From: Massiliimicrobium timonense
Lineage (GTDB): Bacteria > Bacillota_I > Bacilli_A > Erysipelotrichales > Coprobacillaceae
Direction: 5' to 3'
Assembly (NCBI RefSeq): GCF_002160865.1
Contig: NZ_NFLJ01000001.1
Coordinates: forward strand, 1 to 64,000
Length of the DNA: 64,000 bases
The stretch's first letter is position 1. Every line of letters begins with the position of its first letter. A program made the translations under genes and the position numbers. Below are positions 1 to 64,000 of this stretch, piece by piece. Under the pieces are notes generated by a model. That model ran no database searches. It worked only from the letters and a program-made list of their open reading frames with translations, and was not told where the DNA came from.

Positions 1-177
1 TCTAATGGAGATGGGACAGGATATGCAAAAGAACAATGGAGAAACTTTATTATTGATTATATAAATAGTAAGCAAAATGGAGAATATAAAATTTTGGAAT
101 GTTCTCATTATGTTCATAATATTGAATATCAAAAAATATATGATGAAAGTATAAAATTTATAAACAATTTACAATAA
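1..177 (+). CDS. C-terminal fragment of a probable alpha/beta hydrolase (5' end outside window)
   Basis: The reading frame is open from the first base to a TAA at 175-177, giving the last 58 residues of a protein whose start lies before the window. The tail has a His in the context CSHYVHNIEY followed by an amphipathic C-terminal helix (IYDESIKFINNL). That is how the catalytic-His loop and last helix of alpha/beta hydrolases usually look. No nucleophile elbow can be seen because that part is missing. It lies 30 bp before the DUF3788-like gene and may share its transcript. The family call rests on one motif and should be treated as tentative. Confidence 0.5.
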   Translation, partial: SNGDGTGYAKEQWRNFIIDYINSKQNGEYKILECSHYVHNIEYQKIYDESIKFINNLQ

Positions 178-207
178 CAAATTGAAAGTTATAAAGGAGA
201 AACGAAT

Positions 208-621
208 ATGCTGGATAAAATACCTAATGCAGAAGAAATGACTGCTTTAATCGGACAATCATTATATGATATATGGAATAAACTTTGTGCTTTAATTGAT
301 GAAAAGTATGACATGGAATGTTTATGGAACAAAGGTGGTAAAGCGTGGACTTATGAGTATAAATATCGTCGTGGCGGAAAAACGCTTTGTGCATTGTACG
401 CAAGGGAAAACTGTGTAGGATTTATGATTATCTTGGGGAAAGATGAACAATTAAAATTTGATACAGATAGAAATAGTTATTCAAAAGAAGTGCAGAAAAT
501 TTATGATGAAACTAAAACCTATCACGACGGAAAATGGTTAATGTTTGAGCCAACAGATACAGCCTTATTTGATGATTTTGTTAAACTGCTGGGAATAAAA
601 AGAAAACCAAACAAGAAGTGA
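208..621 (+). CDS. DUF3788-family protein
   Basis: A 137-residue cytosolic protein preceded by an AAAGGAG ribosome site (about 195-201). The middle stretch (WTYEYKYRRGGKTLCALY) and the C-terminal phrase YHDGKWLMFEP are characteristic of the DUF3788 family, small Firmicutes proteins of unknown function, and the length is normal for that family. No catalytic motif is evident. A strong intrinsic terminator follows at 661-694, so it ends a transcription unit that may include the hydrolase fragment upstream. Whether it is ICE cargo or an older chromosomal gene cannot be decided, because the left ICE end is not in view. Confidence 0.7.
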   Translation: MLDKIPNAEEMTALIGQSLYDIWNKLCALIDEKYDMECLWNKGGKAWTYEYKYRRGGKTLCALYARENCVGFMIILGKDEQLKFDTDRNSYSKEVQKIYDETKTYHDGKWLMFEPTDTALFDDFVKLLGIKRKPNKK

Positions 622-660
622 TGATTTTTTTCGTAAATGAATAAATACAAAGCCCAGTTT

Positions 661-694
661 AACGGTTTTATACAAAAAGTATGAAACTGTTTTT
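661..694 (+). terminator. Intrinsic terminator after the DUF3788 gene
   Basis: A 13-bp stem with a few G-U pairs (arms 661-673 and 679-691) closes an AAAAA loop and runs into a T-tract. It closely resembles the hairpin at 1102-1137, so the two flank the 756-1091 gene. Confidence 0.75.
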
Positions 695-755
695 CATATC
701 CTCGATTTTTCACACAACTAGGTATATATTAATATTGTGAGGAGGCGAGAAAGAA

Positions 756-1091
756 ATGTATGATAGAGCAATCGAAGATTTAGAACAAAGCAGAAAATCA
801 AATTATCTAGCATTAAGAGAATACGTGTATCTAAAATCGATTGATGAAGATCCAGAGTTTCGTAATATCACTGAAAAAATGTCAAAACTTTATAATGATG
901 AAAAAATCATATCTAAAATGGTAGATGGATTTACAGTTGTTGATAAAGTAAGTGACGATGATAGACTTAATAAAATCTTCAGATATTTAGAATTGTATCG
1001 AAAACAAGAAGATATGATGGAATTTAAAATGTATCTAAGGGGTATGAGTGATTGTCTTAGACTTTTAGGACAAATAGATAAAATTAAGTAG
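756..1091 (+). CDS. Small helical hypothetical protein
   Basis: A 111-residue protein with a good ribosome site (GAGGAGGCGAG at about 738-748). It is strongly charged and predicted all-helical, with no signal peptide or membrane segment. The C-terminal part (RYLELYRKQEDMMEFKMYL) recalls the last helices of other small proteins in this window (12917-13168, 32735-33085, 60900-61166) that look DUF6809-like, but I cannot confirm common origin. It is a monocistronic unit bracketed by two related terminator hairpins and sits directly before topB. Function unknown. Confidence 0.7.
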   Translation: MYDRAIEDLEQSRKSNYLALREYVYLKSIDEDPEFRNITEKMSKLYNDEKIISKMVDGFTVVDKVSDDDRLNKIFRYLELYRKQEDMMEFKMYLRGMSDCLRLLGQIDKIK

Positions 1092-1101
1092 ATGTTTACA
1101 T

Positions 1102-1137
1102 AACAGTTTCGTACTTTAGTATGAGGCTGTTTTTTTG
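1102..1137 (+). terminator. Intrinsic terminator upstream of topB
   Basis: Arms 1102-1114 and 1119-1131 pair over 13 positions including G-U pairs around a TTTA loop, followed by seven T residues. It ends 13 nt before the topB start, so it could also act as an attenuator in the topB leader. Confidence 0.7.
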
Positions 1138-1150
1138 TGGAAAGGAGCAA

Positions 1151-3229
1151 ATGAAAATGAAATTAGTATTAGCGGAAAAGCCTTCTGTAGCTCAAAGCAT
1201 TGCTAAAGTATTAAAAGCTGATAAACGATATGATGGCTATCTAGAAGGAAACGACTATGTTGTCAGTTGGTGTGTAGGACATTTGGTAGAACTGGTACAA
1301 CCTGAAAATTATGATATTAAGTATACAAAATGGAAGTATGAAGATTTACCAATTATTCCTACAGGTTGGTTATATCAAGTTTCATCAGCAACCAATAAGC
1401 AGTTTAAGGTTATTAAGAAGCTGATGGAACGAAGTGATATAGATGGTCTTATATGTGCAACAGATGCAGGAAGGGAGGGAGAATTGATATTTCGATTAGT
1501 TTATCATCAATGTCGTTGTCGAAAACCATTTGAAAGATTGTGGATTTCTTCTATGGAAGATAGTGCTATCTTAGATGGTTTTAAAAATTTAAAAAATTCA
1601 AGTGAATATGATGCTTTGTATGAAGCTGCATTATGTCGAGAACGTGCTGATTGGTTAGTTGGAATCAATGCGACTCGACTTTTTTCATGTCTTTATTCGC
1701 AAACGTTAAATATTGGTAGAGTTATGACTCCAACACTTGCAATGGTCGTCATACGTGAAGCACAGATATCAGCATTTCAGTCTATTCCATTTTATACGTT
1801 GCAATTATCGTTTGATGGTTTCAATGCTAGTAGCCAAAGAATGGATAGCAAAGATGATTGTGATAAGTTAAGACAAAGTTGTTTAGAAAGCAAAACAGCG
1901 ACTGTTGTTCAGGTTGATAAAAAAAACAAACAAGAAAAAGCACCTTTACTTTATGACTTAACAAGTCTACAAAGAGAAGCCAATCGTTTATTAGGTTTCA
2001 CTGCACAACAGACACTTGATTATACACAAAGTCTATATGAGAAAAAGTTGGTCACTTATCCAAGGACGGACAGTAGATTTCTAACAGATGATATGGCAGC
2101 AAGTGTGAATTGTCTTATTGATGAAGTTTCAATGAAATTTAACATTGGTATTCCAATCTCTAAAGAAGTGAAACAAATTATCAATAACAGCAAAGTCACT
2201 GATCACAATGCCATTGTCCCTACAAAACAAATTACTAAATTTAATTTAACTGAACTAGGTAAAGGAGAGTACCAAGTATTGAAACTTATCGCTATGCGTT
2301 TGTTATGTGCAGTTGGAAAACCTTTTATCTATCAAGAAACAGATGTTGTGTTGAAGTGTTTTGATACTCTATTTAATGCTAAAGGAAAAGTCACTCTTGA
2401 TTTGGGTTGGAAACAAATTAAAGAGTATTTTATAGAAAACAAAAAAGAAAAAGAAGCAACACAATTACCGAATCTTGCTATTGGAGAAAAACTAATTATT
2501 CATGGCTCAGAAATCAAAGAAGGAAAGACTTCACCACCTAAGCACTTTACAGAAGATACATTATTGCAGGCCATGGAAAAAGCCAGTGTAGATGAAATGA
2601 GCGTAAAGATTGAACGCAAAGGAATTGGAACACCAGCAACTCGGGCTGGAATTATTGAAAAACTTGTTCGCATTGGCTTTATTGAAAGAATAGCAAATAA
2701 GAAAGTAAAGAATTTGATACCAACTCAAAAAGGCATTTCCTTGATAACTGTTGTACCTGAACTGATTCAATCAGCATCAATGACAGCGGATTGGGAGGAA
2801 AAACTGCTTGGTATTGAAAAAGGAACTTATGATTCCAAAGAATTTATGCAAGAAATTGAAGATATGGTTACAGGTTTAGTAAAAAATTATGAAGTTGTAA
2901 AAGGAGCAGATGTTATTATGAACAACAAAAAAGTTATAGGAACATGTCCACATTGTGGTAGTGATATCATTCAAGGTCAAAAAGGTTATTTTTGTACAAA
3001 TAAAGAGTGCCGTTTTGTGCTATGGAAAAACAATGCATTCTTTTCGTCCATCGGAAAAAAACTCACAGAAACACAATTTGAGGATTTATTACGAAATAAA
3101 AGGTTAAAATTAAAAGAATGTCAATCAAAGAAAACAGGAAAAGTATTTAATTCAACGGTTATTTTATCTACTGAAAATGATGGCAAAGCTAAGTTCGAAT
3201 TGAATTTTGGAAAGGAAGGACAGAAGTAA
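1151..3229 (+). CDS. topB: DNA topoisomerase III (type IA)
   Basis: A 692-residue type IA topoisomerase that relaxes or decatenates DNA through a 5'-phosphotyrosine intermediate; ICEs often encode their own copy, presumably for transfer or plasmid-like processing. The N-terminal TOPRIM domain has LVLAEKPSVAQ and the acidic DAGREGE motif (about residues 105-111). The active-site Tyr lies in TYPRTDSRF (about Y303). A C-terminal zinc finger starts CPHCGSD and ends with a second Cys pair. Start 1151 is chosen because AAAGGAG at 1141-1147 sits just before it; the in-frame ATG at 1121 would fall inside the terminator hairpin. The stop overlaps the next gene's ATG by one base, indicating coupling. 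Confidence 0.95.
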   Translation: MKMKLVLAEKPSVAQSIAKVLKADKRYDGYLEGNDYVVSWCVGHLVELVQPENYDIKYTKWKYEDLPIIPTGWLYQVSSATNKQFKVIKKLMERSDIDGLICATDAGREGELIFRLVYHQCRCRKPFERLWISSMEDSAILDGFKNLKNSSEYDALYEAALCRERADWLVGINATRLFSCLYSQTLNIGRVMTPTLAMVVIREAQISAFQSIPFYTLQLSFDGFNASSQRMDSKDDCDKLRQSCLESKTATVVQVDKKNKQEKAPLLYDLTSLQREANRLLGFTAQQTLDYTQSLYEKKLVTYPRTDSRFLTDDMAASVNCLIDEVSMKFNIGIPISKEVKQIINNSKVTDHNAIVPTKQITKFNLTELGKGEYQVLKLIAMRLLCAVGKPFIYQETDVVLKCFDTLFNAKGKVTLDLGWKQIKEYFIENKKEKEATQLPNLAIGEKLIIHGSEIKEGKTSPPKHFTEDTLLQAMEKASVDEMSVKIERKGIGTPATRAGIIEKLVRIGFIERIANKKVKNLIPTQKGISLITVVPELIQSASMTADWEEKLLGIEKGTYDSKEFMQEIEDMVTGLVKNYEVVKGADVIMNNKKVIGTCPHCGSDIIQGQKGYFCTNKECRFVLWKNNAFFSSIGKKLTETQFEDLLRNKRLKLKECQSKKTGKVFNSTVILSTENDGKAKFELNFGKEGQK

Positions 3230-4086
3230 TGAAAGAACAAGATTTAATGGGAATCAAGATGATTCGTTTTATCAATAGTCACTATGATGATTTGTTTCGT
3301 ATACAGGATGGAAAATGTATTCAGGTGAATTTTAGAGATCATGCTGTTTTGAAAAGATGTTTTTATGTAGATGAATATCACGCCAAAATTGATGGTGTAG
3401 TTTATCATATTTGTCAGTTTGCGGAAATGATGGAAAAAGCCAATGTAACTTACAATCCTGAAGTCGAAAATGATGAATGGAAGAAAGCATGGAAAGTTGG
3501 TAAGAATAATTTTCTTGTGCTTCAGACCTGTGATGATGGTTATGATTATACGATGTATGACAACCATTATAAAGAAATTGATGGAGGCCAGTTAGATATG
3601 CCAGAACTATCAATGTTGGAAGCTAGAGATATCATTTTAGAGGATTCTGATTTGAAACACCACGATTTAGTAGTTCAAGATTATGATGATATATTAGAAA
3701 AAGTAGAGGAAGTTGAACACCAAGTTCAAATGATTCTTTCGTTTAACAGAGAAGCAGATAATCTTGCTTTTGATTTAACTGATTTTTTTGAGGATGTTGA
3801 TTTATACGAATACAGAGATGTCGTAGAAAACAAGGAAGAAGCAGTAGCTAAATTAAAACAACAAATATTATCGGGAGAAACAAAAGAGATCAAAGACTAT
3901 TTAAAATTAATGGTTGGTGAAGATTCGGATGATCAATATATTGCCGAAGATCTTTTAAATGAATTGGAAGACTTTGAAAGTCGTTCAAACATTATTAAAC
4001 CATCTGTATTGGCTTTGTTAAAAGAAAAGAAAGATGAAGTTTCAATCAAAGGTATCAATACTAAAGAATTTGTAGAAGAAAGATAG
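3229..4086 (+). CDS. ICE-associated protein with LPD16-like domain
   Basis: A 285-residue acidic cytosolic protein whose ATG overlaps the topB stop (TAATG), so the two are translationally coupled. Residues about 95-135 (FLVLQTCDDGYDYTMYD, then EIDGGQLDMPELSM) match what I know as a 'large polyvalent protein-associated domain' (LPD16 type), found in ICE and phage polyproteins. The rest is helical and glutamate-rich. No enzymatic motif is visible. It belongs to the conserved ICE block topB - LPD - YodL - methylase/helicase and is probably a transfer or anti-host-defence accessory, but its role is unproven. Confidence 0.65.
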   Translation: MKEQDLMGIKMIRFINSHYDDLFRIQDGKCIQVNFRDHAVLKRCFYVDEYHAKIDGVVYHICQFAEMMEKANVTYNPEVENDEWKKAWKVGKNNFLVLQTCDDGYDYTMYDNHYKEIDGGQLDMPELSMLEARDIILEDSDLKHHDLVVQDYDDILEKVEEVEHQVQMILSFNREADNLAFDLTDFFEDVDLYEYRDVVENKEEAVAKLKQQILSGETKEIKDYLKLMVGEDSDDQYIAEDLLNELEDFESRSNIIKPSVLALLKEKKDEVSIKGINTKEFVEER

Positions 4087-4096
4087 GTGTATATAT

Positions 4097-4675
4097 ATGT
4101 CAAAAAATAAAATAGAGAAATGGGATGAACTCAATGGTAATGCATCTCAAGAAGAACGATTACAAGCATTTATTGATACAACAACAGATTGCTATGCCAT
4201 CATGCAATTAAAGCGAATTGATGAAACGCTAGGTGAACGTTTTGCTTCCAGGCGAGAATTGGAAAAAATTGGAAGAGTTCCAGAATATGACCATTATGAA
4301 GTCATTTATGTTTCACCATTATATCCTGATATTACTGATGGCTCTGTATTAGATAATCTTTATATGAAATTCAATACAAATCTCCCACAAGATTATCGAG
4401 GTCATAGCTTATCTGTAAGTGATATCGTTGCCTTAAAACAAGATAATAAAGTCACTTGTCATTATGTTGATTCGTTAGGCTTTGGGGAACTAAAAGATTT
4501 TATTCCACCTGAGAACTATCTTAAAAATGCTGAAATGTCATTGGAAGATGATTATGGCATGATTGATGGAGTCATTAACAACGGAAAAGCTTCAGTCCTA
4601 GAACAACTCAAAGAAACGACTTCTAAAAGTAGGGAAAAGAAATTATCATTTCCAACAGAAAGAGAGATTGAATGA
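4097..4675 (+). CDS. YodL-domain (DUF4316-type) ICE protein
   Basis: A 192-residue protein. Residues about 32-140 carry the typical YodL run: CYAIMQLKRIDETLGERFAS, then HYEVIYVSPLYP, then DYRGHSLSVSDIVAL and CHYVDSLGFGELKDF. This arrangement is common next to the methylase-helicase of Firmicutes ICEs. No catalytic residues are known for the domain. The stop overlaps the next gene's ATGATG, and the previous gene ends 10 bp upstream, so it is mid-operon. Function inferred only as conjugative-element accessory. Confidence 0.75.
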   Translation: MSKNKIEKWDELNGNASQEERLQAFIDTTTDCYAIMQLKRIDETLGERFASRRELEKIGRVPEYDHYEVIYVSPLYPDITDGSVLDNLYMKFNTNLPQDYRGHSLSVSDIVALKQDNKVTCHYVDSLGFGELKDFIPPENYLKNAEMSLEDDYGMIDGVINNGKASVLEQLKETTSKSREKKLSFPTEREIE

Positions 4676-4872
4676 TGGAAATTACTAAAGATGAAGCAAT
4701 GTTGATCATGATTTACAGCCCAGGTTATCGAAAAGGACTGATATCAGAATTGGAACAAATGAAATCTAAACTTCAAAGTGATGAAACACAACTTAAATCT
4801 TTGACAGATGAAGTCTTAAAAAAGGTTCACTCAATGACAGATGAAGAATTTAAGCAATTAGATCTTTATTAA
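4672..4872 (+). CDS. Small coiled-coil ICE protein
   Basis: A 66-residue charged protein with two possible starts (ATGATG at 4672/4675) overlapping the stop of the YodL gene. After a short hydrophobic N-terminal part (MLIMIYSPGYRKG) the rest is a heptad-like helix rich in Lys/Glu/Ser. It lies 18 bp before the giant methylase-helicase gene in the same operon. I do not recognise the family. Overlap, operon position and intact frame support it as real. Confidence 0.6.
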   Translation: MMEITKDEAMLIMIYSPGYRKGLISELEQMKSKLQSDETQLKSLTDEVLKKVHSMTDEEFKQLDLY

Positions 4873-4890
4873 AACGAATGGAGGGAAAGA

Positions 4891-7800
4891 ATGAACGACA
4901 AACAACGTTATTTTAATGAAATAGCTCTGGAAACAATAAAAGAAATGACAACAGATGTTGAAAAATGGATGTCTTTTCTAAAAACAATGAGTTATAACTA
5001 TACCTTCACTTATCCAGAACAGATCATGATATTTGCACAACGTCCTAATGCTATTCTATGCAAGGAGTTTGATGAATGGAGATTAGAAAAACAACGTTAT
5101 GTGAAACGTGGTTCTAAAGGGATTGCATTATTTGCTAATAATGGTTATAGATCTTATCTAAGATATGTATTTGATGTTGCTGATACTGGAACACGCCCAA
5201 ATTCTCTTGATTTGAATGAATTATGGAAATTAGATGAACAACATCAAGGTTATATACAAGAGCTCTTAGAGAATGAATTTAAGATAAAAGAAAATGATTT
5301 ATTAAATCAAATTCCAAAAGTTGTTTCCAAGTTGGCTGATGAATATTGGCATGACTTTGAGCATGAGTTCGCTGACATCGTTGCAGATAGTTTTCTGGAA
5401 GAGTATGATGGTTATAACAAGGAGGTAGCTTTTAAAAGAGCGGTAACAGTAAGCGCAACATACTGTGTTTATTTAAGATGTATAGAACATCCAGAAAACT
5501 ACTTTGAAAATGATGATTTCATGAGTATCTACGAATTTAATACCCGCAAAGCAATCAATGCTTTAGGTACGGCTGTAAACAGCATTACAACACAGGTACT
5601 CAAAGAAGTTGAATTAGGAATTGAACAGTATAAATCAGAAAAGGAAAGGAGCATTCAAGATGAACGAAATGAGCTATTTGCAAGTGGGAGATTATCAAAT
5701 TCCCAACATGGTATTGAAAGAACAGAGCCAAGCAGAATTGAACAAGTGGGGGCAAATGAGAAAGACGTATCTAGAGGAACACAAGCCAATGACCTACAAC
5801 GACATGATTCTGAGCGAAACGTTGATTCCTCACTTGATGGAAGTACAGGAAACAGCACAGAACAGAATGAAATTGTTGATGGAGCAGTTGTTGGAAAAGA
5901 ATCCAGCACCGAACAAGAAAATCAATCAGATGGCTTGGGTACGACATATGAACAGCCTAAAAAGCGAAGCAGAAGAAATCGTGAAGACGGAACTAATCAA
6001 CAGTTAAGTTTATTAGACTTTATTAGTGAAGAAGAGCAGATTCAATTTATTGACCAAACGGAGAACAAAAATCAATTGTCCTCCTTTTTTTCTATCGAGC
6101 AAGAAGAACTCAATCAATTCTTGATCTATGGTAGTAATACGACCGATTCAAGAATGATGGTAGTGACTGAATTCATGAAACAAAAACCAATCGAAGATAT
6201 AGCACAATATTTAAGGAATATATATGTTGGTGGTTATGGAATCATTGGAGACCATAGAAACATTGCTGCGTGGTATGGTGATGATGGTATAGAGTTTGCA
6301 AAAGGAAATAAAGCTCTCTTTGTTCCACAAGCACAGGTTGTTCCTTGGTTAGAAGTTGCGAAGACGATTCAATCATTGCTTGAAAATGGACAGTTTATGA
6401 CAAATGTTGAGCTGCAAGAAGCTCCTTCTTTTGAACGAAAACAGTTGGCTGAAAAGTTATGGTATCTATATCGTGATTTTGATGAGCCGGCTAAAGAAGC
6501 TAATCTTCTATCTAAACTAAGTGAATTTGAAAGAAAAGGTTTTCCAGAGGAAACACAAGAAATGGCAAAAATGCTTCAATATGAATCTTATGTTGCTATA
6601 TTGAAGGACCAATTTGAAGAGTTTATAAATCTATATGAACAGGATAGAGGCTTATTGCGTTTTCATTATCATGATTGCGAGGATATTAAAAAAAGATTAG
6701 TAGAATTAAGCTTACCTCGAATTTCTTTTGAAACAACAATATCTGAATTGCCACCTATAAAGTCATTTATCACAGATGATGAGATCGAAGAAGAACTTTT
6801 ACAAGGTAGCAGTTTTGCTCAAGGGAAAACTCGTATATTTAATTACTTTGCTGAAAATCATACAAACAAGGAAAAAGCAGAATTTTTAAAGAAAGAATAT
6901 GGTATTGGTGGACGTTCACATGCTTTATCCTCTAGTGATGGTAGCGGTCAAGATCATGATGCAAAAGGTATTCGATACAAGAAAAAGGACTGTGATGATG
7001 TCAAACTATCATGGCCACAAGTCGTCAAACGTATTGATTCCTTAATGCTTGAAGAACGTTATTTTCCAGAAGTCATGTACGAGTTTGATGACGTACCATC
7101 AAATGTAGATATGGTTGCAAAGGAAACAGAGGTATCTCTAGAACAAAAAGTAGAAGAATCTAAAGAAGATGATTTCCCTTATGAAATTGGGCAGATGGTT
7201 TCTATTGATGATACTGCCTTTGAAATTACTGGCATGAATGATGATATCGTTCAGCTTATAGATAAATCTTTGTCTTATCCAGTTTACCGAGTAGAAAAGA
7301 AAGAAAACTTTGAACAATTGGTTTCCCTTATGCCAGTAAATGAAATAGAAGAAAAGAAAGATATAGAAGCAAATAACTTTATGATTACTGATGAACATTT
7401 AGGAGAAGGTGGACCAAAACAAAAGTATTCAAGAAATGTTGAGGCTATTCGCTTATTGTATCAGTTAGAAAATGAAGATAGAAATGCAACCGAAGAAGAA
7501 CAAGAAGTGTTATCACAATATGTAGGATGGGGCGGTTTACCAGATGTCTTTGACAGTCAAAAAGAAGCATGGGTAAAGGAATACAAGGAACTCAAAGAAC
7601 TTCTTCCAGAGCGTGAATACAAAATGGCAAGAGCATCTACGTTAAACGCTCATTATACAAGTCCAGTTGTAATTGAAGCGATGTATAAGGCACTAGCTCA
7701 AATGGGATTTACTTCTGGTAATATCTTAGAACCATCTATGGGTATTGGAAACTTCTTTGGTATGTTACCTGATGAAATGCGTAATAGTCGTCTATATGGA

Positions 7801-10800
7801 ATTGAGCTTGATTCGATCAGTGGGCGCATTGCAAAGAAACTTTATCCAAAGGCTGATATTACAGTTACAGGATTTGAAACAATGGATCGTAGAGATTTTT
7901 ATGATATTGCGATTGGTAACGTGCCTTTTGGAAATTATAAGGTAAGTGATAAACCATATGATAAGCTAGGTTTTTCTATTCATAATTATTTCTTTGCCAA
8001 GGCTTTAGATCAAATACGACCAGGCGGAGTTATTGCTTTTGTGACGAGCAGATTTACCATGGATCAGCAAAGTCCAGATGTAAGGAAATATATTGCTCAA
8101 CGTGCTGAGCTGTTAGGTGCAATTCGATTACCAAACAATGCATTTAAAGCGAATGCTGGAGCTGAAGTCGTTTCGGATATCATCTTCTTGCAGAAAAGAG
8201 AGCATCCTATTGATATTGAACCGGATTGGGTCCATTTAGGATATAGTGATGATATTGCCTTGAATAGCTATTTTGTTGAGCACCCAAACATGATATTAGG
8301 TGAATTGACAACAAAGTCTACTGCTTATGGTAAAGACGAATTAACAGTGAAACCATATGAAGATAAAGAACTATCGGTTTTATTGTCTGAAGCTATTATA
8401 AATATTCATGGAAAATATCTGGATGCAGAAATAACTGATTATAAAACAATGGAAGATGTTGAAACGATACCTGCAGACCCAGATGTAAAGAATTATTCAT
8501 ATACAGTTGTAAATGATGAAGTATATTTTAGAGAAAACTCTATAATGAGACATTGCAACCTGAATGAGACTGCGAAAAGGAGAATTAAAGGACTTGCCGA
8601 ACTTCGTCAGATTGTTAACGATCTCATTGAATATCAGCTTGAAGACTACCCTAATGAAGATATAAAGAATAAACAAAAGGAATTGAATGATGTTTATGAT
8701 AGCTTTACTGATAAATATGGACTCATCAATTCAAGAGGAAACTCATTAGCTTTTTCAGATGATTCATCGTATTATTTGTTATGCTCGTTAGAAAACATTG
8801 ATGAAAATGGTAATTTAGAAAGTAAGGCTGATATGTTCACAAAACGAACAATCCGTCCTTCAGTTGATATTACAAGTGTTGATACAGCAAGTGAGGCTTT
8901 AGCAATTTCCATTGGAGAAAGAGGACAAGTAGATTTGCCATTTATGTCAGAGTTGCTTGGTACACCAAATGATTTTGATAAGATCATCAATGAATTAAGA
9001 GGTGTTATCTTTAAAGACCCTTTAGGCAGTGATGATATTGAGAAAGATTGGCAAACTTCAGACGAGTATTTGTCTGGAAATGTAAGAGAAAAACTTCATA
9101 TCGCTCGTATTGTGGCTAAAGATAATCCAATGTTTGAAGTCAATGTAGAAGCATTAGAAAAAGCACAACCCAAGGATTTAGATGCCTCTGAAATTGATGT
9201 GAGGCTTGGTGCAACATGGATCGATAAAGATTATATTCAACAATTTATGTATGAACTTTTTGAAACACCTTATTATCTTCAAAGTTATATAGAAGTTCAT
9301 TATTCTGAAATGACAGCTGAATGGCGTATAACTGGTAAAAGTGTAGGAAGCAGAAATGATGTTTTAGTCAATGTAACATATGGTACAGAACGTGCGAATG
9401 GATTTAAGATTTTAGAGGATACACTCAATTTAAAAGATGTACGTATTTATGATATAATCGAGGAAAATGGCAAACAGAAACGAGTTTTGAATAAAAGAGA
9501 AACAACTCTTGCTCAACAAAAGCAACAAGCAATAAAGGAAGCGTTTCAAGATTGGATTTGGAAAGATGCAAAACGAAGGGAGCATTTGATTCAAATATAC
9601 AATGAACTTTTTAATTCAAACAGACCAAGAGAATATGATGGTAGTCATATACGTTTTCATGGAATGAATCCTGATATCGAGTTAAGACCACATCAAAAGA
9701 ATGCTGTTGCACATGTATTGTATGGAGGAAATACGTTATTGGCTCATGAAGTGGGAGCTGGAAAAAGTTTTGAAATGGCTGCTTCTGCGATGGAAAGCAA
9801 ACGTCTTGGATTATGTCAAAAGTCATTATTCGTCGTGCCTAATCATTTAACACTTCAATGGGCAAATGAATTTTTACGACTATATCCTAGCGCTAAATTA
9901 CTTGTAGCAAGTAAAAAGGATTTTGAAACAGCAAATCGTAAGAAATTCTGTGCGAGAATTGCAACAGGAGATTACGATGCAGTTATCATTGGTCATTCAC
10001 AGTTTGAACGTATTCCTATTTCTGCCCAGAGGCAGGAAAAACTATTGCGTGAACAGATTCAGGATATTGAAAATGCTTTAGAAGAATTAAAGTATTCTAG
10101 AGGTGAAAACTTCACAATTAAACAAATGGAAAAGACTCGTAAATCACTTGAAGCAAGACTAGATAAACTATTAGCTAATGATAAAAAGGATGATGTAATT
10201 ACGTTTGAACAACTAGGTGTTGATAGGTTATTTGTTGACGAGAGTCACGCTTTCAAAAATTTGTTCCTTTATACAAAAATGAGAAATGTAGCAGGTCTAT
10301 CTACTTCAGAAGCTCAAAAGTCATCAGATATGTTTATGAAGTGTCGCTATATGGATGAAATCACAAATGGCAAAGGTGTTATATTTGCAACTGGAACACC
10401 AGTTAGCAATTCAATGACAGAACTCTATACCATTATGCGATATCTTCAATATTCGACTTTACAACAAATGAAATTAACACATTTCGATTGTTGGGCTTCT
10501 ACTTTTGGAGAAACCACAACAGCAATCGAGCTTGCTCCTGAGGGTACGGGTTATCGTGCAAGAACACGATTTGCGAAATTTTTTAATCTTCCAGAATTAA
10601 TGAACATCTTTAAGGAAGTGGCTGATATTAAAACATCTGATCAATTAAACCTTCCAGTGCCTAAAACTAAATTTGAAACAGTTGTTGTACAACCATCTAA
10701 AATTCAAAAGGAAATGGTGGAGTCTTTATCAGAAAGAGCTGCTTTGGTTCATGGTGGAAACGTTGATCCATCAGTGGATAACATGCTTAAGATCACATCT

Positions 10801-12186
10801 GATGGTAGAAAGATTGGATTGGATCAAAGATTGATGAATCCATTATTGCCTGACGATGAAAATAGTAAGTTAAATGTCTGTGTGAAAAATGTTCTAAGGA
10901 TTTATAACGAAGGACAACAAGATAAACTCACACAGCTTTTATTTTGTGATTTATCAACACCAAAGAATGATGATACATTTAATGTCTATGATGATATCAA
11001 AAAAAAGCTTATTCAAAATGGTGTGGCTGAAAGTGAAATAGCATTTATTCATGATGCAGATAGTGAGGCAAAGAAAAAAGAACTCTTTTCAAAAGTTCGC
11101 TTAGGACAGGTAAGAGTATTGTTAGGAAGTACGCAAAAAATGGGTGCAGGAACTAATGTTCAGGATAGACTTGTTGCAGTTCATCACTTAGATGTTGGTT
11201 GGCGTCCATCGGATATGACACAAAGAAATGGTCGAATCATTCGTCAAGGAAACATGAATAAAGAAGTTCATGTGTATCAGTATGTGACCGAGGGAACATT
11301 TGATGCTTATTTATATCAAACTTTAGAGAATAAACAGAAATTTATTAGTCAGATCATGACAAGTAAATCTCCAGTCCGTTCTTGTGATGATGTTGATGAG
11401 CAGGTATTATCTTATGCAGAAATCAAAGCGTTATGTGCCGGTAATCCACTCATTAAGGAAAAGATGGATCTAGATATAGATGTTGCAAGGTTAAAAGTCT
11501 TAAAAGCAGATTATCAAAGCCAACAGTATCGTATGGAGGATAAACTTTTAAAATACTATCCATCTGAGATTGAAAAAACAAAGGAGTATATCAAAGGCTA
11601 TATGGAGGATATTGAAACTGTAAAAGATAATCCTTTGCCATTAGAGGGATTTGTAGGAATGACTATTCATGATAAAAATATCATGGATAAAGAACTCACT
11701 GGAGAAGCAATTCTGACTGCTTGTAAGAACTTTAAGGATAGCGAGAAAGAAATTTTAGGAAGTTATCGTGGCTTTAAGATGGAGCTTACTTTGGATATAT
11801 TCCAACGAAATTTTGAAATCATTTTAAAAGGTAAAATGAGTCATCATGTAACATTAGGAACTGATGCAAGAGGAAATATTACTCGTTTGGATAACGCACT
11901 GGCCAATATCGAAAACCAATTAGAAAAAGAAAATAAAGAATTGGAAAACCTTATAAATCAACAAGAAGCAACAAAACTCGAACTAGGTAAACCATTTCCA
12001 CACGAAGAAGAATTACGTCAAAAAAACTCTCGTTTAGCAGAACTAGATGCTCTGTTGAATATGGACGGCAGTAATGAACAAAATAAAGATGAAAAATCAT
12101 CAGTGTTAGATGATTTGAAAAGTAATACTGCTAAATCCAATTCATGTAGTAACAAAGCTGATAAAGAGGTGGAATATGAGAGATAA
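4891..12186 (+). CDS. Giant ICE DNA methylase-SNF2 helicase (DarB/LtrC-like)
   Basis: A 2,431-residue multidomain protein with ribosome site GGAGGG. The N-terminal ~120 residues (YTFTYPEQIMIFAQRPNA, VKRGSKGIALF) match the ArdC/LtrC-like N-terminal domain. A low-complexity Ser/Gln/Glu linker spans about residues 255-370. A helical region is followed by an N6-adenine methylase with GNVPFGNY (about N1010, an NPPF variant). An SF2/SNF2 helicase follows: Walker A HEVGAGKS (about 1620-1627), DESH box (1783-1786), FATGTPVSNS (about 1832), and QRNGRIIRQG (about 2111). A coiled coil forms the C-terminus. Comparable architecture occurs in phage P1 DarB, an antirestriction factor, so protection of incoming ICE DNA is a reasonable inference. 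A tnpV frame is overprinted in the linker. Confidence 0.85.
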   Translation: MNDKQRYFNEIALETIKEMTTDVEKWMSFLKTMSYNYTFTYPEQIMIFAQRPNAILCKEFDEWRLEKQRYVKRGSKGIALFANNGYRSYLRYVFDVADTGTRPNSLDLNELWKLDEQHQGYIQELLENEFKIKENDLLNQIPKVVSKLADEYWHDFEHEFADIVADSFLEEYDGYNKEVAFKRAVTVSATYCVYLRCIEHPENYFENDDFMSIYEFNTRKAINALGTAVNSITTQVLKEVELGIEQYKSEKERSIQDERNELFASGRLSNSQHGIERTEPSRIEQVGANEKDVSRGTQANDLQRHDSERNVDSSLDGSTGNSTEQNEIVDGAVVGKESSTEQENQSDGLGTTYEQPKKRSRRNREDGTNQQLSLLDFISEEEQIQFIDQTENKNQLSSFFSIEQEELNQFLIYGSNTTDSRMMVVTEFMKQKPIEDIAQYLRNIYVGGYGIIGDHRNIAAWYGDDGIEFAKGNKALFVPQAQVVPWLEVAKTIQSLLENGQFMTNVELQEAPSFERKQLAEKLWYLYRDFDEPAKEANLLSKLSEFERKGFPEETQEMAKMLQYESYVAILKDQFEEFINLYEQDRGLLRFHYHDCEDIKKRLVELSLPRISFETTISELPPIKSFITDDEIEEELLQGSSFAQGKTRIFNYFAENHTNKEKAEFLKKEYGIGGRSHALSSSDGSGQDHDAKGIRYKKKDCDDVKLSWPQVVKRIDSLMLEERYFPEVMYEFDDVPSNVDMVAKETEVSLEQKVEESKEDDFPYEIGQMVSIDDTAFEITGMNDDIVQLIDKSLSYPVYRVEKKENFEQLVSLMPVNEIEEKKDIEANNFMITDEHLGEGGPKQKYSRNVEAIRLLYQLENEDRNATEEEQEVLSQYVGWGGLPDVFDSQKEAWVKEYKELKELLPEREYKMARASTLNAHYTSPVVIEAMYKALAQMGFTSGNILEPSMGIGNFFGMLPDEMRNSRLYGIELDSISGRIAKKLYPKADITVTGFETMDRRDFYDIAIGNVPFGNYKVSDKPYDKLGFSIHNYFFAKALDQIRPGGVIAFVTSRFTMDQQSPDVRKYIAQRAELLGAIRLPNNAFKANAGAEVVSDIIFLQKREHPIDIEPDWVHLGYSDDIALNSYFVEHPNMILGELTTKSTAYGKDELTVKPYEDKELSVLLSEAIINIHGKYLDAEITDYKTMEDVETIPADPDVKNYSYTVVNDEVYFRENSIMRHCNLNETAKRRIKGLAELRQIVNDLIEYQLEDYPNEDIKNKQKELNDVYDSFTDKYGLINSRGNSLAFSDDSSYYLLCSLENIDENGNLESKADMFTKRTIRPSVDITSVDTASEALAISIGERGQVDLPFMSELLGTPNDFDKIINELRGVIFKDPLGSDDIEKDWQTSDEYLSGNVREKLHIARIVAKDNPMFEVNVEALEKAQPKDLDASEIDVRLGATWIDKDYIQQFMYELFETPYYLQSYIEVHYSEMTAEWRITGKSVGSRNDVLVNVTYGTERANGFKILEDTLNLKDVRIYDIIEENGKQKRVLNKRETTLAQQKQQAIKEAFQDWIWKDAKRREHLIQIYNELFNSNRPREYDGSHIRFHGMNPDIELRPHQKNAVAHVLYGGNTLLAHEVGAGKSFEMAASAMESKRLGLCQKSLFVVPNHLTLQWANEFLRLYPSAKLLVASKKDFETANRKKFCARIATGDYDAVIIGHSQFERIPISAQRQEKLLREQIQDIENALEELKYSRGENFTIKQMEKTRKSLEARLDKLLANDKKDDVITFEQLGVDRLFVDESHAFKNLFLYTKMRNVAGLSTSEAQKSSDMFMKCRYMDEITNGKGVIFATGTPVSNSMTELYTIMRYLQYSTLQQMKLTHFDCWASTFGETTTAIELAPEGTGYRARTRFAKFFNLPELMNIFKEVADIKTSDQLNLPVPKTKFETVVVQPSKIQKEMVESLSERAALVHGGNVDPSVDNMLKITSDGRKIGLDQRLMNPLLPDDENSKLNVCVKNVLRIYNEGQQDKLTQLLFCDLSTPKNDDTFNVYDDIKKKLIQNGVAESEIAFIHDADSEAKKKELFSKVRLGQVRVLLGSTQKMGAGTNVQDRLVAVHHLDVGWRPSDMTQRNGRIIRQGNMNKEVHVYQYVTEGTFDAYLYQTLENKQKFISQIMTSKSPVRSCDDVDEQVLSYAEIKALCAGNPLIKEKMDLDIDVARLKVLKADYQSQQYRMEDKLLKYYPSEIEKTKEYIKGYMEDIETVKDNPLPLEGFVGMTIHDKNIMDKELTGEAILTACKNFKDSEKEILGSYRGFKMELTLDIFQRNFEIILKGKMSHHVTLGTDARGNITRLDNALANIENQLEKENKELENLINQQEATKLELGKPFPHEEELRQKNSRLAELDALLNMDGSNEQNKDEKSSVLDDLKSNTAKSNSCSNKADKEVEYER
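5660..6007 (+). CDS. tnpV: TnpV-like protein overprinted in the methylase-helicase linker
   Basis: A 115-residue frame lying wholly inside the giant methylase-helicase gene, in a different + frame. It has its own ribosome site (AAAGGAG at about 5645-5651) nine bases before ATG 5660. The product begins MNEMSYLQVGDYQIPN and continues with WGQMRKTYLEEHKP, then MAWVRHMNSLKSEAEEIV; this is the layout of TnpV, the small transposon-encoded protein first named in Tn4451-type elements. The host protein encodes a low-complexity linker here, consistent with overprinting. TnpV's biochemical role is unknown. Expression is inferred from the ribosome site and family match, not shown. Confidence 0.7.
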   Translation: MNEMSYLQVGDYQIPNMVLKEQSQAELNKWGQMRKTYLEEHKPMTYNDMILSETLIPHLMEVQETAQNRMKLLMEQLLEKNPAPNKKINQMAWVRHMNSLKSEAEEIVKTELINS

Positions 12187-12502
12187 AGAAATACACTTTG
12201 TAGTATCACAAGAGGAATTGGATAGAATCCGATTAAAGATGTCTGAAATGGAGATACAAAGTTTAAGTGCTTATCTTCGCAAGATGGCACTTGATGGATA
12301 TTGCGTGAAGTTAGATTTGAAAGATGTAAAGGAAATGATTACTCTTTTAAGACGTTGCAGCAACAACCTGAATCAATATGCTAAACGTGCAAATGCAATC
12401 AATAGTGTATATCTTACCGATATCGAAGATTTACAAAGTCGGCTAGATGAGATCTGGAGTGTAAGCAAAGAAATTCTTCAACGACTTTCAACAATTCAAT
12501 GA
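12176..12502 (+). CDS. mobC: MobC-family mobilization protein
   Basis: A 108-residue relaxosome accessory protein. The N-terminus (KEIHFVVSQEELDRIRLKM) looks like a ribbon-helix-helix strand-helix unit, followed by LSAYLRKMALDGYCV and the MobC signature LLRRCSNNLNQYAKRANAIN. MobC proteins bind oriT near the nick site and help the relaxase melt it. The start overlaps the end of the methylase-helicase gene by 11 bp, indicating coupled translation. Its usual partner, the relaxase, is displaced about 2.5 kb downstream by the membrane protein, a small gene and the HEPN gene. Confidence 0.85.
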   Translation: MRDKEIHFVVSQEELDRIRLKMSEMEIQSLSAYLRKMALDGYCVKLDLKDVKEMITLLRRCSNNLNQYAKRANAINSVYLTDIEDLQSRLDEIWSVSKEILQRLSTIQ

Positions 12503-12511
12503 TTAAAAAGA

Positions 12512-12531
12512 GGTATGGTTCTTGCCATACC
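12512..12531. other. Hairpin after mobC
   Basis: GGTATGG and CCATACC form a perfect 7-bp stem with loop TTCTTG just after the mobC stop. No T-tract follows, so it is either a weak terminator or an mRNA stability or DNA-binding element. Confidence 0.45.
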
Positions 12532-12628
12532 GTTACATAATAATTGTTAATTTGACCTTAACATCATTGAGTTTTTTTAAAAGTATAATTACAATTAATT
12601 TAGAAAAGATGAAAGGACAGTGATCAAG

Positions 12629-12904
12629 ATGTTATTGAAGTTATTTGTATATCCAATCATGTTTATAGTTAAGATGTTTGAATTGTTCATAAAGCTAACA
12701 ATGAATGTTTCTAGCTATGTGATAGGACTTCTCATGACTATTTTAGTTGTCGGTGGTATTTATACAATCGTTGTTCAAAAATGGACACAGTTGCTTATTC
12801 TATCTATCATGTTTGCGGGTTGTATGTTGATTATTTTCTTAGCAGCTTGGTTGTCCGTAACCTTAGAAAATATAAATTATAGATTAGCTAATTTGATAAA
12901 ATAA
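12629..12904 (+). CDS. Small two-to-three-helix membrane protein of the ICE
   Basis: About 91 residues with hydrophobic segments near residues 5-20, 33-48 and 55-75, and no other motif. The ATG at 12629 is used here; an in-frame GTG at 12620 is the alternative but sits only 3 nt after the AAAGGA site. It is followed 12 bp later by a second small gene. Small membrane proteins are common in ICE transfer regions, but nothing in the sequence assigns a specific role. Not recognised. Confidence 0.6.
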   Translation: MLLKLFVYPIMFIVKMFELFIKLTMNVSSYVIGLLMTILVVGGIYTIVVQKWTQLLILSIMFAGCMLIIFLAAWLSVTLENINYRLANLIK

Positions 12905-12916
12905 AGGAGAAGGCAG

Positions 12917-13168
12917 ATGAATATTAAATTTATGTCAGAGTTCTATGAACGATTTTATGATGATCCTGTTTTTGAAACTATAGGTCAGAAAGAAGAATAC
13001 AAGGAAATAAAAAGAAGAATCAAAGAAGGCGAAGAAAAATTAAGAAAAATCATTGGAGAAATCGAATTGGATACATGGGAATTGTTTGAAGATATCATGA
13101 CTGCTCAATATGAATATGTAACATTGGTTGCAAAAGAAATATGTTCAAAAAGTGCAGAGAATAAGTAG
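12917..13168 (+). CDS. Small helical protein (DUF6809-like, uncertain)
   Basis: An 83-residue charged protein with ribosome site AAAGGAGAAGG. It is helical throughout, with the pattern FYERFYDDPVF, a Lys/Glu-rich helix, then a C-terminal helix (LFEDIMTAQYEYV). The layout resembles small Firmicutes proteins that I associate with DUF6809, but the match is weak. It forms a pair with the preceding membrane protein and is the last gene before a 320-bp AT-rich gap. Confidence 0.55.
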   Translation: MNIKFMSEFYERFYDDPVFETIGQKEEYKEIKRRIKEGEEKLRKIIGEIELDTWELFEDIMTAQYEYVTLVAKEICSKSAENK

Positions 13169-13491
13169 ACTAGCCATAGGAAGATTAATTTGAAAGAATA
13201 GAATTAACAAGTTCTTATTTATCAGCAATTGAAAATACACATATCAAAAATTCTTTTGATATTCTTTATTTAATTATTAAATATAGATATGAGTTTAATC
13301 ATATCTTGAAATGATTTGCATAATATAAATCCACGATTTTTAAAACTACTTTAATTTAAAGATACTGCTGAAAAGAAATAAAAGAAAGCATTATATAAAA
13401 GTTATAAATGTATCAAGGTTTTTATGGTTGCTGTTAAAAAAAAGAGTTATAATGACTAAGATTAAACTATTATAATAAAGGAGAAATCACT
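13169..13491. other. AT-rich intergenic region upstream of the HEPN gene
   Basis: No open frame with a ribosome site was seen in either strand. A TATAAT hexamer at 13448-13453 with a poor TTG-containing -35 region (about 13425-13433) is the likely promoter of the HEPN gene. A ribosome site (AAAGGAG) lies just before 13492. The rest shows no clear repeats. Confidence 0.5.
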
Positions 13492-14898
13492 ATGGAACAA
13501 ATACCGGATAATTTTAATGGATATCTAAAAATTGGCAATATCGAGTTTACTTATAATATAGACAAATTTAATGTTTCCCTACTACCAGTACAAGAGGATC
13601 AGTATGAAAAATACAAAGTTTTTGAATCTATTCGTGTAGCTAATAGACAAATACCCGAATTTTTCTTTGGGATACACCAAGGTAGGACAATTGCTTTCTT
13701 ACATAATGGCAACTTTAATACTTCAATTTTGGGTATAGATATGTCTATTCGATTTGCGACACCACTTATAATTGAAGCGGTAGGTAATACTAAAGATTTT
13801 TATAATAGGATGTCTGAGCCGTGGAATAGGTTTCATGCTATTACATTTTTTGGAGGAATTATAAATTCTGTTTTTCCGCCTAATGTAGCTCTTGAACCTA
13901 TTGACATTAAAGAATTACTTAATACTAATGGTGTAAGACAAATCAAAACCAAATCTTGGGATGATTATCAACAATCTATTGATTTTATCTTTGACAATGA
14001 AAAAACAAATATGACAATTTCTGTTACACAAACTTATGAAAAAATAAATAATAGCAATTTTAATTCATATTCATTGGGAGAATTAAATTCATTCATAAGA
14101 TTGTCTTTTGAACACCCTCAAACTTTTGAGAATATTGCAAAATATTATAACGTCATGAAATCTTTACTCTCAATCTTAACTGGACAAAATAACATTTTTT
14201 TTGATGTATATCTTAGTCAAAGAAATCTAGAAGGAAAATATGATAAAACTGCTAACTGTAAAATATTTGATGGATATGAAAATTATTGCAAAAAAAATTG
14301 TAATAGAGTAATTAATATCAATAATATACTCGAATATATTCCTAAACTAATTAATCAAATAAACGAAAATAAAGTCGATTCATTATTAGATTTATTACCG
14401 AATGATAATAAAGATATTAATAAAATATCAATTAAAAATATTCAAGATATGTGTACAGCTTTAGAAGTGGTTTATAGTATAAATAAGAAAAAACGAAAAA
14501 AAGATGAGTTAATAGAAGAATTAAAAGAGAATATTAATGATACTATACAAACATTTATGAGTAATCATCCTGAAATTGATGTAAATAAGGAAACTACAAT
14601 TTTTAGTGCATTTCAATATCTTAATTATACATTAAAAGAAAAAATTTTTGAGCTCTATAAAGAAAATTGTGCGATTATTGACGAAATTATTAAGAAAAAG
14701 TCCTTGCCTCTTATGAATGAAAGCAATATTTCTGATTTTGTTAAATTAAGAAATCGAAAAACACATTATGGAACTATATCTTGGAATGATAGTGTAAATC
14801 TATATCCTGCTTTATTGGCAATAGTTTATGCAAGTTTTTTTCGATATATTGGATTAAAAGAAGAAGAACTGAAATCTATATTATTGTATATATTTTAG
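13492..14898 (+). CDS. ApeA-like HEPN-domain protein (putative antiphage RNase)
   Basis: A 468-residue cytosolic protein. The N-terminal ~200 residues are beta-rich, beginning DNFNGYLKIGNIEFTYN, in the style of ApeA N-terminal domains. The C-terminal ~200 residues are helical and end with a conserved HEPN core: FVKLRNRKTHYG contains the R-x4-H catalytic motif as R420 to H425. ApeA is a known single-gene antiphage HEPN RNase thought to act by abortive infection. Here it has its own promoter region and terminator, between mobC and the relaxase, and is more AT-rich than its neighbours, so it looks like inserted cargo. Antiphage function is inferred from motif and context; other HEPN families remain possible. 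Confidence 0.7.
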   Translation: MEQIPDNFNGYLKIGNIEFTYNIDKFNVSLLPVQEDQYEKYKVFESIRVANRQIPEFFFGIHQGRTIAFLHNGNFNTSILGIDMSIRFATPLIIEAVGNTKDFYNRMSEPWNRFHAITFFGGIINSVFPPNVALEPIDIKELLNTNGVRQIKTKSWDDYQQSIDFIFDNEKTNMTISVTQTYEKINNSNFNSYSLGELNSFIRLSFEHPQTFENIAKYYNVMKSLLSILTGQNNIFFDVYLSQRNLEGKYDKTANCKIFDGYENYCKKNCNRVININNILEYIPKLINQINENKVDSLLDLLPNDNKDINKISIKNIQDMCTALEVVYSINKKKRKKDELIEELKENINDTIQTFMSNHPEIDVNKETTIFSAFQYLNYTLKEKIFELYKENCAIIDEIIKKKSLPLMNESNISDFVKLRNRKTHYGTISWNDSVNLYPALLAIVYASFFRYIGLKEEELKSILLYIF

Positions 14899-14938
14899 CT
14901 AGTAAAGTAGATTTTTGAACTTGATTATTGGAATAATT

Positions 14939-14970
14939 ACAGTTAATTGTAAAAGATTAACTGTTTTTTT
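14939..14970 (+). terminator. Terminator between HEPN gene and relaxase
   Basis: ACAGTTAAT (14939-14947) pairs perfectly with ATTAACTGT (14956-14964) around an 8-nt loop and is followed by a T-tract. It isolates the HEPN cargo from the relaxase gene. Confidence 0.8.
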
Positions 14971-14990
14971 ATAGAAAAGGAGTTGATCAA

Positions 14991-16358
14991 ATGGCAACGA
15001 CAAGATTAATAGCAATGCATATCAACAAGGGTAAAACTTTAGCACAATGTATTAAGGCGAGAACTGATTATTCAATGAATCCGGACAAGACAGATGATGG
15101 AAATTATATAAGTTCTTATGAATGTGATCCTGTTACTGTAGATGAAGAATTTCTATTAACAAAAAGGGAATATCTACAAAAGGTTGGACGTAAACAGAAA
15201 AAAGATATTATTGCATATCAAATAAGGCAGTCGTTTAAACCAGGAGAAATAACACCAGAGGAAGCTAATAAAATTGGTTATGAATTAGGAATGAGATTTA
15301 CTAAGGGTAAACATGCTTTCATGGTATGCACTCATACAGATAAACCACATATTCATAACCATATCATTTTTAATTCTACAAGACTTGATGCGACTAAGAA
15401 GTTTAAAAATTTTTGGTTTTCTGGATTAGCCATTCAAAGATTAAGTGATATCATTTGTTTGGAAAATGGCTTATCTGTGATTGAAATTAAACCATACTCA
15501 ATGCGAACAAAACGTACAGAATTTCCTAAGAGAGATTCATTCAGAAGTAATATTTGCAATCAAATAGATATTTCCATATCAAAAAATCCCAAAGACTTTG
15601 ATGAGTTTCTATCCTTGATGGCTAAAGCTGGATTTGAATATAAGAGAGGAAAACATATATCTTTTCGAGGAAAAGGACAACAGAGATTTATACGATTACG
15701 TTCATTGGAAGATGGTTACAAAGAAGATGATATAAGGAAACGAATTCATGGAAAATGCACAAAGGCTCATAAAGAACTTAAGTTGAATTTGTTAATCAAT
15801 ATACAAGAAAAGATAATCAATAAAGGTGAAGCATATGAACGTTGGGCAACAAATTTTAATTTAAAGCATATATCTAAAACATTGTTGTTTTTAAGGGACC
15901 ATGAGATTACAAGTATGGAAGATTTGAATAAAAGGGTAGATAGTTCTATTGATCATTTTAATCAATTGTCTGATGACATTAAGGCGAAAGAAAAAAGAAC
16001 TGCAGAAATCCAAGTGTTGAAAAAACATATATTTAATTACTCAGATACTAGAGATATTTATGTGGAATATCGAAAGAGTGGTTATAGTAAAAAGTATCTT
16101 GAAGCACACCGAGAACAGATATTAATTCATAAAGCAGCTAAAGATGCATTTAACGATTTAGGGTGTAAAAAAATACCCAAAGTCAAAGAATTGAATGAGG
16201 AATATTTACAACTCTTATCAGAAAAGAAAAACTTATCTTCAGAATATTATAAGGCACGTTCTTTAATGCAGGAATATAAAAAGGCTCAAAAGAATGTAGA
16301 GGAATTTTTAAGAGAAGATTCTAAATATGATAAAGAAATGAATAAAGTACATCGTTAA
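14991..16358 (+). CDS. Relaxase (MOBP-type, VirD2-like)
   Basis: A 455-residue relaxase that nicks oriT and leads the transferred strand. The N-terminal domain has the three-His metal motif in HTDKPHIHNHIIFN (about residues 117-130), an early candidate nucleophilic Tyr in RTDYSMNP (Y27), and GMRFTKGKHAFM preceding the His motif. The C-terminal half is helical and coiled (residues 280-455), with a Lys-rich tail. Ribosome site AAAAGGAG precedes ATG 14991. MobC lies upstream and an oriT-like hairpin cluster begins about 90 bp downstream. Length and motif order fit MOBP relaxases of Firmicutes ICEs and mobilizable islands. Confidence 0.9.
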   Translation: MATTRLIAMHINKGKTLAQCIKARTDYSMNPDKTDDGNYISSYECDPVTVDEEFLLTKREYLQKVGRKQKKDIIAYQIRQSFKPGEITPEEANKIGYELGMRFTKGKHAFMVCTHTDKPHIHNHIIFNSTRLDATKKFKNFWFSGLAIQRLSDIICLENGLSVIEIKPYSMRTKRTEFPKRDSFRSNICNQIDISISKNPKDFDEFLSLMAKAGFEYKRGKHISFRGKGQQRFIRLRSLEDGYKEDDIRKRIHGKCTKAHKELKLNLLINIQEKIINKGEAYERWATNFNLKHISKTLLFLRDHEITSMEDLNKRVDSSIDHFNQLSDDIKAKEKRTAEIQVLKKHIFNYSDTRDIYVEYRKSGYSKKYLEAHREQILIHKAAKDAFNDLGCKKIPKVKELNEEYLQLLSEKKNLSSEYYKARSLMQEYKKAQKNVEEFLREDSKYDKEMNKVHR

Positions 16359-16361
16359 TTT

Positions 16362-16404
16362 AAAGGATAGAAATTCAACTAATGAATTTAACGATCCTTT
16401 TTTT
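16362..16404 (+). terminator. Terminator after the relaxase
   Basis: Outer stem AAAGGAT/ATCCTTT (16362-16368 and 16394-16400) encloses an inner stem AAATTC/GAATTT (16371-16376 and 16384-16389), followed by a run of T. Confidence 0.65.
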
Positions 16405-16448
16405 CGTTATTGGAAGTTATGTTTTAGCGTTCAGAATGAATGCGTAGC

Positions 16449-16573
16449 CATCACTTATAAGTGATGATTTCAAGGGGATTGGGGTATTCCCCAACCAGTG
16501 ATTTTTGAAATTTGGCAAAAAGGCAAATTCTCAAAAATGAGTGAACTTGGACAAGTTTACACTGCTGGCCCAG
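16449..16573. other. Cluster of five hairpins, candidate oriT
   Basis: Five inverted repeats lie head to tail. They are the palindrome CATCACTTATAAGTGATG (16449-16466); TTGGGG/CCCCAA around TATT (16479-16494); a long stem with arms 16501-16514 and 16524-16538 and one bulge; ACTTG/CAAGT around GA (16545-16556); and CTGG/CCAG around C (16565-16573). The segment has no gene and sits just after the relaxase and its terminator. Clustered inverted repeats beside a relaxase gene are typical of an origin of transfer. The nick site is not identifiable, and a structured RNA is an alternative. Confidence 0.5.
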
Positions 16574-16741
16574 TTTGTGAAATACTATGAAAAAGTGATT
16601 AGAGTTAGAAATATAATAAAAATCATGTGTTCGCAAGAATATTACTTTTAATAAAGGAATAGTAATTGAAAAACGGAGAATAATATGCTAAAATAGAGAA
16701 CAAAATAAAAAGCAATGATAATGTTTCGAGAGGTGGATAAG

Positions 16742-16948
16742 ATGGCAGTTACATATAAGAAACTTTGGAAGATACTAATTGATAAAGATATGAAGAAAAA
16801 GGATTTGCAGTCGCTTGCAGGGATTAGTGCTGCTTCTATAACTAAACTTGGGAAAAATGAAAATGTAAATATGGATATTATTGAAAAAATATGTATCGCA
16901 TTGAAATGTGATGTGTCAGATATTTTAGAGATAACGGAAGATGAATAA
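16742..16948 (+). CDS. Cro/C1-type HTH regulator of the defence operon
   Basis: A 68-residue stand-alone helix-turn-helix protein (MAVTYKKLWKILIDKDM, then DLQSLAGISAASITKLG, then CDVSDILEI). ATG 16742 is chosen because GAGAGGTGG lies 7-12 nt upstream; the in-frame ATG at 16715 lacks a site. It ends 17 bp before the SNF2 gene, in the same direction. Small regulators of this kind often precede restriction or defence operons and delay or tune their expression, so control of the 16966-32484 operon is the likely role (inference). Confidence 0.75.
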   Translation: MAVTYKKLWKILIDKDMKKKDLQSLAGISAASITKLGKNENVNMDIIEKICIALKCDVSDILEITEDE

Positions 16949-16965
16949 AGGAGTAAAGTGATTTT

Positions 16966-19800
16966 ATGGTTAATTATACTCCACATCAATCAAGATATTT
17001 TGCTGAACAAATACAATTAAAAAGACCGCAGTCAAGCTTTGAATCAATAGCTTCAACTATATCCGGTGTAAAGGTTGATTTAAACCCACATCAAGTAGAT
17101 GCTGCAATGTTTGCTGTAAAATCACCATTAAGCAACGGTGCGATTTTAGCTGACGAAGTTGGACTTGGGAAGACTATTGAAGCGGGTCTTGTTTTATCAC
17201 AATATTGGGCTGAACGAAAAAGAAAAATAATTCTAATTGTGCCTGCGTCTCTTAGAATGCAGTGGAGACAAGAACTTGAAGATAAATTTTATATCGATTC
17301 TATTCTCATGGAGTCAAAAGAATTTAATCGTCTTAGAAAAAATGGATCAATAAATCCATTTGAAGTTTCTAATAAGGTAGTTATTTGTTCATATGATTTT
17401 GCATCCCGAAAGGCGGCTGAATTGAAAGCTGTAAATTGGGATCTGGTAATTATGGATGAAGCTCATCGTCTTAGAAATGTATACAAAAAAAGTAATGTTA
17501 CCGGTAACAGACTTAAGAATGCTTTAAGCGGAAGAAAGAAACTGTTGTTAACAGCTACTCCGCTGCAAAACAATCTTATGGAGCTATATGGCTTGGTAAG
17601 TATTATCGATGACCATGTTTTTGGAGATGCGAAAACATTTAGAGAAATGTATGTTGCAGTTAATAATACTGAAATTCGTAATCGTAACTTAAGAAAAAGA
17701 TTACATTCATTTTGTCAACGAACACTCCGTTCACAAGTAACAGAATATGTTCGATACACAAATAGAATTCCAATATTGCAAGAATACACACCTTCGGCTG
17801 ATGAAGAAAAACTATATAATTTTATCTCTGATTATTTACAGACTGATAAATTATATGCACTTCCAGAAGGTCAGCGTACACTCATCACTATGGTTCTTAG
17901 AAAATTATTAGCTTCATCTTCATTTGCAATTTCTGGAACACTTAATTCACTAATAGAACGCTTGAATAATCTTTTGTTAGGCGTTGAAAGTGAATTGGAT
18001 ATTGAAGATTATGATACTATTGACGAATTAACAGAATCATTTGAAGAAGAACACACAACTGCTGAATTGATTCGAGATCGAGAAGGTATTATGCAAGAAC
18101 TTGCACAGCTTGAAGAATACGCTAGGTTAGCACAAAGCATTACTGAAAACTCTAAAGGTGAAAATCTTTTAACTGCATTACATAAAGGTTTTGATGAAAC
18201 AGAAAAACTTGGTGGAAAAAGAAAAGCTGTTATTTTTACAGAATCAAGAAGAACACAAGATTATTTATATAATCTGTTGTCCAACAATGGTTATGCTGGT
18301 CAAATTGTTTTTCTTAATGGCTCTAATAGTGACGCTGATTCTAAAAGAATTCTTAACGAATGGAAAGATCGCCATAAGGATGACGGAAGAGTTTCAGGTT
18401 CTAGAACTGCCGATATTAAGGCAGCAGTCGTAGAAGAATTTAGAGATAGAGCAAGCATTTTGATTGGAACAGAAGCGGCAGCTGAAGGGATAAATCTTCA
18501 ATTTTGTAGTTTGCTCGTAAATTATGATCTTCCATGGAATCCACAGAGAATTGAACAGAGAATTGGTCGTTGTCATAGGTACGGACAGAAAAATGATGTT
18601 GTAGTGATAAACTTCCTTAATAGAAAAAACGCAGCTGATGTAAGAGTATACCAATTACTCGATCAAAAATTTAGATTGTTTAGTGGTGTGTTCGGCTCTT
18701 CCGATGAAGTTCTCGGTTCTATTGAATCAGGTGTTGACTTTGAAAAACGTATTGCTGGAATTTATCAGAAATGCAAAACATCTGATGAAATCACTCAAGA
18801 ATTTGACGAATTGCAAGAAGAAATGGCTGAAGCAATCAATGAAAAAATGACACAAGCCCGTCAAACAATTTTAGAAAACTTTGATGAGGATGTAGCTGCG
18901 AAACTTAAAGATTGTCAGACAAGTACAGTTGCAAGTATGGACAAATATACTCGCTGGCTTTATTACTTTTTCCTTATGCATGGAGCAAAAAGAGTTGAGC
19001 CACTTGACCAACTTCGTTTCCGTGTAGACAATGATGGAAAATTTAAAATATACAATCTTGATTGGAAATCAGCAGAAACATCAGGAGAAATATTTCTTAG
19101 AAAAGATGATAAATTATATTCGGCTTGGTTAGATGAAGCAAATAAAACTGAACTTTCTCCGGTAACGATTGAGTTTGATTACTCTGGTAATAAAAATAGG
19201 CATATAGCTTTCTTTGATTCACATATTGGATTAAAAGGTATGCTATCAATGGACAAAGTATCCTATGAGGGTATTGGAGAAGAAGAACATTTGATATTTA
19301 CCGTTAAATGTGATGATGGAACTTTGCTTGATGAGGAACTTATCAATTCAATGATGGAACTTCGTGGAACTGTTGTTGGTAACTGTCAAGCAGAATCTGA
19401 TAGTTTCATTAGATTTAGGCAGGAACTTATCGCTTATCAACAACAACAAGTTGAAGAGAATAATAAAAAATATTATCTAGAAGAATGTGATAAGTTAGAT
19501 GCTTATAGTGAAGATTTAAAAGAAGGTCTTAAGCGTGAACTGAAAGATTTAAAGAAAGCTATCACTGAAAAAAATAAAGAGTTTAGGGCAAGCACAAATT
19601 TACCACTTTCAGAAATGCTTGAAATAAAAGATGAACTAGAAAAAATGAAGAAAAAACGTAGAACAATGGAACGTGATATTAATAAACGTGAAGATGAAAT
19701 TGATGAAATGAATGAACGTCTTCAAGATGAAATTCGTGAAAAACTAAAGGGCAATAGTAAAATCACTCATATTATGACCATTGGCTTTAAGATTAAATAA
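16966..19800 (+). CDS. SNF2/RapA-like helicase of the defence operon
   Basis: A 944-residue SF2 helicase. Motif I is ADEVGLGKTIEAG (residues 62-74), motif II DEAH (164-167), motif III LLLTATPLQNN, and the helicase C-domain has AVIFTESRRTQ, LIGTEAAAEGINLQ and RIEQRIGRCHRYGQ. A long coiled-coil C-terminus (about 830-930, rich in Lys/Glu) follows. SNF2 helicases of this type translocate on dsDNA; in DISARM the DrmD component is a comparable protein. It is the first enzyme of the operon and lies 14 bp before mod. The gene is intact, unlike mod and res. Confidence 0.85.
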   Translation: MVNYTPHQSRYFAEQIQLKRPQSSFESIASTISGVKVDLNPHQVDAAMFAVKSPLSNGAILADEVGLGKTIEAGLVLSQYWAERKRKIILIVPASLRMQWRQELEDKFYIDSILMESKEFNRLRKNGSINPFEVSNKVVICSYDFASRKAAELKAVNWDLVIMDEAHRLRNVYKKSNVTGNRLKNALSGRKKLLLTATPLQNNLMELYGLVSIIDDHVFGDAKTFREMYVAVNNTEIRNRNLRKRLHSFCQRTLRSQVTEYVRYTNRIPILQEYTPSADEEKLYNFISDYLQTDKLYALPEGQRTLITMVLRKLLASSSFAISGTLNSLIERLNNLLLGVESELDIEDYDTIDELTESFEEEHTTAELIRDREGIMQELAQLEEYARLAQSITENSKGENLLTALHKGFDETEKLGGKRKAVIFTESRRTQDYLYNLLSNNGYAGQIVFLNGSNSDADSKRILNEWKDRHKDDGRVSGSRTADIKAAVVEEFRDRASILIGTEAAAEGINLQFCSLLVNYDLPWNPQRIEQRIGRCHRYGQKNDVVVINFLNRKNAADVRVYQLLDQKFRLFSGVFGSSDEVLGSIESGVDFEKRIAGIYQKCKTSDEITQEFDELQEEMAEAINEKMTQARQTILENFDEDVAAKLKDCQTSTVASMDKYTRWLYYFFLMHGAKRVEPLDQLRFRVDNDGKFKIYNLDWKSAETSGEIFLRKDDKLYSAWLDEANKTELSPVTIEFDYSGNKNRHIAFFDSHIGLKGMLSMDKVSYEGIGEEEHLIFTVKCDDGTLLDEELINSMMELRGTVVGNCQAESDSFIRFRQELIAYQQQQVEENNKKYYLEECDKLDAYSEDLKEGLKRELKDLKKAITEKNKEFRASTNLPLSEMLEIKDELEKMKKKRRTMERDINKREDEIDEMNERLQDEIREKLKGNSKITHIMTIGFKIK

Positions 19801-19814
19801 CGGAGGAATTGCAA

Positions 19815-21137
19815 ATGCAAAAGTTAGAACTTACTTGGATTGGAAAAGGTAAAGAACCGGCAGTAGAGCCTCGTATATTACTTCATGATTCTTCAAAAGA
19901 TTATGGCGATCCTAACACAGAAAATATGCTTATTCACGGAGATAATTTACTTGCATTAAAAGCATTGGAACAACAGTATACAGGAAAAGTAAAATGTATT
20001 TATATAGACCCACCGTATAATACAGGAACAGCATTTGAACATTATGATGATAACTTAGAGCATTCGATATGGTTAAGCTTAATGAAAAACAGACTTGAGA
20101 TATTGAAGAATCTTCTATCAAATGATGGATTAATTTATATACAAATTGATGATAATGAACAACCATATCTTCGTTTATTAATGGATGAAGTGTTTTTAAG
20201 AAAAAATTTTGTAAATTGTATTGTTGTTAAAATGTCAGAAGCATCCGGAACGAAAATGGCTCATGTAGAAAAGAGGCTTCCCAAACTTAAAGAGTATATT
20301 TTGGTATATAAAAAGGAAAATGTAAAATTAAATGAACTTAGAATTCCTAAAGAAAAATGGGATGATGAATATAAAACGGTAATGACTAATATAAGTGATG
20401 AAGAACTTGCTTATATTCATGATGTCATGAATAGTGAAACTTATACTGTTGAGGAGGTTGAATTATGTCAACAGTATTTGGACAAGGCAGAATATATATC
20501 GCTAAGTGAGGTATATAAAAATAATGGATTAAAATCAACAAAAGATAAAGTTGAATTTAATTACAAGAATGCAAATAGAATATTTCAAACAGTTTCAATG
20601 GGTGGTGGCACTACTGCTCAGATTAACGAATCACGCAATAGTAAATGCAAGAATATATTTTTTATTCACCAAACAACCCAAAATAAATTATATATTATTA
20701 AAGGTGATTATGATTTAGAAAAAAGAAAGCCACGAATACAAGTATTATTTGCTCAGGATTATTTATCTTACAACCCTTGTGATTTATGGACTGATATTAA
20801 AACAACAGGACTAAATAATGAAGGTGCTGGTGTTGCATTTAAGAATAGTAAAAAGCCTGAGCATTTGATAGAACGAATTATTTCTATGAGTACTAATCCT
20901 GGTGACTTAGTTTTAGATTCGTTTTTGGGTTCGGGAACTACAGCTGCTGTGGCTCATAAAATGGGGAGAAGATATATAGGAATAGAATTGGGTAATCATT
21001 GTTATACACACTGCATTCCACGTTTGAATTCTGTTATAGACGGTACAGATAAAGGGGGTACATATCATACACGTCTGCCGTTCTCATCTTTGCCCATAGA
21101 TATACGGCACTCCCAGCGTCCGTCCCTGCGTTTATAA
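19815..21137 (+). pseudogene. mod: Type III restriction-system DNA methyltransferase (mod), 3' end replaced
   Basis: Adenine-N6 methyltransferase of the type III Mod (beta) group. The catalytic DPPY motif lies at residues 65-68 (IDPPYNTG) and the SAM-binding motif DSFLGSGTTA at about 368-377, in the DPPY-first order expected. ATG 19815 follows CGGAGG. Native-looking sequence runs to about residue 415 (VIDGTDKGG, near 21059), then changes to 25 unrelated residues before the stop. Type III Mod proteins are usually about 600-650 residues, so the C-terminal third is missing. It was replaced by the foreign block at 21060-24207. It may retain a fold but is likely non-functional with a broken Res partner. 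Confidence 0.85.
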
Positions 21138-21154
21138 GCTGTTTTCTTGCTCAT
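21065..21154 (-). pseudogene. N-terminal stub of a tyrosine recombinase/integrase
   Basis: On the minus strand a GGAGG site (21162-21166) precedes ATG 21154, and 29 codons follow that read MSKKTAYKRRDGRWECRISM and then GKDENGRR before a stop at the junction with mod. This looks like the arm-type DNA-binding N-terminus of phage/transposon tyrosine integrases (RRDGRWE, GKDENGRR). Everything downstream is missing. It marks the left edge of the foreign segment and shows that the segment came from another mobile element. Confidence 0.6.
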
Positions 21155-21227
21155 TCATTAAAACCTCCAATTAATCATCGTTCAGTATAAGTAATTATGG
21201 AAACAATAAAAAAACAATCCACCTATC

Positions 21228-21256
21228 TTGACAAGACATACATAATTTGCTATAAT
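21228..21256 (+). promoter_or_regulatory. Consensus sigma-A promoter of the Cfr/RlmN-like gene
   Basis: TTGACA (21228-21233), a 17-bp spacer, and TATAAT (21251-21256): both hexamers match the consensus. The transcript would carry a leader of about 125 nt before ATG 21389. Confidence 0.85.
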
Positions 21257-21330
21257 AATGATAAGGTATATTAGAAACTGTGCGAGAAACATACGAATCA
21301 AGTTTAGCGTATCGTCAATTCAATAATTTT

Positions 21331-21354
21331 GCGAAATACGAAGCTGTATTTTGC
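21331..21354 (+). promoter_or_regulatory. Leader hairpin upstream of the Cfr/RlmN-like gene
   Basis: GCGAAATAC (21331-21339) pairs with GTATTTTGC (21346-21354) with one G-U pair around loop GAAGCT, about 20 nt before the AAGGAGGAG ribosome site. It has no T-tract, so any role would be translational or in mRNA stability. Confidence 0.45.
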
Positions 21355-21388
21355 AGTATGTTAATGACTGTTAAGGAGGAGTAATATA

Positions 21389-22507
21389 ATGGATGCAAAC
21401 CAGAATTTGACAGCGGAAATGATTAAAATAGACCCCTATAATTATACACTATCCGAGATGGTGGATGTAATTGGGGAAACCGAAGCAAAAAAGCTGTTTA
21501 AATCTATTTATAAAGGCACATCGAAATTAAGTTATCAAACTATAAAGGTGAAAGATGTTTTTAATGGTGGCGACACAAGAAAATATGCGTTCGAATTATG
21601 TGACCATTATTGCATTGAAACTGTTTGTATTCAAAGAAGAACCGGTACTACAGTGTGTGTAAGTACAATGGTAGGATGTCCCGTTGGATGTGTTTTCTGC
21701 GAATCTGGGAAAAACGGTTTTATCCGTAACTTAACTCCATCCGAAATTGTTCAGCAGATTGTACTACTTAGAGAAAAAGTCAATCGAATTGTTTTTATGG
21801 GGATGGGTGAACCACTGTTCAATTATGATAATCTGGTTAAGGCGATACATATTCTACGTGATAGGGATGGATTGAATTTTCCTACAGATGGAATCACAAT
21901 TTCAACAGTCGGGCCGCTACAGCAACTTAAAAAAATAAGAGAAGAACATTTGAAAATACAGTTGACTCTCTCGCTTCACGCAACAGATCAGAGAACTCGT
22001 GACATTGTCATGCCCCATATGAAAGGACATGATATTAGAAAAGTTGTGGAAACCGTACTTTCTTATTCCGAAAGGCACAACAGAAAAGTCACTATAGCGT
22101 ATTTGCTTATTCCGGGGTTAAATGATCGTTCAAGCGATGTAAGACAGTTAGGAAAGTGGTTTAGAGGAAAGAATGTGTTGATTAATCTTCTTCAGTATAA
22201 CGAAACATCGAATAGTCGCATTAAACGTCCAAACAAGCAGCAGTTAGTTGCGTTTAAAACAAGATTGGAGGATGCTGGCTTAGAGGTTAAGCTTAGAGAG
22301 TCCCGTGGAAATAGAATCAAAGCAGCTTGTGGACAACTAGTTAGCGAATACAACAGGCAGGGAAAGAAAACAGCAAATCGGACTGTAAATGGAACTGAGA
22401 ATTCAAACGGAAGCGTGCGAAAATCTTCATTTACAGGAAGAGCAAGTTCGAAGAGACATCCTTTTGCAAAACACAAAAATGTTGGGAAAAAGAGAAAGCA
22501 TGAGTAA
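21389..22507 (+). CDS. Cfr/RlmN-family radical-SAM 23S rRNA methyltransferase
   Basis: A 372-residue radical-SAM enzyme. The cluster motif is GCPVGCVFC (CxxxCxxC). The two catalytic cysteines of the RlmN/Cfr mechanism are present in TTVCVSTMVGC and in the C-terminal KAACGQL. The SAM motif FMGMGEPLFNYDN and LSLHATDQRTRD are also family features. RlmN methylates C2, and Cfr C8, of A2503 in 23S rRNA; Cfr gives resistance to phenicols, lincosamides, oxazolidinones, pleuromutilins and streptogramin A. Sequence alone does not tell me which carbon is used. An unusual Lys/Arg/Ser-rich tail of about 45 residues follows. It has a consensus promoter and is intact. Its stop overlaps the ABC gene start. 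Confidence 0.75.
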   Translation: MDANQNLTAEMIKIDPYNYTLSEMVDVIGETEAKKLFKSIYKGTSKLSYQTIKVKDVFNGGDTRKYAFELCDHYCIETVCIQRRTGTTVCVSTMVGCPVGCVFCESGKNGFIRNLTPSEIVQQIVLLREKVNRIVFMGMGEPLFNYDNLVKAIHILRDRDGLNFPTDGITISTVGPLQQLKKIREEHLKIQLTLSLHATDQRTRDIVMPHMKGHDIRKVVETVLSYSERHNRKVTIAYLLIPGLNDRSSDVRQLGKWFRGKNVLINLLQYNETSNSRIKRPNKQQLVAFKTRLEDAGLEVKLRESRGNRIKAACGQLVSEYNRQGKKTANRTVNGTENSNGSVRKSSFTGRASSKRHPFAKHKNVGKKRKHE

Positions 22508-23079
22508 GCTAGAACTTTATAATATATATGCTGGTTATGAAGAGAGCAAGCCTGTTCTTAAAGATATTTCTTTTTTTGTAGAGAAGGGTGAGTTCATAGT
22601 CCTTCTAGGAACATCAGGGTGTGGAAAGACCACTATATTGAATCTCATCGCTGGGATGATTCCAATATCAGCTGGAGAATTATACATAGATGGGGTTAAA
22701 TCAAATGATACTCCACCTCGAAAGCGAAACATAGCCATGGTGTTTCAAAACTATGCATTATACCCTACAATGACGGCATATGAAAATATTGCTTTTCCAT
22801 TACAAAATGCTCATTATAAAAAAAGGATATCGACTCGTCTGTCAAGAGCATCGCCGTTGAATTAGGGATCGATGACCTTCTTGAACGAAAACCTGCCGAA
22901 ATGTCCGGCGGCCAGCAGCAACGAGTTGCGATAGCTAGAGCATTGGTGAGAAAACCTAGTTTGCTTTTAATGGATGAACCGTTATCTAATCTTGATTCAG
23001 CTCTCAGGAATCAGTTGCGATTCGAAATAAAAAAACTACATAAGAGTATTGGAGCAACAATAGTATATGTTACACATGG
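22500..23079 (+). pseudogene. MalK/UgpC-type ABC transporter ATPase, frameshifted and truncated
   Basis: ATG 22500 overlaps the stop of the methyltransferase gene by 8 bp. Walker A (GTSGCGKTT), the Q-loop (MVFQNYALYPTM), the ABC signature ([15 protein letters not shown]) and Walker B (LLLMDEP) can all be read, but in two frames. The shift falls in the seven-A run after QNAHY (about 22817-22823); adding one A restores a continuous protein ([20 protein letters not shown]). The gene then ends at YVTH, where the expected D-loop region is replaced by the IS3 left end near 23080. Such ATPases power sugar or glycerol-phosphate importers. The permease genes are absent here. Confidence 0.8.
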
Positions 23080-24207
23080 TGTTAGAATAGATATATAGAC
23101 ACAAAATTTTACGAATCGGCCAAAACATGATATAATATTATGTAAATGTAAAAAGGAGTGTCTAATATATGAAAACATATACAGAGGAATTTAAAAAAAC
23201 AATTGTAGAATTATATGAAAATGGAAACAAAAACAAATCAGAATTAGCAAGAGAATATGGCACATCAGAAGGAAATGTAAGAGCATGGATTAAAAAATAT
23301 GGAAAAATAAAAACATCTACAGGAGAAGTTACAACTAATGATGAAATATTAAAATTGCAAAAAGAAAATCAAGAAATAAAAACAGAAAATGAAATATTAA
23401 AAAAAGCACTAGCCATATTCTCAAGACAACAGAAGATAAAGTGAAATTTATAGATGAATTAAGAGATATGTATGATATAAGAACATTGTGTAAAGCGGTA
23501 AAATTGCATCATTCAGTGTATTATTATCATAAACAAAATAAAGAAAATTCATATAAAAAAGCAAATGAAGAATTGGATAAAAAAATAATAGAGGAATTTG
23601 AAAAATCTAAAAAAAGATATGGTTCACCCAAAATCACAAAAGTGTTGAATAAACAAGGAATTAAAGTAAGTCAAAAAAGAGTAGCAAGAAGGATGAAAGT
23701 ATTAGGATTAAGAAGTATTACAGTAAAAAAATTTAATCATAATGGAAACAAAAAAGTGGATGATAAAAACAAAGAAAATTTACTAGAACAAAACTTTAAT
23801 GCAGAGAAACCAAGTGAAAAATGGGTTGGAGACATAACATATATTTATACAAAGGAAACAGGCTGGACATATCTTGCAATAGTTATGGACTTATTTGATT
23901 TAAAAATAATAGGATGGTCGTATGGAAAAAATATGACATCAGAATTAGTAATATCAGCATTTGAAAAAGCAAAAGCTGCAAGAGGCGTAACAGAAGGAAT
24001 GATATTTCATTCAGATTTAGGAAGTCAATATACATCAAAAGAATATGAAAAAATGCTACTGGAAAATAATGTAAAACATTCTTACAGTAAAAAAGGTTAT
24101 CCTTATGATAATGCAAGTATGGAAAGCTTCAATGCCATATTAAAAAAAGAAGAAGTAAATGTAAATACGTATACAACATTTAAAGAAGCAAAATTAGCTA
24201 TATTTGA
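23080..24207 (+). mobile_element. IS3-family insertion sequence, right end missing
   Basis: The element interrupts the ABC ATPase gene at about 23080 (TGTTAG) and runs through orfA and orfB to a junction at about 24200-24208, where sequence switches to the res gene. The last ~35 residues of OrfB and the right terminal repeat are missing, so this copy is immobile. It is markedly richer in A (AAA/GAA codons) than its surroundings. The exact left boundary is approximate. Confidence 0.75.
23169..23444 (+). CDS. IS3-family transposase OrfA
   Basis: A 91-residue HTH protein (TYTEEFKKTIVELYENGNK, SELAREYGTSEGNVRAWIKK) followed by a leucine-zipper-like helix (ILKLQKENQEIKTENEILKK). This is the IS3 OrfA layout. 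Its TGA overlaps the GTG start of orfB by 4 bp, suggesting either coupled translation or the usual frameshifted fusion. Ribosome site AAAAGGAG precedes the ATG. Confidence 0.9.
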   Translation: MKTYTEEFKKTIVELYENGNKNKSELAREYGTSEGNVRAWIKKYGKIKTSTGEVTTNDEILKLQKENQEIKTENEILKKALAIFSRQQKIK

Positions 24208-24229
24208 ATTTAGCGACAGGTATCGGTAA
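23441..24229 (+). pseudogene. IS3-family transposase OrfB, C-terminally truncated
   Basis: An rve-type integrase. The DDE residues are visible: D in WVGDITYIYT, D in FHSDLGSQYTS and E in NASMESFNAILK. The N-terminal HTH_21-like part (KRYGSPKITKVLNKQG) is present. The normal ending (a WYN-type tail of some 30-40 residues) is replaced by SDRYR encoded by res sequence, so the protein is truncated right after the last catalytic region. Confidence 0.85.
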
Positions 24230-25044
24230 AACAAGACTTATGGGTGCTTGTATTGCGTACCTTCGTTATGAAAAAGGCATTAAAAACTTTTTTGTAATGG
24301 CACCGAATCTTACAATTTATAGAAAACTAAAGGCAGACCTTGGAAATCCATCAAATTCTAAGTATGTATTTAAAGGATTGGATTTGTTTGTTGATCCGCC
24401 ACGTATTGTAGATGGTGAGAACTATGATGAATTTAGACAAATGCAGTCATTTGTTAATGATGTTACAATCAATGTATTTAATATTTCAAAGCTGAACTCA
24501 GATAGTAAAGTAAAAGCTGGACAACCTGCAAGAATCAAAAGATTAAGCGAAGTGCTTGGTGAATCTTATTTTTCATATCTTCAATCACTTCCTGATTTAT
24601 GTATATTCATGGATGAAAGTCATCACTACCATGCAGACAAGAGCTTTGATGTTATCAATGAACTTCGTCCTATTCTTGGTGTAGAACTGACAGCAACACC
24701 ACAGATTCAAAAGGGTTCAAAGAAAATACCATTTAAAAATGTTATATACGAATATTCACTAGCTCATGCATTGAATGATGAAAAATATGTTAAAGTTCCA
24801 GCTGTCTTTACTCGTAAGGATTTTAGACCAGAAGAATATACAGCACAACAGCTTGACCATGAGAAATTAAATGATGGTCTTCGCTTGCATGAAGATACTA
24901 AGAGTAAACTTGAAATTTACGCTCGTACATTCAATAAACCTGTTGTAAAGCCTTTTGTTCTAGTGGTTGCTAGAGATACTGACCATTCTAAGGAAATAAT
25001 GAAGTATATAAAATCAAACGATTTCTTTAATGGTTACTATGCAG

Positions 25045-25052
25045 ATAAAGTT
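25045..25052 (+). repeat. Target-site duplication, left copy (ATAAAGTT)
   Basis: The 8-bp ATAAAGTT here and at 26872-26879 directly flanks the ISL3 element. ISL3-family elements are known for 8-bp duplications. Confidence 0.95.
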
Positions 25053-25254
25053 GGGTAATCAAATAATTTCCGGGTGAAATTAAAAAAATTATTCTATAAA
25101 ATTATTGAAAATTTAACTTTCCGGGTCAGTTTTTTAAACTTTCCGGATAAAACGGGTAATCAAATAATTTCCGGGTGAAATTAAAAAAATTATTCTATAA
25201 AATTATTGAAAATTTAACTTTCCGGGTCAGTTTTTTAAACTTTCCGGGTAAAAC
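25053..25254 (+). repeat. 101-bp tandem duplication of the IS left end
   Basis: Unit 1 (25053-25153) and unit 2 (25154-25254) are identical except for one base near the end (CCGGATAAAAC versus CCGGGTAAAAC). Each unit starts with the terminal GGGTAATC and contains three CCGG-type motifs. Confidence 0.9.
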
Positions 25255-25294
25255 ACGAGCCTGATGTGGGTGTTGAGCTCGTGTTTTATTTTTA
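25250..25294. terminator. Bidirectional terminator at the IS left end
   Basis: AAAACACGAGC (25250-25260) pairs perfectly with GCTCGTGTTTT (25277-25287) around a 16-nt loop, with A/T tracts on both sides. It follows the transposase stop and could block read-through in either direction. Confidence 0.75.
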
Positions 25295-25311
25295 GTCAGC
25301 AAATCATCCAT

Positions 25312-26682
25312 TTATTTATGCTTTTTATATTTTCCTCTTTTTTTATCTGTTTTGTTTTGTATTTCTTTGAATGTTTTTGGCTGAGCAAGAATAACTTTTG
25401 AAGATCTTTCGCTGAATAGAACACGCTGCTTAAAGAATTCAAAGTTTTCAATGCCTCTTGCAAGTCTTTTTAAATCCTTTGGTTTCCTGTTGAAGGATTC
25501 CATAGCTCCGTTCGATAATCTGACAGTTTTATCTAGTGAAGGCATCATTACAAATGAATGTATTATTTCTCTTTTCTTATCCTTTAGAAGTTTGGCAAAT
25601 TCAATAAATATATCTATACCTGAATTTATATATTCATCAATTAGACTATCAAGTTTTTCTTCAATAGCATCCTCTGATGTATGATTTTCATTATTGAATG
25701 ATATATATTTTTCTTTAAGGTCATGTATTGTCTTAAGATTGGAATCAATGGCATAAAATCTTCTTCTGTAGGAATCAGTCGACATGTAACAGTTGAAATG
25801 TTTGTCCATTTTCTTGGGATTATCGATTTCTATGATATGATCATCATTTTTAAGAATAATCCAATCCTTGTGCTTTAAAAGATAGTATTCATCCGATTTC
25901 CTGTCATTTTCGTATTTTCTGATAAGTTTTCTAATATATGACTGAATTCTATTGATTAGCCAGGAAATCACATGAAATGAATCTATAGAAGTCTCAGCAT
26001 TAGGAAAATATCGATTCATATAATTGAGATAAGGCTCATACATGTCAGAAATAATATACTTGACATTATTTCTTTCCTCTATGGGAATAGAGATAAAATA
26101 GGAATTCGTATATTCCTCGCGTCTTGAAGGCAAGAAATCAATGATATCATGAGTAGTGAAATCCATAATAACCAATGAATACTTACAGTCATCTCTAAAA
26201 TTGGTGAATACTTCATCAATGGAAATAATTTCAGGAAACGGAAGACGATTCATACTGACGTGCTGAAGAAAAAAATTATGAAGAGAGGTATCAGAGATAC
26301 CAAAATCATCAGCAACAGCAGAAACTGATAAAGTAAGATCAGATAATTTATTAACAGCAAGATATGTAGTTACATTTGAAATTTGTTTATATCTGGAAAC
26401 AAATTTCACATGAGGTGTATGACGTTTTTTGCATACCGGACAAACCCATGAACGCTGCTTGTATTCAAGGATAAGATGAGAGTTATCCTGAAGTATAGAA
26501 TGTTTGATTTTGCGAGTATAGACATCTTTGACACGCATTTTATGACCACAATCAATACAATATACATCACACAGTCTGTATTCAAGAGAAATGATTTTAT
26601 GATTACCATCAACTTTAAAATCAGTGACAATAATATTAGGATCATCTTCTAAATCAAGAAGTTTTTTGATAAAATTAAGAAT
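25312..26682 (-). CDS. ISL3-family transposase
   Basis: DDE transposase of the ISL3 family. Zinc-binding cysteine pairs (CIDCG and CPVCKKRH) lead an HTH (LSVSAVADDFGISDTSLH). Catalytic acidic residues are probably D in IISIDEVF, D in YIISDMYEPY, and E in NGAMESFNRKPK. The first ATG (26538) would drop the CIDC pair. A strong GAAAGGAGG site (26691-26699) lies 8 nt before an in-frame ATT at 26682 with no ATG between, so I place the start at ATT, giving about 456 residues. ATT starts are rare but documented. Confidence 0.85.
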   Translation of the reverse strand: MLNFIKKLLDLEDDPNIIVTDFKVDGNHKIISLEYRLCDVYCIDCGHKMRVKDVYTRKIKHSILQDNSHLILEYKQRSWVCPVCKKRHTPHVKFVSRYKQISNVTTYLAVNKLSDLTLSVSAVADDFGISDTSLHNFFLQHVSMNRLPFPEIISIDEVFTNFRDDCKYSLVIMDFTTHDIIDFLPSRREEYTNSYFISIPIEERNNVKYIISDMYEPYLNYMNRYFPNAETSIDSFHVISWLINRIQSYIRKLIRKYENDRKSDEYYLLKHKDWIILKNDDHIIEIDNPKKMDKHFNCYMSTDSYRRRFYAIDSNLKTIHDLKEKYISFNNENHTSEDAIEEKLDSLIDEYINSGIDIFIEFAKLLKDKKREIIHSFVMMPSLDKTVRLSNGAMESFNRKPKDLKRLARGIENFEFFKQRVLFSERSSKVILAQPKTFKEIQNKTDKKRGKYKKHK

Positions 26683-26871
26683 GGTGAAAACCTCCTTTCA
26701 AACAGATAATTTAAGCTGACACTAGAATTATAATATGAAAGGAAAAAAGGGAGAATAGCAACATGCTTTCTCCCTTAAATTTCACCCGGAAAGTCAATAA
26801 AGAGCACCCGGAAAGTTACACCCGTAAAGTTTGGCTTAAATTTCCGGGACCCGGAAAAAATTTGAATACCC

Positions 26872-26879
26872 ATAAAGTT
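26872..26879 (+). repeat. Target-site duplication, right copy (ATAAAGTT)
   Basis: Exact copy of 25045-25052 at the right border of the ISL3 element; the res frame resumes at 26880. Confidence 0.95.
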
Positions 26880-28628
26880 ATGGAAATCAACTCTGCACAG
26901 CGAGGAGCTGAGAAGGACGAAAATATTGAACAGCTGTTGTCGTTAGAAAATCCGGAGAATAAGATTGAAATTGTTATTCATGTTAATATGCTGAAAGAAG
27001 GATGGGATGTAACAAACCTTTATACGATTATCCCATTGCGAGCATCAGCTTCTGAGACTTTAACAGAGCAGACAATTGGACGTGGACTTCGTCTTCCATA
27101 TGGTGAACGCACTGGTGTTGATGAGGTTGACCGTTTATCTATTGTGAGCCACGATAAGTATGAAGCTATTATAAATTTAGCAAATGATCCGGAATCACTT
27201 GTTAGAAAAGTATATTATATTGACGAAACCGAGACTCAAACAGAAGGTCCAAAAGAAACAATTGAAATGCCAACTACTTACGACCATATTGTTGAAGATG
27301 TAAGTTTTACAGAGCAATTAGCAATGACATTGATGGAGACTCCTACCTATTCTGTTACTACAGAACAGGAAAAACCAAAAGTGGAAGAACAGGTAAAAGA
27401 AGTCGCTCAGTTTGTTGCTTCATATACTTCAAAGAGTGTTACCGAGTTAAATCGTCAGGTTAAAACTTTTAATGCTGTAAAAGACCCGGAAATACGAGAA
27501 ACTATTCACAAGACTGTTGTAGCCGAAACAATCAGACAGTTTCCACACATGAATTTGCAACCGGAAACATTGACATCAGTTGTTGAAAAAGCAATCGAAA
27601 CTTGTGTTCAAGCATTAACGGATTGCATTATTCCGATTCCTCAAACTGTTGTTCAACCTTTTAATGAAGTAAAACAAGGATTTGTAGATTTTGACTTGGA
27701 AACAAGAAGCATGAATTGGCATCCATCAAGTCAATCTATGGTTGGAACTGAACTTCGTGAAGGTGGAGAAACTTTTGAACATAATCCTGAGATAGCGGCG
27801 ACCACAAGGGTGGATTCGGCTGAAAACGAGATTGTAAGACATATCATCGTTCATGAAAATGTAGATTATTCTGCTTGTGCCGATTTACTTTATAAACTTG
27901 TCGGTGAAGCAAAGGCTCATTTCTGTACCTACTTATCAGAAGAAGACGCAGTAGAGGTTATGTATCAGCGTCAAACAACTATTGCCGATTTAATTTATTC
28001 TCAAATGATGCAACACTTTTATACAAATGAAGTTAAGTATCGTGCTACAGAAATGCGACCATTTTCTCGTATCGAAACAGGATTTGGTGGCAAAATTAAA
28101 TCTGATGAAATATACGACTTAAGAGCAACTATGCCAGCAAGTGAAGTTCGTTCGAAGGTATTTAATGGATTTAAAAAAGCTTGCCATACATTATACAAAT
28201 TTGACAGTGATACAGAACGCAAATTTGCAATTATTTTAGAGAATGATAAAACAGTAAATAAATGGATGAGACCTTCACCAAAGCAGTTCAATATTTATTA
28301 CGGTCCGGGTGGTATGAATAGATATGAACCTGACTTCATTGTAGAAACCGATAATGATATTTTTATGATTGAGACAAAAGCAAATAACGAGCTTAAGAGT
28401 AAAGATGTCATTGAAAAAGCAAAGGCTGCGAGAGAATATTGCAAAGCCGTTTCCGAATGGAATGCTGAAAATGAAGGTAAACCTTGGACTTATGTATTAA
28501 TTTCACACGATGAAGTACGCTTGAATTCTAGTTTTAAATACTTAATTGATAATAGAGTTCAATATGAACAAATGGAAATGTAAAACATCAATCGTCTTAA
28601 ACAAAAAACATATAGAAGGAGGAGCCAT

Positions 28629-30548
28629 ATGATTGTTTCAAAATTGGAGCTCTATAATTTTAGACAGTTTAAATCCTCGGGTGAATCACCGGGATTATCA
28701 GTTTCTTTTCACAAAGGATTAAATGCACTAATAGGTGAAAATGACTCGGGGAAAACAGCAATCATTGATTCCCTTAAACTTGTTCTTCTTACTCAAAGCA
28801 ATGAATATGTTCGTCCGATAGATGAAGACTTTTACGTAGATGAAGATGGAAATGTTATAAATGAATTTAAAATTAAATGTGTAATAGATAATTTTTCTCA
28901 AAATGAAGCGAAAAACTTTATTGAATATTTATGTTTTGAACATTGTGGAGAGAAAACTAATTATTCTATGCATCTCTGCTATCGTGCATGGAAAGATAAG
29001 AATAGAATCTATTCTGAATTAAGAGTAGGTTCTCTTGAAGATGGTATCGTTTTAAACGGAAAAGCAAAAGAATTACTTAAAGCCGTGTATTTAAAACCAC
29101 TAAGAGATGCCGAACGAGAAATGAGATCTGGTAGAAACTCAAGATTAGCACAGATATTATCAGGACATTCTTTATTTGTTAACAAGGAAGAACATAAACT
29201 AAAAGACATTCTTTCAAAAGCTAATCAGGATATAGAAAACTATTTTACTAAAGAAGAAGGTAAAATGGTTTTGGACAACATAAAAAATAGTTTATCATCT
29301 TTCAATGTTCCTGATACTGCCTCGGAAGCACAGGTGAAAGTTGCTGACATTCAATTAAAAAAAATATTAGAGAGCCTTTCATTAGTTGTTTCAGAAATAA
29401 ATCCGGGATTAGGAGAACTGAATTTATTATTTATTGCAGCTGAGCTATTGTTGTTAAATTCTGACACTTCGGGAGGATTAAGATTAGCTTTAATTGAAGA
29501 ATTAGAAGCTCATCTGCATCCACAAGCACAACTTAGATTAATAGATTATTTGCAGAAAGAATATGATAAAACAGGCACACAAATTATCATATCTACTCAT
29601 AGTACAATTCTTGCTTCAAAAATAAATCTAAAAAATGTGATATTACTTAAAAATAAAACAGGTTACGATATGTCATACGAGAATACTAAATTGGAAAAAG
29701 GAGATTATTTGTTTTTACAAAGATTTTTAGATGCTACTAAAGCAAACTTATTCTTTGCAAGAGGAATTTTAATGGTTGAAGGCGATGCTGAAAATCTTTT
29801 GCTCCCTGTTTTAGCTGAAGTTATAGATTGTCCACTTGAAAAACATGGTGTTTCTATAGTAAATGTGGGAAGTACTGCTTTTTTAAGATTTTCTAGGATT
29901 TTTTTAAGAAATAATGGCGAAAATATCAATGTTCCTATATCAGTTATTACCGATTGTGATATTAAACCTGAATATAAAAATGAAGGTGGAGAAGAGTTTT
30001 TTGATGAGAAAATAGAAGAATCAGAAGAAACGGTAGTCAGAAAAGAAAGTATATATACTATGGGTTCTGTAAGAGGTTATATTACACCGAGATGGACCTT
30101 GGAATATTGTTTGGCATTAAGCTGCCTTCAAGATGTATTTCATAAAGCAATTCGCTGTGGCAAAAAAATAAAAAATAGTGATAAATATACCCTTACTAAG
30201 GAAAAGCTTGCGGAAATAGAAAAAGAAATTGAGGATGATCAAAAGCAATGGGTTGGGTTAACACCGACAGAGAAGGCATATAAAATGTATCATTTGATGT
30301 TAGATAATACAGGAAAAAGCGGTTTAAAGGCAATAGTTGCCCAATGTTTAGCTGCTTTAATCAAAATGAATATTTCTATTCTTCCTGAAGGAGTCACAGA
30401 ATTAGATATGTTTGATCTTGATTTATATCAATACAAAATTGATGAGGTAAAAAAAGAAAAGTTAATGAATAAAATTGTAAAGGATCCTTATATTAAATAC
30501 TTGGTGGATGCTATAGAATATTCAGTTAACAACGGTAGAAAGGAATGA
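28629..30548 (+). CDS. OLD-family ATPase-TOPRIM nuclease (Gabija GajA-like)
   Basis: A 639-residue protein. An ABC/SMC-like ATPase head has Walker A GENDSGKT (residues 36-43) and, later, an ABC-type core with LIEELEAHLHPQAQ (Walker B) and IISTHS. A TOPRIM domain follows with LMVEGDAENLLLPVL and VITDCDI. This is the OLD layout used by GajA, a nucleotide-sensing DNA nickase. Ribosome site GAAGGAGGAGC precedes ATG 28629. The UvrD-like gene starts 7 bp after its stop, as in Gabija, but here both belong to a larger operon with SNF2, Mod and Res. The gene is intact. GajA proteins are usually somewhat shorter, so 'GajA-like' is safer than GajA. Confidence 0.8.
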   Translation: MIVSKLELYNFRQFKSSGESPGLSVSFHKGLNALIGENDSGKTAIIDSLKLVLLTQSNEYVRPIDEDFYVDEDGNVINEFKIKCVIDNFSQNEAKNFIEYLCFEHCGEKTNYSMHLCYRAWKDKNRIYSELRVGSLEDGIVLNGKAKELLKAVYLKPLRDAEREMRSGRNSRLAQILSGHSLFVNKEEHKLKDILSKANQDIENYFTKEEGKMVLDNIKNSLSSFNVPDTASEAQVKVADIQLKKILESLSLVVSEINPGLGELNLLFIAAELLLLNSDTSGGLRLALIEELEAHLHPQAQLRLIDYLQKEYDKTGTQIIISTHSTILASKINLKNVILLKNKTGYDMSYENTKLEKGDYLFLQRFLDATKANLFFARGILMVEGDAENLLLPVLAEVIDCPLEKHGVSIVNVGSTAFLRFSRIFLRNNGENINVPISVITDCDIKPEYKNEGGEEFFDEKIEESEETVVRKESIYTMGSVRGYITPRWTLEYCLALSCLQDVFHKAIRCGKKIKNSDKYTLTKEKLAEIEKEIEDDQKQWVGLTPTEKAYKMYHLMLDNTGKSGLKAIVAQCLAALIKMNISILPEGVTELDMFDLDLYQYKIDEVKKEKLMNKIVKDPYIKYLVDAIEYSVNNGRKE

Positions 30549-30555
30549 TGATTGA

Positions 30556-32484
30556 ATGGGTGATATTCATATATCTGATGATGAAATAAAAGATATAGAA
30601 AAAATTTTGTTACCTAAATCATGTTATTTTCCTGAAGATGCAAGAAAAGTTATTCGTTGCTGGAAATCATCCGAAGTTGTAGCTTGCCCTGGAAGTGGTA
30701 AAACGACAGTACTACTTGCAAAGCTCAAGATATTAGCCGAAAGAATGCCTTTTCCTAATGGAACTGGGGTATGTGTTTTGTCACATACAAATGTTGCGGT
30801 TAATGAAATAAAAACAAAACTAAACAAATATGCCGATAAGCTAATGAGCTATCCTAATTATGTAGGAACAATACAAGCCTTTATTGATCAATATGTCACA
30901 AAACCGTATTTGAAGAATATATCAACAACTTCCATACAAGTTGTTGATGATGTCACCTATGCAAATCATTTTTATAATTTGATTTGGAGTGATAAGCGTA
31001 AAACTTCTCCATATCATAAATTGCGTTATTTTATAAAGTTTCAAGTTGAAAACGGTTCTAATAAATTTAGTAGCCAAGTAAACTATATTCAAAATTTATA
31101 TTTTGATAATGATGGGTTGTTTGTTAGAGGGCAAAATCGAGCTATTGCAGGGAAAAATTCTGCTTCTGTAAGTCAATATATTCAAGCAAAAGAATCATTA
31201 TTAAAAGAGGAAGGAATCATCACGTATTCTGATGCATATAAATATGCAACGGAAGCAATTTCAAATTTGTCTTCAGAATATACGGACTTATTTGCTAAGA
31301 GGTTTCAATATGTATTTGTAGATGAATATCAAGATTGCGATTTACTACAACGACAAGTTTTAAATAAACTATTTGAAAAGAATAAAACTTGTGTATTTCA
31401 CATCGGAGATCCGGATCAGGCTATATATAGCTCAGAAGATAGCAAAGAAATAGGATGGACTCCAGATGAAGATTGTATTGAAATGCTCTGTTCTAATAGA
31501 TATGGACAAGAAATTGCTGATTTTTTGGTAAATCTAAGAACCGGTAATCGAGAAATAAAATCATCAAAGGGGTGCTTGAAGTATATCCCAACGTTGATTG
31601 TTTTTAATAATGATTCAAGGAATAAAGTTATTGAGACATTTATTAATGTGCTAAATCAATACAATTTATATGATTCAAATGGTGTCTATAAAGTTGTAGG
31701 GCTCGTAAAACGTGAAGAATTGAAAGGATTGAAAATTGGAGATTATTGGGATGGATTTGATTCGAAACAAAATATAAGAAATTTGAATAGATATTGGAAT
31801 CATATTTATATGATTGCGAACGAATTAGAAAAAGGGAAACTCTATTCAGTTGAAAAAGAAGTCCGTAAAATTTTATGTAAATTGTTTGATTTTATGGAGA
31901 TAATGGATTCTGAATCAGATTCTAAATATACGATAATCTCTATAAGAAAGATTCTTCTTGATAAGTATTATGATTTATATACGAATTGTTTGATTAAGCT
32001 ATCTAAGATGCGAGATTATAATGTTGATGAAATAAATTATGCAATAGTTGACTTAGCAAATGAAATTATTGGTAAAGAAATCGATGAAACGGATGTGTTT
32101 TCAAAAATTCCTTCTTATTATTTGGACAAATCCATTCTAAAGACTGATTGTAAGTCACAGGATAATGTTATTTTTGATGAAACTTACAAGAGAAAGATTG
32201 TATTTGATACAGTTCATGGTTGTAAGGGTGAAACTCATGATGCGACATTGTATGTGGAAACTGAGAAAAATCGTTCATCAGATATAAAACGTGTATTACC
32301 ATATTTAGGAGTTGGAAAATTAGGTAAAGGAGCAGATGTAGAACGTAGTCGTAAGTGCGTTTATGTTGGTATGAGCCGTCCAAGTAAATTACTGTGTTTG
32401 GCGGTGCAAGAATCTACATACATAAAATCTAAGAATGCTTTCTCAAATTGGAATATAGTTAATGCAGGTGATAATAAAATGTAG
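30556..32484 (+). CDS. UvrD/PcrA-like helicase (Gabija GajB-like)
   Basis: A 642-residue SF1 helicase with Walker A ACPGSGKTT (about residues 43-51), motif Ia CVLSHTNVAVNEI, motif II FVDEYQDCD, motif III GDPDQAIYSS, and C-terminal motifs DTVHGCKGETHDA and YVGMSRPSKLL. It is encoded 7 bp after the OLD gene. In Gabija, GajB is a UvrD-like helicase that assembles with GajA. It is longer than typical GajB. Last gene of the defence operon; an intrinsic terminator for the opposite strand and a short gap follow. Confidence 0.8.
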   Translation: MGDIHISDDEIKDIEKILLPKSCYFPEDARKVIRCWKSSEVVACPGSGKTTVLLAKLKILAERMPFPNGTGVCVLSHTNVAVNEIKTKLNKYADKLMSYPNYVGTIQAFIDQYVTKPYLKNISTTSIQVVDDVTYANHFYNLIWSDKRKTSPYHKLRYFIKFQVENGSNKFSSQVNYIQNLYFDNDGLFVRGQNRAIAGKNSASVSQYIQAKESLLKEEGIITYSDAYKYATEAISNLSSEYTDLFAKRFQYVFVDEYQDCDLLQRQVLNKLFEKNKTCVFHIGDPDQAIYSSEDSKEIGWTPDEDCIEMLCSNRYGQEIADFLVNLRTGNREIKSSKGCLKYIPTLIVFNNDSRNKVIETFINVLNQYNLYDSNGVYKVVGLVKREELKGLKIGDYWDGFDSKQNIRNLNRYWNHIYMIANELEKGKLYSVEKEVRKILCKLFDFMEIMDSESDSKYTIISIRKILLDKYYDLYTNCLIKLSKMRDYNVDEINYAIVDLANEIIGKEIDETDVFSKIPSYYLDKSILKTDCKSQDNVIFDETYKRKIVFDTVHGCKGETHDATLYVETEKNRSSDIKRVLPYLGVGKLGKGADVERSRKCVYVGMSRPSKLLCLAVQESTYIKSKNAFSNWNIVNAGDNKM

Positions 32485-32631
32485 CAGAAGGTTGTATTTA
32501 TCAATAAATATCTAGTAACCGCAAAATAAAAATATGATTTTTGATGATTTTGTAGTAATACTTCAGGTTTCTTTTGATAAAGAAGAATCTGTCTATTTTA
32601 TTGAATAATCTGTATTAAATTAGACAAAAAT

Positions 32632-32672
32632 GAAAAAAGACAAAGTATCATTTAAATACATAGTCTTTTTTC
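32632..32672. terminator. Bidirectional terminator between UvrD operon and the minus-strand pair
   Basis: GAAAAAAGAC (32632-32641) pairs with GTCTTTTTTC (32663-32672), with AGTAT/ATAC extending the stem inward. A- and T-tracts let it work for both converging units. Confidence 0.75.
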
Positions 32673-32734
32673 GAGATAAATTTAAAGTTTGAAGCATCTT
32701 GATGAATCTTAGTTTATTATATATTGTGGAACTT

Positions 32735-33085
32735 TTAGAATTCTATATCAGTATTAGAAATTAGTTTCTCTTTGCAATATTGAATAAATTCATTGTTTTC
32801 AGGATTTTTCATTTGCATACCAAGTATAATGCCGGTCATGAATCCAAATGAGAAATCATGGTAACGATAAACATTACTTAGTTCCATATATGCATCAAAA
32901 AGCTGATTGCTATTTCTTTCAGCTATCTCTTTGCTATATTTTTTTTCTAGTTTTAATAATATATTGTCTTCGGCAACACCAACATTTTCATTTGCTTGAA
33001 CATAGTCTGGATTATCATGAATCCTTTCTTGATAGATATCAAGATTTATGTAAGTTTCAAAAATATCTTTGATTATTTTATCCAT
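32735..33085 (-). CDS. Small helical protein next to the S24 repressor (DUF6809-like, uncertain)
   Basis: A 116-residue soluble helical protein with ribosome site GGGAGGAG upstream of its ATG. The C-terminal half (DAYMELSNVYRYHDFSFGFM, then TGIILGMQM) is the pattern I associate with DUF6809. It is encoded 92 bp downstream of the S24 repressor on the same strand. A protein of similar design (60900-61166) accompanies the chromosomal S24 module, so a shared role in these modules is possible. Confidence 0.6.
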   Translation of the reverse strand: MDKIIKDIFETYINLDIYQERIHDNPDYVQANENVGVAEDNILLKLEKKYSKEIAERNSNQLFDAYMELSNVYRYHDFSFGFMTGIILGMQMKNPENNEFIQYCKEKLISNTDIEF

Positions 33086-33177
33086 TTAAACTCCTCCCTT
33101 CGTACCCAATTATATTAAGTTGTAAAAAATCATGCAACTTTGTCAATTATGAGTATGGGAAAAGCAGAGAGTAGAAA

Positions 33178-33771
33178 CTAGAAAGTTGTTTTGCAAAACA
33201 ATACTTTTCCAATGATTTTGATATTATGTTTAGATACCTCTTTTGGATTGAATACTTTAGTTTCATAAGATGAGTTGCTAGGAATAAGAGCAATTTCATC
33301 TTTTCTTTTTTCATAAAATTTGATGGTAACTTCATCGTCAACGCAAACGACTGCAATGTCACCATTTCTCACAACATTAGTTGCTTTTACATAAACAAGA
33401 CTTCCTTCAATGATTCCAGAATCTTTCATAGAATCACCTTTTACTTTCAGAAAAAAATCACCTGATTTGTATTCTTCGGAAGAAACGATTTCTTCTCCAA
33501 GATAGTCTTGATCAAGAAACATGTCATAACCAGCTTTGACCATTCCAAGAACTGGTTTTTTTAAATCTACGACTGTACCTTGTAAAAAAGATTGAACATC
33601 AAATCCCATGATACTGCTCATTCTCTGTGCGGTATCATCTTGAAGACTTTTAATTTCTCCTCTCAGCCATCTGCATACAGTATTATGAGAAACACCAAAC
33701 TGTTCTGCCAATTCTTTGTTGTTCATATGATAACGATTTTTATATTCCTTGATAATATCTTTAAGTTCCAT
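33178..33771 (-). CDS. XRE-S24 (LexA/CI-like) self-cleaving repressor, ICE copy
   Basis: A 197-residue repressor. Residues 1-60 form an XRE HTH (NKELAEQFGVSHNTVCRWLR); residues 75-195 form an S24 peptidase. The autocleavage bond is A80-G81 (VKAGYD), the catalytic Ser S114 (KGDSMKDSG) and the Lys K151 (VTIKFYEK). Such proteins cleave themselves upon RecA activation and derepress targets. It is divergent from the Y-family polymerase gene, with an inverted repeat (33851-33879) between them, so SOS-like control of that polymerase is the natural inference. Its paralogue at 59239-59835 shares the same layout and catalytic spacing. Confidence 0.9.
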   Translation of the reverse strand: MELKDIIKEYKNRYHMNNKELAEQFGVSHNTVCRWLRGEIKSLQDDTAQRMSSIMGFDVQSFLQGTVVDLKKPVLGMVKAGYDMFLDQDYLGEEIVSSEEYKSGDFFLKVKGDSMKDSGIIEGSLVYVKATNVVRNGDIAVVCVDDEVTIKFYEKRKDEIALIPSNSSYETKVFNPKEVSKHNIKIIGKVLFCKTTF

Positions 33772-33850
33772 AATATCAATCCTTTCTTGAATTTTATTAT
33801 ATAGTATTATGACACCAATTTAAAGGGTTTAAGTAAATAATATAATCAAA

Positions 33851-33879
33851 ATATACATAAAGGTGTTGATTATGTATAT
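33851..33879. promoter_or_regulatory. Inverted-repeat operator between S24 repressor and Y-polymerase
   Basis: ATATACATAA (33851-33860) and TTATGTATAT (33870-33879) are perfect 10-bp arms separated by AGGTGTTGA. The core CATAAA, GTTGA, TATG recurs at the chromosomal S24 module (59910-59937), which supports operator function. Confidence 0.65.
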
Positions 33880-33920
33880 TTTATGTGTTTATAATAATAG
33901 CACTGAAGGAGTTGATGGTA

Positions 33921-35174
33921 ATGAGTAATATATATCTTTGTATTGATTTAAAGAGTTTTTATGCAAGTGTAGAATGTGTTGAAAGAGGTTTAGATCCCTT
34001 CGAGATTAATCTAGTAGTTGCTGACCCAACAAGAGGAAATGGTGCTATCACATTAGCTGCTACTCCAGCTATTAAAAAACATGGTGTTAAGAGCAGAGGT
34101 AGAATTTATGAGATACCAAAAGATATTGAATACATTACTGCTTCACCAAGAATGAGCTTATATATGAAATATTCTGCTAAGATCTATGGTATTTTTTTGA
34201 AGTATATTTCAAAAGACGATATTCATGTCTATTCCATTGATGAGTCTTTTTTGGATATTACATCTTATACGTCAATGTATCAGATGAATCCAAAACAAAT
34301 AGCACAAATGATACTAAATGATATTTTCAATGAAACAGGAATAACTGCCACAGTAGGCATTGGAACAAATTTATATTTGGCTAAAATTGCTCTTGATATC
34401 ACTGCGAAACATGCTAAAGACAATATGGGATATCTTGATGAAGATTTGTATAAACAGTTATTGTGGCATCATAAGCCATTAACAGATTTTTGGATGATTG
34501 GGCCAGGTACTGCCAAGCGATTAGGTATGCTTGGTATTGATGATATGTATGGTATTGCTCATTATCCAGAAAAAATACTTTATAAATTATTTGGAATCAA
34601 TGCAGAATACTTGATAGATCATTCTAAAGGGATTGAACCGGTTAGAATTTCTGATATAAAAGCATATAAACCAAAGACAAATTCTGTTTCAAATTCCCAG
34701 ATATTATTTGAGGATTACAATTACAAAGATGCTTTTTTAATTATGAAAGAAATGGTGGAATCTAATGTGCTGACATTAACTGAAAAGCATTTGGTAACAA
34801 ATCATATCAGCTTGTATATAGGCTATTCAAAAAATGTCATTAAAGCATCACATGGGAGTTGCAAAATTTCTGTTACTACAAACTCATATAAAAGATTGCT
34901 TGAGGAGTTTGTACGATTATATAAAAGAATTGTTAATCCAAATTATCCAATCAGACAGATTGGTATATCCTTTGGAAACGTTGTAGATGAAGTTTATGAG
35001 CAGTACGATTTGTTTACTGATATTGAGGAACTTGAAAAAGAGAAAAGAGTACAAGCTGCACTTGTTGAAATACGATTAAAGTATGGTAAAAATGCTGTTT
35101 TAAAAGGGATGAACCTCGAAGAAAAAGCGACACAAAGAAAACGTAATACATTGGTAGGTGGTCATAATGCCTAA
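33921..35174 (+). CDS. Y-family DNA polymerase (UmuC/ImpB-like)
   Basis: A 417-residue translesion polymerase. The first catalytic Asp lies in YLCIDLKSFYASVE (D9) and the second pair in YSIDESFLDIT (D107, E108). Helix-hairpin-helix sequence (IGPGTAKRLGMLGI) and a little-finger domain follow, ending QYDLF, a clamp-binding-like motif. AAGGAG at 33906-33911 fits ATG 33915 or 33921; 33921 gives the usual MSNIYLCIDL start. The yolD gene overlaps its 3' end. It is divergent from an S24 repressor, so it is probably a damage-induced mutagenic polymerase carried by the ICE. Confidence 0.92.
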   Translation: MSNIYLCIDLKSFYASVECVERGLDPFEINLVVADPTRGNGAITLAATPAIKKHGVKSRGRIYEIPKDIEYITASPRMSLYMKYSAKIYGIFLKYISKDDIHVYSIDESFLDITSYTSMYQMNPKQIAQMILNDIFNETGITATVGIGTNLYLAKIALDITAKHAKDNMGYLDEDLYKQLLWHHKPLTDFWMIGPGTAKRLGMLGIDDMYGIAHYPEKILYKLFGINAEYLIDHSKGIEPVRISDIKAYKPKTNSVSNSQILFEDYNYKDAFLIMKEMVESNVLTLTEKHLVTNHISLYIGYSKNVIKASHGSCKISVTTNSYKRLLEEFVRLYKRIVNPNYPIRQIGISFGNVVDEVYEQYDLFTDIEELEKEKRVQAALVEIRLKYGKNAVLKGMNLEEKATQRKRNTLVGGHNA

Positions 35175-35511
35175 AGATTTAAAACAACGTGCACAAATAT
35201 TTCAATCATTTGATGCCTTAAAAGGGTTTCGAGAAATATTAAGGGAAACTGAACGTGTTATCGTTCCTCGAAAAGTTTTATCAGAAGATGATCTGGACAT
35301 GCTTGATAGAAAAATTAAGATGATTAAAAATGGAATGATAATTAAAATCATCTACTATAATAATGGTCAATATATTCAATTGGAAGGCAAAGTTTCAAAG
35401 ATAAATCTCAACACTAAGTTTTTACAGATTGTTAAAACAAAAATTAATTTAAAGGATGTTGTAGATATCAAAAGTGATGATTTTCCTGATATATTTGATG
35501 AAACCATATAA
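35167..35511 (+). CDS. YolD-like protein
   Basis: A 114-residue protein whose ATG overlaps the polymerase stop by 8 bp (a GTG at 35158 is an alternative). Residues about 25-110 match the YolD-like domain: helix REILRETERVIVPRK, then beta strands IIKIIYYNNGQYIQLEGKVSKI. YolD-like genes are regularly paired with Y-family polymerases (UvrX-type) in Firmicutes and may act as UmuD-like partners. Confidence 0.85.
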   Translation: MPKDLKQRAQIFQSFDALKGFREILRETERVIVPRKVLSEDDLDMLDRKIKMIKNGMIIKIIYYNNGQYIQLEGKVSKINLNTKFLQIVKTKINLKDVVDIKSDDFPDIFDETI

Positions 35512-35665
35512 TATTCTATTTATTCACATTGATGGAATGAATTTCCAAATATATTTTCTCTAATTTCACAGTAATACTTATAAATTCAAAATGTTACTTT
35601 GTTCTCATAATCTGCTGTATTTTTTATAATAAGCTTATAAAAGTACAGGACGGAGGTGATTACAA

Positions 35666-36046
35666 ATGCAAGATTTATTGGATGTTAAAGACGAGCTTGT
35701 AAAATTAGATTATGCCAAGATAGGCAAACGTATTCAAAAAGTACGCAAGCAAAAAAAATTGACACAAGCCGATCTTGCTGCAATATGTGATTGCACGAGT
35801 AATCATCTTAGTGCAATTGAAAACGGAGTGAACAAACCGTCATTAGAATTGATGGTGAGAATTAGTTGTTCGTTGGATAAAAGTATAGATTATTTCTTAA
35901 TGGATAGTCCCTATGCTTATCCAAAATATAAAATTGATAATGAAATATCAGAGAAATTAAATCGATGTACTTCTCAGATGTTATGTATTGTCAATGATAT
36001 ACTAGATTCATTATTATCAAATATTCAAACAAAAAATGACGAGTGA
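35666..36046 (+). CDS. XRE-family transcriptional regulator
   Basis: A 126-residue protein with a strong CGGAGGTGAT ribosome site. Residues 20-75 form a Cro/C1-type HTH (IGKRIQKVRKQKKLTQADL, then CTSNHLSAIENGVNKPS), and the C-terminus is a helical dimerization tail. It is the first of three regulators in a cargo stretch between the SOS module and the adhesin. Target unknown; the adjacent attenuator-like hairpin and BTAD gene are candidates. Confidence 0.85.
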   Translation: MQDLLDVKDELVKLDYAKIGKRIQKVRKQKKLTQADLAAICDCTSNHLSAIENGVNKPSLELMVRISCSLDKSIDYFLMDSPYAYPKYKIDNEISEKLNRCTSQMLCIVNDILDSLLSNIQTKNDE

Positions 36047-36114
36047 GAAAGTTTTATGGAGTATCTTGGTTTGCCTAATAGAATAGATTAGACAGTCAAT
36101 CCATATAAATCAAT

Positions 36115-36160
36115 AAACCGCAAGGCTGTCTGATTGATAGATAGTTTTTGCGGTTTTTTT
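36115..36160 (+). terminator. Terminator/attenuator before the BTAD-type gene
   Basis: AAACCGCAA (36115-36123) pairs perfectly with TTGCGGTTT (36148-36156), followed by T residues. Within its loop CTGTCTGAT can pair with upstream ATTAGACAG (about 36087-36095), so alternative folding is possible. It ends just before the ribosome site of the next gene. Confidence 0.65.
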
Positions 36161-36177
36161 GAAAGGTGGAAGTCGAT

Positions 36178-37523
36178 ATGGGAAGATATTTGGGAAGTAA
36201 GACGGAAATCAAAGAAGCATTAAAAAATAAAGATTGGTCATTTTTAGAATATGCTATTGATTTTGAAAAAAATATTTGTGAGCTGGAAAGTGATGTGCAT
36301 AATAGCGATGATCCAGAAGAAATTGCAAATAGAACATTGATTGCAGGTGCAGAATTTTATGATGCTGAATGGTGTGGTGTTGTTGAGGTTGATTTATTTC
36401 TTAACAAATGGGCACCGAAGTGGTGGTATAGCAAGAAAACAAAAGAAACACTAGAGCGAAAATATTATGATATGAAAGATTTTACTCCACCTCTTGAGTG
36501 GATTGAAGCATTGCATAAGGGCAATCCAATTAGTTGTTTGGATGCTTCAAAAGATAAAGATGATAATTCAAATGATTATTATTTGTACAAAAAAGTAGAG
36601 GTTGATTCATATTTAGCTTTTCCATTTTGGAAAAATCCATCGGGATTTTGATTGTTGTTAATCCAAGAAAGCATAGAGAGCATATTGGATTTTTGCAAAC
36701 TATATCTTATGTTATGTATTCAACACTTAATGAGCTGAATCAATCAGAAAAGGATAAACCATTCAATACTAAAATAACAAATAATAAGGATATTGTTATC
36801 AATATATTTAGAACTATGGAAATTATAACTTCAAAGGATGTTTTAAGAGAGGAAGAATTGAATTCTCCAAGTATTATTCGTTTAGTAACTTACTTGCTTT
36901 TGAATAAAGGAACATCGCATCCAGCTAGATTGATCTGTGATGCAATATGGCCAGATGAAATCATTGATAACCCAAGCAAGAAAGTAAAAGCTCTGGTTTA
37001 TCGTTTGAATTTACAATTAAAAGATATGCTATCTGATAGATTGATAGTATCAACAAAATACGGATATCAGTTGAATCCAGAATTAAATATTATCACTGAT
37101 ATTCAACAATTTGAAAAACTCTGGTTAGAATCACAAGCGGCATTATCTACCGAAGCAAAAAAAGAATTATTAAAGAAAATAGTAGAAATTTATAAAGGAA
37201 CTATTCTTTCATCAGCGAGTGGTGAACATTGGTTGACTTTATCTGAAACCAATTATCATTCTAAATATTTAGGAAGTACAAATGAACTTCTAAAGATGTT
37301 TTTTGAAGCTCATGATTATAAAGATATACAAAAATATGCCTCACAATCATTAGTACTTGATAGTGCCAATAAAGAAGCTTATTTATGGTTGATCTTAGCA
37401 ATGGATAAATTAGGTTCAGTAGAAATGGCAAAAGGAGAATTACGAACAGCTGAGAAGGTATTAATTGATGAAGAATATCAAGACTTGTTAACTGAACTAA
37501 AGCAACATGATTTTGGCATTTAA
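36178..37523 (+). pseudogene. BTAD/SARP-like transcriptional regulator, frameshifted
   Basis: Two frames read as one protein. The first (to 36651) looks like a GAF-like sensor (DAEWCGVVEVDLFLNKWAPK, SYLAFPFWKNP). The second resumes near 36640 (GILIVVNPRKHREHIGFLQ), and continues through a winged helix (IRLVTYLLLNKG, LICDAIWPDE, VKALVYRLN, STKYGYQLNP) into a TPR-like BTAD region. One missing G in the GGG context at about 36645 explains the shift: P-S-G is followed by I-L-I-V-V once restored. GTG 36166 is an alternative start. Either a real inactivation or a sequence error. Confidence 0.75.
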
Positions 37524-37656
37524 ATGAAAAGACTTCTAAATGACTTCCAAAAGTCTATTAGAATACCTCAAATGCCCACATCACTTTAAAATGACCAATA
37601 CATCACCATGAGAAGACTGTCATGTAACAATATATAGCACTCTCACTTTATACATT

Positions 37657-37683
37657 TTTCATGCAAAGACACATTGCATGAAA
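37657..37683 (+). promoter_or_regulatory. Hairpin overlapping the ribosome site of a 35-aa gene
   Basis: TTTCATGCAA (37657-37666) pairs perfectly with TTGCATGAAA (37674-37683) around AGACACA. The stem runs into AAAGGTGAGG, the ribosome site of the small gene at 37698, and upstream CTCACTTT (37643-37650) can extend pairing over that site. Confidence 0.5.
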
Positions 37684-37697
37684 GGTGAGGGTTAAAA

Positions 37698-37805
37698 ATG
37701 AATATGATACCAACGCAAGGAGCGATTGTTTTTGCATATATATGCAGATTCATTCGGTCCTTTTTCTTTTTTGTAATTCATATTTGTATACGTGCACCAC
37801 CTTAG
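37698..37805 (+). CDS. Small hydrophobic peptide (35 aa)
   Basis: ATG 37698 follows AAAGGTGAGG by 7 nt. The peptide begins MNMIPTQGAIVFAYICRF and continues with a Phe/Ile-rich segment and a short basic tail, compatible with one membrane span. The ribosome site lies at the foot of a perfect 10-bp hairpin. This is too short to be sure; it could be a toxin-like or leader peptide, or chance. It is the only plausible frame in the gap 37524-37847. Confidence 0.4.
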   Translation: MNMIPTQGAIVFAYICRFIRSFFFFVIHICIRAPP

Positions 37806-37847
37806 TTTCTTGATTTTTTAAAAATTTCAAGAAATGGAGGAGAAACA

Positions 37848-38135
37848 ATGTATTACGATCAAAAAAAATGTGGAAAACGAATCCAAGATATGCGTAACAG
37901 TATAGGTTTGACCCAAGATCAATTGGCTGAAAAATTGAATATAGCAACAAGTACGCTAGGAAATATCGAAAGAGGTTCAAAAGGGATTTCTATAGATTTA
38001 GCTGTTGAATTTTGTGTTGTTTTAGATGTATCACTTGATTATTTGATTCTTGGAGAAAGAAATAAATATTTAAGCATGAAAGAAATCATACATAGAGTTA
38101 TTGCTTTACTTACTGAAATGTTGAAAAGGTTATAA
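37848..38135 (+). CDS. XRE-family transcriptional regulator
   Basis: A 95-residue HTH protein (GKRIQDMRNSIGLTQDQLAE, then NIATSTLGNIERGSKG) with a typical C-terminal DVSLDYLILG phrase and a short helix. Ribosome site TGGAGGAG precedes ATG. A perfect 9-bp inverted repeat ACTCACTCT/AGAGTGAGT starts right at its stop codon (38135-38155). It lies between the small hydrophobic gene and the non-coding region upstream of the MazF gene; it is not a recognizable MazE. Confidence 0.85.
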   Translation: MYYDQKKCGKRIQDMRNSIGLTQDQLAEKLNIATSTLGNIERGSKGISIDLAVEFCVVLDVSLDYLILGERNKYLSMKEIIHRVIALLTEMLKRL

Positions 38136-38155
38136 CTCACTCTTAGAGAGTGAGT

Positions 38156-38660
38156 ATCCACTCTACAAGGTCATAAAAAAATGACTTTTGAACAGTTACA
38201 ATCTAAGTGTAGTCAGATATAACTACAATAGTTCCTTGACAATAGAATAATCATTCATCAGATACGTTCCTGTTGTAGGTGCTAACAAGTGCCAGCCACG
38301 TCAGCAATACGCAATGACTGGTATTGAAGAATACAAATCAAAAACAGTTGTAGTTGTTTCAACAATATCAATAGCGAAATCATATTGGCTTGTAAATATC
38401 AAATAGCTTTTGATAAGGCGATGAAACCAACAGGTATAATGATACTTCCGTCTAGCCACAGCCCTGTTTATAGGATCACGCAATGGAGGCGGCTTCGTGA
38501 GAACCACGAGGAGGTGCGAAAGCCTATGGAGCTATGTAGCTGATAGCCGTCTGATGATTTCCCGATAAATACAAAACGTATTATTTTCCCAGGGGTGTTA
38601 AGGACAAATATGGGATTCACATATGAAAAGGAAAGGCTGTGATATTATTTACAGCCTTTT
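38156..38660 (+). ncRNA. Candidate structured non-coding RNA upstream of mazF
   Basis: About 500 bp without a credible gene, visibly richer in G/C than its neighbours in the part 38270-38540. It has several local stems: AAGGTCAT/ATGACTTT (38167-38188), GTAGT/ACTAC (about 38207), CCAG...TCA/TGACTGG (about 38292-38322), and CTTCGTG/CACGAGG (about 38494-38512). It ends in a terminator-like hairpin, AAAGGCTGT (38632-38640)/ACAGCCTTT (38651-38659). A TTGACA at about 38236 could be a -35 element. I do not recognise the RNA family. It could also be a decayed mobile element. Confidence 0.4.
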
Positions 38661-38689
38661 GTTACATACCCAAGAAAGGAGGATATTGT

Positions 38690-39085
38690 ATGTTAAATAA
38701 AGATTGGGTTTATCGCAGAGGTGATATTTATTATGTGGATTTAAATCCTGTAATTGGTTCTGAACAAGGAGGAAGTAGACCGGTAGTTGTAATACAAAAC
38801 AATTCGGGAAATCGACATGCACCAACATTGATAGTGGCTATGATTACATCTAAAACTTCTAAGAACGGACAATTACCTACTCATTACTTATTGAAGGAAA
38901 ATCCTGCATTAGATGAACCATCGGTCGTACTGCTTGAACAGTTAAGAACGGTTGATAAGCGTAGAGTAAGAGAATATCTAGGTAGAACAAGTAAAAGAGA
39001 GATGCTTGCAATAGATAAAGCATTAGTTAAAAGTTTATCTTTAAATTATCTATTACGATTAAATTATTCGGATGAAAAAATCTAA
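38690..39085 (+). CDS. mazF: MazF/PemK-family endoribonuclease toxin
   Basis: A 131-residue protein with the MazF signatures YRRGDIYYVDLNPVIGSEQG, RPVVVIQNN, PTLIVAMITSK, and VLLEQLRTVDKRRVREYLG. MazF toxins cut mRNA at short sequences. ATG 38690 is chosen because AAAGGAGG lies 10 nt upstream. No MazE-like antitoxin gene is adjacent; the preceding 555 bp is non-coding. A terminator hairpin follows (39089-39127). In Firmicutes chromosomes mazF sits after mazE, so this solo copy is unusual. Confidence 0.88.
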   Translation: MLNKDWVYRRGDIYYVDLNPVIGSEQGGSRPVVVIQNNSGNRHAPTLIVAMITSKTSKNGQLPTHYLLKENPALDEPSVVLLEQLRTVDKRRVREYLGRTSKREMLAIDKALVKSLSLNYLLRLNYSDEKI

Positions 39086-39088
39086 TCG

Positions 39089-39130
39089 AAAAAGTGTGTT
39101 GAAGGAGGTGATGGAATCACACTTTTTTTA
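39089..39130 (+). terminator. Terminator after mazF
   Basis: AAAAAGTGTG (39089-39098) pairs with CACACTTTTT (39118-39127). The loop contains GGAGGTG and ATG, which would start a six-codon frame (39111-39131); probably incidental. Confidence 0.7.
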
Positions 39131-39172
39131 GAAAATGAAAGGAATTTATCTTAAAAAAGAAAGGAGAACAAA

Positions 39173-42100
39173 ATGAAAGGAAAAATAAAGGGAATATTCA
39201 TTAGCTTTATGTCATTTCTTATGATATTTTCAAACTTTACTCCTATCAGTGTTCGTGCCGAAACCTATACAACAAGTGCTAAGAATCATTCGACATGGTG
39301 GCTTGCAGATCCTAGCACAGGTAGACGAGATGAACATGAAGCAGAACTTTTCATTAATGGAGAACAAGTTTTTTGTATTGATGCTTTTACAAGCTTTAAA
39401 AGTGGTGTCACCATGAATGATGTAGAATGGAGTACAGTTGGTATTTCACAAGAGATGGCTAAGGAACTATCTTTAATTGCGTATTTCGGTTCAAAAGTTG
39501 ATGGTCGAAAAGGCAAAGACTGGTATGCCATTACCCAAGGATTAATCTGGAAAACCTTGCATGAAAGCCAAGGTCATACAGACATGTGTTATGTAGAAAC
39601 TCCAACAAATCCTGATTACGCTACGACAGTGAAATTGTGGAATGAAATTAAAGCAGATGTAGCTGCTTATAAAAAGACACCTTCATTTACTGATGGAGAT
39701 TATGAAGTGGATGCAGGAAAGTCAATTACTTTAACTGATACCAATAGTTCACTTAAGAACATGGTTGTTAAAGATGATGGTGGATTAAATGTTTCAATCA
39801 GTGGAAGCAATAAACTTATTATTTCTGGAACAGCTGATTCACCAGATAAAGCTACAATTACTTTACAGAGAAATATTGACCCGGCTCAGGTTGGAGCAAG
39901 TGTTGCATTCTACAATGGCAAGACACAATCTGTTGCTAAGTTTAAAATTTCTGATCCATTGCAGATAAAGCTATCTGTTAAGGTCAATAAGTTTGGTAGC
40001 CTTGAATTAACAAAGTATAATGATGACGGTTCAGCAACCGTTAAAGACACGACATTTAGAATTACTGGTCCAAATGGCTTTGATGAAACACATACTACAG
40101 ACAGTAATGGGCAGATAAAATTAGATAATCTTGTATTAGGAGATTATAAAGCAGTTGAAACTAAGTCGGCTGATGGTTATTTGATCAACGTCAATGAAAA
40201 AGGATTTACCATCAAGGCAAATCAAGCAACAACGATTGATTTCAGCAATAAAGAGCCTTCAGCACAGATTATCTTATCAAAAGTTGATAAGGAAACTGGT
40301 GAAACCCCTCAAGGAGATGCAACATTAAAAGGTGCAACATATCAGTTAAAAGCTGCTGAAGATATTTACAACAAAGCAAAAACAAAGAAATTTTATTCAA
40401 AAGGCGATATAGTAGCAACAAGAGTTACAGACGAAAAAGGTAAGATGGAATCTATTGATAACTTGCCTTTAGGTCATTATCAAGCAGTTGAAACACACGC
40501 TAGCAATGGGTATCTTATTGATTCAAATATCTATGATATTTATTGCAGTTATGAAGGTCAAACAGTAGAAAAAATATTACGTTCACAGATATCAAAAGAA
40601 CAGGTCATGAAACAAGCTTTTGAAATCATCAAAATCTCAAGTGATGGTGAAAGTGGCGAAGCAGATACTTTGGAGGGAGCAGAATTCACAGTAAAATTGA
40701 ACAGTGATATTCAGAAAAATGGTTGGGATAAAGCAAAAGCTTATGATGTTTTAAAGACTGATAAAAAGGGATATGCAAAATCTATTGAACTTCCTTATGG
40801 TACTTATACTGTTAAGGAAACAAAAATTCCTGATAATGTATATCCAGTAAATGATTTTACTGTGGTTATCGATTATGATAGTCGTGAACCACAATCTTGG
40901 AAAGTATTAAATGATGCTCCATTTAAAGCACTGATCAAAGCAGTTAAGCTAGATAAAGAAACAGGTAAAACCATCTTACTTCCTGATACGACATTCAAGA
41001 TCAAAAATCTTGATACAGGAGAATATGTAGGACAATGGGTATGGTTTCCAATTCCTCATTATATGACAGAATTTAAAACCGATAAAAGTGGTACTGTCAC
41101 AACTCCTAGCACATTGGGCATAGGAGAATATCAAATTGAAGAAATTCATGCACCAGAAGGATATATTTTAGATAAGGAACCTATTAAATTTACTGTATCA
41201 GCGAATACACCTTATCAGATTGCTGATGATGGTAAGACACCAATCATTAGTGTGACTAAGGAAGATATATCAGTTAAAGGTAGTATCTCTGTTGCTAAAA
41301 TTGGAGAACAAGTTACTAATATTTTTAAAGATTCAAATGGGAACATTCAGTTTATATATGAAAAATTACCAGTAAATGGTACAAAATTCATTGTAAAAGC
41401 TGATGAAGATATTTACTCTGCAGATAACCAGAAAACCCTTATTTATGCAAAAGGGGATAAGGTCGCAGAACTTACTACTGATTATGGATACGCAGAAACA
41501 GATTTATTACCATTAGGTAAATATAATATTTATGAAAAGACTGCAGGTGATGGTTTTGTCATTAACAAAGAAATAAAAAAAGTTTCACTCACTTACAAAG
41601 ATGAACATACATCAGTTGTATTTTATGATGTAGAGTATGAAAATAATCGTCAGAAAGTTGAAATTGAAGTTGAAAAACAAGACAAAGACACTGGTACACC
41701 ATTAAGTGGCGCAGTATTTGGATTATATGCAAAAGAGAATATTTATGGAATAGATAACCGTCCTATGAGAAGTAAACGTCTGCTAGTAGAAAAAGGCACA
41801 TTGATTGAAACAGCAGTATCTGACTCGAATGGTGTTGCACATTTTGACTCAGATTTACCAATTGGAAATTTATTTGAAATCAAAGAGATGAAAGCACCTA
41901 TTGGTTATGCGTCTACTACGCAATTAGAGACAGTTGATACTTCTTATCAAGGACAGGATAAAGAAACATTAAAATTCTCATATGTATTTATGAATGATAT
42001 TACAAAGGTTGAAATATCTAAAAAAGACATCACAAATAAAGATGAAATTGAGGGTGCACATTTAACAGTTTATCCTAAAGATAGTAAAGGAGAAATCTTT

Positions 42101-43693
42101 GATACTTGGATCAGTGGCCAAGATGGAAAAAATGAAGATGGCACAATTAAGCCACATATTATTAAAGGTCTTGAAGTAGGAAAAACCTATGTATTGAAAG
42201 AAACAAGTTCGCCTTATGGTTATGCAATTGCAGATGAGGTTGAATTTACAGTTTCAGATACCGGTGAAATTCAGTCAGTAGAGATGAAAGATGAAATGGT
42301 CTTTGGCGAACTAAAATGGAATAAGACTGGAGAAATTTTTGACCAAGTCATTATTGGTCAGACAGAATTTGGTACTACTTATTCCCCAATATGGAATAAA
42401 TCAAATCTTTTAGCTGCTGAAGTAACTATTTATGCTGCTGAAGACATCAAAATTGGAAATACAACTTATTTCCATGAAGGTGATAAAGTAGAAGTATTGG
42501 AATCTGACTGGGAATCTGTTAAAAGTAAAAAGCTACCAGTAGGAAAATACTATTACCAAGAAACGAAAACACCTCATGGATATCTATTAGATACAAATAA
42601 ACATTATTTTGAAATCAAGGATAGCCAGATAACTGATCTTCAAATTATCGAATCAACTTTAGAAAATAAACGACCAACATTTGATATTGATATGACAAAA
42701 GTTCTAGAGGAACAAAATATCTTTAAGAGTGACGATGCATACAAAGATATTGTGTTTGGGATCTATGCCAGAGAAGATATTTATGACTACATGGGAAATG
42801 TAGCAATCGAAAATGGTTCTTTAATCAGTACAACAGGTATTGATAAAGATGGTCATTTAGTTACTGTACCTGACTTGCCAAATGGTGTTTATTATTTAAC
42901 TGAACTTCAAACAAATGCTCAGTATGTTCTAAATGAAAGAGAGTATGACTTTGAAGTTGCTTATCATGGAGAAGATGTATCTAAATATACAATCATGATT
43001 GGAAACGATGGAATCATTGATAATGAACTGGCTCGTGGAACAATTTCTGTAAAGAAAGTGGATTTTGATACTAAAGGAGCATTATCTGATGTTCAATTCA
43101 ATATTTCAGTTCATGAAGACATGAGCTATATCATCAAGTCAGTTAAAACGGATAAAGAAGGAATTGCTTTATTTGATGAATTAGAACTTGGAACTTATTT
43201 TGTACAAGAATCTAAACAAGTAGATGGTTATGTATTGAATGATCATATCTATAAAGTTGAAGTAACAAAAGATGGTGATTTATTAGAGGTTGTTTGTGAA
43301 AACAAACCAACAGAGATGGAATTCAGTAAGATAGACATCACAACTGGCGAAGAATTACCAGGTGCTAAAATTTCAGTAACAGATAAAGAAACTGGAAAAA
43401 CTATTGATGAGTGGGTATCTACTGATACACCTCATAAAATTAAGTATTTGGTCGAAGGTAAAGAGTATGTCATGACTGAAATCATTGCACCTAAAGGCTA
43501 TGATATTGCTGAAAGTATTACTTTTATAGCTAAAGATGGTCAAAAGATTGTCATGAAAGATACAGTAACTCCAAGAAATGATAATCCTAAGACTGGGGAT
43601 GTGTCTCATGTTGGTTCATGGATAACCCTTGCTGGATTAAGCGGGGCAGTATTAATGATTGCTTTAAGAAAGAAGAGAAAAGATTATGAATAG
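39173..43693 (+). CDS. Thioester-domain / Cna-B repeat surface adhesin with NPKTG anchor
   Basis: A 1,506-residue cell-wall protein. A signal peptide (residues 1-29, ending VRA) leads a thioester domain in which C68 (VFCIDAF) and Q122 (ITQGLIW) are placed to form the internal Cys-Gln thioester used for covalent host binding. At least eleven Cna-B/SpaA-type modules follow, each ending in a phrase like ETKTPHGYLLD or EEIHAPEGYILD, expected to carry isopeptide bonds. The C-terminus has the sortase signal NPKTG, a hydrophobic span and a basic tail (RKKRKDYE). Ribosome site AAAGGAG. The following gene overlaps by 8 bp. No pilin sortase is adjacent, so a housekeeping sortase probably anchors it. 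Confidence 0.9.
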   Translation: MKGKIKGIFISFMSFLMIFSNFTPISVRAETYTTSAKNHSTWWLADPSTGRRDEHEAELFINGEQVFCIDAFTSFKSGVTMNDVEWSTVGISQEMAKELSLIAYFGSKVDGRKGKDWYAITQGLIWKTLHESQGHTDMCYVETPTNPDYATTVKLWNEIKADVAAYKKTPSFTDGDYEVDAGKSITLTDTNSSLKNMVVKDDGGLNVSISGSNKLIISGTADSPDKATITLQRNIDPAQVGASVAFYNGKTQSVAKFKISDPLQIKLSVKVNKFGSLELTKYNDDGSATVKDTTFRITGPNGFDETHTTDSNGQIKLDNLVLGDYKAVETKSADGYLINVNEKGFTIKANQATTIDFSNKEPSAQIILSKVDKETGETPQGDATLKGATYQLKAAEDIYNKAKTKKFYSKGDIVATRVTDEKGKMESIDNLPLGHYQAVETHASNGYLIDSNIYDIYCSYEGQTVEKILRSQISKEQVMKQAFEIIKISSDGESGEADTLEGAEFTVKLNSDIQKNGWDKAKAYDVLKTDKKGYAKSIELPYGTYTVKETKIPDNVYPVNDFTVVIDYDSREPQSWKVLNDAPFKALIKAVKLDKETGKTILLPDTTFKIKNLDTGEYVGQWVWFPIPHYMTEFKTDKSGTVTTPSTLGIGEYQIEEIHAPEGYILDKEPIKFTVSANTPYQIADDGKTPIISVTKEDISVKGSISVAKIGEQVTNIFKDSNGNIQFIYEKLPVNGTKFIVKADEDIYSADNQKTLIYAKGDKVAELTTDYGYAETDLLPLGKYNIYEKTAGDGFVINKEIKKVSLTYKDEHTSVVFYDVEYENNRQKVEIEVEKQDKDTGTPLSGAVFGLYAKENIYGIDNRPMRSKRLLVEKGTLIETAVSDSNGVAHFDSDLPIGNLFEIKEMKAPIGYASTTQLETVDTSYQGQDKETLKFSYVFMNDITKVEISKKDITNKDEIEGAHLTVYPKDSKGEIFDTWISGQDGKNEDGTIKPHIIKGLEVGKTYVLKETSSPYGYAIADEVEFTVSDTGEIQSVEMKDEMVFGELKWNKTGEIFDQVIIGQTEFGTTYSPIWNKSNLLAAEVTIYAAEDIKIGNTTYFHEGDKVEVLESDWESVKSKKLPVGKYYYQETKTPHGYLLDTNKHYFEIKDSQITDLQIIESTLENKRPTFDIDMTKVLEEQNIFKSDDAYKDIVFGIYAREDIYDYMGNVAIENGSLISTTGIDKDGHLVTVPDLPNGVYYLTELQTNAQYVLNEREYDFEVAYHGEDVSKYTIMIGNDGIIDNELARGTISVKKVDFDTKGALSDVQFNISVHEDMSYIIKSVKTDKEGIALFDELELGTYFVQESKQVDGYVLNDHIYKVEVTKDGDLLEVVCENKPTEMEFSKIDITTGEELPGAKISVTDKETGKTIDEWVSTDTPHKIKYLVEGKEYVMTEIIAPKGYDIAESITFIAKDGQKIVMKDTVTPRNDNPKTGDVSHVGSWITLAGLSGAVLMIALRKKRKDYE

Positions 43694-44000
43694 TTCAATA
43701 TATTTATCATTATTTCTTATAACAGCTTGCATAATCTTAATTTTAAAAGTATATCATGCTGTAAAGTTATCTAAACGCAATAGAATACAAACAATAAGAG
43801 GGAGAGAATTTCTCCCTCTTAATAATAATGAAGAGCTTTTAGAAATTATAGCAAATATGTATGATGTATTTATTTCAGATCTACCAAGAAATAGAAATCT
43901 ACAAAGAGAAGCTGTGAAGTACATTATTAAACATGCAAATGAATATAGCAGAAAAGAAATTATTGAAGCGTTGGATTATTTATATTCTTGGGGAAAATAG
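43686..44000 (+). CDS. Small single-span membrane protein downstream of the adhesin
   Basis: A 104-residue protein whose ATG overlaps the adhesin stop by 8 bp. Residues 5-22 form one hydrophobic helix (YLSLFLITACIILILK), followed by a basic stretch and a soluble helical domain (ELLEIIANMYDVFI, EAVKYIIKHANEYS). Coupling to the adhesin suggests a related role, but I do not recognise the family. A terminator follows at 44021-44064. Confidence 0.65.
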   Translation: MNSSIYLSLFLITACIILILKVYHAVKLSKRNRIQTIRGREFLPLNNNEELLEIIANMYDVFISDLPRNRNLQREAVKYIIKHANEYSRKEIIEALDYLYSWGK

Positions 44001-44020
44001 ATTATAAAAATAATTGCTTA

Positions 44021-44066
44021 AAAATACAAGTTGTATGATAGATGATTCATGGGACTTGTATTTTTA
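44021..44066 (+). terminator. Terminator after the adhesin operon
   Basis: AAAATACAAGT (44021-44031) pairs with ACTTGTATTTT (44054-44064) around a 22-nt loop, with following T residues. Confidence 0.7.
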
Positions 44067-44128
44067 ATTTTTTATTAGATGATTTACATATCTGTTTTCT
44101 AGATTGATATGTAGATAGGAGAACTCAA

Positions 44129-44233
44129 ATGACAGATAATTGGACTGAATTCTTAAAATTCATAAAGGAAATGATTGAAAAATACTTCAGTTGTATTGAG
44201 TTAAATGATGGAAATAATGACATCGTTGAGTAA
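44129..44233 (+). CDS. Small acidic peptide before the recombinase (34 aa)
   Basis: ATG 44129 follows AGGAG by 7 nt. The peptide is MTDNWTEFLKFIKEMIEKYF plus a short acidic tail, likely one amphipathic helix. It lies 124 bp before the recombinase gene. Short frames with good ribosome sites just before ICE integrase genes can encode excisionase-like or regulatory peptides, but there is no HTH here. Existence is moderately supported, function unknown. Confidence 0.45.
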   Translation: MTDNWTEFLKFIKEMIEKYFSCIELNDGNNDIVE

Positions 44234-44357
44234 AAGTTATTAATTCACTAAAATGAAATAGAGATTGATTTAGAACACTGAAGTATAAACTGTTTGTGTG
44301 AAATTATTTTACACAAATAGTTACATAATGTATTTCTTGAAAAGAAGGAGGTTTTTT

Positions 44358-46025
44358 ATGGAAAAATCAAATGTATATACTTATACTAGAGTCTCTACTA
44401 CAATGCAAATTGATGGATATTCATTAGATGCTCAAAAGTCTCGAATAAAGGCATTTGCTGACTATAGTCAATTTAATATTGTTCATGAATATGAAGATGC
44501 AGGAAAGTCTGGAAAATCTATTGAGGGTCGAATTCAATTCCAACAAATGTTAAATGATATTATTAGTGGAAAAGACAAAATTTCATTTGTGCTCGTATAT
44601 AAATTATCGAGATTTGGAAGAAATGCTGCAGATGTATTATCAACATTACAAATTATGCAGGATTATGGTGTTAATTTAATTTGTGTAGAAGATGGAATTG
44701 ATTCTTCTAAAGATGCTGGTAAACTCATGATATCTGTTCTTTCCGCAGTAGCAGAAATTGAAAGAGAAAACATTAGGATACAAACAATGGAAGGACGAAT
44801 TCAGAAAGCAAGAGAAGGTAGGTGGAATGGTGGCTTTGCTCCGTATGGTTATAAGTTGGTAGAAGGATTTTTACAGATAAACGAAGAGGAAGCTGAAGCA
44901 ATAAGGTTGATTTTTGATTTGTATGCAAATACAGATATGGGAGCAAATGGTGTTGCAAAATATTTAGAAAATCATGGTATTAGAAAAATTGCAAGGCATA
45001 ATGGGAAATATCCTGTCTTTAATCCACATTTAATTAGAATGATTATAAATAATCCTGTTTATTGTGGAAAAATCGCGTATGGGAGACGCAAAACAGAAAA
45101 AGTTCATGGAACTAGAAATGATTATAAACAAGTAAAATCTGACGATTATTTATTAGTGGATGGTATACATGAAGCAATCATTGATGATGAACTATGGGAA
45201 AAAACACAGACAAAAATTATTACACAAGCTAAGAAATACGAGGTAGTTAATAGAAGGAGAAACATGCAAAGACATTTATTATCTGGTATTGTGAAGTGTC
45301 CAATTTGTGGGACTGGAATGTATGGTAATAAGTCAATTAAGTATAAAAAAGATGGAACAAAATATAAAGATTTTTTTTATTACGCTTGTAAACATAGAAA
45401 ATTTATTGATGGACAGAGGTGTACTTATAATAAGCAAATCAATGAAGATATTTTGAATGGAGCAGTAATAGAAATTATTTCTAAACTCATTAATAATTCT
45501 AAGTTTGCTGATATGATAAAAGATAAAATAGACACAAAAATTGATACCACTGAGATAGATATAGAAATTGGTAATTATGAAAAACAATTAAGACAATACC
45601 AGTTAGTCAAAAATAACTTAATTAATGAAGTTGACATGCTTGACCCTGAAAATAAGCACTATATGGAAATAAAAAATGATTTAAATGAACGCTTGTATTC
45701 TATGTATGATAAAATTGATGATGTTAGAGTAATGTTGAATGATGCTTGTGCAAGAAAAGAAACTATAGAATCTGAAAAACTTACCAGTGATAATATTTAT
45801 AAAATTTTAATGCAATTTGATAAATTGTTCTGTATAATGAGTGATGAAGAGAAAAGAAAACTTGTAGAACTATTAATTGATGAAATACAAATATATGAAG
45901 AAAGACAGAGCAATGGACAATGGATCAAAAGCATGAAATTTAAGTTGCCAATTATAGAAGAAAATTATGCATTTGGTTTGGACAAAAATGAGCACGTTGA
46001 AAATATTGTTCTCCTGACAAAATAA
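44358..46025 (+). CDS. Large serine recombinase (ICE integrase, TndX/TnpX-type)
   Basis: A 555-residue integrase/excisionase. The N-terminal resolvase domain has the nucleophile S13 (YTYTRVSTTMQ) and the arginine-rich active-site segment YKLSRFGRNAADV. A recombinase domain follows (about 160-270, GGFAPYGYKLVEG, NPVYCGKIAYG), then a zinc ribbon (CPICGTGM with a downstream C-x8-C) and a coiled coil with a C-terminal ELLIDEIQIYEE. GAAGGAGG precedes ATG 44358; the in-frame ATG at 44298 lacks a site. It is the last ICE gene, and the chromosomal potassium uptake genes begin 270 bp later, so the right attachment site should lie just after it. Confidence 0.93.
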   Translation: MEKSNVYTYTRVSTTMQIDGYSLDAQKSRIKAFADYSQFNIVHEYEDAGKSGKSIEGRIQFQQMLNDIISGKDKISFVLVYKLSRFGRNAADVLSTLQIMQDYGVNLICVEDGIDSSKDAGKLMISVLSAVAEIERENIRIQTMEGRIQKAREGRWNGGFAPYGYKLVEGFLQINEEEAEAIRLIFDLYANTDMGANGVAKYLENHGIRKIARHNGKYPVFNPHLIRMIINNPVYCGKIAYGRRKTEKVHGTRNDYKQVKSDDYLLVDGIHEAIIDDELWEKTQTKIITQAKKYEVVNRRRNMQRHLLSGIVKCPICGTGMYGNKSIKYKKDGTKYKDFFYYACKHRKFIDGQRCTYNKQINEDILNGAVIEIISKLINNSKFADMIKDKIDTKIDTTEIDIEIGNYEKQLRQYQLVKNNLINEVDMLDPENKHYMEIKNDLNERLYSMYDKIDDVRVMLNDACARKETIESEKLTSDNIYKILMQFDKLFCIMSDEEKRKLVELLIDEIQIYEERQSNGQWIKSMKFKLPIIEENYAFGLDKNEHVENIVLLTK

Positions 46026-46045
46026 GAGAAAAGACATTGTATATA

Positions 46046-46073
46046 TTGACAAAAAAGTTAGGTGTGTTAAAAT
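46046..46073 (+). promoter_or_regulatory. Promoter of the trk leader
   Basis: TTGACA (46046-46051) and TAAAAT (46068-46073) with a 16-bp spacer. It lies just after the ICE recombinase stop, so the attachment site may fall within or very near it. Confidence 0.65.
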
Positions 46074-46078
46074 GGTTC

Positions 46079-46194
46079 TCGAATAAGTGGTGGAGTCTGT
46101 CATAAAGCAAATATGCTTTATTTATTCGATGTGTTTTATTTTATCCTTATAAAATAATCTATCGACAGATTCTTTTAAAAGAATCTGTTTTTTA
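46079..46194 (+). promoter_or_regulatory. Terminator-containing leader upstream of trkH
   Basis: TCGAATAA (46079-46086) pairs with TTATTCGA (46122-46129) and encloses hairpin ATAAAGC/GCTTTAT (46102-46121). A perfect 24-nt palindrome at 46165-46188 followed by T residues is an intrinsic terminator. GGAGTCTGTC (46092-46101) can pair with GACAGATTC (46164-46172), so an antiterminator form is possible. This looks like a regulated leader or small RNA. It does not match the c-di-AMP (ydaO) riboswitch as I know it. Confidence 0.5.
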
Positions 46195-46297
46195 TAGACA
46201 GATCTGAAAGGAGTTGTCTGCTAGAGAGATAGTGATATAATAGATGATATAATCATCATTTTGTAAAAATATTATAAAACATGTGCGGAGGAAAAAT

Positions 46298-47698
46298 ATG
46301 GAAACGGTAGATTTTCATAAATCAAAGAAAAAGAAATCCTTTTCACCTATGCGACGTATTGCCTTTAGTTTTTTTATGGTGATATTGATAGGTTCACTTT
46401 TATTGGCATGTCCATTTTCTAATCAGGGAACAATTGCTCCTTATATTGATCATTTGTTTATAGCAACATCAGCAACTTGTGTGACTGGTCTTGTCCCTGT
46501 TGTTGTGGCTGATCAATATACATTGATTGGACAATTAGTCATTATCTTATTGATTCAAATAGGTGGTTTAGGATTCTTGACATTATTGAATATGTTTATC
46601 TATGCTTTAAGAAAGCGATTAACATATACAAATAAGATTATTATGCAGGAAGCATTGAATCAAAATTCAATGGCAGCGATTGGTATTTATATCAAAAGAG
46701 TCATTAAATATACGGCTTTCTTCGAATTAATGGGGGCAGTATTATTAAGTCTTGTCTTTGTGCCAGAATTTGGTGTTGTTAAAGGATTATATTATGGATT
46801 ATGGCATTCTATTTCAGCCTTTTGTAATGCTGGATTTGATGTAATTGGGCCTAATTCATTGATACCTTATCAAACTAATATTCTTGTCAATCTTACAATT
46901 GCTGGTTTAATTATTGCCGGTGGTCTTGGTTTTGTTGTATGGATTGATTTAAGAATGTCATGGCGCCATTATAAAGAAAATTTTAAATTCTTTAAGCTAA
47001 AAACATTCTTTTCTTCATTATCATTGCATACAAAAGTTGTTTTAACTGCAACTGTATCATTGTTATTGGGGGGAACACTTGTTATCTTGCTTTTGGAATA
47101 TAATAATCCTGGTACGATTGGTTCATTATCATTTGGTGATAAAGTTCTTGCCAGTTTCTTCCAGTCAACAACGACAAGAACTGCAGGTTTTGCTTCAGTA
47201 GATATGGCAGCATTGCATGATTCAACAAAATTATTTATGTCAATATTGATGTTTATTGGTGGTTCTCCTGCTGGAACAGCTGGAGGGATTAAAACGGTGA
47301 CATTAGTCATTTCATTGATGTATATTTTCTCATTGCAGAATGGTTATGAAACTGTATCTATGTTTAAACGTCGTGTTGATGATCAGGTTGTCAAACGTTC
47401 ATTGACGATTGCTATATTGAGTTTCTTTATATGTACATTAGGATTATTTATCCTGTCAATGAATGAAGGTGCAGATTTTATTGATTTGATTTTTGAAGTC
47501 TTTTCAGCCTTTGGTACAGTTGGTTTATCGGCTTCATTAACACCAACATTGACAGTGTTGGGAAAAATTGTCATTATTATATTAATGTATATTGGACGTA
47601 TTGGTCCATTGACAATGGTATTTGTTTTCGCTAAAAAATATAAACAAAAGAAAGGACAGGACATCATGTATCCAACAGCTGATGTTCTTATAGGATAG
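46298..47698 (+). CDS. trkH: Trk/Ktr-type potassium transporter membrane subunit
   Basis: A 466-residue membrane protein with four repeated M1-P-M2 units. Selectivity-type turns are visible in SATCVTGLVPV, SAFCNAGFDVIG, TTRTAGFASVD, and SAFGTVGLSAS. This is the KtrB/TrkH pattern for potassium (or sodium-coupled potassium) uptake. GGAGGA precedes ATG 46298; the in-frame GTG at 46283 is upstream of that site. The NAD-binding regulatory subunit starts 5 bp after its stop. Core chromosomal gene. Confidence 0.93.
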   Translation: METVDFHKSKKKKSFSPMRRIAFSFFMVILIGSLLLACPFSNQGTIAPYIDHLFIATSATCVTGLVPVVVADQYTLIGQLVIILLIQIGGLGFLTLLNMFIYALRKRLTYTNKIIMQEALNQNSMAAIGIYIKRVIKYTAFFELMGAVLLSLVFVPEFGVVKGLYYGLWHSISAFCNAGFDVIGPNSLIPYQTNILVNLTIAGLIIAGGLGFVVWIDLRMSWRHYKENFKFFKLKTFFSSLSLHTKVVLTATVSLLLGGTLVILLLEYNNPGTIGSLSFGDKVLASFFQSTTTRTAGFASVDMAALHDSTKLFMSILMFIGGSPAGTAGGIKTVTLVISLMYIFSLQNGYETVSMFKRRVDDQVVKRSLTIAILSFFICTLGLFILSMNEGADFIDLIFEVFSAFGTVGLSASLTPTLTVLGKIVIIILMYIGRIGPLTMVFVFAKKYKQKKGQDIMYPTADVLIG

Positions 47699-47702
47699 AA
47701 AA

Positions 47703-48368
47703 ATGCAAAGTAAACAGATTGTTGTTTTAGGATTAGGTGTATTTGGTTCAACAATTACCAAAACATTATCTCAATATGGGTGTGAAGTTGTTGCTGTAGA
47801 TAAATGCCCTGAATGTGTACAAAGAGTATCTGAATTTGCCACAAAGGCTGTCATTGGTGATATTACTGATAAACAGTTTTTGGTTGATTTAGGTCTTGAA
47901 GAATTTGATGTCGGAATTGTCGCTATTGGTAATCATTTGGAAGAAAGTCTTTTAGGTGTTTTAAATCTTAAAGAAATTGGTATTCCTTATATCATTGCAA
48001 AGGCTAAGAATAAAACATTTAAAGCCATTTTAGAGAAAATTGGAGCTGATCGTATTATTCGTCCAGAAAAGGAAATGGGTGAAAGAGTTGCTCGTACACT
48101 ATTGAGAAAGAATATTACAGATTTAGTAGAACTTGATGAAAATTATAGTCTTGTGGAAATGAAAGTCCCTCAAGCATGGGTTGGTCATACATTATCTTCT
48201 TTGGACTTAAGAAAGAAATATGGTATTAATATTTTAGGTCAACGTGATATGGAAACACAAAAGATTGAATTATCTGTCAATCCGGAATATGTTTTACGTA
48301 TGAATGATCATTTCTTAATGGTAGCTGAAACTGAGAAGATTGAAAGATTTGATTATTTGATTGTTTAA
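47703..48368 (+). CDS. trkA: TrkA/KtrA-type regulatory subunit
   Basis: A 221-residue RCK protein. An N-terminal Rossmann fold (VVLGLGVFGSTITKTL, then VVAVDKCPE) binds nucleotide, and a C-terminal TrkA_C domain (about 135-221) may bind c-di-AMP or other ligands. It gates the membrane subunit encoded 5 bp upstream. The length fits KtrA. Confidence 0.92.
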   Translation: MQSKQIVVLGLGVFGSTITKTLSQYGCEVVAVDKCPECVQRVSEFATKAVIGDITDKQFLVDLGLEEFDVGIVAIGNHLEESLLGVLNLKEIGIPYIIAKAKNKTFKAILEKIGADRIIRPEKEMGERVARTLLRKNITDLVELDENYSLVEMKVPQAWVGHTLSSLDLRKKYGINILGQRDMETQKIELSVNPEYVLRMNDHFLMVAETEKIERFDYLIV

Positions 48369-48382
48369 AATAGAGTTATTTT

Positions 48383-48970
48383 ATGTCTATTGATGTCAAA
48401 AAGATATTGGCAAATGACTTATTAAATCTTTGTCAGAAACAATCTTTGCAATCAATAACAGTTTCTCAGTTATTAAAAGAAACAGGTGTGAGCAGACAGA
48501 CTTTTTATAATCATTTTAAAGATAAGAATGATTTGATCTGTTATATTTATGATACTTATATCGTTCCTGATTTTGATGAACACCATATGGATATTGATTT
48601 TTATGAATCATTATTACAGACTTTTCAAAATATCAAAAAATATCATAAATTTATGAAACAGGCTTGTCAAATAGAAGGACAGAACTGTTTAAAAGATTAT
48701 ATTGTGGAACATTGTCAGCAGTTTGATTTAAAGTGGCATCAAAATCTCTATGGTTCAGATCCTATGCCAGATGATTTAAAGTTTGCGACAATCTATCATG
48801 CTAATGCTTCAAGCAGTATGACATTGTCTTGGATTCTTTCTAATATGCCTGTGCCATGTGAAGAAATTGTTGATATGATTGTTCAAATGAGAGGTTTAGG
48901 TATGGACAAATTGTTTCATTCAAGTGCAAATTATTTAGGAAGTCCTTATCAGAAAATAGACAAAAAATAA
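48383..48970 (+). CDS. TetR-family transcriptional regulator
   Basis: A 195-residue protein with an N-terminal TetR HTH (ITVSQLLKETGVSRQTFYNH, FKDKNDLI) and a helical ligand domain of the DhaS/TetR_C type. It sits 14 bp after trkA, and a 16-bp palindrome (TGTCCA-TTTT-TGGACA) lies between it and the next operon (MBL hydrolase, phosphatase, aldo/keto reductase), which is therefore its likely target. Confidence 0.85.
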   Translation: MSIDVKKILANDLLNLCQKQSLQSITVSQLLKETGVSRQTFYNHFKDKNDLICYIYDTYIVPDFDEHHMDIDFYESLLQTFQNIKKYHKFMKQACQIEGQNCLKDYIVEHCQQFDLKWHQNLYGSDPMPDDLKFATIYHANASSSMTLSWILSNMPVPCEEIVDMIVQMRGLGMDKLFHSSANYLGSPYQKIDKK

Positions 48971-48974
48971 AAAA

Positions 48975-48990
48975 TGTCCATTTTTGGACA
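48975..48990. promoter_or_regulatory. Palindromic operator candidate for the TetR protein
   Basis: TGTCCA and TGGACA are perfect half-sites separated by TTTT, five bases after the tetR stop and upstream of the MBL-hydrolase operon. Confidence 0.55.
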
Positions 48991-49065
48991 AAATGAAAAA
49001 TTTATAAATGGGAATCTCCTATCTTTTAGGCTAAAATAAAAGCAGAAAAGAAAGGAGATTTTTTT

Positions 49066-49881
49066 ATGAGAGAAATAGTTATTAATGATAAAGGACAAGC
49101 TGTTGCTCCGCAAAGTCAACCAATTATAAAACAAGATTTTTTATCTGATCACAAAACAAGAATATATTGGTTAGGGGGAGCTGGAATCATGGTTCATAGT
49201 CATCAGACCAATATCATGATTGATCCAGTTTTAGAAGGTTTTGATATCCCTTTATTGTATCAAGTGCCGATTTTACCTCAAGATGTAGAAAAATTAGATG
49301 GTATTTTGATTACCCATATCGATAATGATCATTTTTCTAGACCAACATGCCATCATTTAAAAGATGTCTGCTTACAATATTATGCTCCAAATTATGTTGC
49401 AGATGTCATGAATGAAGAAGGATTGAAAACAGAAAAACATGATATCAATGATTGTTTTCAAGTTCAAAATCTATCCGTTCAATTGACACCAGCTTGGCAT
49501 AATTGGCAAAATGGTTCATCAAAATGGCAATATCGTTATTGGGAAGAAAAAGATTACTGTGGTTATTGGATGGAAACACCGGATGGAACAATCTGGTTAC
49601 CCGGTGATTCGCGCCTATTAGATAAACATTTGCACATGCCTCAACCTGATGTCATTTTATTTGATTTTGCTGATAATGACTGGCATATCACTTTGAAAGG
49701 AGCCATTCAACTAGCAAATACTTATCCTCATGCTGATTTGATCTGCATTCATTGGGGTAGTGTTGATGCTCCTGACATGACACCATTTAATGGCAATCCC
49801 CAAGATTTATATCAACATGTCATTAATCCAGAAAGAATTTATGTCTTGGCACCAGGTGAAGCGTATCATTTAAAGGGGTGA
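49066..49881 (+). CDS. MBL-fold metal-dependent hydrolase (UlaG-like)
   Basis: A 271-residue metallo-beta-lactamase-fold protein with GGAGIMVHS, the metal motif THIDNDHF (HxDxDH-like), a later WLPGDSRL, and a C-terminal CIHWGSVDAPD. This resembles UlaG/L-ascorbate-6-phosphate lactonase-type hydrolases, but the substrate is unknown. GGAG precedes the ATG. The phosphatase gene overlaps or abuts its end, forming an operon with the aldo/keto reductase. Confidence 0.85.
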   Translation: MREIVINDKGQAVAPQSQPIIKQDFLSDHKTRIYWLGGAGIMVHSHQTNIMIDPVLEGFDIPLLYQVPILPQDVEKLDGILITHIDNDHFSRPTCHHLKDVCLQYYAPNYVADVMNEEGLKTEKHDINDCFQVQNLSVQLTPAWHNWQNGSSKWQYRYWEEKDYCGYWMETPDGTIWLPGDSRLLDKHLHMPQPDVILFDFADNDWHITLKGAIQLANTYPHADLICIHWGSVDAPDMTPFNGNPQDLYQHVINPERIYVLAPGEAYHLKG

Positions 49882-49886
49882 TATCA

Positions 49887-50459
49887 ATGAAAACATTATA
49901 TTTACTAAGACATGGTGAAACACTGTTTAACGCTTTGCATAAAATACAGGGCTGGTGTGACTCACCATTAACAAAAAAAGGCATACAACAGGCTAAACAA
50001 GCCAAAGAATGGTTTGAAAAGCAGCATATTTGTTTTGATCATGCCTATAGTTCAACAAGTGAAAGATGTTGTGATACTTTAGAAATTATCACATCACTTC
50101 CATATCAAAGATGTAAAGGATTAAAAGAGAATAATTATGGTTTATTAGAGGGTGAACATGATTATTTGGCTGAAAATGATCCACAAAAATGTGCGACTTA
50201 TTACTTACAGTTTGGTGGTGAATCTAATGAAACATTAAAAGAAAGAATGGTTAAAACATTGACGGATATTATGGAAAAAGAAGATCATCATTCTGTTTTA
50301 GCAGTGAGTCATGGTGGGGCTTGTTTTAATTTTTTACGTGCCTGGCAAGATCCTACAGAAGAATTAAAGAAAGGATTTGGTAATTGTTGTATTTTTATTT
50401 ATGAGTATGAAAATCATTGTTTTTATCTCAAAGATATCATAAGACAGGAGGAATCATAG
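49887..50459 (+). CDS. Histidine phosphatase-family protein (phosphoglycerate mutase-like)
   Basis: A 190-residue enzyme with the catalytic LLRHGETLFN (RHG), YSSTSERC, and second His in AVSHGG. ATG 49887 lies after AAAGGGGTGAT; an in-frame GTG at 49878 overlaps the previous stop. It shares an operon with the MBL hydrolase and aldo/keto reductase; the substrate is not predictable. Confidence 0.88.
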   Translation: MKTLYLLRHGETLFNALHKIQGWCDSPLTKKGIQQAKQAKEWFEKQHICFDHAYSSTSERCCDTLEIITSLPYQRCKGLKENNYGLLEGEHDYLAENDPQKCATYYLQFGGESNETLKERMVKTLTDIMEKEDHHSVLAVSHGGACFNFLRAWQDPTEELKKGFGNCCIFIYEYENHCFYLKDIIRQEES

Positions 50460-51445
50460 TGGAATATGTACAGTTAGGAACGAGTGATTTAAAGGTTTCA
50501 AAAGTTTGTTTAGGATGTATGGGATTTGGTGATCCTCATAAGGGAATGCATTCATGGACATTGCCTTATGAACAATCAAAGAAAATCATTCATTATGCAT
50601 TGGATCAAGGTATTAATTTTTTTGATACAGCAATGGCTTATCAAGGTGGAAGCAGTGAAGAATACTTAGGGAGAGCCATTCGTGAATATGGTTGTCGAGA
50701 TAATGTTGTGATAGCGACAAAATTTCATGGTCGTACCCTAGAACAGATTCAACAAGGCATCAGTGCAAAAGATCATATTGAAAATTGTTTGAATCAGAGC
50801 TTAAAAAGATTACAGATGGATTATGTTGATCTTTATATATTACATGCATGGGATAATAATACGCCTATTGAAGAAACATTGGAAGCTCTTGATGCAATGA
50901 TTCAACAGGGAAAAATTCGTTATATTGGTGTTTCTAATTGCTATGCATGGCAGATTGCAAAAGCGAATGAAATAGCCAAAGCCAGACATTTACATTCTTT
51001 TGTTTCCGTGCAAGGACACTACAATCTTATTTTTAGAGAAGAAGAAAGAGAAATGAAACCCTATTGTGATTTACATCATGTGGCTTTAACACCATACAGT
51101 GCTTTAGCTTCTGGACGTTTAGCCAAACATCCGGGTGAACAGTCACAACGTTTAAAAGAAGACACTTATGCAAAAGGAAAATATGATCAAAGTTACAATC
51201 AAGATTTACCTATCATCCTAAGAGTTGAAGAATTAGCTCAAAAACATCATGTTTCAATGAGTGAAATTGCTTTATCGTGGCTTATGACCAAAGTCACTGT
51301 CCCAATTGTTGGAGCAACAAAATGCTCACATATTGATACAGCTATCCGTGCTGTTGACTGTCATTTGACACCAGATGAGTGTCAATATCTTGAAGCGTGT
51401 TATCAACCCCATCATCTAGTCGGTGTCATGGCAGAAAAAAGATGA
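50459..51445 (+). CDS. Aldo/keto reductase
   Basis: A 328-residue NADPH-dependent oxidoreductase. Catalytic tetrad residues appear in FFDTAMAY (Asp, Tyr), VIATKFHG (Lys) and LYILHAWD (His). The C-terminal VPIVGATKCSHI is a cofactor-binding phrase. GTG 50459 is chosen because AGGAGG lies 8 nt upstream; it overlaps the phosphatase stop by one base. Last gene of the TetR-adjacent operon, ending in a shared terminator. Confidence 0.9.
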   Translation: MEYVQLGTSDLKVSKVCLGCMGFGDPHKGMHSWTLPYEQSKKIIHYALDQGINFFDTAMAYQGGSSEEYLGRAIREYGCRDNVVIATKFHGRTLEQIQQGISAKDHIENCLNQSLKRLQMDYVDLYILHAWDNNTPIEETLEALDAMIQQGKIRYIGVSNCYAWQIAKANEIAKARHLHSFVSVQGHYNLIFREEEREMKPYCDLHHVALTPYSALASGRLAKHPGEQSQRLKEDTYAKGKYDQSYNQDLPIILRVEELAQKHHVSMSEIALSWLMTKVTVPIVGATKCSHIDTAIRAVDCHLTPDECQYLEACYQPHHLVGVMAEKR

Positions 51446-51474
51446 TTTGACATGAATCAAACCATCTTTTTAGG
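51435..51474. terminator. Bidirectional terminator between converging genes
   Basis: AAAAAAGATG (51435-51444) and CATCTTTTT (51463-51471), with inner TTTGA/TCAAA, overlap the ends of both flanking genes. Confidence 0.85.
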
Positions 51475-52152
51475 ATGAATGAAAATATTGATATTGTGAT
51501 ATTTATCATAATATGTAAAGTAGGCAAAATTAATAATAAGAAGAATCAGTAAAAATAAGATAGCTTTGACAGCAAAGAACAAGTGAAGTATATAAGCTAA
51601 AGCTACACCTATATGAAAGCAAAGTAATGTTCCACCAAAGAAACATCCTTTTTTAAGTTTTTCATGTTTGATTTGTAAATCATCAACTAAAAAATATTCA
51701 GTTAAAGATACAACTGTCTGTTTGATGTTGTTAGTAGAAAAGATTGTTGAACTAGTATAACCTAAAGCACCTTTAAAAACACACCATTGAAAAGCAGTGA
51801 CAAAAAAACAGGGATATAAACTCACGATGGGATTAATGTCCTCAGGAATCATTGCTAAAAGTATGACACAGACAATTTCCATATAGAAAACCAGATATTG
51901 AAGCTTCCACTTTGTACGATATGTTAAAAATGTAGCTATGATCATTGCAAGAATATAAACGACTACAGCACCTATTCTAATAAGAGAATCTATATAATGA
52001 CTTCCTAATAGGGCTTTTACCAGATCGATTAAATTGGCTGTCTGGGCAGAGCCAAAAACATTCATCCTCGTAAAAATAGCATAACCACCAAAAAATCCAC
52101 CAACAATAGCCATCAGATAATGAATAATCACATCATGATAATCATTTTTCAT
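51457..52152 (-). CDS. DUF1275 (YoaK-family) membrane protein
   Basis: A 231-residue membrane protein with about six hydrophobic segments. The N-terminus (AIVGGFFGGYAIFTRMNVFG, then AQTANLIDL) and the middle WCVFKGALGYTSSTIFSTNN are hallmarks of the DUF1275/YoaK family, whose function is unknown. It is encoded opposite to the surrounding genes, with ribosome site AAAGGAG. Confidence 0.85.
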   Translation of the reverse strand: MKNDYHDVIIHYLMAIVGGFFGGYAIFTRMNVFGSAQTANLIDLVKALLGSHYIDSLIRIGAVVVYILAMIIATFLTYRTKWKLQYLVFYMEIVCVILLAMIPEDINPIVSLYPCFFVTAFQWCVFKGALGYTSSTIFSTNNIKQTVVSLTEYFLVDDLQIKHEKLKKGCFFGGTLLCFHIGVALAYILHLFFAVKAILFLLILLIINFAYFTYYDKYHNINIFIHPKKMV

Positions 52153-52249
52153 TTTTATACAACTCCTTTAAATGCTTTTTCATTATAGCACTGTCAGTTA
52201 TTTTCGCAATCTTTGTCTATAAAAAAATAAAAAAACAAGTTGATTTTTA

Positions 52250-52278
52250 TTGTTGAAAGGGCTTTTATTTTATATAAT
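52250..52278 (+). promoter_or_regulatory. Promoter of the 52304 gene
   Basis: TTGTTG (52250-52255), a 17-bp spacer, and TATAAT (52273-52278), followed by AGAGGCGAG ribosome site and GTG 52304. Confidence 0.6.
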
Positions 52279-52303
52279 AGAAGTATGAAAAGAGGCGAGA
52301 TGG

Positions 52304-52576
52304 GTGTATTATATTTCAACGTATGCTTTGTATGAACTTGTAAAGCAGTTGTTTCATGATGTCAAGGATGTAGATGATATAACTTTATATGCTTACAAAG
52401 AAAACAAATGTTGGAAAATTGGTTTTTCTAATGAATATACAGATCAAATTCCTGATGATTCTATCAATCTTCACTATGAATTTAAAGATGGGTTTTTAAA
52501 AAATAGCCCTCGTCAGGCAACCGAAGAAATGATGAATAGAATTCGAAGTTACGAACAGGAAATGGTTTCTATATAA
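52304..52576 (+). CDS. Small hypothetical protein
   Basis: A 90-residue soluble protein starting at GTG (MYYISTYALYELVKQLFHDV). Two helices surround a small beta element (ITLYAYKENKCWKIGF). It has its own promoter and terminator, so it is a stand-alone unit. I do not recognise the family. Confidence 0.65.
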   Translation: MYYISTYALYELVKQLFHDVKDVDDITLYAYKENKCWKIGFSNEYTDQIPDDSINLHYEFKDGFLKNSPRQATEEMMNRIRSYEQEMVSI

Positions 52577-52587
52577 GCATGTCAAAG

Positions 52588-52619
52588 AGCTGGTTACATG
52601 TGTTGTAATCAGCTTTTTT
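52588..52619 (+). terminator. Terminator after the 52304 gene
   Basis: AGCTGGTTACA (52588-52598) pairs with TGTAATCAGCT (52604-52614) with one G-U pair and runs into a T-tract. Confidence 0.8.
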
Positions 52620-52659
52620 ATCCATTATAATAAAAAATGAATGAAAGGAAGAAAATGGT

Positions 52660-53538
52660 ATGGAGATTAGAATTTTAAGATATTTTTTAACTGTTGCTAG
52701 AGAAGAAAATATTACCAAAGCAGCTAATGTTTTACATATTACACAACCGACATTGTCAAGACAATTAATGCAGCTGGAAGAAGAGTTAAATACGCAATTA
52801 TTAATCAGAGGTAAAAATAAAATTACTTTAACTGATGCAGGTATGTTATTAAGAAGACGTGCTGAAGAAATTATTGATTTAGCAGATAAAACAGAAAAAG
52901 AATTTTTAGAAGCCGATGAATTGATTGCTGGCGAAATATTTGTCGGTGCTGGAGAAATTAATGCTATGCATCTTTTAGGCGATTTTATGATTAAATTTCA
53001 ACATCGTTATCCTCAAATTAAATATCATTTGTACAGTGGTAATGCTGATGATGTGAAACAAAAAGTTGATCAGGGATTATTAGATATAGGATTATTGACA
53101 GAACCTGTTGATGTCGAAAAATATGATTTTGTACGTTTGAATTATCAGGAATCATGGGGCATTCTTGCGCCTAAAGATAGTGCTATAGCAAAAAAAGACT
53201 ATGTCACACCACAAGATCTTCAAAAATTGCCATTATTAATAGGTCATCGTCAGATTGTTCAAAATGAATTAGCCCATTGGATGGGAATGAATGTTCAAGA
53301 TTTAAATATTGTAGCAACTTATGATTTAATCTATAATGCTGCTATTTTAGTAGAAAAAGGATTAGGCTATGCTCTTTGTTTAGATAAGATTGTTTATATG
53401 TCTAATGATTCTCTTGTGCGTTTTATTCCTTTAAAACCAGCCTATGAAACAGGGGCTGTTATTGTCTGGAAAAAACATCAGGTTTTCTCATTGACAGCTA
53501 CTCGTTTCATACAGGAACTTTATGATTATTTTCATTAA
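52660..53538 (+). CDS. LysR-family transcriptional regulator
   Basis: A 292-residue regulator. The N-terminal winged helix reads MEIRILRYFLTVAREENITK, then AANVLHITQPTLSRQLMQLE, and the rest is a periplasmic-binding-like effector domain (GEIFVGAGEINAMHLL, LGYALCLDKIVY). LysR proteins usually control a divergent neighbour, but none is divergent here, so the target is unknown. It converges with rarA. Confidence 0.92.
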   Translation: MEIRILRYFLTVAREENITKAANVLHITQPTLSRQLMQLEEELNTQLLIRGKNKITLTDAGMLLRRRAEEIIDLADKTEKEFLEADELIAGEIFVGAGEINAMHLLGDFMIKFQHRYPQIKYHLYSGNADDVKQKVDQGLLDIGLLTEPVDVEKYDFVRLNYQESWGILAPKDSAIAKKDYVTPQDLQKLPLLIGHRQIVQNELAHWMGMNVQDLNIVATYDLIYNAAILVEKGLGYALCLDKIVYMSNDSLVRFIPLKPAYETGAVIVWKKHQVFSLTATRFIQELYDYFH

Positions 53539-53579
53539 TAATGAATTTATGGAATTGATATCCAATCAAAGATAAGAGT

Positions 53580-54902
53580 TTATTTCTTGGATTGACGATG
53601 CGAATGTTTCCATTGTTTGATTTGTTGAAGTCGCAAAGCGACTTTTTTTTCATGACCTTGTTCAGTAGGGTGATAGTATTCTTTATTTTGTAAAGCTTCT
53701 GGTAAACAAGTCATAGTTGTTAATTTGTCTTGGAAATCATGGGCATATTGATAACCTTTTCCATAATTTAAATCTTTCATTAAACGTGTAGGAGCATTGC
53801 GTAAATGCAAAGGAACTGGCTCAGCAATGGTTTCTAAGGCATCCTTTTTTGCACTTTCATAAGCCACATATAACGCATTAGACTTTACAGAAAGAGATAA
53901 ATATGTCACTGCGTGAGTCAAATGAACGCTACATTCTGGCATACCAATGAAATGACATGCCTGATACACCGCAACAGCAATTTCTAAAGCACGGCTATCT
54001 GCCATACCGATATCCTCACTGGCAAATCGTACAAGCCTACGGGCAATATAGAGGGGATCTTCACCAGCCTCCAGCATTCTGGCTAACCAGTAGATAGCCC
54101 CGTCAACATCACTGTTACGCATCGATTTATGTAAAGCAGAAATTAAGTTATAATGTTCTTCGCCATTTTTGTCATAAAGCAATGATTTTTGACTCGTCAT
54201 CTGTTCAATGATTTCAGGACTAATCGTTAGTGTCTGGTGATTTTCAGGGGCATTATAGACAGCCATTTCCAAGATATTTAATGCAACACGTGCATCACCA
54301 TTAGCAAAATGGGCAATCATGGATAAAGTGGATGGTTCAACTTGAATGTTTAAATCACCAAAACCTCGCGGATCATGAATAGCATGATTTAAAAGTTCCA
54401 AAATATCATTGACATCTAAAGCATGTAAAACAAAGACTTTACAGCGTGATAATAAAGCAGAATTGATTTCAAATGATGGATTTTCAGTCGTCGCTCCAAT
54501 GAGGGTTATACTTCCTTGTTCCACATAGGGTAAAAAAGCATCTTGTTGTGCTTTATTAAAGCGATGAATTTCATCAATGAAGACAATAGTTTTGATACCT
54601 TGATGTTGTGTTTCAATCGCTTCTTGCATCACTTTTTTAATTTCCTTAATAGCACTATTAACAGCACTGAAATCAATGAAATGAGCATGAGTTGTTTTCG
54701 CAATGATTCTTGCCAGTGTGGTTTTACCAACACCGGGAGGTCCCCAGAAAATCATCGAAGGAATTTGGTCGTTTTGAATAAAATGCCATAAAACTTTCCC
54801 TTGACCAACAAGATGTTTTTGACCAACATACTCTTCCAATGTTGAAGGCCTTAGACGATGAGCTAGAGGTTCTAAAGATGATTGAATCTTTTGCTTTTTC
54901 AT
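53580..54902 (-). CDS. rarA: Replication-associated recombination protein A (AAA+ ATPase)
   Basis: A 440-residue AAA+ clamp-loader-like ATPase of the RarA/MgsA/WRNIP1 family acting at stalled forks. Visible are LRPSTLEEYVGQKHL, Walker A GPPGVGKTT, Walker B FIDEIHRFNKAQQDAFLP, sensor 1 IGATTENPSFEIN, and the C-terminal MgsA part GEDPLYIARRLVRFASEDIG. ATG 54902 is preferred over an in-frame GTG at 54914. Core gene. Confidence 0.95.
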   Translation of the reverse strand: MKKQKIQSSLEPLAHRLRPSTLEEYVGQKHLVGQGKVLWHFIQNDQIPSMIFWGPPGVGKTTLARIIAKTTHAHFIDFSAVNSAIKEIKKVMQEAIETQHQGIKTIVFIDEIHRFNKAQQDAFLPYVEQGSITLIGATTENPSFEINSALLSRCKVFVLHALDVNDILELLNHAIHDPRGFGDLNIQVEPSTLSMIAHFANGDARVALNILEMAVYNAPENHQTLTISPEIIEQMTSQKSLLYDKNGEEHYNLISALHKSMRNSDVDGAIYWLARMLEAGEDPLYIARRLVRFASEDIGMADSRALEIAVAVYQACHFIGMPECSVHLTHAVTYLSLSVKSNALYVAYESAKKDALETIAEPVPLHLRNAPTRLMKDLNYGKGYQYAHDFQDKLTTMTCLPEALQNKEYYHPTEQGHEKKVALRLQQIKQWKHSHRQSKK

Positions 54903-55022
54903 AGTTTTCACCAACTTTCTTTTTATATTTTAGCATTTTTAAAGTAAAGTTTCTATAAGTTCATGTTTCGTTCATATGTTCATCATATACTATGCGTGAT
55001 TTATTGAAATGGGGAGATTATC

Positions 55023-55856
55023 GTGTTTGGGTATATAGTCATCAATAAACCAGAAATGAAATTTAAAGATTTTGATATTTATCAATCATTTTATTGTGGT
55101 TTATGTCGAACAATGCATGATTTATATGGCATTAAGGGACGCGTTGCTTTAAATTATGACATGACTTTTATAGCATTGTTATTATCTGGTTTATATGAAC
55201 CAGAACATCAAATAAATAGATGTCGATGTTTTTTACATCCAGTTAGAAAACATCTGGAAGTGCATAATCAATATATCGATTATGCAGCTAAAATGACAAT
55301 TGCTTTAACATATTTAAAATGTGAAGATGACTGGCTGGATGATCAAAAAATGACAAAGCAGCTTTATAAAAAAATACTTGAACATAGTTATCAAAAAGTT
55401 AAAGAAGAATATCCACAAAAGATAAAAATAATTGAGGAACAACTTGTTTTGATTCACCAATATGAACAGCAGGAGAGTGTTCATATTGATGATATTTCGG
55501 GATGCTTTGGAAAAGTCATGGCAGAAATATGTGCTGTTGAAGATGATATATGGACAGAGCATTTAAGGGAGTTTGGTTTTTTCTTAGGAAAATTTATATA
55601 TATACTGGATGCTTATGATGATATTGAAAAAGATTTAAAGCATCATACTTTTAATCCTTTTATAGATCAATTTCAACAAGTTGATTTTGAAGAAAAATGT
55701 TATCATTTATTAGAAATGATGATTTCAAGAGCAGCAGAAGCTTTTGAATATCTTCCGATTGAGGAAAATGTTGAAATTTTAAGAAATATCATATATAGTG
55801 GTGTTTGGAGTCAATATGAATTACGTAAAAAAAGAAGATTGGAGGATAAGAAATAA
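55023..55856 (+). CDS. DUF5685-family protein of an Hsp70 module
   Basis: A 277-residue protein beginning FGYIVINKPEMKFKDFDIY with conserved Cys/His near the N-terminus (YCGLCRTMH, RCRCFLHP) and a conserved C-terminal VWSQYELRKK. It resembles DUF5685 proteins, which in Firmicutes are found next to J-domain and Hsp70 genes. GTG start; the J-protein gene begins immediately after its stop. The YCGLC motif could bind metal. Function unknown; possibly a client or cofactor of the adjacent chaperones. Confidence 0.7.
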   Translation: MFGYIVINKPEMKFKDFDIYQSFYCGLCRTMHDLYGIKGRVALNYDMTFIALLLSGLYEPEHQINRCRCFLHPVRKHLEVHNQYIDYAAKMTIALTYLKCEDDWLDDQKMTKQLYKKILEHSYQKVKEEYPQKIKIIEEQLVLIHQYEQQESVHIDDISGCFGKVMAEICAVEDDIWTEHLREFGFFLGKFIYILDAYDDIEKDLKHHTFNPFIDQFQQVDFEEKCYHLLEMMISRAAEAFEYLPIEENVEILRNIIYSGVWSQYELRKKRRLEDKK

Positions 55857-56462
55857 ATGGATCCATATCAGATATTAGGCATTTCTCCAAATGCATCAGA
55901 TGATGAAGTGAAACATGCCTATCGTACTTTAAGTAAAAAATATCATCCTGATGCTAATATTAACAGTGTGCATCAGGCAGAATATACAGAAAAATTTAAA
56001 CAAGTTCAAAATGCCTATAAAACGATTATGGATAATCGTAAGAAAGGTTTTACAAATCAGACATATGGGCAACAGCATTCCCAGTCATCATATCAGTATC
56101 AAGGAAATGATCAGGCTGCTTTTCAAGATGTTGCAGCATATATTCAGGCAGGTCGTTATCAGGATGCTCTTTCGATTCTTGAACAGATTCGTACACGTTC
56201 ATCGCTTTGGTTTTATTATAGTGCTTTAGCGATGAATGGAATTGGAAATAATGCTACAGCATTAGAGTATGCCCAAACAGCTGCACAAATGGAACCAGGT
56301 AATTTACAATATCTGTTTTTGGTTCAACAATTACAGGCAGGAAGTGGACAATATCGCCAGACACAGCAGACTTATACTTCACCTTATGCGAATATGGCGA
56401 ATTGTTGTTATTCGTTATTGCTTTTTAATATTTTTATGAATTGTTGTTGTAGATGTTATTAA
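55857..56462 (+). CDS. J-domain (DnaJ-like) co-chaperone with Cys-rich tail
   Basis: A 201-residue protein. Residues 1-65 form a J domain with the HPD tripeptide (KKYHPDANIN), followed by a Gln/Ser-rich linker, a TPR-like helical part (AAYIQAGRYQDALSIL), and a hydrophobic, Cys-rich end (CCYSLLLFNIFMNCCCRCY). It would stimulate the ATPase of the Hsp70 encoded 13 bp downstream. It lacks the zinc finger and client domains of DnaJ. Confidence 0.85.
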   Translation: MDPYQILGISPNASDDEVKHAYRTLSKKYHPDANINSVHQAEYTEKFKQVQNAYKTIMDNRKKGFTNQTYGQQHSQSSYQYQGNDQAAFQDVAAYIQAGRYQDALSILEQIRTRSSLWFYYSALAMNGIGNNATALEYAQTAAQMEPGNLQYLFLVQQLQAGSGQYRQTQQTYTSPYANMANCCYSLLLFNIFMNCCCRCY

Positions 56463-56475
56463 AGGAGAATGATTT

Positions 56476-58239
56476 ATGAGTAAGATTATTGGTATTGATT
56501 TAGGAACAACAAATAGCTGTATGGCATTCATTGAAAATGGAAAAACGTCTATTATTCCTAATAGTGAAGGAGCAAAAACAACACCAAGTATTGTTGCTTT
56601 TACAAATGATGGTCAAAGACTTGTAGGAGAGAGCGCAAAAAGACAGGCTATTACAAATCCGATGGGAACAATTGCATCTATTAAGCGTGAAATGGGGACA
56701 AATTATAAGAAAAAGATTGGTCATCGTGAATACACACCACAAGAAATTTCTGCGATGATTTTACAGAAGCTAAAACTTGATGCTGAAAATTATCTAGGAG
56801 AACCTGTTAAACAGGCGGTTATTACAGTTCCGGCTTATTTTAATGATGCACAACGCCAAGCTACAAAAGATGCTGGAAAAATTGCCGGATTAGAAGTTCT
56901 AAGAATTATTAATGAACCGACAGCAGCTGCTTTAGCTTATGGTTTAGAAAATAGCTATGGTCAAAAAATGATGGTTTTTGATTTAGGTGGTGGAACATTT
57001 GATGTTTCTATTATTGAAATAGGAAATGGTGTTATTGAAGTTCTTTCGACTTCAGGAGATAATCATCTTGGTGGTGATGATTTTAATGAAGCTTTAGCCC
57101 AATATATTTTAACCGAATTTGAAAAAAGTTCTGGTATTTCATTAAAAAATGATTTAATGGCTATGCAACGTGTCAAAGAAGCAGCCGAAAAAGCCAAAAT
57201 TGAATTATCATCTATGGTTTCTACTGTTGTTTCATTGCCATTTATTACAACGACTGCATCAGGACCACAAAATTTAGAAATGACGATTACCAGAGAAACA
57301 TTTAATCGTATTACAAAAGATTTGGTTGAAAGAACAATTTTACCAATGCAAAATGCTCTAAATGATGCTCGTTTATTACCGGCAGAATTAAATAAAATCA
57401 TTCTTGTTGGGGGGTCTTCGCGTATTCCTGCTGTTCAAGATAAGATCAAAGAAGTAACAGGTATTACGCCTAGTAAATCTTTAAATCCTGATGAATGTGT
57501 TGCTATGGGAGCTGGAATTCAAGGTGGTAAGTTATCTGGTGATGTGACAGCAATGGGAAATTATAATGTTTTATTACTGGATGTTACACCATTAACATTA
57601 TCGATTGAAACAGTTGGTGGGGTTGCGACACCATTGATTGACCGTAATACACCTATTCCAACAAGCCACAGTCAGATTTTTACAACATCTGCAAATTTTC
57701 AAACACAGGTTGAAATTAATGTCTTACAAGGTGAAAGACCTTTAGCTAAAGATAACAAGAGTCTTGGAAAATTTAAATTGAAGAAAATTAAACGTGCAAT
57801 GCGTGGTGTTCCACAAATTGAGGTGACTTTTGATATTGATGTTAATGGTATTGTGAGTGTTTCTGCGAAAGATTTAGCAAGTGGAAATATGCAAAGTATT
57901 ACGATTGAAAATAGTTCGCATATGTCAGATGCAGATATTGAAAGAGCTATTCATGAAGCACAGCAATTTGAACAACAGGATGCCAAAACAAAAGAAAGAC
58001 TGGTATTTAAAAATGATTTAGAAACATTGATGTTACGTGTTGACAATGCTCTGGCAAAACATCATAAAGAAATTGATAAAACAATCAAATCACAAATCAA
58101 AAATGATTTAAGTCAATTAAAGAAAATGACTAAAAAAGTTCAATTTGAAACTTGCCCAGATGCCCAATTCCAAGAAATTAAAGAGGCAAAGCAAAGACTT
58201 GAAGATAGTGCGGCTTTCTTATTGACAATGGGAGAATAA
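56476..58239 (+). CDS. Hsp70 (DnaK-like) chaperone
   Basis: A 587-residue Hsp70. The ATPase domain has [41 protein letters not shown], and [11 protein letters not shown]; the linker region is [14 protein letters not shown]; a substrate-binding domain and a shortened lid follow. It has no adjacent hrcA, grpE or dnaJ but pairs with a J-protein and DUF5685 gene, so it may be a second, specialised Hsp70. Ribosome site AAAGGAG. Whether the genome has another DnaK cannot be seen here. Confidence 0.9.
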
Positions 58240-58267
58240 AGACATTGCTTGATCAATGTCTTTTTTA
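58240..58267 (+). terminator. Terminator after the Hsp70 module
   Basis: AGACATTG (58240-58247) pairs perfectly with CAATGTCT (58254-58261) around CTTGAT, with T residues following. Confidence 0.85.
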
Positions 58268-58279
58268 AGGAGAAAAATA

Positions 58280-59230
58280 ATGATAGAAATACAATTAGCA
58301 AAAGAAGAAGATTTAAAACAACTGGCATATATTGAAGAAGTTTGTTTTCCTGTTAAAGAAGCAGCCACATTGGCTCAATTTCAAAAAAGATTCCAAGCTT
58401 TCCCAGAATGTTTTTTGGTTGCAATAGTAGAGGGAAGAATTGTTGGTTTTATCAATGGGGCTATGATTGCTAAACAGACATTATCAGATGAAATGTATGA
58501 AGACACATCTTATCATAATGTTTTTCACGCTTATCAAAGTGTTTATGGCTTAGCTGTTTTACCGGCTTTTAGACATATGGGAATTGCTAAAAAATTAATG
58601 CAATTTTTTATAGATTTATCAAAAAGTCGTCAAAAGAAAGGAATGGTATTGACTTGTAAAGAAACATTAATACCTTTTTATCAACAATGTGGTTATACTT
58701 GCCTTGGTGTTTCTCACTCCATTCATGGTGGAGCAAAATGGTATGATATGATTTTTGAGTTTGATTTACCATCTTCTCTTTTTATTCCCATGCAATTTTA
58801 TCATTTAAAAGAAGCAGCAATCCTATTTCAACAATGTTTTGATAATGAACCATGGAATGAGCAATGGACATATCAACAGGCATATCAGCATTTAGAAGAA
58901 ATGTTGTCTTCACCCTATACGTTAGCCTACGTATTATACCAAAATGGACAATTTATTGGAATGATTGTAGGCCATCAAATGACTTATATGGATAAGCAAG
59001 TATTATGCATTGATGAGCTTTGTGTATGCCCACAACTTCATGGACAGCATATAGGAAGTCAACTTCTTGATTATATCAAAGAAGAATGTCATAAAAGAAA
59101 AATACAAAAAATTGTCTTACAAACAATACGTAGTTATTTAAGTGATTATTTCTATAAGTGTCATGGTTTTTATGAACAAGACTATCTTGTCAGTATGACA
59201 TGTGATATAAAAAATTCTCATGAAATATGA
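58280..59230 (+). CDS. Tandem GNAT acetyltransferase
   Basis: A 316-residue protein with two GNAT units: residues 1-165 (VYGLAVLPAFRHMGIAKKLM is motif A) and 175-316 (LCVCPQLHGQHIGSQLLDYI). GNAT enzymes acetylate amines from acetyl-CoA; the substrate is unknown. AAGGAG precedes ATG 58280. Its stop lies inside a bidirectional terminator shared with the S24 gene. Confidence 0.88.
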   Translation: MIEIQLAKEEDLKQLAYIEEVCFPVKEAATLAQFQKRFQAFPECFLVAIVEGRIVGFINGAMIAKQTLSDEMYEDTSYHNVFHAYQSVYGLAVLPAFRHMGIAKKLMQFFIDLSKSRQKKGMVLTCKETLIPFYQQCGYTCLGVSHSIHGGAKWYDMIFEFDLPSSLFIPMQFYHLKEAAILFQQCFDNEPWNEQWTYQQAYQHLEEMLSSPYTLAYVLYQNGQFIGMIVGHQMTYMDKQVLCIDELCVCPQLHGQHIGSQLLDYIKEECHKRKIQKIVLQTIRSYLSDYFYKCHGFYEQDYLVSMTCDIKNSHEI

Positions 59231-59243
59231 GAATTTTTTTAAA
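59212..59243. terminator. Bidirectional terminator between GNAT and S24 genes
   Basis: AAATTCTCAT (59212-59221) and ATGAGAATTT (59227-59236) form a perfect stem around GAAAT with A/T tracts on both sides. Confidence 0.85.
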
Positions 59244-59835
59244 AATAAGTTTTTGTATAAACAACTTTTCCTATAATACGTACAGGAAGTGTTGCGACTT
59301 CTTCATTAGAAAAATAGCGATTTTCTACAAGTGGATTCGTTGCTTCCAAAATAAGCATGTCAGGTTTTTTGATAATACGTTTAACAGTGACTTCTTCACC
59401 ACCAATCATAACCACTGCAATATCACCTGTAGAAACATATGAACATTGTTTAATAAGAGCTAAATCACCATCCATAATACCAGAACCTGTCATTGAGTCA
59501 CCTTGAATTTGTAGAAAATAATCTCCTTTATAAAAATCTTCTTCAGTGACTTCTTCTTCACCCATATAATTATTTTCACCATACATATCATATCCAGCTT
59601 TTGCATAACCTAAGATGGGACGTTTCAAATGAATAGAAGTACCTTTGATGATAGGTTCTACATCATAACCTAAAAGATCGTTTAAACGTTTAAGTGTTTC
59701 ATCTTGAATACGTTTGACATCACCAGAAATCCAACGACTGACGGTTGATTTTGTTACACCAAGCTTTTGAGCAATTTCATCATTTGTTAACTGGAATCTA
59801 TATTTATAATCTTTAATAATATCTTTCAGTTCCAT
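59239..59835 (-). CDS. XRE-S24 (LexA/CI-like) self-cleaving repressor, chromosomal copy
   Basis: A 198-residue paralogue of the ICE repressor at 33178-33771, sharing MELKDIIK at the start, HTH (NDEIAQKLGVTKSTVSRWIS), cleavage bond A80-G81 (AKAGYD), catalytic S114 (QGDSMTGSG) and Lys (about K152, VTVKRII). It is divergent from a Y-family-polymerase-like gene, with an inverted repeat between them. This suggests a damage-responsive switch parallel to the ICE module. Confidence 0.9.
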   Translation of the reverse strand: MELKDIIKDYKYRFQLTNDEIAQKLGVTKSTVSRWISGDVKRIQDETLKRLNDLLGYDVEPIIKGTSIHLKRPILGYAKAGYDMYGENNYMGEEEVTEEDFYKGDYFLQIQGDSMTGSGIMDGDLALIKQCSYVSTGDIAVVMIGGEEVTVKRIIKKPDMLILEATNPLVENRYFSNEEVATLPVRIIGKVVYTKTYF

Positions 59836-59909
59836 AGTATTCCTCCTATATGCATATTATAATATAAAATACATCAAAAATAAATAAAAAACAAAAAAAT
59901 ATAAAAGAA

Positions 59910-59937
59910 GTTGCATAAAATAGTTGAAATATGCAAC
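59910..59937. promoter_or_regulatory. Inverted-repeat operator of the chromosomal S24 module
   Basis: GTTGCATA (59910-59917) and TATGCAAC (59930-59937) are perfect 8-bp arms with a 12-nt spacer. Within it, CATAAA, GTTGA and TATG occur in the same order as in the ICE operator at 33851-33879. Confidence 0.65.
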
Positions 59938-59972
59938 ATCATCTATTATAATAAAAGCGAGGAGTGAGAGAT

Positions 59973-60872
59973 ATGTTAAAAACATTTGTGGGATATATAG
60001 ACTTGAAAGATGTTATACATCAAATTGAAGAAAATAAAAAGAAAGAAATGAAAAAGAGATTACATCATCAAAACTTTGATTGTATTTGTGAAGATTATGT
60101 TTTCTATACAGAAAAAATAAAAAATGTTTTATTTGAATATTGCAATGATGTCTTTATCAAAAATGACAATGATCTTTACTTTGATATGACACATTCACAA
60201 TTATTATTTGATGGGGATATGAATGAAGTCATGAAGTCTATTGCTTTTCAAATAGATAGCGAATATCATATTCATATAAATATAGCAATGAGCTTTCATC
60301 AAGATTTTGCAAAGTGGATTTATCATCACTGTCAAGATCAATATCGTATGCTTGATTATCATCAGGCTCAAAGAATATTTGGAAAAAATCTTTGCCAGAG
60401 CAAAATGCAGGAAATGAAGATATCAACAAGAGAAATTTTGACCCTTCCACAATTATTTGGTGAAGATGATCAAACAGTTTTTTCGTGCTATGATGATGCA
60501 TGTTGCATTGGGGAAAGATTAACAAAAAAACTTGTTTCACAACTTAAAGAAAAAGATTATGGTATTCGTCATATTCAAATTCAGTACTACGATGACAATT
60601 TAAAAATTTATAAGGAAGAAAAACAGTTAAGGAATTATACAAATATTTACAACGAAATCTATTATACTGTTATGCAGCTTTTGGAAAATATCTCTTATCA
60701 GAAAACATATTTTGGATTGAAAATATTATTAAGTGATTTTGAAGATTATCAAGAAAAAACGGATATTTTCAATGTCAAAAAAACATCCTTCTTAGAAAAA
60801 TGGATAAGCCTGAAACCTCATTATCATTTTTTACCAGAAAACAGATTCTTTAAAAATACAGTTGAGTTCTGA
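59973..60872 (+). CDS. Shrunken Y-family DNA polymerase-like protein (ImuB-like, probably inactive)
   Basis: A 299-residue protein of no obvious family. Read against the ICE polymerase, the N-terminus GYIDLKDV parallels CIDLKSF. NDNDLYFDMT (64-73) parallels SIDESFLDIT, with the catalytic Asp position now Asn (N66) and Glu now Asp (D67). Residues 150-275 follow the little-finger pattern (ERLTKKLVSQLKEKDYGI, YFGLKILLSDFEDY, then TDIF). Much of the fingers and palm is missing (about 300 versus 417 residues). ImuB is a known Y-family derivative without polymerase residues that works as an adaptor. Context (divergent S24 repressor) fits. The homology is my alignment by eye. Confidence 0.45.
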   Translation: MLKTFVGYIDLKDVIHQIEENKKKEMKKRLHHQNFDCICEDYVFYTEKIKNVLFEYCNDVFIKNDNDLYFDMTHSQLLFDGDMNEVMKSIAFQIDSEYHIHINIAMSFHQDFAKWIYHHCQDQYRMLDYHQAQRIFGKNLCQSKMQEMKISTREILTLPQLFGEDDQTVFSCYDDACCIGERLTKKLVSQLKEKDYGIRHIQIQYYDDNLKIYKEEKQLRNYTNIYNEIYYTVMQLLENISYQKTYFGLKILLSDFEDYQEKTDIFNVKKTSFLEKWISLKPHYHFLPENRFFKNTVEF

Positions 60873-60899
60873 TGTTATCTCGATAAGGAGAGTAGAACT

Positions 60900-61166
60900 A
60901 TGTGTGATATGGATCATGTTTTAAAAGATATATATACATCGGATACAATTCTCATTCAAGATGAAGAAATGATGCTTGAACAAGTACATATTCGTTATTT
61001 TGACTTTATGGATCATATACATGAACGTATGATTGATGGAAAAGTCACTTTGACAGATGAAGAAATTGAGGATTTAGAAGATTGTGTCAATGAGTTTGCA
61101 TTTGAATATGGTTTTATTCAGTTTAAACGTGGTATTCATCTGGCCACAGCTATTGAACACGCATAA
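60900..61166 (+). CDS. Small acidic helical protein of the S24 module
   Basis: An 88-residue acidic protein encoded 27 bp after the polymerase-like gene, with ribosome site AAGGAG. The C-terminal ELEDCVNEF-like helix and EYGFIQFKRGIHLATAIE recall the DUF6809-like neighbour of the ICE S24 gene (32735-33085). Probably co-regulated with the polymerase-like gene. Function unknown. Confidence 0.6.
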   Translation: MCDMDHVLKDIYTSDTILIQDEEMMLEQVHIRYFDFMDHIHERMIDGKVTLTDEEIEDLEDCVNEFAFEYGFIQFKRGIHLATAIEHA

Positions 61167-61190
61167 TACTTAATTAATGGATTAAAAAAG

Positions 61191-61227
61191 CAGGAAATGA
61201 GCTTAAAGATTTTCATTTCCTGTTTTT
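61191..61227. terminator. Terminator between the S24-module operon and MATE gene
   Basis: CAGGAAATGA (61191-61200) pairs with TCATTTCCTG (61213-61222), followed by TTTTT; upstream A residues allow use by the converging MATE gene. Confidence 0.85.
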
Positions 61228-62558
61228 GTATGTTTGTAAACTTTTTGATAAAGAATAAATGCTACACATGTTGCAATCAGTTCTGATAGTGGGAAAGTTA
61301 ACCAGATGCCATTTAAACCTATAAGGGGTAATAGTATAAATGATAAAGGAATGATAATAACAAATTGTCTTGTGAGTGTAATCATTAATGAAACAGGTCC
61401 TTTTCCTAATGATTCAAAAACACTGGACATAACAATGGCGAATGTTGAAAAAATAAAACTTAAAGATAAAATACGTAAACCAGTTGTTCCAATAGTTAAC
61501 ATATCTTGATTCGCATTAAATAATTGTAATATTGGTGATGGGAAAATAAAGAATAGACATGTTCCTAACAATAAGATAAAACCAATAGTTAAAGTTGCCA
61601 TTTTTAATGTTTGATCCATGCGGTCTTTTTGATTAGCGCCATAATTATAACTCATGATTGGACGCATTCCCTGTACAACACCAGTGGTAGGCATATTGAC
61701 AAAGGTTTGAAGTTTATAATAAACACCAAAAAATGCAACAGCTGTCTGTGATACAGAGGCAAGGATTCCATTGAGTGCTGAAACAAGAACAGATGGTAAA
61801 CACATCATAACTCCAGATGGTATAGCAATCGAGTATAGTTGCTTAAATGTTGCCCAGTTGATATGAAAATGACGGAAAGATATATGAATATGTGAGTTAT
61901 AACGTGAAAAAAGATAAACAGATAAGAAACAGGCACTAAATTGTCCAATCACGGTTGCGAGAGCGGCACCACTAACACCTAAGGCTGGAAAACCAAAATA
62001 ACCAAAAATCATGATTGGATCTAAAATGATATTGATGATTGCACCAACCATTTGCATAATCATGGGAATAATCATGTTTCCACATGCCTGAAACATTTTT
62101 TCAATTGCTAAATGAATAAATGTTGAAAAAGTCAATGTAATGACAATCACACCATATTCCTGTCCATAACGAATAACCTCTGGATTTTGGGTAAAAAGCG
62201 TCATAAAAGGTTGAATGAAAAATAATCCTAATATAACAAATAATAAAGAATGAAGAAGTGTCATCACGATTCCTTGACTGGCAACAAAAGAGGCTTCTTG
62301 ATGATTATGGGCACCTAAGTGTCTGGCAATCAAAGCATTCATTGCAATACCTACTCCACAAGAAAAAGCCAGTGATAAATTTTGCAGGGGATAAATCAGT
62401 GATACTGCGGTTAGAGCTGACTCTCCCAGTTGAGCAACAAAGATACTATCAATAATATTGTATAAAGATTGAATAAGCATTGAAATCATTGGCGGAAAGG
62501 CCATTGACATCAAAAGGGGAAATATGGGTTTATATCCCATAGGATTTCTTTTTTCCAT
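61203..62558 (-). CDS. MATE-family multidrug/Na+ efflux transporter
   Basis: A 451-residue protein with about twelve hydrophobic segments and the MATE hallmarks: PMISMLIQSLYNIIDSIFVA at the N-terminus, GVGIAMNALIARHLGA, and the repeated half GVVQGMRPIMSYNYGA. MATE proteins export cationic drugs with Na+ or H+. AAAGGAG precedes the ATG. The transcript would start with a leader containing an intrinsic terminator (62577-62642), so expression may be attenuated. Confidence 0.9.
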   Translation of the reverse strand: MEKRNPMGYKPIFPLLMSMAFPPMISMLIQSLYNIIDSIFVAQLGESALTAVSLIYPLQNLSLAFSCGVGIAMNALIARHLGAHNHQEASFVASQGIVMTLLHSLLFVILGLFFIQPFMTLFTQNPEVIRYGQEYGVIVITLTFSTFIHLAIEKMFQACGNMIIPMIMQMVGAIINIILDPIMIFGYFGFPALGVSGAALATVIGQFSACFLSVYLFSRYNSHIHISFRHFHINWATFKQLYSIAIPSGVMMCLPSVLVSALNGILASVSQTAVAFFGVYYKLQTFVNMPTTGVVQGMRPIMSYNYGANQKDRMDQTLKMATLTIGFILLLGTCLFFIFPSPILQLFNANQDMLTIGTTGLRILSLSFIFSTFAIVMSSVFESLGKGPVSLMITLTRQFVIIIPLSFILLPLIGLNGIWLTFPLSELIATCVAFILYQKVYKHTKTGNENL

Positions 62559-62576
62559 AAATATAATTCTCCTTTC

Positions 62577-62675
62577 ATAAAAAAAGCCATAGATTTTTCT
62601 ATTTATAAATCAGAAATAGAGAAATCTATAGCTTTTCAGCATAAATTATTTTATAGAAAAAAAGAAAAATGTCAA
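62577..62675 (-). promoter_or_regulatory. Promoter and attenuator-like leader of the MATE gene
   Basis: On the minus strand TTGACA (62675-62670) and TAAAAT (62653-62648) form a promoter with a 16-bp spacer. Right after it comes a stem of 15 continuous pairs (one G-U) closing on a smaller stem and ending in seven T residues at 62585-62579, before the ribosome site. ATG 62642 would open an 11-codon frame (MLKSYRFLYF and stop) that overlaps the 5' arm. The predicted start of transcription is at or next to that ATG, so it would be leaderless if translated. Confidence 0.55.
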
Positions 62676-62771
62676 ATACTTTTGTTGGAAATTTATCCTT
62701 TTTATGGTAAAATAATGTCGAAATATGAAACAAAACCAACTATAAAAATATCTATGAAAGGGGAAATAAAG

Positions 62772-63509
62772 ATGTTTTTATATGTCTGGTTTTTTATTTT
62801 AGGAACAATTGTTGGAAGTTTTTTTCAACTATGTATGGATCGTTTACCGTTAGGATTAGATGTGATAAAAGGACGAAGTTTTTGCTTTCGTTGTTTTCAT
62901 CCTCTACAATGGAAAGATTTAATTCCCGTTATGAGTTTTGTTTTATTAAAAGGAAGATGTCGTTATTGTCAACGTCGTATTTCTTTACGTTATCCTTTAT
63001 TTGAAATATTAAGTGGGTTATTACTTGTATTCATGGTATATTATATCACGCCAATGGGGAAAGCTTTTCTTCTTTATTTATTAATAATGGATTTTATTAC
63101 ATTAACAGTTATTGATAAAAAATGGCAAATTATACCTGATTTTACGCTTTTATTAGAAGCTGTTCTTACCATTGGTTTAATATTTTATATTGATGTTCCG
63201 TTTTATGAAAGGATTATAGGAATGTTCATTATTAGTTTACCTATGTTTTTAATGAATCAATGGGTTATAGAAAGCTTCGGTGGTGGTGATATCAAACTGA
63301 TGTTTATCAGTGGTTTTTTGTTGGGATATGTTCATATTCTATTAGCTTTTTGTATTGCAGTTATTGTTGGAGGACTATATGCATGGTATTTACTTATCCG
63401 TCGAAAAGCACATCGTCATAGCCATATTGCTTTTGGTGGTTTCTTATGTCTGGGAATCCTTGTTTCATTGTTTTATGGAGAATTGATTTTATCTTTTTGT
63501 TTTCTTTGA
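62772..63509 (+). CDS. Prepilin peptidase (A24 family)
   Basis: A 245-residue membrane aspartyl protease and N-methyltransferase that processes type IV/competence prepilins. Features: FILGTIVGSFFQLCMDRLP at the N-terminus, two Cys pairs (CFRC and CRYC) of the methyltransferase zinc site, first catalytic Asp in LTVIDKKWQIIPD and second in FGGGDIKLMF. ATG 62772 follows AAAGGGG; an upstream in-frame ATG (62682) would add 30 non-conserved residues. Core-type gene, here without adjacent pilin genes. Confidence 0.92.
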   Translation: MFLYVWFFILGTIVGSFFQLCMDRLPLGLDVIKGRSFCFRCFHPLQWKDLIPVMSFVLLKGRCRYCQRRISLRYPLFEILSGLLLVFMVYYITPMGKAFLLYLLIMDFITLTVIDKKWQIIPDFTLLLEAVLTIGLIFYIDVPFYERIIGMFIISLPMFLMNQWVIESFGGGDIKLMFISGFLLGYVHILLAFCIAVIVGGLYAWYLLIRRKAHRHSHIAFGGFLCLGILVSLFYGELILSFCFL

Positions 63510-63597
63510 TTTGTTTTATTTCAAAAATAATTTTTAATATTTATTTATTTGCTAAAATGATTGACATTATTTTAATCTTATGATATTTTATAAAAAA

Positions 63598-63850
63598 GAA
63601 ACCGACGAGTGGGAGATAAAACTTAAAGATGTGCTTTTAGAGAGTCTAGGATGGTGAAAGCTAGATAGTGGCAGTTAAGTAAATGGACCCACGAGGGCAA
63701 AGGGGAAAGGCAACGAGTATCCTGCGACGTGAGCTCACGTTATCGAGCAAAAATGTGTTGGCATTTTAATGAGTGGGTTATTTTCATAACCAATAAAGGT
63801 GGTACCGCAGATGATAACATCTGTCCTTTGATGGACAGATGTTTTTTGTT
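63598..63850 (+). promoter_or_regulatory. T-box riboswitch, probable tryptophan specifier
   Basis: Stem I begins GAGTGGGAGATA (about 63607-63618) and closes with ACCCAC; TGG followed by A directly precedes CCCAC in the specifier position (about 63692-63694), so the codon read is UGG (Trp). AAAGGTGGTACCGCAG (63795-63810) is the canonical T-box sequence. The terminator is AACATCTGTCC/GGACAGATGTT (63816-63843) plus T residues. A TTGACA at 63561-63566 is the likely -35 element. Uncharged tRNA-Trp would be expected to switch on the downstream gene. Confidence 0.88.
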
Positions 63851-63878
63851 TAGATGCCAATGAGAAAGGAGAATGGTT

Positions 63879-63914
63879 ATGTTTTTGAAGCGATGGTGTC
63901 TTTCTTTAATGTAA
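63879..63914 (+). CDS. Possible 11-aa leader peptide with one Trp
   Basis: ATG 63879 follows GAAAGGAG and encodes MFLKRWCLSLM. It lies between the T-box terminator and the next gene. It could be a leader peptide or chance. Confidence 0.35.
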   Translation: MFLKRWCLSLM

Positions 63915-63944
63915 AAATGAATACAATAAAGAAAGGTGAGGAAA

Positions 63945-64000
63945 ATGATGAAGAAGATATATAAACAAATTTTATTAGCATTGAGCGTCTTATTGATGGT
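63945..64000 (+). CDS. N-terminus of a secreted or lipoprotein gene (truncated by window end)
   Basis: ATG 63945 follows AAAGGTGAGG. Visible residues are MMKKIYKQILLALSVLLM, the start of a signal peptide. Behind a Trp T-box the best-known partner of this type is the substrate-binding lipoprotein of a tryptophan ABC transporter (TrpXYZ); that identity is an inference from context only. Confidence 0.6.
   Translation, partial: MMKKIYKQILLALSVLLM

Follow-up and report, generated by a model that had tools for sequence, protein, structure and literature searches.

Organisation of the locus

The window is the whole 64,000-nucleotide stretch of DNA that was analysed. At the locus described here, a gene for an XRE/S24 repressor is divergently transcribed from the gene of a 299-aa protein, termed dY, and dY is followed by a small gene, orf88 (Table 1). 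The range delimited in the first-pass annotation, 59239-61166, thus includes a third gene besides the two that were named. The best reading of the dY start is the ATG at 59973, with GAGGAG as the ribosome-binding site. The right arm of the predicted operator lies inside the spacer of the dY promoter. Assignment of the upstream gene to an S24 repressor was confirmed by matches to Peptidase_S24 (2.6e-22) and HTH_3 (5e-9), both above cut-off.

Table 1. Features of the S24-dY-orf88 locus (positions are those of the window)
Feature	Position	Strand	Basis or remark
XRE-type HTH + Peptidase S24 repressor, 198 aa, LexA/HdiR-like	59239-59835	-	Pfam HTH_3 and Peptidase_S24 above cut-off
Operator palindrome GTTGCATA-N12-TATGCAAC, predicted	59910-59937	no strand	Exact genome matches; conservation in genus and sister genera
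Promoter TTGAAA-17-TATAAT, predicted	59924-59952	+	11/12 consensus matches
dY, 299-aa catalytically dead Y-family protein (palm + little finger)	59973-60872	+	
Codon of D10, first metal-binding Asp position	60000-60002	+	Alignments with orthologues
Palm remnant, dY residues 42-127	60096-60353	+	dN/dS mostly 0.25-0.6
N66-D67, at the place of the catalytic Asp-Glu pair	60168-60173	+	
Little finger, dY residues ~169-256	60477-60740	+	Pfam IMS_C 181-258; most constrained part
orf88, 88-aa helical protein gene, 3' of dY	60900-61166	+	

The locus had also been described as the twin of a module on the ICE in the same window. This holds for the layout; the two repressors are 45% identical, the operators differ and the ICE polymerase belongs to another Y subfamily. 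The ICE pair (33178-35174, S24 repressor and UvrX-type UmuC) has its own palindrome, read by eye as ATACATAA-N9-TTATGTAT.

Elsewhere in the window, a type III restriction subunit-like gene (24204-28583) is present in two frames (24204-25058 and 26763-28583) split by an opposite-strand transposase gene (25312-26538), and a putative IS3-like transposase frame lies at 23441-24229. A radical-SAM methyltransferase frame resembling RlmN/Cfr (21389-22507) is located inside the mobile element, with a truncated frame for an ABC transporter ATPase behind it.

Y-family identity of dY

dY is of Y-family origin. The little finger matched Pfam IMS_C at 6e-5, above the curated cut-off; the palm matched IMS at 0.005, below the cut-off, and the orthologue L065 was above the cut-offs of both IMS and IMS_C. 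Profile-profile alignment of dY with sister-genus polymerases utilizing hhalign gave a probability of 99.3 and an E-value of 1.1e-20 over 258 columns. A by-eye alignment with a Y-polymerase, in which D10 was placed at the first Asp and N66-D67 at the Asp-Glu of the SIDE/GLDE motif and a little finger was recognised, was reproduced. The single dY protein gave no match to the PDB with phmmer, and a dY profile gave a weak match to human Pol kappa (E 0.001).

An AlphaFold model was built from four dY sequences alone. Its confidence was modest (pLDDT 63, pTM 0.48), with values of 70-89 in places in the palm, and the position of the two domains relative to each other is unreliable (rmsd above 10). 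A predicted fold lacking palm and little-finger similarity had been set as the result that would overturn the annotation; the best 50 PDB matches listed by Foldseek were Y-family polymerases, with a best E-value of 8e-11. By homology (IMS, IMS_C, hhalign and Foldseek) dY is therefore a member of the Y-family superfamily. A phage or viral origin was considered and rejected, with no relative in viral contigs, no PHROG match and no convincing viral structural match.

Loss of the catalytic apparatus

Losses were read from an alignment of the dY orthologues against nine sister polymerases. Missing from dY are the fingers (a block of ~50 aa), the greater part of the thumb (~70 aa), the RecA-NT-like helix and the conserved tail; palm and little finger are what it retains. 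The first metal-binding Asp position is D10 in the window protein and N, C, C and Y in the other four orthologues. The metal Asp pair reads D/N, N/D, C/Y, C/N and Y/N, so that each orthologue is without at least one of the two, and the catalytic Glu has become Asp in all five. The beta-clamp motif, QLSLF in most sister polymerases, is degraded to KTDIF, KADVS, ETSLL, ESYIL and NQILC, a different form in every orthologue.

Catalytic loss is well supported by these observations, and the first-pass picture of a catalytically altered, shrunken Y-family protein that kept its little finger beside an S24 repressor was borne out by the alignment and by Pfam and hhalign. The persistence of D10 and D67, in the window protein alone, could be taken as a sign of a minimal polymerase that is still active. 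The metal Asps vary among the orthologues, however, none of the five has the full residue set of an active Y-family polymerase and the fingers and thumb blocks are absent, and continued activity is barely credible.

Origin from a polymerase at the same locus

Orthologues of the S24 repressor were located in sister genera, with identities of 85-86% in G027, G032 and G033 and 68% in G006. In all four genomes the repressor gene is divergent from a full Y-family polymerase (PolY), followed by an orf88 homologue. The PolYs are 417-425 aa long, NCBIfam PRK03103-like and annotated as DNA polymerase IV. In the tree dY groups with these sister PolYs; its stem is very long, with 3.15 changes per column, and support for the fork is moderate only (85/97). 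A separate UvrX-like group is formed by the ICE polymerase (33885-35174) and a UmuC encoded on contig 25 (C25) of the same genome; derivation of dY from the ICE polymerase is ruled out by tree and synteny. Because of the synteny, the operator, the tree placing and the hhalign alignment, dY was read as the in-place descendant of a normal polymerase.

The search for a 299-aa S24-divergent gene suggested in the first-pass annotation was positive in the five Massilimicrobiota genomes included and in 0/311 others in the order. Across these 316 genomes, the frame of every other match listed fits either an ordinary polymerase or a fragment of a contig, and most are 400-480 aa long. Named dY matches in the genome collection were all from Massilimicrobiota.

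Directly 3' of the full polymerase in sister genera lies a gene for an 83-aa protein (L140:1573-1824 and L142:881-1132), which is lost in the genus of the window. This protein gave no match in Pfam or NCBIfam and may be a small polymerase subunit.

In the G033 PolY (sister genus g19, L144:1285-2535) the SxDE-type catalytic metal Asp is Asn (GGA TTA AAT GAA) and the clamp motif QLSLF reads QLDFY; the frame is open. The 83-aa neighbour gene is gone from this locus, and the tree branch is long (0.49 versus 0.12-0.13). In the G033 PolY the same inactivation process seems to have begun independently. A natural series can be laid out, from an intact PolY (G032), through one with a metal ligand lost (G033) and the stripped pseudo-polymerase (five species), to absence of the PolY (g11). 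The operator is retained in the first three of these stages.

Repressor, operator and predicted regulon

The S24 repressor has a predicted cleavage site at A80-G81, with Ser114 and Lys152, and these residues are invariant in the alignment. Within the genus the protein is 92-98% identical, with a dN/dS of 0.02-0.06. It scored 68 bits against NCBIfam LexA (TIGR00498), below the cut-off of 111, and is therefore best called HdiR-like. The sequence features of the HdiR/LexA-like functional kind are present: HTH and S24 domains, the Ala-Gly site, Ser, Lys and an own operator over umuC-type genes. No other LexA-like protein was found on the chromosome outside the ICE; a third S24 match in the genome reads as signal peptidase I by sequence.

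Two sites only in the genome carry the exact palindrome, the dY promoter and the umuC promoter on C25, where a full-length UvrX-type umuC is followed by yolD, a gene matching PF08863. Both operators overlie TTGAAN-17-TATAAT promoters in the same layout. The other members of the genus have the operator at both places, dY and umuC, with at most 1 mismatch, and in sister genera it is found at the same place, GTTGCATAAAATAGTTGAAATATGCAAC in the window against GTTGCATAAAACAGTTGAAATATGCAAC in G032 and G033, with one spacer difference. Matches with 3 mismatches numbered 18 in the genome versus 9 for a reversed-pattern control, close to the control level. The operator is shared by dY and umuC-yolD. 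From its position and conservation the palindrome is predicted to be bound by the S24 protein, which would repress dY and allow its induction together with umuC-yolD. For HdiR, autoregulation and control of one or two umuC loci have been reported (PMC8565304). Since there are only two exact operators, the predicted regulon is small enough for complete testing.

Two further observations were made on the operator. In the one-contig genome G001 (L136), a frameshift divides the UvrX-type umuC behind this operator into frames of 112 and 306 aa, which reflects either decay or an error in sequencing; the dY gene of that genome is intact. Operator-like palindromes with 0-2 mismatches are also present between an MntR/DtxR-like gene and a gene for a ~480-aa membrane protein in G032, G033 and G027 (L143, L145 and L147), where they mark a possible further regulon member.

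Selection on dY

dY is under purifying selection. The orthologues in all five Massilimicrobiota genomes are 45-76% identical and carry no stop or frameshift. The closest pair, at dS 0.43, had a dN/dS of 0.30, and the values across all pairs were 0.3-0.4, the wider ratios being rough because dS is near saturation beyond the closest pair; for intact umuC it was 0.03-0.11. Compared with G004, dY has 134 nucleotide differences and no stop, whereas 2000 of 2000 random placements of the differences gave a stop, which is unexpected of a neutral sequence. The contrast of pN with pS was significant at p=4.5e-9. All ten pairs gave a dN/dS of 0.13-0.29 in the little finger (p=2.6e-5 in the closest pair). 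Conservation in intact PolYs is higher in the palm than in the little finger (e.g. 74% vs 45%), whereas in dY the two are equal or the order is reversed. Invariant motifs new in dY include KEKDYG and LRNYTN. A pseudogene is disfavoured by the dN/dS and the absence of stops; the high overall rate would fit slow decay with a weak constraint remaining.

The orf88 protein

orf88 lies downstream of dY in all five genomes of the genus and downstream of the full PolY in sister genera. The structure model of its product has three helices (pLDDT 79). No family match was obtained in Pfam, NCBIfam, PHROGs or the PDB, and a YolD assignment found no PF08863 match. The g11 genomes (L159-L162) have orf88 at the syntenic place, in the order DnaK-[GNAT]-orf88-prepilin peptidase, but no S24 gene or polymerase beside it. 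Its function would accordingly be independent of dY, and the two need not work together. orf88 is nonetheless the nearest candidate partner of dY.

Proposed function and alternatives

dY is unable to copy DNA, yet it is selected and placed behind a predicted damage switch, and so probably has a non-enzymatic role during DNA damage. We favour a pseudo-polymerase co-induced in the SOS response that binds non-catalytically through its little finger and palm and modulates translesion synthesis, a reading that we consider reasonably probable. The ancestral chromosomal locus would have been of SOS type, with a LexA-like S24 repressor, an operator, a divergent Y-family polymerase and small downstream genes, an arrangement that persists in sister genera. 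In the genus of the window, the promoter, operator and orf88 would have been retained while the polymerase was stripped of active site, fingers, thumb, clamp motif and RecA-NT motif. On DNA damage, RecA filaments would promote cleavage of the S24 repressor and hence induction of dY and orf88, and the intact UvrX-type umuC-yolD, under the same operator, would be induced together with dY. dY might then hold on to DNA, or else to a small partner (orf88 or the YolD arm), with its little finger and the cleft between palm and little finger as the main contact surface. Such binding would modulate translesion synthesis carried out by the UvrX-type enzyme under the same control.

The identity of the partner is conjectural, as is the sign of the effect (help or brake), and any single choice is tentative. 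The net charge of the little finger is -1 to +2, as in intact orthologues, and the palm is acidic; charge did not discriminate between binding of DNA and binding of protein, and with no excess of positive charge DNA binding is not specially favoured. In published models the palm/little-finger region of the polymerase receives the arm of a UmuD' or YolD-type subunit (PMC12926913). dY could act as a brake or timer of SOS mutagenesis that captures the arm of YolD (or orf88) and limits assembly of the active mutasome. This version is speculative and rather unlikely; if true, a polymerase would have been turned into a decoy for the accessory subunit of its own replacement.

The main rival to the pseudo-polymerase reading is a late-stage relic under weak constraint, the locus being kept for the repressor and orf88 and dY decaying with some residual use, e.g. 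allowing translation of orf88. Fast evolution relative to intact umuC, loss of all functional motifs, a second PolY losing its active site at the same locus (G033) and the persistence of orf88 alone in g11 all argue for it. It is nevertheless unlikely, though a serious contender: frames are undisrupted in five species at identities down to 43-46%, the little finger is constrained, including in the closest pair, and new motifs have become invariant. By analogy with DdrR, dY could instead be a co-repressor or modulator of the S24 repressor. The layout is the same, with divergent promoters overlapping a repressor site and restriction to a genus (PMC7273328), and the repressor is extremely conserved. 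Against this, the repressor is 85% identical where the divergent gene encodes a full polymerase, so that no obvious change matches a new partner, and we regard such a role as improbable.

The first-pass annotation had compared dY to ImuB-type adaptors, which would bring a C-family error-prone polymerase to the clamp. A dead Y-family protein under a LexA-like repressor does recall ImuB and the iPolYs (PMC6511836, PMC12926913). The comparison did not survive inspection of the genome, in which two C-family subunits only were present, PolC (1444-aa frame) and one alpha subunit that is DnaE3-like by size (1023-aa frame); ImuA and DnaE2 were not found, and there was a single RecA-family match. In dY itself the clamp motif is degraded, the RecA-NT helix gone and the ImuB C-terminal domain missing. 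With neither the partners nor the recruiting motifs, an ImuB mechanism is very improbable.

Comparison with known systems

The sister-genus PolYs are direct orthologues of dY, with the locus, repressor, operator and orf88 in common. Unlike dY they have fingers and thumb and, except in G033, the active site, clamp motif and RecA-NT-like helix. HdiR of Lactococcus and Streptococcus is likewise an XRE HTH and S24 LexA-like repressor beside umuC, and in S. thermophilus it controls two umuC loci (PMC8565304); the window repressor resembles it and differs in that one of its two predicted target loci encodes a dead polymerase. UmuDAb-DdrR of Acinetobacter also pairs an S24 repressor with a divergent, genus-specific protein and a site overlapping the promoters (PMC7273328). 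The likeness is one of layout; DdrR lacks description as a polymerase descendant, and dY is one.

Dead Y-family proteins are already known. ImuB, of the ImuA-ImuB-DnaE2 mutasome, shares with dY the dead active site and the damage-regulon context; dY differs in its 299-aa length and in being without the clamp motif, RecA-NT, ImuB-C, fingers and thumb, in a genome free of DnaE2 and ImuA matches. The iPolYs (scDinB2, gbDinB2 and the Kyrpidia type) are also Y-family homologues with a disrupted active site; they keep RecA-NT and usually accompany DnaE2, whereas dY has neither feature of the DnaE2-iPolY-RecA systems and is far more reduced (PMC6511836, PMC12926913). In a 2026 survey, sequences without catalytic residues were dispersed or in diffuse groups, and inactive PolYs mostly retained RecA-NT (PMC12926913). 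A literature search found no dead Y-family version without fingers, thumb, clamp motif and RecA-NT, and the protein can stand as undescribed, no described family covering it. The usefulness of the known dead Y-family proteins is explained by the clamp and RecA motifs that they have kept; dY has neither of these and is still seemingly selected, most strongly in the little finger. What the polymerase core contributes without catalysis is thereby set apart from recruitment by clamp and RecA.
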